Assembly: GCA_018340805.1 (NCBI GenBank)
Contig: JACMZG010001863.1
Coordinates: forward strand, 58,276,477-58,340,476
Direction of reading: 5' to 3'
From: Microvelia longipes
Lineage: Eukaryota > Arthropoda > Insecta > Hemiptera > Veliidae
DNA: 64,000 nt
Positions 1 through 64,000 of this stretch are shown here, piece after piece. Numbering within the stretch: the stretch's first letter is position 1; every line of letters starts with the position of its first letter. The notes below the pieces were generated by a model that worked only from the letters and a program-made list of their open reading frames with translations, did no database searches and had not been told where the DNA came from. Made by a program: the position numbers and the translations under genes.

Positions 1-233
1 ATTTCAAGAACTAACAATGCTCGGGATTTCTGGGTGAAAGCTCTTCATTAATTTATTTAAAAAAGGACTGAAGTCTTCATCAATTTAATTGTTATTGCAA
101 TTTTTAACAGTCCAAAAAGCGCTTAATTTAGTAAAATCACGAGAGTCAAATCTTACAATCTTTGAGAGAATTGAATACTTGTATAAGGATATCTACTACA
201 GGGTGAAAATATAGCCAAAATTGTCCTACTCTT

Positions 234-378
234 GTTATAATAAGATGAAAGTGTGGGAAAATAACGGGAGGGAGCCAATGAGGTGAGTCCTGTATGTTAA
301 ACCACACCCACAATTTTATGTCAGACCAACCTCATTGGTCCTCATCAACATTTTCCCACACTGTCAACTGATTATAAC
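234..378. mobile_element. small foldback / MITE-like inverted repeat
   Basis: Nested arms face each other: GTTATAAT near 234 against ATTATAAC at 371-378, AGTGTGGGAAAAT at 249-261 against its complement at 350-362, and CCAATGAGGT at 275-284 against ACCTCATTGG at 329-338. No coding content is seen. It lies upstream of the first visible exon, so presumably in an intron of that gene. No clear target-site duplication was found. Confidence 0.5.
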
Positions 379-529
379 CGTGTGTATTATTACAGTTATA
401 ATTATTGTTTTTCCATTTAAATATCTTATTTATTAAATGAGGTATAACATTTGGCAAAAAGGGCTTTTTCGCCAAACCTGTATAAAAATGTTTTCAACTT
501 TATAAACCAATATTAATGTAATGGTTTAG

Positions 530-2010
530 GTTGAAGACACGTCTACAGACAAGCTGTTTGACAAGCAAGCGGTGGATATAGTGCGGCAGCTGCAACGGTT
601 GAAAGGAATCAACGGAGACTACGACAATGACTCCGGCTCGAGTTTGGACCGGGTGGGTAGAAGAAGAACTATTTACAACCTGGAGAAACAGAAGAACAAG
701 ACAAGGACCATAGGAACTCTGGATGTGGCATTCAGGAAAAGATTCCTACAGATGAAAATGGAGGACGGCGAGCACCAGGATAATGGTGAGTCAGCAAACA
801 TGATGTAAACTTATTGTTGGTTTTAATTTAAATCAACAAACCAACATTTGTTGGTCTTATATATGACTACATGGGAGCTAAATTTAAATCAATGCTAACA
901 TTATGCATTTTTGTTGAAGCGTCCCCAATTTTACTTGTAGCAAAAGAATGTTTTTACCATAAAAATATTTGTTTAACTAAAAAGAAATCTCTCTATAAAC
1001 AATTTATGATAAGACACTTGATGGGACGTTAATTACTAAATTAAATATATTAATTAAAAAAAATGATAATATAAATCAAAATATATTATTTTATATATAT
1101 TTCGCAACACTTTACATAGCATATTCATGTCTATAAAACCTAAAAAGAAAAGATAAACATTAAAATATAGCAATAACTACAACATTCAGAGAAAATTAAA
1201 ATTAAAAAATATACATAATTTCAATACAATAAAAAGAATTATAGAACTTACAATTAGTGGTTACATGTTAGGATAATTAACACAGTCAATAACATTAAAA
1301 AGTAACATCCATAAGCCATTCCTACAAAGAATGTCTTTAGTGTTAAGAAATCTCTCTTTAGTAACACTTTTAATTGTATAGAACTCCCACATTTTAATAA
1401 AATAGGAAATATATTATCAGCTTCAAGTTTCAAAGGAAAACAAAAATCTAAAAATTAATTAGCTAAATAATTTTTAGTTTTTTGTTTTCCTATAGAACTT
1501 TATTAAGCTGATAGTTTATTTCCTATTTTATTAAAAAGAAATCGATTTACCAATTTTCTTCAATTGAAAAGATGATATGAGTAAAAGAAAAATGTCTTTA
1601 GTTTTTCTTTTTTATAACTTAATTTCTATTAGCATGATGATCTCTCAGGTATACTAAACAATTTATCAAGTAAAATTAGTTTTGGTTTTTTTCATCTTTT
1701 GACTCAATGGTTTTATCATTTAGGTACACCTGTTTTGGGTCGTAAGCTAACTATGAGAAGAGAAGTTAGAGAAGCACTTGAAGTTAGAAGACGATCGCTA
1801 CAAGCCGAACGAAGGAAATCTCAGATGCAAACGCTGGGTGCTGCAAACAGTGTAGTACGAGGACAACGTCCGTCCAACGCCGGTGTCAGTGTTAAAGACC
1901 TGTTTGAAGGACACAACCCTGCGTATGAACCTGGTGATGATGAACAGCCTTCACTCAGAATGCAGAATGTAGCAAGAAATTGGGCAGAACTTGAACGCAA
2001 AGGAGTTTGA
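530..2010 (+). CDS. C-terminal exons of an unrecognised protein (partial)
   Basis: Two coding exons, 530-785 and 1724-2010, join in phase 1. The first follows a TTTAG acceptor and ends at a G/GTGAGT donor; the second follows CATTTAG and ends at TGA 2008-2010. Together they give about 180 residues and a natural C terminus. The sequence is hydrophilic and basic: exon 1 has VGRRRTIYNLEKQKNK, and exon 2 has an Arg/Lys/Glu-rich, probably helical stretch beginning MRREVREALEVRRRSLQ followed by an acidic end near NPAYEPGDDE. No membrane segment or catalytic motif is visible. Such tails occur on the cytoplasmic side of transporters and channels, but I do not recognise the family. Upstream exons must lie outside the window. 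The intron of 938 bp is AT-rich. Confidence 0.7.
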
Positions 2011-2895
2011 TGTATCGGCTTAAAGTTGAGACTCAAACTTTATCAGAAGTACGCCAAACTAATAAATCAGCTGATGACGTTTTTAGGAAATTATTTAATG
2101 TATTAAATTTTTTGTTTAAGTCACACTGACTTTGTTTAGTGGTTTCATCTGCAGCATATTTGGACACAATGTTGTATCTATGTTGGTCTCCTGAAATTAC
2201 AGTTCAGCAGGTTTATTATTTTTGCATAATTCTGACGAGTAATACTTTACCATTCACTTTTAAATTGACTAAATTATTATTAAAATTGACCAAGACTCCT
2301 TGGTAATAAACAAAAATATAATCAACATTGACATTATTTTCCTTAGCTGATGAAAATTTAAATTTTTTGTTTAAAATCCAGTAAAACCTTTTTTGTGAAA
2401 AAATCTATCTAGTAAACATAGGCGATTCCTATAAACGACTAGATTTTCCAGATATCTTAGAGGGAAATAAAAACTTGAAACAACTAATTTTCCTTTATTA
2501 TTAATGCCTAAAATTTTACTGTCATTAAATTAATATTATCTAAAATTATCAGCAATGACGATAAATTCGATAAAATATCTCTTAAATTTATTAAAAAAAT
2601 GTTTTTTATTCATCTTTTTTACTGCCATGACAAAATTTAAAAAAATGACTGACATTATAAGATAATGATAAACTTTTATAGTTCAATTAAAAACATTTTA
2701 AAGTGTAAAAAATGTAAATGATAATTTTATTATTGGTTTTATGAGAACCAAAATTTTCTATAATTATTTTTTTATTTATTTTTTTTTATTTTACTTTTCC
2801 TCTCCCATTGCAACAGGTGCAAAGGGAGAGTAATGTTTTAATTTAATTTTACACTTATTGTTGGAATGAAAATTTTACACAATAATAGAGGGTTG
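2011..2895. other. 3' flank of the first gene, nothing specific
   Basis: AT-rich DNA that should contain the 3' UTR of the preceding gene. No protein-like reading frame, RNA gene or clear element was seen. Confidence 0.5.
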
Positions 2896-3082
2896 AAGTA
2901 AATCTACCAGATCTACTCAAATATCACTGACTTGAGTAAGTCTACCAGATCTACTGAAGTAGCACTGACTTTAGTAAGTCTACCAGAAATATTGAAGTAG
3001 CACTTACTTGAGTAAGTCTACTAGATCTACTGAAGTAGCACTAACTTGAGTAAGCCAACCAGAAATACTAAAGTAGCACTGA
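2896..3082. repeat. about 38-bp tandem repeat, about 5 copies
   Basis: Diverged units contain ACTTGAGTAAGTCTACCAGA, then TCTACTGAAGTAGCACTG. Copies differ by substitutions and small length changes, so this is an older minisatellite. Confidence 0.85.
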
Positions 3083-5454
3083 GACTCTTTTAATGTTAAC
3101 ATAATTTGGATTGTAAATACTAAAGGTATCAATGACTTAATAGTAAAGAATTAAAATAACAAAACAGAGTTTTAGAAAATAATATTTGATTACTTTAGAG
3201 TAAACTCTTCCAATAGACGATACAGTGATGATTTAAGTGCAAGGTCAGTTATTTTATCATTTGATTTTATTATTTATTCTTTAATAACTCTCCATTTCTT
3301 TAATTCAGGTATTTAGTACCTTACTCAAAATAGCCTAAATTATTGTGTACAATTGTCTTTTAATGATATAAAATACTCTTTTAGTTTTATTTGCTTTTAT
3401 AGAACTGTTATGTTGTTGCTCAAAGTCAATTGAAAGAAGCCAATACGTACAGGTTTATATTCCTTTGACATCCAACTGCCAATATCAACAAACAACTGTC
3501 ACTTCTTTTTATTTAACAAATAAAAAGGAATTAGATGTAATAATTTAATTGTAATTTTCTTAATATTAATAAAAAAATATAATTTTTTTTGTGATATTAA
3601 AAATGATTTATTTAATTTGTAACATTTTGCCACTAAATACTTTCCTATTTTTTAATCAACATGTACATATGTCCCAACTACAAAACCTAGTAGAAAAAAT
3701 GAGTAGGAAATTCGTAACCTTACTTTGTGTCAATATCAATTAAACTTACAAGTGAGGACACAGGAATGAAGTAAAGGAGAGTAAGGAATAAAATTTAAAA
3801 AAAAATTAAGAAAATAAAAAAATTATATTGAGAGAAAGTAAGGCACTATTAAAGTAAAATAATAAATAATACTTTATTCAATGTCTGTCAGGTGTCACTA
3901 CCTCTTATTTAATAAAGAGAATTATTATATTCTCAACTAAAACTAAAGTGCTGTATCACTACTTACCTTTTTAAATAAAATGTAAACAAAACTTAAAATG
4001 ACAGGAGACATTGTCGTTATAAACGTGTGTGGATCATGATTCAGTGGATTAAGAAGATTGCCTATTGACACAGTGTATGCAGTAACATAGTTAGAATACA
4101 GGATGCCTGTTGGTAAACTCTGTCCTAACTTTGTCACTGCATTTCGCCATGATGGCAATATGCATATTGCATAAGTTAAGTACAGTGTCTTGTCACAATA
4201 TATTTATTTACAGTTTTAACAACGAGCCAATCATAACAATTTAAACGAACTAGTCGTGTTTTTAGTTGACTAAAAAATTAACTTCAATATATTTCAGTTC
4301 TTGGTAGTTGATTCTGCTAGGCTATCTGATTCCGAAATTCCATATCTAGGCAAGGTTTTTTAACTGTACTATGACACAGAACAGAGTATAGTGCATACAA
4401 AATACTCAGATAGCAATGTGAGGTGGCGGTACAAATGGATCAATGATTACCATTTGATTAATTTAAGAACAAATTTGACAGCATCTGATTGATTTCAAAA
4501 TTGTTGAATTTTTCTTACATTCACATTCTATTTAGAGAAGAATTAGTCTTGTTAGTGTTATGTCTTTTTAAAGTATTTTATTTTACTTCTCGTCATTTAT
4601 ACTGCAGGGATATAGGAAAAGTATTGTGTTTTTTCTTACAGTTTTCATCACTTCAAAGTTGTTTTCTTATATCATATATATTTCTAAATATTCTTGGCTT
4701 TCCCCAATCTAAATGGTATAGAATCACCTTCATCAGTTTATTCTATCAGAATGTAATTGTTCTGAAATGTTAAACATTATTTCTGTTCTCTCAGTTTTAC
4801 CGCATTCAAAAATTAGATCCAGAGTCGAAATGTTTATAAAAATTTAAATTTTCATTTATATTTAAATTTCATAACAAGTACAAGACAATATAATAAACTA
4901 AACAAGATAATACTTCACTATTCTGATTGAGGTAGGTCAATAATGTAAAGACATTTTTAAACTTGGACCATAAGATATTAATTAATCTTTTATAAGAAAA
5001 ATATAACAAGAAGAGGAAGAAATATAAAATTAGAAAAAGAAGAAGAACTATTATTAGGATGGGAATCTCCATCATCATCTGGCATAGTAAAACACTTTTA
5101 AAAATTGAAAAAATTTTAAATAAAATGACTTGAGACACAGCCTTTTCTTCTTTGTTTTTTTAACTTTGTATTTTTTTTGTTTTTAAAACTCGCTACTAGA
5201 GAAGACTAATGTGCTGGTATTAGTAGTGCTTGAGGCCGTGGAATGGCTATTGTGGAACCATAATTTTCCACATGGCAAACACTGCTGTTACCGGGGAGTG
5301 GTGGATGGACCTAAATGCTGCATATTAATTGGTATCAGTAGTGATTGTCTAAAATTGATATTAAATCCAAGAAACAAAGTACAAATGTTTTAACATATTA
5401 TAAATAAATATATTTAATAAATAAATAACCTTATGTGGTTCTGAAGAGTAATAA
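3083..5454. other. intergenic, no supported gene
   Basis: AT-rich sequence between two converging genes (530-2010 on + and 5455-27934 on -). The small open frames here, such as 4489-4773 on + and 4869-5138 on -, are low-complexity, rich in Phe, Ile and Leu, and lack splice context or recognisable motifs. Confidence 0.5.
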
Positions 5455-27934
<22,480 letters not shown>

Positions 27935-28474
27935 CTCAGCCAATTTAAATACTAAACGATCTAACACTGGAAATGACTTTTAACTTCACCTTTACCGACA
28001 AATTGTTTGGTTGAAAACTAAAGTAATAAACTTGATTCAATACAAAAGGAATAACTCAACAGCCAGGAACCACCACACGCAGAGTTCAAAATGGAGGAAA
28101 TGAAAATAGCTTGTAACCAGCTAAAACCCTCCTCAAATCTTAAAAACTTAACTCTGGTTTTTAACATCAGGATCAAAACAAACTTTTAACCAATCCCATC
28201 GACACTTTTTTGCGGGAAATATAACCTGACCAATCAGAGGCATCCATTTAGATTTTAATTTGTAATGCCAGCTGTTATGAATAAATAAAAAGTTTTGAGT
28301 TGTGCGCATGCGTGTTTCAAGTAGAGAGCAGGTTATAACACATTTCAAACACATTCACGTGTCTTATTTATTTTTAATCAATATTTTATTGTGTATTATT
28401 AATTAAGCGATTCACTTAGTTATTTTTTAAACAAAGTCTATTTATTATCCTAATATGTTATTTTGTTGTTAATA
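27935..28474. promoter_or_regulatory. shared divergent promoter region of VPS72 and RBM28
   Basis: Only 540 bp separate the start codons of the two head-to-head genes, so both 5' UTRs and the core promoters must fit here unless upstream non-coding exons exist. No TATA box in a convincing place was seen. The ends of both genes are slightly less AT-rich than their introns. Confidence 0.7.
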
Positions 28475-31400
28475 ATGAGCATAAAAGAACGCAAAATGAA
28501 GTTTGGTCGCGCTGGGTACCAAAACGACCCTCAGGCCAAGCAGAGGAGACAGTTTAAAGCTGCCAGGATTATCGTTAGGAATTTACCATTTAGTGTAAGA
28601 TACTCTACAAATTTCTATAATTCAAGATAACGTTTGCTTGGTGGCCTTGTAGACAGAATGCCCACGGTTAGCAATTCTGAACCGAGAACGGGTGTTTGTT
28701 TCTTACTACAAGCAGATAGAACCAAGATTCTGCCCCACTTTAATATAGAAACATACGAATCTACTATTTAGTTGTGAATACAGGGTGAACTAATTTCTCG
28801 TTTGACGGTCTATTACTATGTTAAAACAGCGTATTTAACAGGTGATCATCGTCTATAAACATTTAATACGATCTGGTTTTGTTGATCAAGTCAGATGACG
28901 TCTTTTAACTAGTGTACTAAATATAATCCACAGCATTTTTAATCTGTTAGTACGTTCACACACACTTCTCGATCCGTGGATCGTACAGAATACGATCTCT
29001 CAATACGGTAATATTAGCTATATGAACCATGCGGAGGGTATCCGATCGCATACACAAGAACTAGGGAGATGGAATCTCCCCTGATATGCTGTATGTACCT
29101 TTAGTGACAATCGTATTTAACGGATAACCTTCTCGTCGAACTTTTATTTAACTTCTATCAAATCAAATATCAAATAACTTTTGGAAAATATTCCAAAAGT
29201 TATTTTTGTAAGTTACACTAAAAAAAAATAATAACTTTTTTTAGTGTAACTTTATTATTATGCAAAGAAATCACAATTTAATTAAATATATTTTTTGTTT
29301 TAAACTTCCTTATAACCTAAAGTGAATCTTCACTATAAAAGACACCATGTTTTGGCGGGATCAGTTATTATGTAATCTCACTCGATCGACGATGTAAACA
29401 CAAGAAGAAGCACAAATAAAGTAAACGATTCCCAGGAAGGTTACTTCTCTACAGCGGTTATAGTAGTAGGGACTTTTTTTCTCTTTTCAAGTGAGGGGTT
29501 AGGAGCGGCTTCTCTGATTTGTCAATCCCCAAAATGCTTATTACCTTGGGGATTTTTAAACTACACGATAGACTGTAGTTAAAAAGCTTGTGAGTAAACT
29601 TACATTTGGTGTGTAGATTGTTATCACTTGATGACTGCAAGAGAACCACTTTACTGATTACTCTCATCAGGAGTCTTATTTTGTTACCTTTTGAACTGTA
29701 TGTTGCTTAGAACTACTATCTTTTTTATACAAATTATTGTAAACTAGTTGGAATATTTTAGTATCCCATTGTTAGATGTAAATTGAATTATTATTGATTG
29801 TTGACAGAGTACAGAAGAGAATTTAAAGGAACATTTCAGTGAGTTTGGTGAGGTAGCTGAGGTGAAGTTACTGCGTAAAGATAATAATAAGCTGGTTGGA
29901 TGCGGATTTATCCAGTTTGACAATAAACTCAGTGCTGCCAATGCTATTCAGAAAGCTAGCGGTAAACAATTCAAAGGTAAACCTGTCTTCTCTATGCTTT
30001 ATTTATGAAAATGTGACTTTGCATGAGATCCTATTTAGACATTTAATGTCTTAACACCTTTAACTATAGGGGAAATTAATCAGAATGGTGTTTATAGCTG
30101 ATAATAAGCTATGTTAGAGTAACCTATTAGAGGATCAGAGTAATGAAATAAGTCTCTCCACTTGTGTCAAAAATTATATTTAAAATAAAGCATAACCGGC
30201 TTTCAACCAACTAAAGGTCATCATCAGTGCTGGTGAGGTGTTAGGAAGCTAGGTTTTGAGTCTTTTCTTACTGTTGACTGTTATTAGACTCATGATGACC
30301 TTTAGTTCAGAGACTGATGATGACCTTTAGTTGATTGAAAGCCGGTTATGCTTTATTTTAAATAAAATTTTTGACACCAGTGGAGACTCTTATTTCATTA
30401 CTCTGATTATGATGAACTCTCTAGCGCTCATTTTTGAATTCTAATACATTGGTTAGTCGAACTAGTACCAGCACACCAGACAAAGCAAGCACTGATGATG
30501 ACCTTTACTTGGTTGAAAGCCGGTTATGCTTTATTTTAAATATAATTTTTGACACCAGTGGAGAAACTTATTTTATTACTCTGATTATGATGAATTCCTC
30601 TAGCCCTCATTTTTTGAATTCTATTAGAGGACTTTATTTTTATTATAGTTGTTTTATGATAAATGATGCTACTTACTGTTGTAGAATTTTTGATGTGATT
30701 AATAAAAAGCCTAAGTACTTGCTTTTTATGGGAAGTAGTCAAGAGGTTTAGAAAGGAAGAATATTGAAGTAAGCTGGGCTGTTAATTGATAATATTAAAA
30801 GATATTAAGTAAGCAGTGGCAAGCAAGACTGTAATTAATAATTAATTATACTGGGTCAATATGAGGATTAATAAAATAAAACAGTAGAATTAAAAACAAT
30901 TAATATATTGTCAACCACAATAGTATAAAAAATTATAATTTACCGGTTTCGACTTTACGTCATCATCAGACCTGTTAACAGACTGTAACCTCAGTCTGTT
31001 AACATCTCTGTTTACAGTCTGTAAACATCTCTGATGATGAAGTAAAGTCAAAACCGGTCAGTTATAATTTTTTTACTATTGTGGTTGACTATGTATTAAT
31101 TGTTTTTAATTCTACTGTTTTTTTTTTTTATTAAACATCATGGTAAGTCTATACCACAAAATCTTTGTCAAAACAACTAACGAATTAATTACACTAGGTG
31201 TATTATTTCAGATGCACCTTCAAAATATAGAGGGAATCATGGTTCTAGAAATAATTTGTATTATATTTTTTAACAAAAGAATGTATTTATGTTGTTTTTA
31301 TTGTATAGCAGGTTTTAGCTAGTGTTAGCATAGATTGCTCATTGCCAAGCACCTGTCTATATTCCTAATAATCACGAGTATCAACTTATTCAATGGAAGT

Positions 31401-34400
31401 TGGTTAATGTAAGAAACTTTTTCACTCCTCAAAAGTAAAAAGCAGTGTCACATTTAATGAAATCAGTTAAATAAAATAAAATCACCAGTTAATGAATCAG
31501 TAGTTAAGTGGCCATACTTAGAGAGTATGCCCAGTTAATGAAATCAGTAGTTAAGTGGTCCATACTAGAGAGTATGCACCAGTTAATGAAATCTTAGAGA
31601 GTATGCACCAATGAAATCAGTAGTTAAGTGGTCCATACTTAGAGAGTATGCACCAGTTAATGAAATCAGTAGTTAAGTGGTCCATACTTAGAGAGTATGC
31701 ACCAGTTAATGAAATCAGTAGTTAAGTGGTCCATACTTAGAGAGTATGACCAGTTAATGAAATCAGTAGTTAACTGACTGGTGAGCTTTTTTGGCTGGTG
31801 TAGGTGCATATAAAGTGGCAAATGCTCTACTATTTTCTCCTAACTCCCCCAAGGTGGTGTGTGACCAGTTAGACCGTTTGAAAACATATTGAAGTCATCT
31901 CTCTAAACAATTTTCTGAAAATTTCAAGTTCTCACCCACTCATTGGCCTCAGACAAATAAAAATAATAATCTGTAAGTGACTTGTAGATAAACACTCTCT
32001 ATTCCTGTCGCTTGTTTGCACTTAGTTTATCTCTCCATATTCTTCATTCATACTGTAATATTTTGTATTTGTTGTAATTATAGAATTAAGATGTAATAAG
32101 ATGTATGAAAATAATTAGATAAGCATGTGACACAGGTAGAGTGATCATTGCTGATTGGGCTGTGCCTAAAGACCAGTTCATCAAGTCTCAGCAAGTAGGA
32201 ATTAAGTCTGAAGTCAAAGAGGAACCGGTTGAGATCAAACAAGAGGACAGCTCTGAGGATGATGTGAGGTATGATGATGATTCTGCAGTTTAGCCAAATT
32301 ATCCCTCACCCCCCGCCCCCCCCCAGTTTTGATTTTGCAATGTGATGGGAGGAACCTAATTTTCATGGATTTTGTTGTTAAAATTTAGAATGATTTTCTA
32401 TCGTGTAATACATGGTAATATGATGTGACATTAATTCCAGAAGGAGCCTTACTAGTTAGTAAGTAGCTACTTAATTGTAAGTTGCCCACTTATTTTGTAA
32501 CTCCTTGTCTTAGTTAGTAACTCCCAGAACACTAGGGATTTAGAACTCTATTGGCACACCATGTGCTAATGAAGAGATGTGTATAACAGATGTATTTCTG
32601 ACTCGGATTTGAACCCATACTAGAACAGGCATTGCTGTTCAGCTGAAAGAATTTAAAGCAAAGTGTCTTGGGTTGTTTTAAACTCCTCAAATGTTCTGGT
32701 GTTGGTTAACAAGTAGTCATTGTATTGATTTTACGTAATCAATACAAGAACCCTACCTCTTATTAGAGTGGGGCCCTAAGAACCATAGTTGAAAACAGTT
32801 GCTCTTTACCTCACCCCTGACTTGAGTTTATCTTGAGTACAGGTTGCCAATGTACATAATCAGTGTGTAAAGTATGTAAATTAATTATAGTCATCTGTAT
32901 CTTTTCCTAGCTGATTTCATGGTGGTGAAGTGTCCGTTGTTGCAATAATATTACAATCTTGCATCTCAACTCTAGAGTTTTTTATTGAAACATTTAGTTT
33001 GGCTGAAGTTAAACATCAACATTTGTTTTTTGCGATTTTATGCAGCTAATCCTCCTTTTTCAAGAGGTTCTCAAATATTTATCACTATATAAGGTTGCAA
33101 TTTAAAACTTTAAACTAATATATGCAAGGGTGCCTTCTATATAATGATTTTTTTTGTGTATAATAAAGATAACATTGATGCAGTTTCAAACTATATGTGC
33201 TCTATGTACGCCTGTCCATATGTCAATAATATTTATTATTCCTAGTTCATTATTTTTTTCTAGCATTAAAGAAGAACCTGAAAGTGAAAATGAATCAGAT
33301 TCTGGTAACAAGGGCTGGAGTGATATTAATCAGAATCTGAAGATGAAGAGAATGACAAGGACAGTCAGATTCTGACGAGGAGCAGTCAGATCTGACAAGG
33401 AGCAGTCAGATTCTGACGAGGAGCAGTCAGATTCTGACGAGGAGCAGTCAGATTCTGACGAGGAGCAGTCAGATTCTGACGGAGAGGAAACAAAACCCAG
33501 GAAAAGAGTCAGATCTGAATCAGATTCTGAAGATGAAACCAATACAGACTCGGATGATGATTCTCAGGATGAGGATGATTCCGAGGAAGATTTTGACGAA
33601 GGAGACAGTGACGAAGATGTGAAACCAAATGTTAATAAATTAAAGAAGCGCTGGAGTAATGACGTTACAGAGGGTGAGCACTTTAAATCCAATTATGAAC
33701 TATTTTTTTGGAAGTTTTTTCTGTCATTACTTCTATTCTTTTATTGGCATACATTTCATGCCTATGAACTCGAGAACCAATATTTAAGAAATTACTTTGT
33801 TGTATAGGAAAGACTGTGTTTATTAAGAACGTGCCTTTTATGGCCACGGAGGAAGAACTGGAAAAGGCAGTGGAGAGATTTGGACCTATCTACTATGCTA
33901 AGATCTGCATGGACCCAATGACGGAGCATTCCAAAGGAACGGCTTTCGTTAAGTTTAAAGTAAGTTTATTCGTTACAATTTTTTTTAGAATAATTTTGAA
34001 AATCATATCTGATGTACAATGTGTAGCCTAAATGATGTCGATCCATCCTCTTTCTTTTCTGGTTAAACACCTCAACTATCACTTGAGTATGGCACTCAAT
34101 AACTATCAATGGCTTTCTCAAATTGGAATGAAAACTTGCCATATAGTGAGATATATTATGGCCTTTACACAAAGCCTATTGTTTGTGATTATCAACCCAT
34201 GTTATAATTTTTTTATTGTTTTAAACTTTAAATGGCTCTAAAACAGTGTGTCATATGAAATGAAATAAAACAGAGTCTCTCCACTAATGATATATATTTG
34301 ACATAGCCAGCTTTCAATCTAACAGATCATATCAGTGCCTTACCAACAAAGTAAAAAAATATATATTACATAAAATACTCAAATAAAATAAATCAATACA

Positions 34401-37400
34401 ATTGATAAATGCAATAAAAATAAAATAGGGAAGCAAAATAAATACATAGACTAAATAAAAACCAATAAAGTAAACAAAATAAATTAAAATAAATGTATAA
34501 AAAGTATTTGAAGTATTTTATGTAATATATTTTACTTTGTTGTTAGGCACTGATGATGACTGTTAAAGATTGAAGCTGGCTTGTCAAATATATATCATTA
34601 GTGGAGAGACTCTGTTTTATTTCATTACTTGAAACCCACAACTCATTTTCCTTATTAGTGTGTTATATGTTAAGGTACATGATAAGCTAAATCAAGTTAT
34701 AGAAATGATAAGTCCACGTAACCTCTCTCCTGTGTATTAGACAAAAATAAATTTACCTAGACTCATAAGGTTGGCACTCTGTTTTCTATTTAAGGGAGTT
34801 ATTGACCCAAATGACATGGCCTACTTGTTAGGTCATCTATCACCTCTCCCAATTCGCGATTCAAAGAGATTGTTGTAAGGTTGGCAATACATCCGGGAAA
34901 ACGAAGGGTGATCAAATTTTTTTATCATAGGATTAGCATGGGAGCCGTTGAAAATATTCTTTTATTCCTTTATTGTTCGTTAATTGTGATAAATGAGGTA
35001 AAATAATAAATGACCATCGGTGCTAAAAAAATGGCCAATATTCATAGATAAATACTTTGATTATTCAGGATTTAAATATAGAATCAGGCTTCTTATCACT
35101 ACAGACTTGGATTTGTCCGATTTAACCCAGAAATAATAAAACCTAAACGGATGATTTAAACAAACATTTTACAAAAACGTGAATTTATTGAGTTATTTGT
35201 TATTTTAGTGTGTAAATATAATTGATTGATAAATTAAAGCACCATTACGGTGAAATCGCTTTGTTGTCAGTTAATTTAAATACTGTAACAACTAATTAAA
35301 ACCAATTTGTGCAATTAAAAGGTAATTTTGTGGTTTGCGTAACTAAAATTATTCAAAGTAACATTAATTAACAATACTAAATAAAACACTATATGTGATT
35401 TTCACCATCTTATCAACTTAATTTAAATACTCATGACAACCCATTAAAACCTATTTTTCACAAAATAGTGATCTACTGAGTTCATACGGCCTAAAATTAA
35501 TTAATAATTAAAGCAATTAGATAAAAAAATTTAAAGAAATAATCGTCACAAATAAGAAAAAACCAAAACTCCATAAGGCTTTAAAACAACGATCACCCTT
35601 CCGTTATCAATTTCTTATCAGCAACGGTGGCGCTGCTTACGGACTTGAATTGAATATACTTTAATTTCACTAACATCAATAGTGTTATAACTTACTATTT
35701 TAGCAAAATTTTCTTCCAAACCCCAGGTAGTTAAGTTACAAATTTGTTTGTAGAGTGTCGAGATGCTGAATCGTGTTTACAAGCAGGGACTGAATTCACT
35801 TTAAACGGAACTGTTTTGGATCCTCAACCTGCTCTTGCTAGGAAAGACATCATTAGTAAAAAGAACCAACCTAAGCAGCCCTCTGACTCTAGGAATCTTT
35901 ATCTATTAAAAGAGGGAGGTAAGATCATTTTCTTTAACTTAAATCTATTTTGTTTTTCACCAAAGAATGTCATGGATGGAATAACCCTTGCCATGCTTAT
36001 CTTACCTCAATTTTTTCTAACGGAGAGCTAAAAGTTGATTAACTAAGTATTTTTTAGACTTTCTTACGGAAAACTGGACTAATGAGGGAGGGGGGATTTC
36101 CTAATTGTACACACACACAAAAATATATATAATGCAAAAATTGCATTATATATTGCATTTGGATGCTCCAAAGAGTATATGTATTTTAACCTGGAGTAAT
36201 TATCATGGGTTCACCATGAACACTATACTTTCTACTACTATACAGAGCTAAACTGCTCTGTTCCTATTTGACTTATTGGCCTGCAATTCTGGGCAGGTAG
36301 AATAGAATAGAATAGAATACCTTTTATTAATCAATAATGAACATATAGATACACGATACAAAAAGAAGAAATTTAAAATTACATAACATTAAGATTAAAT
36401 CAGCTTTTCGCTGGAGGTTTGGAGTTTGCTTACTTTCACAAAAGTTATTTTTATTTTATTTTTTTATTTTACAATAACGAGATTATTATTTTATCTATTT
36501 ATTTTTTATTATATAAATTTTTAAAGAACATAATAAAATAATTTTGATAATAAAATAAAATAAAATTTGATAATAATAAAATTTATACATCAGCATTATA
36601 CATAATAAAAACTAGTGAAAAATCATGCAAAGAAAAACCATAAGATTAAAAAAAACATGCCAAAGAACTATAAAATAATGAAGCATTTGATATTTAGTGG
36701 CTTTACAATGATGCGAGATATTTATTTATTTATAAATACATAAATTAAAAAATTGTACTTGAACATACTCTAATATAATATTTTATTTTAAACATAAATT
36801 TAAATTGAATTTGTAATTGATATAATTTTTTTTTTTTTTTTTCATATTTTATATACATATATTTATTTATTTTACTTATGTTGTTATATAATACTTATTT
36901 TTGGATATGCCTTATTTCTTAATTTTATATCTAATAAAGTAATTTTTATTTTTTATTTTATTTTTATTCTAAGGTAGGATTTTTCACTATATTTTGACAC
37001 AGCCTTTTTTCCACTCTATTCTGTCTAAAGTCGTTCTTTTCCATTTTACGCCGTTACAGCATTGCTCATTTCATTGTCCCATTTTAAGGATGACGACCTT
37101 TATCTGGGCAGGTGCTTAATTGAAAAAATAAGAAGAATCATTGGTTTTTAGATTTTGCTCATCATTCTCACAAAACCATTTTTGTTCTTCATTGAAAAAA
37201 TCTATTCCTAAGGGATTTATTCTTTAGGTATAAATAGTGAGTATGCCAAATTTGATGGAGTTCTAATAAAAATTATGACCATAGTACAAAGAGTAAAACA
37301 GAATTGGATTGGGTTAACACAATCCTGTAAAAACTAGTTGAGATAATGATCTTGATTGTCCATTGTCAAATATAGAGATATATATTTTGTATATTAGTTG

Positions 37401-40318
37401 ATGACATATTTGAAATGAATATTTTATTTCGAATGCCAGTTAATTTATTACTTTTCTACTTGTTAGTTTTCTGATTATATTGGTGCTGGATGAATATAAT
37501 GCAATTCTGCACGCAGCACTCTGGAACCTCTACTAACTAGTCCTCACAGTTAATATTGTATGTTTTAGTTGTAATGGCCGGTAGCAAGGCAGCTGAAGGG
37601 GTCTCGGCTGCCGATATGGCTAAGAGACTCGATATAGAGAGATGGAAGAGACAGATAATCAAAGATTTGGGCAAATTTGTTTCAAGATACCGTCTGGTTA
37701 TTCATAACATTCCGCTGTATTATGATGATAAGAAAACTGCTCAGCTAATCAAGAAATACTGCCCTAGTACTGCCAGGTTTAAAGAAGTATGATTTCTTTC
37801 TTGTCTATTAATACTTTAGTTTGTAAATCAAATGAGATTTTTTTAAACAAGTTCTTTATTTGCAAAAAGTATACAATATTTATTTTGTGAAAACCGGAGC
37901 CATATTTTAAATGAGGTTCTTTATCCACCATAAATAGTATTCAAATAAATCAATAGTTTATTTATTCTATTGAATAAATAAACATTTGAATTATAAATTA
38001 ATTTAATGAATATTTAATTTCTTAAATTCTTCTATTAAATATTTTTTAACACCTCATTCTTTTAATATGATATTATATTATTTGTTTATTCAATTTTTTA
38101 AAGTGCTTATTAACTTTTTATATTTGAATCGAGGGGTTCCACAGGGTAGTAATCTGGACCTGCTTTTATTTTTGCCTTCTTAAATGGTTTACTAGCATAG
38201 TTAATATCTCATTTTTAAGAAATATATCTACAAGGAAACAAAATTTTTCTTGATTGTATTTTTACGCTAACGATGATACAATAATTTTGTGCTAATTCAA
38301 CTGAGGAGTTAGAGATTTACATAAATTTAATTTGTAATGCCTTCAATCACACTGGTGTGAATCCAACAGGCTAGTATTTAATTAATAAACATAATAAAAC
38401 ATTAATAATAAACATAAATAACATATACATTAATAATAATAATAAATAATTAAATAATAATAAAACATCAATATATGAATCTATTCTGTTTAGCGAACAC
38501 AAAATTAAAAGATGATTACCTTGCTGTATAATTAAACATAAGTAACATAAACATTAATAATAATAATAAATAATAAAACATTAATAAACATAAACATCAA
38601 TATGTGTATCTATTTTGTTAAGCAAACACAAAATTATAAGATGATTACCTTGCTATATAATTAGCCATTCCTTATTGACTGCTCCTTTTACTAAACTACT
38701 TGACTTAACATGTAGAGTAATTAGTTAACAAATTAAATAGCTCTTTATTTCCTCCATTATTTTAACTCTCAGGACACTTAGTTAATGTTTTATTGTGGCT
38801 GGGCTTACCCTACTTAGTTAGCCATATTGTATGCTGGGAAACCTACCTGTCCTAATTCTACATAAAAGAGTTTTTATACTTCAAAATAGGATACTTGGGT
38901 TGATTTTTGGAATATCAGTCACTAGATTATTTATATCTATACTTGTTAAGTTTTATGGCAAGTACCTGATAATTTTGTAAAGGCTGGGACAGTTCTGATA
39001 GAAGTAAAGATAAATTGTATCCCCATGTAAAAGTAACAATTTACAACTAACTAACCAATATCTGGCTATTTACCTAGACCACTGGTTACAATATTTTCTC
39101 ATATTTCAAACTTGACATGTTTCAAAGAAATATTTATGATAATGTAAGCATTAAAAAAAGCTTAAGTTTAATTGTGGAATTTTATTGCAAGAATGATGAA
39201 AAATTGAGGGAAATATACTTTGAACATTTCGGGAGGTATAATGAGTTTATGTAAATAAAAAAAACATGAATTTGTTTACTAGGTTAGAGTTATGAGAGAT
39301 TTGAAGAAGTTAGAGAGTAACGGGATGGGTAAGTCGAAAGGCTTTGCTTTCGTCTCCTTTGATAAGCATGAAGATGCACTGGCCACTCTCAGAGCTCTCA
39401 ACAACAACCCAACTGTCTTTAAACCTCAGAAAGTAAGTGTCAAACAGTTTCTTACCTATAAGTCTTTATGCTGACAGTGCAGGTCCATACTTTTTAATTA
39501 TTACCCTTTCTTTAATTTTATTACAATGATTTTGGTTATCAGTGAGAATATTGAGAAGATGAATGTTTGGGGAAAAATTCCTTCCCTACTGATTTTTTTG
39601 GGCTCTTAGCAGACTAAAAGGTAAATTAATTCAATAGTAAAACATTTACCCCTTAATCTCTAAAAGTCATTGAAATAGCTTAGTTTGCACAAAGCAGCTC
39701 ACAAAACAAATTCAATAAATAAATGGGTAGGTGTTATGGGGCAACATATGATACTGAAACAACAACAATTTGCTTGCAGAATGGATCTGAGGGACTGACT
39801 CAATCATATTTTTTACAGACACAATTATTTATCACTAATCTTAATTAAATGTCGCTAATTGTTATTGATTTATTTTATTATTTTTCTAGAGGCCTATTGT
39901 TTCGTTCTCAGTTGAAAGTCGAAAAGCTTTAAAAATCAAAGAAGGAAGACTTGAGAAAAGCAGACAAGTCAAAGCCGGCCTTGACAGTCAACCTTCTGTT
40001 AAAATAGAAAAAGATACAATTAAATTAGGAAGAAATAAATTCAAAGACAAGAAACATACCAAATCAAAAGACATCGACAATGAAGTGAAAAATAAAAAAG
40101 ATGAAACGAAGAAGGAAGAAATGGAAGTAGATGAAGAGGAGAGTGAGAAACCTAAATATGCTGGTTCATTTGCTACTCCTGGTAGTAGAAAGTTTATGAA
40201 TAATTTGAGTGTGAAGAAACAAGCTTTACTTCATAGGAAGGAATTAAAGAGAGAAAAAACTAAAAATAAATTAAGCAGGAAAAAAATGCCCCGAAAAATT
40301 AGGAAACAAATGAAAATG
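28475..40318 (+). CDS. RBM28: RBM28/Nop4-like nucleolar RNA-binding protein (3' end not seen)
   Basis: Nine exons: 28475-28594, 29808-29976, 32136-32268, 33264-33673, 33808-33959, 35756-35918, 37569-37786, 39283-39432 and 39890-40318, with 648 codons so far and consistent phases. The first RRM covers about residues 33-115 (IIVRNLPFS, KLVGCGFIQF). An acidic Ser/Asp/Glu linker follows, then an RRM starting KTVFIKNVPF with GTAFVKF, then EGVSAADMAKRLDIERWK, then an RRM with YRLVIHNIPL, VRVMRDLKK and KGFAFVSFDKHEDA. RPIVSFSVESRK and a Lys-rich tail complete it. RBM28/Nop4 acts in the nucleolus in 60S ribosome biogenesis. The N-terminal RRM of vertebrate RBM28 is absent. Exon 4 contains frame-breaking indels in its repeats (see findings). 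The acceptor of exon 6 at 35756 was chosen to keep phase 0. The final exon may fall in or after the N gap. Confidence 0.93.
30134..30408. mobile_element. foldback element B1 in RBM28 intron 2
   Basis: Arms of about 90 bp: ATCAGAGTAATGAAATAAGT at 30134 is inverted at the right end near 30408. Both arms carry AACCGGCTTTCAA next to a CATCATCAGT block. A partial extra copy of the right half lies at 30485-30610. Confidence 0.85.
30878..31121. mobile_element. foldback element B2 in RBM28 intron 2
   Basis: Arms of about 85 bp: AAACAGTAGAATTAAAAACA is mirrored by TGTTTTTAATTCTACTGTTT. Both arms include ACCGG and TCATCATCAG-type blocks, the same organisation as B1 with unrelated flanking sequence. 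Confidence 0.85.
31485..31770. repeat. about 49-bp tandem repeat, 6 copies
   Basis: The unit contains CCAGTTAATGAAATCAGTAG, then TTAAGTGGTCCATACTTAGA and GAGTATGCA. One copy is truncated. Confidence 0.92.
32545..32690 (-). mobile_element. tRNA-derived SINE remnant
   Basis: The minus strand shows a B-box-like GGGTTCAAATCC at about 32603-32614, next to GCTGAACAGCAATGCC. It shares CACACCATGTGC and the B-box arrangement with 62745-62880. The A-box half is poorly preserved. Confidence 0.55.
33354..33480 (+). repeat. 21-bp coding repeat in RBM28 exon 4
   Basis: Repeats of TCAGATTCTGACGAGGAGCA plus G encode SDSDEEQ. One unit is 20 bp long, and the preceding unit also lacks a base. The repeat makes up part of the acidic linker between RRMs. 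Confidence 0.9.
34257..34626. mobile_element. foldback element B3 in RBM28 intron 5
   Basis: The left arm GAAATGAAATAAAACAGAGT at 34257 is inverted at the right end to 34626. The arms also contain GCCAGCTTTCAATCT opposite AGATTGAAGCTGGC. The middle is A-rich. It has the same architecture as B1. Confidence 0.85.
34852..35655. mobile_element. TIR element C, copy 1 (about 800 bp)
   Basis: It begins ATTCGCGATTCAAAGAGA and matches 58041-58803 nearly throughout, including GTAAGGTTGGCAATAC, the ATCATAGGATTAGCATGGGA block and AGCAACGGTGGCGCTGC. Its right end is mutated. It lies in RBM28 intron 5. Confidence 0.85.
36299..36680 (-). mobile_element. possible LINE 3' end with (TATTC)n tail
   Basis: Four to five TAGAA units at 36299-36321 read as TATTC repeats on the minus strand, preceded on that strand by AATAAAAGG and AT-rich DNA. 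Such pentamer tails end many Jockey-type LINEs. No coding remnant was recognised. Confidence 0.4.
38128..38920 (+). pseudogene. degenerate non-LTR reverse transcriptase in RBM28 intron 7
   Basis: Pieces in several frames follow RT order: RGVPQGSNLDLLLF near 38130, FYANDDTIILC (in place of YADD) near 38258-38290, and LQNRILGLIFGIS near 38880-38918. Stops and frameshifts interrupt it. Inside, an AT-rich segment of about 105 bp is tandemly duplicated (about 38450-38660). Confidence 0.75.
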
Positions 40319-42059
40319 GTAAGTTTGCTTTATTTTATTATTTATTTATTTAAATTCGATGCTATCCTAAATAGAGTTGCTTCCTTGCTTCTGCTGGATC
40401 TTGCAACTTTTTACTAACTTTTACCACTGTAGTTGTGCTATTTGAAATTTTTTTATTTGTGGCCTCCATTAGCCCCATTATGACTCCAGCAAAAAGTTTC
40501 AACAAATCATAAAATGCAGAAAAATTGTTTGCGATCAGATTGAGATTTGGCATGCTTGTAGCCGTGTATACGACTAGCTACCAAGTTTCATCTTATTATG
40601 AGATGACGTTACACGTATTTCATAAACAATAGGGTTCAGGACATTAACCAGGTTGATTTTTGTCAAAGTTTTTTTATTTATTTAACTCTTACAAATATAT
40701 AACAAAATTTGATTAACATCTGTCAATTCTTATCGAGTAATAAAAAGTGTTAAGTAATATAGCAGTAAAGTATAGTGAGAAGAAACTGATGATGGTCACA
40801 AGGCTGAAACCCGACCTGTGCTTGATGTGGTATTATTTTGATAATGGAGGGACATGTTTATTCTTTGAAGTATTAAAATGAGTTAAACTTTAAAAAGGTT
40901 AAGTTTAGAGATAATATAGCATGTGGGGGGGGGGAGTAATAGTTTTACTGAGAGGTTGGATGGTTGGTTAAAACTTAGGAATTTAATTAGTAAGATAATT
41001 TAATCATGGTTTTAAATTCTATCTAAGGAAATCTTATATTTTTACTTTTAAACAAGTACAGATTGTTCCGTGTGTAAAGTTTTATATTATACTCTTTAAT
41101 TTTATATTTTAATCTGGAAATTTTATCTAGAAAGTTGAATGTTTTTGGATTATCTTTACAAAATTTAATATTGACCTGGAGTGGCCTTGAGTAAACATAT
41201 CTATACTCTTTATTCTTAAAACACTGACTGTTTTGCCAAACCAACTATCACATGAGTGGCATTTCTGAAGCAGTGTTTTCTGAGTTTTCACTCAACAATT
41301 TGTGAACAATTGGAAGTCAATTCAGAAAAGAAACACCAAGCTTTTCTTTTGCTTTTTTCATATTAAAATAAGAATGTTGACAGTTGTATCAAGGTTTTTA
41401 TCTTTGGTATGTCTATAACAAACAAAGGCGAACCTTTTGATAGCGTCCAATCTAAAGGCGAACCTTTTGATAGCGTCCAATCAAAAGCGAACTTGATACG
41501 CATCCAATAAAAAGGCGAACCTTTTGAAGCAGCTATCCAAAAAAATTGTTTGTACATTTGTCAAACACATTGATAAAACTGCTTATACATTTTGGACTCT
41601 TACAAAGTTTATTTTATTTTAATGTTGTATATCCAATAAATGGGATAAATAAAAAAATGAATTAATGTGGCGACGTTTCGGCCAACTGGCCATAATCATG
41701 CCTAAAAACGAAATATATTAAATTTACCTTTAATACCGTAAATATAAAAATAAATATAATTATTAAAATTATAAAATTAAAATATATTAATATACTTAAC
41801 TACCTTAATATATTTCTATCCTAAAATAATTATAAAAAATTGTACCAAAACTAAGACCACGAAACACCACCTACTAGAAAGTCAGGATTCTAAATACTAA
41901 CAAAAATTTTTGTATGGAGCTAATTAAAGGATTATCCGAGATATTCAAAAATTAGTGCATACTTTTGTGTCCTGGAAATTCATTTGGTTCAAACTCTATC
42001 CATAAAACTCTAACCTCTACACATTTAAAGATAGAAACCTCGATGATAAAAAGGAACAT
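40319..42059. other. sequence after RBM28 exon 9, up to the gap
   Basis: It should be intron 9 of RBM28. It holds hammerhead-like motifs near 40787-40812 and 41665-41700 (minus), and a 30-bp tandem repeat at 41424-41541. I looked for a last RBM28 exon with a basic end and a Lys-Trp-Phe-acidic finish and did not find one. Confidence 0.5.
41424..41541. repeat. 30-bp tandem repeat, 4 copies
   Basis: The unit contains AAAGGCGAACCTTTTGATAG, then CGTCCAATC. The last two copies have deletions. Confidence 0.88.
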
Positions 42060-43059
42060 NNNNNNNNNNNNNNNNNNNNNNNNNNNNNNNNNNNNNNNNN
42101 NNNNNNNNNNNNNNNNNNNNNNNNNNNNNNNNNNNNNNNNNNNNNNNNNNNNNNNNNNNNNNNNNNNNNNNNNNNNNNNNNNNNNNNNNNNNNNNNNNNN
42201 NNNNNNNNNNNNNNNNNNNNNNNNNNNNNNNNNNNNNNNNNNNNNNNNNNNNNNNNNNNNNNNNNNNNNNNNNNNNNNNNNNNNNNNNNNNNNNNNNNNN
42301 NNNNNNNNNNNNNNNNNNNNNNNNNNNNNNNNNNNNNNNNNNNNNNNNNNNNNNNNNNNNNNNNNNNNNNNNNNNNNNNNNNNNNNNNNNNNNNNNNNNN
42401 NNNNNNNNNNNNNNNNNNNNNNNNNNNNNNNNNNNNNNNNNNNNNNNNNNNNNNNNNNNNNNNNNNNNNNNNNNNNNNNNNNNNNNNNNNNNNNNNNNNN
42501 NNNNNNNNNNNNNNNNNNNNNNNNNNNNNNNNNNNNNNNNNNNNNNNNNNNNNNNNNNNNNNNNNNNNNNNNNNNNNNNNNNNNNNNNNNNNNNNNNNNN
42601 NNNNNNNNNNNNNNNNNNNNNNNNNNNNNNNNNNNNNNNNNNNNNNNNNNNNNNNNNNNNNNNNNNNNNNNNNNNNNNNNNNNNNNNNNNNNNNNNNNNN
42701 NNNNNNNNNNNNNNNNNNNNNNNNNNNNNNNNNNNNNNNNNNNNNNNNNNNNNNNNNNNNNNNNNNNNNNNNNNNNNNNNNNNNNNNNNNNNNNNNNNNN
42801 NNNNNNNNNNNNNNNNNNNNNNNNNNNNNNNNNNNNNNNNNNNNNNNNNNNNNNNNNNNNNNNNNNNNNNNNNNNNNNNNNNNNNNNNNNNNNNNNNNNN
42901 NNNNNNNNNNNNNNNNNNNNNNNNNNNNNNNNNNNNNNNNNNNNNNNNNNNNNNNNNNNNNNNNNNNNNNNNNNNNNNNNNNNNNNNNNNNNNNNNNNNN
43001 NNNNNNNNNNNNNNNNNNNNNNNNNNNNNNNNNNNNNNNNNNNNNNNNNNNNNNNNNNN
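42060..43059. other. assembly gap, exactly 1000 N
   Basis: An unbroken run of N of a round length is a placeholder, so the true distance between the flanks is unknown. The long frames reported across it are meaningless. Confidence 0.99.
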
Positions 43060-43770
43060 ACTATAAGTATGGCGTCCGCGTAAACTATATGGCGTGCATA
43101 AAAACAAGCAATATGCGAGTAAGAAACTGTAAGTGTATAAAAATTGTAAATACGTCCTAAGAAGAAACAATATAAAATACAAAAAAATAAAACACTCAAA
43201 AATATAACAAAATAACAAAAAAATAAGAAATTTAAAAGATAAGGATAAAAATAATAATCAAAAAAAATATATAAGAGGCGATATTTTTTTACTTAAAAAG
43301 AGGAGAGTTGGATGGCACTGTCATAAGTATACAGTTGTGCGTTCAAAAGGAGCCCGGGGCAACTCTGTATGACATCCTTCCCTACAATGTAGTCTACAAC
43401 CTTGCGTGGGATTTGGGGCAAGAGATGAATCGTTTTGACTTTTATAACTAAACAGAGAGACCACATATAGATAATACGGCATAATGTGTGTCCTCGCATT
43501 AATATTAGGGTCCCTACTTTGACAAATGCTCAACATGCCTGCTAGATTGCAACCTGATTTCACTTCTACACGTGTTGGCTTTAATTATATCATAGTAATA
43601 TAGCATAGTCCTGAAAATTAATATATTAAACAAGGTTAGCGTCCGTTATTAACACTACATATGCAAAAGGAGTTTTTACTGTTCACTAACTGAGTTATTT
43701 ATAAATCCTATATGCTGCGAAGGCCAAACAAAGGGGGGGGGGGTATAAAAACTAATAAAAAGAGATGGTT

Positions 43771-43935
43771 TGAGGAGGAGGAGGAGGAAGGAGGTGGTGG
43801 TGGTGGAGGAGGAGGAGGAGGAGTGAGGAGTGTGTGTGTGTATGCGTGGACGCGCGATGGCGGTGGAAGCAAGGAGTGCGGTGGGGTGTGTGTTGAGGAG
43901 GAGGTGGAGAGGAGGAGGAGGTGGAGGAGGAGGTG
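43771..43935 (+). repeat. purine-rich (GAG/GGT)n tract
   Basis: A strand-asymmetric run of GAGGAGGAG and GGTGGTGG with a TGTGTGTG insert. It is open in several frames (poly-Glu, poly-Gly) by composition only. Confidence 0.9.
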
Positions 43936-46069
43936 GGTGCCAGAATGCATAGGCCTTTTCTCCCCTACTGTTAATAAATTCATAATAAAATTATTTTCCG
44001 GGTCGCACAGCAAGACCTAAAAATTAAGTTTTGACCCAAATTTCATCTCTGTAACATGAAAACACTGGAAGGTCATTCTTAAAAACACCTGAAACGAATA
44101 ATTCATGTGGAATCCCCAACACAATGAAGTTACATGAAGTACATAGAAAAAGTTCTATGTACGAAGGATATAAATGAGTAATAGTAAAAATTGAAAAATA
44201 AAAATCAAGATAGAAGAGCCTCTTAAAGGTAGGAGTTGAAAAGCTTTTATTATCTATGCTAATTAATTTTTTAGAGCTTTTTGTGGACTGTTTCAAATTT
44301 AATTTAATTGATATGCTAATTAATTATTAACTAGGTTGAAAAGTTACTTTTTGACGAGTGCTGATAACTAAATGCATTTTATGTTTAGGGGTTTCCTTTC
44401 TTTTCTAAAACGTTCACTCTATTTTAGGGGAAAATGTCAGAAAATTCTTCAAAATCTCAAGAGTAGAGAGACAGAAAATTTTCTTTACGCACCTTTGGTA
44501 TAAATAAGGAAAAGTTAAAATAAAAGTGACAACAAGTACAACCAAGTCACTGTGAAAGCTCTGCCTCTAAGCAAACAAGTTTGCTTGTTTATAGTTGTGT
44601 TTAAATTTGTTGATAGTAGTGTTTAATGACTTTATGATAGTTATTGACTTAGTAATGAAGAAGAGCGAGTTTTACTCCCTGGGTTCTCAAGTAATTTATT
44701 ATTTTAATCCCGAGGCTTGCTGAAGAAACCATTCAGTTTACCGACGAGGCCAAGCCGAGAGAGTTATTCACAGCTCAGAAGCAACATCTTTTTTTCCAGT
44801 GGAAATTTTAAGATTTTACCTACTGAAGGAAGTAAATAGTATAAAAACATCAAGTTTTTTTTAAATCCTGGAATTCTTTGTTAAAGCAGTCTTTTGATTT
44901 TTTAGGAAGTAAATAATTTCTTTCATATGGTTCAGTTTCATAGCCTCTTCAGTTGAATTTAAAAGCTCCTCAATCGGTGATATCTGTAGTTGATATCAAA
45001 TTTTTTTAGGAAATACATCATGCGATCAAGCAAATTAATAAATTATCTAAAATTGTGGCGGCTTTGTTCATTTTTCGAAATTTGTTTACTAGGTTATTTT
45101 CTTCGCTCATCAAGATAATATTATATCATTCAGTGATATAATATTAGAGTAATTCAGTTTAAATAATTATTTTAACTTTCACCATATGAACCTGCCTTTT
45201 AGAAATTTCCGCCTATTTTAATTTTTTTATCTTTCAAAATTGGTCAATTTTTACAGCTGTTATCACGACACGTGTAAACAAACACACAAACACATACGCT
45301 ACTTATAACAGAGTAAAATTCAATAATTTAAAATACTTATATATTTAAATTGACTTTCCTTGCATAACTGTATTATTTTATATAATTGACTTTATACATA
45401 AATTTAATAAATAAAGAACGATATTTGTTTTATATGTTTATTATATGTGGATAAAATGTATATTTTGTTATGATAACAAAATAGTTGTGATGCTGAATAG
45501 TTTTCCTTTGAGAAAATAAAAACATACAAACAATGCAGGAGCTCAATTACGCTTTTCTTCTTGTAATTATTCATCTGTTAAATATTTTGATTACATTATT
45601 CAGTTTGAATTAAATACAGGACAATTTTTAATTGAAAGGTTGACCGCCAGGATGAGTTAACAGACTGCTAACCTACCTGTCTACCTGTAGTATCTTGTTG
45701 CTTTATTAGAGCATTATTCATATAATTTAAAAATCATTCTTAGTTTGTATTAACAGATCTCCTATATGTGGTTCGTCTGTCATTTTATTTGGCTGGAATT
45801 AATCTGTAACTACCACCTATGTTGTTGATATAAATGTCACAGGGGGGTTGCATGTGAAACTTTGCGTGTGCATCTAACTGACACAAATTTAATTTACCTA
45901 TTTGAAAACATTTAGGGTATTGGCAACGATAAAAAGTTATAATTTGAGCCCTTGCATTTTTAAAAGAAGAAATTTACTAAAAGTCACTAAGGGTAGACTT
46001 AGTAACACGATACTGATACCTAGGTTGATTTTTGTACCATATATATTTACTTATATCTTACTACTACAT

Positions 46070-46077
<8 letters not shown>

Positions 46078-46121
<44 letters not shown>

Positions 46122-46154
46122 ATATATATCTGGTAATATATTATTATATATATA
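46078..46154. repeat. (AT)n microsatellite
   Basis: An AT dinucleotide tract preceded by CACACACA and interrupted by TCTATATATATCTGG. Confidence 0.92.
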
Positions 46155-47519
46155 TGGAATTTTTATGGTAGGGCATTAGAGGAAGTAAGAGATGAGCAAA
46201 ACAGTCAGCCAAAGACGGAAAAAACTTCTCTTATGCCCTTTAAGAAACTCAAACTTCATCATACATTCAAGTAGTCAAAATTTTAAGCCATTCTTCCTAG
46301 AATTGCAAAAAACGATAATTTTTGTCGTGTAAAGTGAAAATATTGCGTTATTTTAACAAAATATTTTTTTTTCGAAAGTAATTTAATAATACGATTTTTA
46401 GACTCAAGAAGGTAAAATAAACATATTTTATTCTTACACATTTTTCTCTAAAACCACTCTTTTCTCTTGCTTTAGAGATTTTTAATTATTTTATGTACCA
46501 TGTAATTAACATTGTAGAGATATGCAAAAATGCCAAAAAATATCTCCTTTTCTGGTGGACACTTTATATGAAACACCCTGTATAAACGAGAACAAACAAA
46601 TCAACTGCAAGTCATCTTATGCTGTTTTTTATATAATTTAATTTTAAAGATAACAAAGCTATACAAAGATAAGAAAGTTATACTAGCAAGTTAAATTAAC
46701 TTGAGAAATTAAAAATCGAATAAAACTATGTGACAAAATGGCATATCTATCCTAATGTGCTACTATATAGTACATATGTGTTTATGTGTCTGTATGTGTC
46801 TGTTATTACCGTAGCTTTCAGTGTATTAATGGTAGAGAGTTGACACTTTATACAAAAATTAGTCTATAGATGCCGCTGTGTTATCCAGAAAATATTTTTT
46901 TTTGTTTTGCCATTAACCCGCAATAATGACTCAGCATAAATTTCATGTTAAACAACATATGGCCTAAGTTTCACCCCATTAGTTTAAGTTTGATCGAATG
47001 ATTTGAAAAAAAAAATCAAGAAATAATCAAATTGAGTTGAAATTTAGTACAAGTGTATTCCTTTACCCAATAAATAAAAACATTAAGTTTCGTTTAAATA
47101 CGATCGAGCGTGGTCATTGCCTGGATAGGAGGCCGCTGTGAATATAATGAATGTATTTAATATCAGAGGATGTTTTTCAGTATAAATTTGGAAATTATTA
47201 TATTCTGAGGACGAGCGAAGCGAATCCGAAGCAAGGAGGATGAGTATATAGCAAATCAAATGTGACAAAGAAAATTCCCGAGTTACCCCGAAACTGATTG
47301 TTTTAATAATTTAATTATTAAAGTCAAATATGCAAGTTAAATTATGATTTGATTTTTATATCAAAAATTAGCCTTTGAAATATTTTTCCCGCATTTGAAT
47401 GAATATAGGAAATGTAGTTGTGTTAGAATGAACGGAAAAACACCAAATTTCATAAAACACAATTAATCATTTGCCACACTTGGTAATGAAACTTATGAAA
47501 AAAACCTGTCAAAAGTGTG

Positions 47520-47605
47520 CGTTCCCGGTGAGGATTGAACTTGTAACCTTCAAGAGCATTGCACACAACCGACTGACCTAAATAGAAAATACGGAGCGGG
47601 AGATA
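47520..47605 (-). mobile_element. tRNA-like SINE head or tRNA relic
   Basis: The minus strand reads TTTAGGTCAGTCGGTTGTGT, then an anticodon-like region, then GGTTACAAGTTCAATCC, an A-box and B-box pair at tRNA spacing. A clean acceptor stem was not found, so this is more likely a SINE head than a working tRNA. Confidence 0.55.
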
Positions 47606-48376
47606 AAAAAAGTTATCATGGCAACCGAAGCAATTTTTTCTCCCGCTAATTACTTTGCACCTTTTAGATTCAGACTCTGGGTTAGGTACTAGTTTTATTT
47701 CCCTGCTAGAGGTAGAGAAGTACACATTTTCTTCCTTCTATAGGTTAATTATTGTTACTGACACCAATTTTATCTAAATCTGGATTTATTTTATCGGTTA
47801 ACTAAATAATGCTAAATATTTGCATTCTACGAAATTATGGCATTTTTGATTCTAAATTAGGCCTTTTGGATTATGGTTTATTTAAGGAAAATCATAATTT
47901 AATTTAGCTGAAAACATAACCCCAACTTTGGAAAAACACAAATTGCTCAGTTCTTTTTTGTGGTAGAAAATTGGAATTTTGTGAGCATGCAATATATAAG
48001 ACTGACCAGTCCATGCCTTGCGATTTTTTATATCATGATTGTCATCATGTCTTAATGAAAATTTTCTTATGCTTAGAAATGAAATTTTTTCCATGGTTTC
48101 AAAATCCAATCTCTACAGCTCTGAATAAAACGTACAGCAATTTTATCAGAATGACATTTTGATCAAATTTGGTTCCACAGTTCGAAGAATAAAACAAACA
48201 TTTTGTTTTATCAAATTTTGCGACGTCACTGGGTCGCTTATTAACATTATAGACTAAAACAAGAAAAGATTACAAACTTGATGATCGCAGGCCAAATCAG
48301 AGAATAAATATCACGTATACTCGAAAATTATACTTTATTGCATATGCATTTATCGTTTCGAGCGTTATTTTTCTGT

Positions 48377-48737
48377 CACAATATAATTGTGCGAGAGACA
48401 CCAATGCAATGTAAGAAGCAAATGATATGCTACACCTGGGAACTGTTTCATATTTTGAAATTCGTCATCGTTAATGACTTAACATAATGTCATATCCCAT
48501 TATATTTCGTTCTGTCTAACTCATCAGGGGATGAGTCTAAACCCAACTGTAGCCTACATAGTATTTTGCTTGTTACATGACCTAGGTGCCTTTCACACAA
48601 TTATATTGTGTTAACTATTCATGTTTGTAAATCTCGGTAGTATCAAATAATACTTATTTTCTCTTAGGAAGTAGGAAGTACAGCCCTAAGCAGGTGGAAA
48701 TAAGCTCAACTCTACAGAGGCAGGCTTCCCTTCGTAT
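48377..48737. mobile_element. insertion in the palindrome arm, hammerhead-element family
   Basis: It begins with CAATATAATTGTGCGAGAGA and includes ACAATTATATTGTGTTAACT and CTCGGTAGTATCAAAT, the ends of the family at 57378-57716. The right arm of the palindrome is uninterrupted at the matching point (complement reads CTGTCA/TTGGTACC). The hammerhead core is degraded: on the minus strand CTGATGAGTTAGAC is kept, but the second strand of stem II and stem III are lost. Confidence 0.75.
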
Positions 48738-48765
48738 TGGTACCAAATTAAAAGAAGTAGGAGGT

Positions 48766-48845
48766 TTAAAATGCCGAACATCGGATTGATGTTGGGAACG
48801 TCGGATTGATGTTGGGAACGTCGGATTGATACTGGGAACAGCAGT
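48766..48845. repeat. 20-bp tandem repeat, 3-4 copies
   Basis: Units of GTCGGATTGATGTTGGGAAC sit at the inner end of the left palindrome arm. Confidence 0.85.
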
Positions 48846-49540
48846 AAATGAAAAAAGGTTTTTCATTTCTATTGTTTTGTCTCAATCCGATGTTCGGCAT
48901 TTTAGACCTCCTACTTCTTTTAATTTGGTACCAATGACAGAAAAATAACGCCTCGAAACGATAAATGCATATGCAATAAAGTTATAATTTTCGAGTATAC
49001 GTGATATATTCTCTGATTTGGCCTGCGATCATCAAGTTTGCAAGCATTTCTTGTTTTAGTTGATAATGTTAATCAGCAACACTGTGACGTCTCAAAATTT
49101 GATAAAACAAAATGTTTGTTTTATTCTTCGAACTGTGGAACCAAATTTGATCAAAATGTCATTCTGATAAAATTGCTGTACGTTTTATTCAGAGCTGTAG
49201 AGATTGGATTTTGAAACCATGGAAAAAATTTCATTTCTAAGCATAAGAAAATTTTCATTAAGACATGATGACAATCATGATATAAAAAATCGCAAGACAT
49301 GGACTTGTCAGTCTTATATATTGCATGTTCACAAAATTCCAATTTTCTACCATAAAAAAAGAACTGAGCAATTTGTGTTTTTCCAAAGTTGGGGTTATGT
49401 TTTCAGCTAAATTAAATAATGATTTTCCTTAAATAAACTATAATCCAAAAGACCTAATTTAGAATCAATAATGCCTAAAATTTCTTAGAATGCAAATATT
49501 TAGCATTATTTAGTTAACCGATAAAATAAATCCAGATTTA

Positions 49541-50331
49541 TTTATTTATTTATTTATTTTCTAAGAGTTGATACAAATACATAAAATTACAAAAGTAAAA
49601 TTAAAATTGTGTCTCTGAGTCAAAATCTTAACTTAATTATATAGAACAATTATTTATAAAATCGTTTATAGAATAAAAAGCTTCCGTAATCAAATATGTT
49701 TTTATTTGCTTAGCGAATGCTGTTAACTCTAAGTTTTGAGTTTTAGGCTTCAGGCAATTATACATTTTAATGGCAACTATTTTAGGCGAATTGAAAGTTT
49801 TATGAAGTCTACAGTGAGGTACTATTAGCATATGGTTATATCTAGTATTATAGTTATGATTATCAATATTTCTATGGTGGTTACTTTCCGAGTGAATAGA
49901 CAAAAGCAAGTTATAAATAACAAAGATGGTAGAGTCATAAGAGAGAATTTCTTAAAATAGGGCTTACACGTTTCAGAATATTGTAAGTTAAAAATTATAC
50001 GCAGGGCCTTTTTTTGGAGTAGAAAAATATTTAGAGCACTGGTACTGGTTCCCCACAAGGCAGCAACAATAAGACATTCTTGAAAAGAAGTAGGCGTAGT
50101 ACACTGATATCATGGTTTTCACTCCAATACTTCTGATAATTTCCTGAGTAGGAAGAAGAACTGATGATAGCTCTTTGCCAGTTGAGAAGTATGCTTCTCC
50201 CAGGTGAGTAGAGAATCCAGAGTAACTCCAAGGAGCTTCAGCGAATTCTCTCTATCTGGCGATTTAATAAACATTTTAGTAAATACAATATGAACTATAA
50301 AGAAAAAACAAGGTAAAGAGGTGAGGGTCAT
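49541..50331 (-). pseudogene. degenerate LINE reverse transcriptase with (TAAA)n tail
   Basis: Three frames in order on the minus strand: LLGVTLDSLLTWEKHTSQLAK (about 50150-50240), LLQKKALRIIFNLQYSETCK (about 49975-50030) and YNTRYNHMLIV followed by PKIVAIKMYNCL (about 49760-49850). These are the thumb and C-terminal parts of a Jockey-like RT, broken by frameshifts. The tail (TAAA)n at 49541-49560 touches the outer end of the palindrome. Confidence 0.85.
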
Positions 50332-50604
50332 GTCTATTGTATAATGAGAGAGTGCTAGAAAGACAAAATACAGGATACATATAAATAACAGTATAAAGAC
50401 TCGAGTGTATTGATAGAGTATATTAAGGGGCTATGCATGACTCAGCAGAACCCTGTAATACTGATTGACTTAAATCACATTACTATCATCACACTGACCT
50501 ACTAATACTCAACCATTATCAGCCATTTTGAGTGAACAACTAAAATAGGTTTCTAAAAATGGTATCGACAATTTACTATCGTACTATACAACACAATCTT
50601 CTAA

Positions 50605-52857
50605 CTAAGGCTGTGAGCTACCCGTACCTTTCTTACCAAGGTTGTGTGCTACCCGTACCTTTCTTACCAAGGCTGTGTGCTACCGTATCTTACCTAACCC
50701 GTACAAGGTGTGTGCTACCCGTACCTTTCTTACAAGGCTGGTGCTACCTACCTTACCATCAAGGTACTTTCTTACACAAAGGTTGTGTGCTGTACCCTAA
50801 GCTGTGTGTAACCCGTATTTTCTTACCAAGGCTGTTACCCGTACTTTCTAACAAGGTTGTGTGCTACCCGTACCTTTCTTACCAATCGTACCTTTCTTAC
50901 CTGTGTGCTACCCGTACCTTTCTTACCAAAGGCTGTGTGCTACCCGTACCTTTCTTACCAAGGCTTGTGGTGCTACCCGTACCTTTCTTACCAAAACAAG
51001 GCTGTGTGCTACCCTACCTTCTTACCAAAGGCTGTGTGTTACCCGTACCTTTCTTACCAAAGGCTGTGTGCTACCCGTACCTTTCTTACCAAGGCTGTGT
51101 GTTACCCGTACCTTTCTTACCAAGGCTGTGTGCTACCCGTACCTTTCTTACAAGCTGTGTGCTACCCTACCTTTCTTACCAAGGCTGTGTGCTACCCGTA
51201 CCTTTCTTACCAAGGCTGTGTGTTACCCGTACCTTTCTTACCAAGGCTGTGTGTTACCCGTACCTTTCTTACCAAGGCTGTGTGCTACCCGTACCTTTCT
51301 TACCAAGGCTGTGAGCTACCCGTACCTTTCTTACAAGGCTGTGTGCTACCCGTACCTTTCTTACCAAGGCTGTGTGCTACCCGTACCTTTCTTACCAAGG
51401 CTGTGTGCTACCCGTACCTTTCTTACCAGGCTGTGTGCTTACCCGTACCTTTCTTACCAAGGCTGTGAGCTACCCGTACCTTTCTTACCAAGGCTGTGTG
51501 CTACCCGTACCTTTCTTACCAAGGTTGTGTGCTACCCGTACCTTTCTTACCAAGGCTTGTGTGCTACCGTACCTTTCTTACCAAGGCTGTGAGCTACCCG
51601 TACCTTTCTTACCAAGGCTGTGTGCTACCCATACCTGTGCTACCCGTACCTTTCTACCAAGGCTGTGAGCTACCCGTACCTTTCTTACCAAGGCTGTGTG
51701 CTACCCGTACCTTTCTTACCAAGGCTGTGAGCTACCCGTACTTTCTACAAGGCTGTGTGCTACCCGTACTTACTTACAAGGCTGTGTTACCCGGCTGTGA
51801 GCTAACCCGTACCTTTCCTAAGCTGTGAGCTACCCGTACCTTTCTTACTACCGTACCTTTCTTACCAAAGGCTGTGTGCTACCCGTACCTTTCTTACCAA
51901 GGCTGTGTGCTACCCGTACCTTTCTTACCAAGGCTGTGTTTACCCGTACCTTTCTTACCAAGGCTGTGAGCTACCCGTACTTTCTTACCAAGGTTGTGTG
52001 CTACCCGTACCTTTCTTACCAAGGCTGTGTGCTACCCGACCTTTCATACCAAGGTGTGTGCTACCCGTACCTTTCTTACCAAGGCTGTGTGCTACCCGTA
52101 CCTTTCTTACCAAGGCTGTGTGCTACCCGTACCTTTCTTACCAAGGCTGTGTGTTACCCGTACCTTTCTTACCAAGGTTGTGTGCTACCGTACCTTTCTT
52201 ACCAAGGCTGTGTGCTACCCGTACCTTTCTTACCAAGCTACCCGTACCTTTCTTACCAAGGCTGTGTGCTACCCGTACCTTCTTACCAAGGCTGTGTACC
52301 TTTCTTACCAAGGCTGTGGCTACCCGTACTTTCTTACCAAGGCTGTGAGCTACCCGTACCTTTCTTACCAAGGCTGTGAGCTACCTGTACGTACCAAAGC
52401 TGTGAGCTACCCGTACTTACTAAGGCTGTGTGCTACCCGTACCAAGGCTGTGCTACCGTACCTTTCTTACCAAGGCTGTGAGCTACCCGTACCAAGGCTG
52501 TGAGCTGTACAAGGCTGTGTGTTACCCGTACCTTTCTTACCAAGGCTTACCCGTAGGCTGTGTGCTACCCGTACTTACCAAGGCTGTGTGCTACCCGTAC
52601 CTTTTACCAAGGCTGTGTGTACAAGGCTGTGTGTTACCCGTACCTTTCTTACCAAGGCTGTGTGCTACCCGTACCTTTCTTACCAAGGCTGTGTGCTACC
52701 CGTACCTTTCTTACCAAGGCTGAGAGCTACCCGTACCTTTCTTACCAAGGCTGTGTGCTACCCGTACCTTTCTTACCAAGGTTGTGTGTTACCCGTACCA
52801 AGGCTTTCGTACCTTTCTAACACGGCTGTGTGCTACCATACCTTCCTTATCAAGGCT
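50605..52857 (+). repeat. 31-bp tandem satellite, about 70 copies
   Basis: The unit contains GGCTGTGTGCTACCCGTACC followed by TTTCTTACCAA. Because 31 is one more than a multiple of three and the unit has no plus-strand stop, all forward frames stay open for up to about 250 codons; these are not genes. Variants have GAG for GTG, TTA for CTA, and many one-base losses. Confidence 0.96.
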
Positions 52858-52967
52858 TCTTATATTTTTTGGTTTGGGTATTTTATTTTTTATATTGTTA
52901 TTTTTTTTTATTTATTTTTTAATATATTGTCAAAAGATATTTTTGATGGTTTTTTGAACAGGTTTAT

Positions 52968-53157
<190 letters not shown>

Positions 53158-54565
53158 TTAGCACAAGACTAATGTGCTTATATATTATATTATATTTTAG
53201 TTATATATTTTTATGATATATATTATTATATTATGTATTATAATAATATGATATATATTCATGAAGATATAAAATTGAAGTAAAAGCTTAGAATAAGATA
53301 TTTAAAATAGCTTCTTTTTGATTTTAACTAATGTAAAAAACAAAATCCTCAGCTTTGCTGATTGAATAAAATGCATGATCTGTAATATAAAAATTAAATG
53401 TCGAAATTGTAATATGTAACTTGCTATTTAATTCAATAAATGGATATTATTATTCTTATTATCATTATAATTAATTATAATTATAATGATATCCTAATGT
53501 GCTTAAAATAGTCTCTTACAGAAGAGAGTATTTGTTTAGTAACTGATTTGCAATATGTAAGTACTAAATGGATTAATTTGCACATTTCATAAAAATGTTG
53601 TCATTACCTTAAATTATGGAGTCAGTTATCTGACTCCAGGGTTTTACGTGGTTTCCTTGGCTACTAATACGCAAATGCGGGGTTGGATCTAGTTTCATCT
53701 GAGACAAGTCTGGATCCACGTTTCCGTTGTCTCCAGCTCACGAAAAGTTAATGTTCTGCGGGCTGGGGGAGATGAAGGTCGGAAAGATATACTGAGCCTT
53801 TGTATGTCCAAAAACTTAGTCAGTAAAAGTGATGGCGGCGACACGAATAACGTAAGTGACTAGGAACAAAGTGCTCGGTTCTTGAAGACAGACGTCTCCT
53901 AATAGCACTGCGGAGCTTTGACTTTCAGGTCAGGGCTAAAGAATGAGTTTGTGCACGCTGACATCTGGGTGCTAGAGTTCTTTGTCGGGTGGCGCAGGAC
54001 TAGCCGGAGCGGTGAGCCTAGCTAGAGTCTGGTGATGCTAGTGGAACTGATGAGATTGGTGAGACTGGAAGGTCCTCCTCTAATGTGATCAGAGGAGCTA
54101 GTAAGACTAGATGAATCAAGCACACAGTGAACTAGTCGCCGGCTCTAGCCAGAGCAGTGAGTTTGGATAGAGTCTGGTTGGGCTAGATGAACTAGGCACA
54201 CTGTGAACTAGCCATATGTGTCACCATGTACGGAGGGTGTGCTTCCTAGATGATTGGATGTGTACAAACTCAGGGGTTAATTAGTTGAGTGAAAGGTAAT
54301 CACGAACAAGAACCAATCTTAAAGATACTTCATTCAACATGTGTTGCACTGATTTTATAAAACACTAACACACTTACAATTAGGTAAGAGGTGAGGACGT
54401 TCTTGGGGCTGACAAAAAGCGTCCCAGATACAAATTGCTAAGATCTAGGATCTTGTCCACCTTTACTACTATACTATACTAGTTGAGTGAAAACTATTCA
54501 TTACAAATAAATATTTTAAGAATTCACTGTTCCATAATAATAACAAGTTACTGTTTTTGTTTTAG
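53158..54565. other. upstream region of the Na+/K+-ATPase beta gene
   Basis: 53640-54240 is clearly richer in G and C than its surroundings and contains imperfect repeats of CTAGCC-GAGC-GTGAG and GAACTAG-type blocks; it might be a non-coding first exon or an old LTR. 54295-54370 is inverted at 56612-56686. A TTTTGTTTTAG acceptor ends at 54565. Confidence 0.5.
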
Positions 54566-54587
54566 TTAATTTAGAAGAATCAGCAAG

Positions 54588-56807
<2,220 letters not shown>

Positions 56808-57129
56808 GTAATATTTAATATATAGATATTAAATATTATTTATAAGATAGCTACCAATAGAAATATCTACTAGTTTCTCATACAGGACAATTCAATGTTA
56901 GAATGGCCACTAAAGTTTCGACCAATGAATCGAACAATATCAGGTACATTTTTCCGAGTAAATTATCCTTCGGATGAAGCTCTCGTATCGTGTATTATAA
57001 CGCTGTCAAAAAACTTTATTAGCTTATTATTTCTTTGGTATTTTGTTAAAAAGCAAAGCAATAACTCTACCGTTAAAAGATGTTACTAATAAAAATGATA
57101 ACATAAGCAAAGATCTTTTGACCTCTACA

Positions 57130-57370
57130 TTAAGAGATCTTGAAATATAGATATAACAGCAAGAGATGACAGTGGGGAGAAATCTTGAATTAGAGATACA
57201 GCACCAAGAGATAACACTGGAGAGAGATCTTGAAATAGAGGTATAGCACTAAAAGATGACAGTGAGGTGAGAGCTAAAATAAAGATACAGTACCAAGAGA
57301 TGACAGTGAGGAAAGTTTTTGAAATAGAGATAAAGCACCAAGAGATGGCAATGGGGAGACAGCTTGAAGA
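57130..57370. repeat. about 44-bp tandem repeat, 5 diverged copies
   Basis: Units contain AGATCTTGAAATAGAGATA, GCACCAAGAGATGACAGTG and GGGAGA with many differences. Confidence 0.8.
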
Positions 57371-57377
57371 ACAAGGT

Positions 57378-57716
57378 TAGTTGGCACAATATAATTGTGC
57401 GAGAGACACCAAGGAAATGTAACAAGCAAAATGCAATGTTACATCTGGGAACTGTTCCATCATTCGACATTCGTCATCATTGATGGCTCGACATAATGTC
57501 ATGTCCCACTCTGTTTCGTTACGTCTAACTCATCAGGGCGCCGACAGAGCCTGAACTCACTCCGACCTTCAATCAATTCCGAAGAATATAATGTGAAGTA
57601 CTTACCAGAGACGAGCGGTGCTCTCTTACCGCCATAATGCATGGCAAGCAAAACATATAGCATTTTGCTTGTTACATTTCCTTGGTGTCTCTCGCACAAT
57701 TATATTGTGTCAACTA
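57378..57716 (-). mobile_element. hammerhead-bearing inverted-repeat element, copy 1
   Basis: Ends of about 55 bp are inverted: TAGTTGGCACAATATAATTG on the left, and on the right the complement of the same sequence with A for G. They continue through GCGAGAGACACCAAGGAAAT and GTAACAAGCAAAATGC. The interior holds a hammerhead fold on the minus strand at 57509-57549. There is no open frame. Other copies are at 63232-63582, 63583-63860, 48377-48737 and a fragment at 6285-6405. Confidence 0.85.
57509..57549 (-). ncRNA. hammerhead ribozyme candidate, type III topology
   Basis: Minus strand: CTCTGT, C, GGCGCC, CTGATGA, GTTA, GACG, TAAC, GAA, ACAGAG. Stem III is 6 bp, stem II is 4 bp, the CUGAUGA and GAAA core is intact, and the nucleotide before the predicted cut is C17 after U16.1. 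Stem I would be GGCGCC, which cannot fold on itself with a loop. Confidence 0.7.
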
Positions 57717-58040
57717 TTCATGTTTTGCAAAACTCGGTAGTATCAAAATGATAAACAAGGTTAGTCTTTACGAAGAGGTAACATTCGGGCGGTTAAGTTA
57801 CTAACAATCTTACTCCTGCAACTACTATAGTCTTGTTATTTTCTTAGTCCTAAGTCTTTTGAGTTTGTTTGTATCAATTCACTTAATCTTGTAAGATAAT
57901 CCTATCAGATAATGATTTGGCTAATCGTATGTGCCATTTCTATGGGCTCATTTCTATATCAGTCTTTTCACAACTCCTTCGCATTTCCTTGAAGCGAGGC
58001 AACATATGGTTTATAAAAATGGGATCATGCTGTCATCTCT

Positions 58041-58803
58041 ATTCGCGATTCAAAGAGATAGTTGTAAGGTTGGCAATACCAATGGGGAAAACGAAAGGGT
58101 GATCAAAAATTTTTTTATCATAGGATTAGCATGGGAGCCGATAAAAATTCTTCTTTTATTTATTTATTGTTTGTTAATTTGTGATAAATGTGATGAAAAT
58201 TATTAGAACGACCATCGGTGCTAAAAAAAATTGCAAATATTTTATAGATAAATATTTCGATAATTCCAGGATTTTAAATATAGAATCAGGCTCTTATCAC
58301 TACAGACTTTGATTCGTCCAATTTAACCCAGAAATAATAAAACCTAAACGGACAATTTAAACAAACATTTTACAAAAAGTGAATTTAACGAGTTATTAAT
58401 TATTTTAGTGCGTAAATAAAATTTAACGTAAATAACAATTTAATGCAATTAAATGGTAATTTTGTGTGTTTGTGCAAACTAAAATTATTTAAAAGTAACA
58501 TCAATTAACAATAAATAAAATAAAACACTATATTATGATATTTTATTATATATTTTTATCACTCAATTTAAATACTCGTGACAACCCATTAAAACGCTAT
58601 TTTTTAATGAAATTGTGATTCTACTGAGTTCATACGCCCTAAAATTAGTTAAATTATAGCACTTTGATAAAAAAATTTAAAGAAATAATCGTCACAAATA
58701 AGAAAAACCAGAAAATCCCCATAGGACCTTAACAACGATCACCCTTTCGTTATCAATTTCTTATCAGCGACGGTGGCGCTGCTACGGACTTTGAATCGCG
58801 AAT
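58041..58803. mobile_element. TIR element C, copy 2, 763 bp
   Basis: Perfect 15-bp ends ATTCGCGATTCAAAG at 58041-58055 and the complement ending at 58803. An inner inverted pair with GGGTGATCA and TGATCACCC-type sequence is also visible. It is non-coding and similar to 34852-35655. Confidence 0.9.
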
Positions 58804-59023
58804 AAGAAGAGAATTAGTATGACAACTTTAGAATTAGAAGCTTAAAACCTACCTTGATTTGACTTAGAATTTTACTTCTAATCATTAAAACCCACCAAGC
58901 AAACCAGCTACATATCGCTTGTATACTACTGATCCTGATCTATACTTTGATGAGAAATTTAAGGGCAATATATCGATGAAATCAATACTTAATTAACTTA
59001 AACATTTGTCTTCATGTAGTAGT

Positions 59024-59585
59024 CCAAGAGCCCAGGGGTGTTTTGTTAGTAAAAAGTGTAATGGCTGGAACCGGTCTCAATTTTTCGTAAATACCTTCCT
59101 GAACAAGGATCTGCAATTCTGCCGACTCGTATCGGATGGGTGTCCCAGGCAGAACGCATTTTAGGGGTCAAAGGTTGTGCCTGGGACACCCATCCGATAC
59201 GAGTCTGCAGAATTGCAGATCCTTGTTCAGGAAGGTATTTACGAAAAATTGAGACCGGTTCCAGCCATTACACTGTATGTTAACCTGGGTGGTAAATTTG
59301 ACCTGTAAAGTGCGTTCTGCCTGGGACGCCCATCCGATACGAGTCGGCAGAATTGCAGATCCTTGTTCAGGAAGGTATTTACGAAAAATTAAACCCGTTT
59401 CCAGCCATTACACTTTTTATTAACTTCGGTGGTAAATTTGACATGTAAAGTGCATTCCGCCTGGGACACCCATCCGATACGAGTCGGCAGAATTGCAGAT
59501 CCTTGTTCAGGAAGGTATTTACGAAAAATTGAGACCGGTTCTTGCCATTACACTTTTTATTAACAAAACACCCCTGGGCTCTTGG
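59024..59585. mobile_element. foldback element A, copy 2, 562 bp
   Basis: The ends CCAAGAGCCCAGGGGTGTTT and the complement are as in 15133-16210. The module appears once forward and three times inverted, so the element is built of repeated copies of one unit. The minus-strand frame at 59379-59654 is this unit translated. Confidence 0.9.
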
Positions 59586-61555
59586 TCTATAGAAAGTATT
59601 ATTCAGCATGATAAGCTGCAATTCATTGAATTTAAAATTCGCGTAATATGTCAAAAAATTAGTAATTAAATTGTTAGAACTTTATATTCACCAGGATGAA
59701 TATGAAGAGTTAGCAATGTAACGACGAAATAAACTTCTCGGGGGTCAAGATTAGTTTTAAAACTTTTTGACCCGAGGGCTTATGAATATTCATAGGAAAG
59801 CAATATTTACCTCTTTTCTTGAGACGGAAGACAACGTTGGGAGGTTTGTCTTCCGATCACTCTATTATGATTAATGGACAGGTTTATTATTCTATCTTAC
59901 GGTTGCAGAAATTAATTTTTTGATTTGAAATTTTAAGCTATTCACAATGGTAAGATTGGTTATGATAATATTATGATTCAATCCTTTTTGGTAATTTTAA
60001 TTTGACCTTTTCTGAGCACACAATGCGTCATAATTTTTGTCTCTATTATTTTGGGTTTCAATAATTAAACTTAATTAAAAAATTAAGTACGTAATATGCA
60101 ATCAATAAAGATTAGATTAGGTTCAAAATGAGGAAAACAATCAATTTTATACGTCTATATTAAATACGATAGTTTGACGACCATCACACTGGGCATTATC
60201 AAGTAAACCTAAAAAAGAGACAAAATAAACTGCACTGCAAAAAGTAAATTACCTACTTTAAAGTTAACGAAAAAATCATTATCATGAATAAGTTCATGGT
60301 GGGTCAGAAAAAAATAAGTAAACACTTACAACTAGAAGGTTAAATAATTAACTACGCCAAGAGATATTCCATGAAATTCCAAGAGCTCTAAAAAGTTATA
60401 CTTACTATTTGATTAAATTTGAAAGAAATTAATTCATTTAGTAAATAGTATTTAAGAAACATCAAGAAAAATCATACGTACGATAAAACTTACATAAATG
60501 TGAAAATAATCACAATAATCAAAAGGGATTAATGAAAATTCGCTGCCGCGGCTCGCTAAGGGAGATGATCTGTACAAGAGAAAAAACGTAGAATTATTTA
60601 CAAGGTGCTTACAAAAACGATGTCTTATTTGTTTGTATTATAGAAATTTGTTAATTTTAAATAACAAGTTAATATTACAATAAGCATTTTAATGCGTAAT
60701 AAAGACTCTTATAGTAACTTGAACTATTATAGTAACTTAGATTTATTCTTAATAAATCAACACTCGTTAGTGTTGATTTTATATTGATATTGTTGATGTA
60801 ATTTTGATTAATACCTAAACTATTGATTATTGTTATAATCATAATAGTTTAGGAATTAATGAAAATTAATTTGACATTGTTTACGGCTGAAGATTATCTT
60901 CAGAGAATTAATCCTCGTCAATATTGTTAATATGTTCGTCTTTCACACTCTCCATTGTAATGCAAAAAAACTAACAAGCAATAATTTCACTTAAATATAA
61001 TTATTATTACTATTTAAATTAATTATTTATTACTTAAATAAATGATTGGAGTAATTTAGGATGGCAAAACAAACTTAATGTATTGACATATGACAGGTGG
61101 GATTTTAAAATCAGTGGTACCAACATAACTTTGATTATTTAATAAAATGTACCTAATATTTATTTATAAATCTATGTTGACTAAAATTGTTTTTATCTTC
61201 GTTTTTTATTATTACCCCGTTTTATCTCATTATTGCCTGGTGAATAATGGGGAACTTATTACATAAAAACAAAACACGAAAGGTTCTATTTTCTGGAGAT
61301 AAATAAGTTTTATCTCCAGACGGTGTATAATGTAAAGTTTATTGACTACTTTTTAGGCAGTAAAGATGCACTTTTCACTCCCAAGGGAGAAAAAGTTACT
61401 TTTCACTCCAAAGAAGGAGTGAAAACTGAAATGAACCAACCAACTGCTTAGGGAAATAATAGAATTCTTTACTCTCGTAGTGCATTAACAACAATTAAAA
61501 CATTTTGTTTTTATAACCTGTCTCAACTTAACTTTGCAAAAGTCTGCAAAAGTTG
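59586..61555. other. intergenic, nothing specific
   Basis: AT-rich DNA with short local palindromes (for example TAATCAACACT/AGTGTTGATTT near 60755-60780, and paired CTCCCAAGG blocks near 61378). No gene was recognised. Confidence 0.45.
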
Positions 61556-61815
61556 CTTGAAACCGTCTTGAATAAGGCGGCTTACTTGAAACCGTCTTGA
61601 ATAAGGCGGCTTACTTGAAACTGTCTTGAATAAGGCGGCTTACTTGAACTGTCTTGAATAAGGCGGCTTACTTGACATCGTTTTGAATAAGACGGCTTAC
61701 TTGAAACCGTCTTGAATAAGGCGGCTTATTTGAAACCGTCTTGAATAAGAATGCTTACTTAAAACCGTCTTGAATAAGGCGGCTTACTTGTAACCGTCTT
61801 AATCAAGACGGTTTA
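61556..61815. repeat. 29-bp tandem repeat, 9 copies
   Basis: The unit contains TTGAAACCGTCTTGAATAAG then GCGGCTTAC. The last copy ends with an inverted variant, AATCAAGACGGTTTACT. Confidence 0.93.
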
Positions 61816-62744
61816 CTGGTAATCTCTACCACCATTTCCCCGAATTTACTTTTTGTAGAAAGTATATCGGGGAAAGTTCATTAATATAGTTTTGCTAAAG
61901 CCATAAAAAGATAAAGTAAAATTTGTAACATGCGTAACTCTTTTTGAGTTTCCGGGTGACTTACCGTCAGCGTAGCCGTCTCGTGTTTGTTAACCTGCGT
62001 CAATAATAGCCAATCGTATTTCATTTTAAAATATTGCCATAAACATGTTTTTTAGGGGAGATAACCAAAATTAGAATGGAAAACCCTCTTAAAAATCTTT
62101 TATACTAGTTTGATAAAACAGCGAAAAAGTAGAGTTAATATTGCAAACATTCCTTCAATCACGTTTCGTAACCACATATATCGCACCAAATATATAAAAA
62201 TTGGAAAAACGGGAAGTTAAAAAGAGTTTTGAACCTCTTGAAGTATCCTGTCTATTTCAGATATGAATAATGAATACGTTTGTAGTTTTAGCAAAATTTT
62301 TGTTATTGATGCTTTTGAAGTGTTTGGATGAGTTGAGAGCATCAAGTGCGTCGTGCAGTCCAAAGGGAACGCTCTCAGATTCATATATGCCTATTCAACT
62401 CGAAACCAGTCCTCAAAGCATATTACTTCATAACCTTTATATCCAATTATGTTTTGAAGAACGTAGATATGTTCAATGGTATTACCTAAAAAATATGAAA
62501 CGTTTTTGTGTTTTAAAAGCGTCAAACCAGATATTGGTTTTTTTTTAATTAATCGATGGTTAGATATTACTTTGGATATTTGTTTCTGTCATAACTATGC
62601 AAAAACTATTTTTTATAAATTTAATTTAGTCACGGAATTTATTGTTATTTATTTTTTTGTTTATTTATTTTTTTTTGTTATTTATTTTGTTATTTATCGC
62701 AGAGCTTGGCACAGGAAGAGGGAAACTTATGTGTTTAAATACTA

Positions 62745-62882
62745 GCACACCATGTGCCGTCAAAGTGAGACGAAAAGTTACAGTTCGGAATGGGATTCGA
62801 ACCCCAGCCGAATCTGGTGTTGCTGTTTAGTTGAAAATTTGTGAAGCCAAGCGCTTTAGACCCCTCGATCATTTCAAACCCT
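62745..62882 (-). mobile_element. tRNA-derived SINE remnant
   Basis: The minus strand shows GATCGAGGGGTCTAAAGCGC as an A-box region and GGGGTTCGAATCCC as a strong B box. It is related to 32545-32690 through CACACCATGTGC. Confidence 0.7.
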
Positions 62883-62929
62883 TTATTGACATTTATTTGT
62901 AATGCTGTAATTAAAATAGGCTTTTAACA

Positions 62930-63140
62930 TGTGTATGGGAGCCATGGCACTACAGCCCGTACCTTAACATGTGTCTGGGAGCCATGGCACTACAGCCCGT
63001 ATGTGTATGGAGCCATGGCACTACAGCCGTACCTTAACATTGTATGGGAGCCATGGCACTACAGCCGTACCATGGGAGCCATGGCATACAGCCCGTACCT
63101 TAACATGTGTATGGGAGCCATGGTACTACAGCACGTACGT
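62930..63140. repeat. about 40-bp tandem repeat, 6 copies
   Basis: The unit contains GGGAGCCATGGCACTACAGC and CCGTACCTTAACATGTGTAT. Individual copies carry one-base losses, and two units are shortened. Confidence 0.92.
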
Positions 63141-63231
63141 TTATGATATGAGATCATTTCTAATGTTTAATGTGGTGATAAAACGAACAAAATTTTGTAT
63201 AACTATGCAGGAAAATAAAGTATTACTAACT

Positions 63232-63582
63232 ATATCATGTGATACTACCGAGTTTTGCAAAACATGAACAGTTGACACAATATAATTGTGCGAGAGACAC
63301 CAAGGAAATGTAACAAGCAAAATGCAATGTTACATCTGGAACTGTTCCATCATTTGACATTCGTCATCATTGATGGCTCGACATAATGTCATGTTCCACT
63401 CTGTTTTGTTACGTCTAACTCATCAAGGCGCCGATAGAGCCTGGACTCACTCTTACCTTCGATTAATTCCAAAGAATATAATGTGAAGCATTTTGCTTGT
63501 TACATTTCCTAGGTGTCTCTCGCACAATTATATTGTGTCAACTGTTCATGTTTTGCAAAACTCGGTAGTATCAAATGATATA
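63232..63582 (-). mobile_element. hammerhead-bearing element, copy 2 (internally deleted)
   Basis: Arms start near ATATCATGTGATACTACCGA and include TTTTGCAAAACATGAACAGT and the CACAATATAATTGTG block, mirrored at 63500-63582. The ribozyme region at 63399-63439 on the minus strand has lost core bases (TTGATGA and AAAA in place of CTGATGA and GAAA). Confidence 0.85.
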
Positions 63583-63860
63583 TGTTTTGCTTGCCATGCA
63601 TGATGGCGGTAAGAGAGCACCGCTCGTCTCTGGTAAGTACTTCACATTATATTCTTCGGAATTAATTGAAGGTCAGAGTGAGTTCAGGCTCTGTCGGCGC
63701 CCTGATGAGTTAGATGTAACGAAACAGAGTGGGGCATGACATTATGTCGAGCCATCAATGATGACGAATGTCGAATGATGGAACAGCTCCCAGATGTAGC
63801 ATTGCATTTTGCTGGTTACATTTCCTTGGTGTCTCTCTCACAATTATATTGTATCACTAA
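63583..63860 (+). mobile_element. hammerhead-bearing element, copy 3 (5' end missing)
   Basis: Opposite orientation to 57378-57716 and nearly identical from TTTTGCTTGCCATGCATGAT on; it ends with GGTGTCTCTCTCACAATTAT near 63850. It directly abuts copy 2, sharing the boundary near 63582. Confidence 0.85.
63689..63729 (+). ncRNA. hammerhead ribozyme candidate, type III topology
   Basis: CTCTGT (63689-63694) pairs with ACAGAG (63724-63729). C at 63695 is the expected cleavage nucleotide, GGCGCC (63696-63701) is stem I, CTGATGA is 63702-63708, GTTA and TAAC form stem II around GATG, and GAAA is 63721-63724. All conserved core positions are present. The loop differs from the 57509 copy (GATG against GACG). 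Confidence 0.72.
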
Positions 63861-63885
63861 CTAGTTTAAAATTTTTCTTCCGAGT

Positions 63886-64000
63886 CAAAGAGACTAAAAC
63901 TATTAGAGGGAGAATACAACAGCTTTCATCATTCCTTGGGTTGCTTGTAGGTGCCGTAACGGTACATTGGTGACGACATTTTTTTATTTTTCCTAATAAT
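63886..64000 (+). mobile_element. hAT-like MITE, left end, cut by the window edge
   Basis: CAAAGAGACTAAAACTATTA begins at 63886 and continues like 23296-23400 through TTCCTTGGGT and GTGCC(G/C)TAACGGTA. The right end is outside the window. Confidence 0.88.

Follow-up and report, generated by a model that had tools for sequence, protein, structure and literature searches.

The window analysed here is the whole stretch of 64,000 nucleotides from Microvelia longipes, and it holds four places of one dispersed repeat. The first insertion occupies positions 63233-63855. Comparison with the repeat unit, which is numbered from the base after the ribozyme cut site, resolves it into two arms joined head to head, with an outer end of type B on the left and one of type A on the right (both defined below). 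It is flanked by an 8-bp target-site duplication, with the left copy, ACTAACTA, at 63225-63232 and the right copy, ACTAACTA, at 63856-63863 (both plus strand). The minus-strand arm (63233-63490, the right limit being approximate) runs from end B at unit position ~200-203 back past the cut site to unit position ~261, and is made up of unit segments 1-203 and 261-316 in minus orientation. The plus-strand arm (63488-63855) comprises unit positions 109-316 and then 1 to ~160, where it stops at end A, behind the hairpin CACAAT-TAT-ATTGTG. A hammerhead motif lies at 63688-63730 on the plus strand. Its counterpart in the minus-strand arm (63398-63440, minus strand) has decayed: its letters have changed from CUGAUGA to UUGAUGA, from GAAA to AAAA and from CUCUGUC to CUCUAUC. 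Just left of the insertion, at 62932-63133, are six copies of a 26-nt repeat, TGTATGGGAGCCATGGCACTACAGCC.

The second insertion (57382-57753) has ends A and B and a 12-bp duplication, AACAAGGTTAGT, at 57370-57381 and 57754-57765, and the letters of its hammerhead are intact on the minus strand at 57508-57550. The third (48374-48651) is older, 87% like the unit, and also has ends A and B. It retains the core bases at 48505-48535 (minus strand) and has lost stem III. The fourth place, 6286-6401 on the plus strand, is an old and degraded remnant of this element or a related one. Elsewhere the window contains exactly 1000 consecutive N (42060-43059), either a gap or sequence that was withheld, and a long degenerate minisatellite (50544-53000) that reads as protein-like repeats in several frames.

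Every base of the type III hammerhead core is present at 63688-63730 (plus strand). From 63689 to 63729 the letters are CTCTGT and C, then, behind the predicted cut site, GGCGCC, CTGATGA, GTTA, GATG, TAAC, GAA and ACAGAG. Stem III has six base pairs plus one G-U (63689-63694 with 63724-63729), and stem II has four (63709-63712 with 63717-63720), closed by a GAUG loop. The predicted cut, between UC and G, lies at 63695/63696, a position which we take from the general hammerhead rule. All of this agrees with a first-pass annotation of this DNA, which had read the core bases, a 6-bp stem III, a 4-bp stem II and a UC cut site from the same letters at 63689-63729. It had also called the order type III, and the match to the Rfam family RF00008 and a core scan bear this out. 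It had left out helix I: the motif has all its core bases and not all its helices, because the hairpin of helix I is missing. The motif is a type III hammerhead without a folded helix I, as judged from the Rfam match and from pairing read off the sequence.

RF00008 matches 63688-63730 with 38.5 bits and an E value of 1.2e-6 in a search of 851 bases. The features of the class are all found: a CUGANGA and GAA core, a UH cut site, and stems II and III in type III order. An Rfam check had been proposed for the motif, and on the threshold it fails. The score stays below the curated gathering score of 48.5 bits, and a search of the whole window returns zero families at gathering score. The low score fits the missing helix I, and the likely reason for it is that only six bases, GGCGCC, stand between the cut site and the core. 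The core scan asked for a type III core with a stem II of at least 4 bp and a stem III of at least 6 bp, leaving helix I unconstrained. It matches the window twice, once per strand (63688-63730 and 57508-57550), and it finds no core in 150 simulated 64-kb first-order Markov windows. Because of these two cores, their absence from the simulations and the E value of the RF00008 match, the presence of a type III hammerhead core in the window is beyond chance. A scan of IMG/VR for the motif gave 0 matches, with entries from the same or a very near genome possibly excluded.

The type III order and the 4-bp stem II with a 4-nt loop are shared with plant LTR retrozymes and typical type III hammerheads (PMC7761336, PMC7936874, PMC6155905, PMC4918200). 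Typical type III hammerheads have a 6-bp helix I whose capping loop contacts loop II (PMC7761336, PMC7936874, PMC6155905), whereas here that hairpin is missing. Type III hammerheads are also described in animals, including insects, from termite, toad and fly (PMC7936874). In these helix I is longer than usual (PMC7936874), again in contrast to its missing hairpin here.

The carrier of the ribozyme is a unit of 316 nt with 42% GC. A first look at the host genome (664.6 Mb in 1470 contigs) gives 1861 candidate places, over which the unit is dispersed. The 40 of the 1861 that were scored match nearly the full query at 95-100%. Loci L001-L030 and L031-L040 are the best of the 1861 for a query with the ribozyme in it, and so are young, close copies. 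A further set, L060-L079, was chosen by ribozyme pattern. A copy may be less than one unit, a single unit or an array in which two to over 20 units follow one another head to tail. In most insertions two arms, one on the minus strand and one on the plus strand, meet head to head. Their lengths range from 60 to 7568 bp, and the join falls at scattered unit positions. The RNA fold of the circular unit is unremarkable (z -1.7).

Tandem units of a length within ~170-400 nt, one hammerhead in each and a GC content under 50% are traits of metazoan non-LTR retrozymes. The carrier resembles these in its tandem units of a few hundred bases, its GC content and its hammerhead per unit, and further in target duplications of over 4 bp and in the presence of Penelope-like elements in the same genome (PMC7229834). 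Metazoan retrozymes carry type I hammerheads (PMC7229834), whereas the order here is type III. The word "inverted" does not occur in the available text of that paper (PMC7229834). In plant retrozymes, unlike here, the units lie 600-1000 bp apart and have direct repeats taken as LTRs, along with 4-bp duplications (PMC7761336).

What takes the place of helix I? At 63696-63701 (plus strand) the sole bases between cut site and core are GGCGCC, a palindrome that cannot fold back on itself. The Rfam model pairs them as three loopless pairs, which is impossible for RNA, and a helix I hairpin with a loop contacting loop II is not found in these six palindromic bases. With one arm missing, the ribozyme may work only in pairs. 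The palindrome is able to pair with the same bases in a second motif, and two motifs could thereby share one GGCGCC/GGCGCC helix I as a double hammerhead, a structure proposed from its shape. In such a dimer each core would combine the substrate strand of one motif with the core strand of its partner. An energy model applied to the common 45-nt form (loop GACG) gives -31.1 kcal/mol for the double hammerhead versus -15.6 kcal/mol for two single hammerheads. The lowest two-strand fold is a different duplex at -33.6 kcal/mol, slightly below the double hammerhead, and the best monomer fold (-12.0 kcal/mol) is not a hammerhead.

Dimeric action has precedents. Weak metazoan motifs act as dimers via helix III (PMC7229834, PMC6155905), whereas helix I would be shared here. 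A search limited to open-licence papers found no hammerhead dimer that shares helix I. Lunse and others reportedly described in 2017 small Penelope hammerheads that cut as dimers and have one helix too short, and the arrangement proposed here would resemble them in both respects. Such dimeric Penelope motifs are minimal type I hammerheads (PMC7761336).

There is no covariation in GGCGCC: each variant in the fetched arrays is a mutation confined to one unit. Motifs that differ from GGCGCC at its third base number 212 in a search whose reversed control returned 0. Among the roughly 100 listed of these 212, most read GGTGCC, and the listed variants are mostly CpG decay. Third-base variants in the fetched arrays likewise stand as single units amid GGCGCC units. 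Two candidates for a compensatory change were rejected. One is GGTACC in locus L055, whose other arm reads differently. GGTACC is uncommon (2 of about 100 listed, of 212), and private decay is a likelier source for it than compensation. The other is GGGCCC in L072, a single unit amid GGCGCC units. No heritable compensatory change was seen, so that the shared helix I stays at the level of what the shape of the motif suggests. In several array units of L068 and L072 five bases replace GGCGCC, which resembles a slip of the copying enzyme. Two old copies, the window fragment at 6286-6401 and L033:1100-1554, have CAGTGCC before the core in common, and are perhaps an older subfamily with a different helix I.

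The conservation of the ribozyme was assessed outside the set chosen by ribozyme pattern (L060-L079), which is excluded from these tests. At the level of elements, with those under 93% identity left out, changed site-by-element cells number 0/250 in GGCGCC, 3/542 in the core, 3/415 in stem III and 7/499 in stem II, compared with 172/11373 in the rest of the unit. Of 171 unit copies, 127 (74%) keep the whole 42-nt motif unchanged, versus 56-73% for 11 control windows of equal length, and allowing the commonest variant in each raises these figures to 78% and 60-76%. Among 172 unit copies, 154 keep all 13 core bases (these per-copy counts drop segments under 90%). Per base, leaving out loop base 20, 0.92% of the ribozyme is changed, compared with 1.67% of unit positions 36-160 and 1.10% of positions 211-309. 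The difference from positions 36-160 has a p value of 1.9e-6, which overstates its significance since units are not independent. There is no clear difference from positions 211-309 (p 0.21). In other words, the ribozyme is conserved only slightly more than the remainder of the unit. The first-pass annotation had staked its hammerhead on an excess of intact cores over random decay, and a slight excess exists for the motif as a whole; per base it is clear against positions 36-160 and absent against positions 211-309.

Perhaps, then, the hammerhead is a relic, or is weak as a monomer or acts with protein help, and the pairing of GGCGCC has no role. This is entirely possible, if somewhat short of an even chance. 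It agrees with the absence of compensatory changes, with conservation barely above that of the rest of the unit and with the report that in vitro cleavage by a Penelope hammerhead depended on protein (PMC11167929), yet it sits uneasily with a GGCGCC that is unchanged in all 250 cells, with core bases intact in most unit copies and with a perfect six-base palindrome exactly at the place of helix I.

The ends of the insertions are informative about how the carrier moves. Outer ends fall at two places in the unit, A at positions 153-167 and B at positions 196-209, and both are 3' ends of the ribozyme strand. They are about 43 nt apart, and A sits at the 3' base of the hairpin CACAAU-UAU-AUUGUG. 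In all, 51 elements were found, of which 48 were counted after three cut by the end of a stretch had been dropped. Among these 48 insertions, 28 have one A and one B end, and none is A/A or B/B. The remaining 20 comprise 13 with one A or B end and an inner end, five with one such end and another position, and two with neither; two of the 20 read as A/B under other scoring. Dropping elements whose flanks contain N or whose duplication is shorter than 8 leaves 29, and 27 of these are A/B, including the second element of L047, which has a poor B match. The duplications of the two exceptions (L020 and L048) are probably spurious. The same picture comes from a separate set of 21 elements located through a ribozyme pattern: eight are A/B, none is A/A or B/B, and A/B also holds for all six whose duplication reaches at least 9. 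With both sets pooled, all 36 insertions whose two outer ends can be read are A/B, an outcome with a probability of 1.5e-11 if each end were chosen freely and evenly.

The target duplications of the 28 A/B insertions are 6-15 bases long (median 12), with 24 of the 28 at 8-15 bp and the other four at 6-7. All are longer than 4 bp, as in metazoan non-LTR retrozymes, and the 24 of 8 or more are 85% AT. Fixed ends and duplications flank even a 60-bp copy and single-unit copies.

A head-to-head inverted arm, an AT-rich target with a duplication of ~8-15 bp and a tail of 30-40 nt on one end (here about 43 nt, the distance from A to B) are traits of Penelope-type integration. Penelope insertions are marked by an inverted pLTR, by an optional 31-bp tail on one inverted pLTR and by duplications of 8-10 bp (Arkhipova and others 2013, PMC3846280). 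The Penelope protein of a lizard (Anolis) extends both cut strands (Frangieh and others 2024, PMC11167929). It starts inside the RNA in a stem-loop, and two start sites explain the tail; in vitro, ribozyme cleavage is dispensable for insertion and the same start sites are used on both strands (PMC11167929), two results that count against the scheme given below. The insertions described here are therefore like Penelope-like elements in their head-to-head arms, in the offset of the ends (30-40 nt there), in their duplications and AT-rich sites, in a start near a stem-loop and in a hammerhead within the element (PMC3846280, PMC11167929). Two points differ. Penelope-like elements encode the enzyme (PMC3846280, PMC11167929), unlike this non-autonomous unit, and their tail is optional (PMC3846280), whereas here the ends are never alike in 36 two-ended insertions.

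Penelope-like elements are present in the host genome. GIY-YIG frames gave 63 matches among 150 scored of 842 candidates, and one Penelope-like protein has RVT_1 and GIY-YIG in a single 564-codon frame, open at the edge of the stretch. Loci L058 and L057 are truncated copies, L058 of this kind and L057 of another family, in which only GIY-YIG was seen. Both have minimal hammerheads and a short head-to-head arm. The minimal hammerheads (CTGATGAAGACC..GGTCGAAA and CTGATGATGACC..GGTTGAAA) are found in both arms of the head-to-head insertions in L057 and L058, and a Penelope-like copy in L055 has one only. The longest duplication matches are 12 bp in L058 and 11 bp in L057, with shorter matches of 10 and 8, respectively, competing in AT-rich flanks. 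With these longest matches the end offset is, by our reading, about 32 nt in L058 and about 40 nt in L057. L055, the third locus tested for duplications, has only 8-base matches, none of them fitting. The layout of the insertions is best read as that of Penelope-like insertions. Sequence shared between the retrozyme and eight GIY-YIG loci examined (of the 63 matches) amounts to repeat copies in two of them and short chance matches. One GIY-YIG match, in L053, lies beside two long frames on opposite strands. On impression only, we take these frames to be perhaps virus-derived.

The best reading of the carrier is a non-autonomous retrozyme with Penelope-type insertion scars. Probably, a circular or multimeric RNA of the retrozyme is copied from both ends of the target by Penelope machinery, with cleavage, circles and the partner enzyme being the parts of this scheme that we infer. 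Existing arrays would be transcribed, and the type III hammerhead in each unit would cut the transcript between UC and GGCGCC. Most likely each motif would cut the strand of its partner while both share one GGCGCC/GGCGCC helix. A host ligase would close the monomers to circles, as the analogy of animal retrozymes suggests. A Penelope-like reverse transcriptase/GIY-YIG endonuclease would then cleave an AT-rich site on both strands. Each cut would prime DNA synthesis on the RNA template, one starting at A (~157-160), at the 3' base of the hairpin, and the other at B (~200-203), and synthesis would cover anything from a fraction of a lap to more than 20 laps. Finally, head-to-head joining of the two cDNAs would leave a duplication, in most cases of 8-15 bp. 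The genome shows the scars of these last two steps, whereas the enzyme and a circular template are inferred.

Penelope enzymes have been named a strong candidate for moving animal retrozymes (Cervera and de la Pena 2020, PMC7229834). The mover was left open in that 2020 paper (PMC7229834), and the scars described here suggest an answer in testable form: two fixed start sites, one per end. A more specific picture would be that a natural double hammerhead sharing helix I (and not III) circularises the retrozyme RNA, and that a two-headed Penelope enzyme primes rolling synthesis on one circle from both cut strands, each head using its own start site. This picture is tentative, plausible and still short of probable. 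If true, it would make the arrays a direct genomic record of rolling-circle reverse transcription. This retrozyme also makes dimeric cutting open to test.

What if the same retrozyme were moved by a LINE-type enzyme with twin priming? The window does contain a reverse transcriptase frame (9554-10510, minus strand, 318 codons, RVT_1), which we take to be LINE-type, and twin priming also yields head-to-head copies. However, LINE copies begin at the 3' end of the RNA, whereas the insertions here have two internal start sites and use one of each, as in the two Penelope-like copies. A LINE-type mover is therefore unlikely.

Comparison of the arms gives clues to the template that the Penelope machinery would copy. 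Units of the same arm differ by a mean of 0.66% (809 pairs), those in opposite arms of one insertion by 0.86% (301 pairs) and those of separate insertions by 2.5% (859 pairs); in these means long arrays weigh most, and elements under 93% identity are left out. The variable base 132 is uniform in 21 of 27 two-armed insertions and has mixed letters in six, including the insertion at 63233-63855. The low divergence between arms and the six mixed cases suggest that the two arms mostly, and not always, come from the same or near-identical RNA. Arms pass the cut site unbroken 162 times. Seven arm ends seemed to lie at the cut site, as if from run-off on cut RNA, and proved to be an artefact at the edge of the BLAST query: when the unit was rotated, five of the seven extend 5-16 nt further and two run on. 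From the many unbroken passages and the lack of true stops it follows that the template was closed or uncut at the cut site. Rolling synthesis on a circle would account for arms of many laps, and transcripts of existing arrays are a possible template instead. The long arrays, whose two arms stem from closely similar templates, would offer a way to measure in genomes the rolling reverse transcription of small RNA circles.

These same comparisons bear on whether the repeat is an ordinary satellite, spread by recombination or by rolling-circle DNA (extrachromosomal circles or Helitron-like capture). Dispersed tandem arrays of 316 nt would suit a satellite, and dispersed satellite-like repeats carried by Helentrons have been reported in an oyster, but a satellite would not be expected to show fixed ends and duplications around copies as short as 60 bp or one unit, nor arms that are more alike within an insertion than separate insertions are, and this origin is very improbable. 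The first-pass annotation was right that the carrier is transposable, but its identification as a MITE or foldback DNA transposon that happens to hold a hammerhead-like sequence is hardly credible despite the inverted arms and target duplications, given that equal terminal inverted repeats are not found in any of the 36 two-ended insertions (A and B differ in 36/36), that arm length varies, with insertions of 60-7568 bp, that the duplications (6-15 bp) have no single fixed length, and that the head-to-head join is scattered over the unit.

A separate feature of the genome was noticed on a chromosome-size contig (G000 C564), where several COX1-like stretches lie at 11.66-11.71 Mb (L049-L051). 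They are either recent nuclear copies or misassembled mitochondrial DNA, and one of them is free of stops over 488 codons in the invertebrate mitochondrial code.
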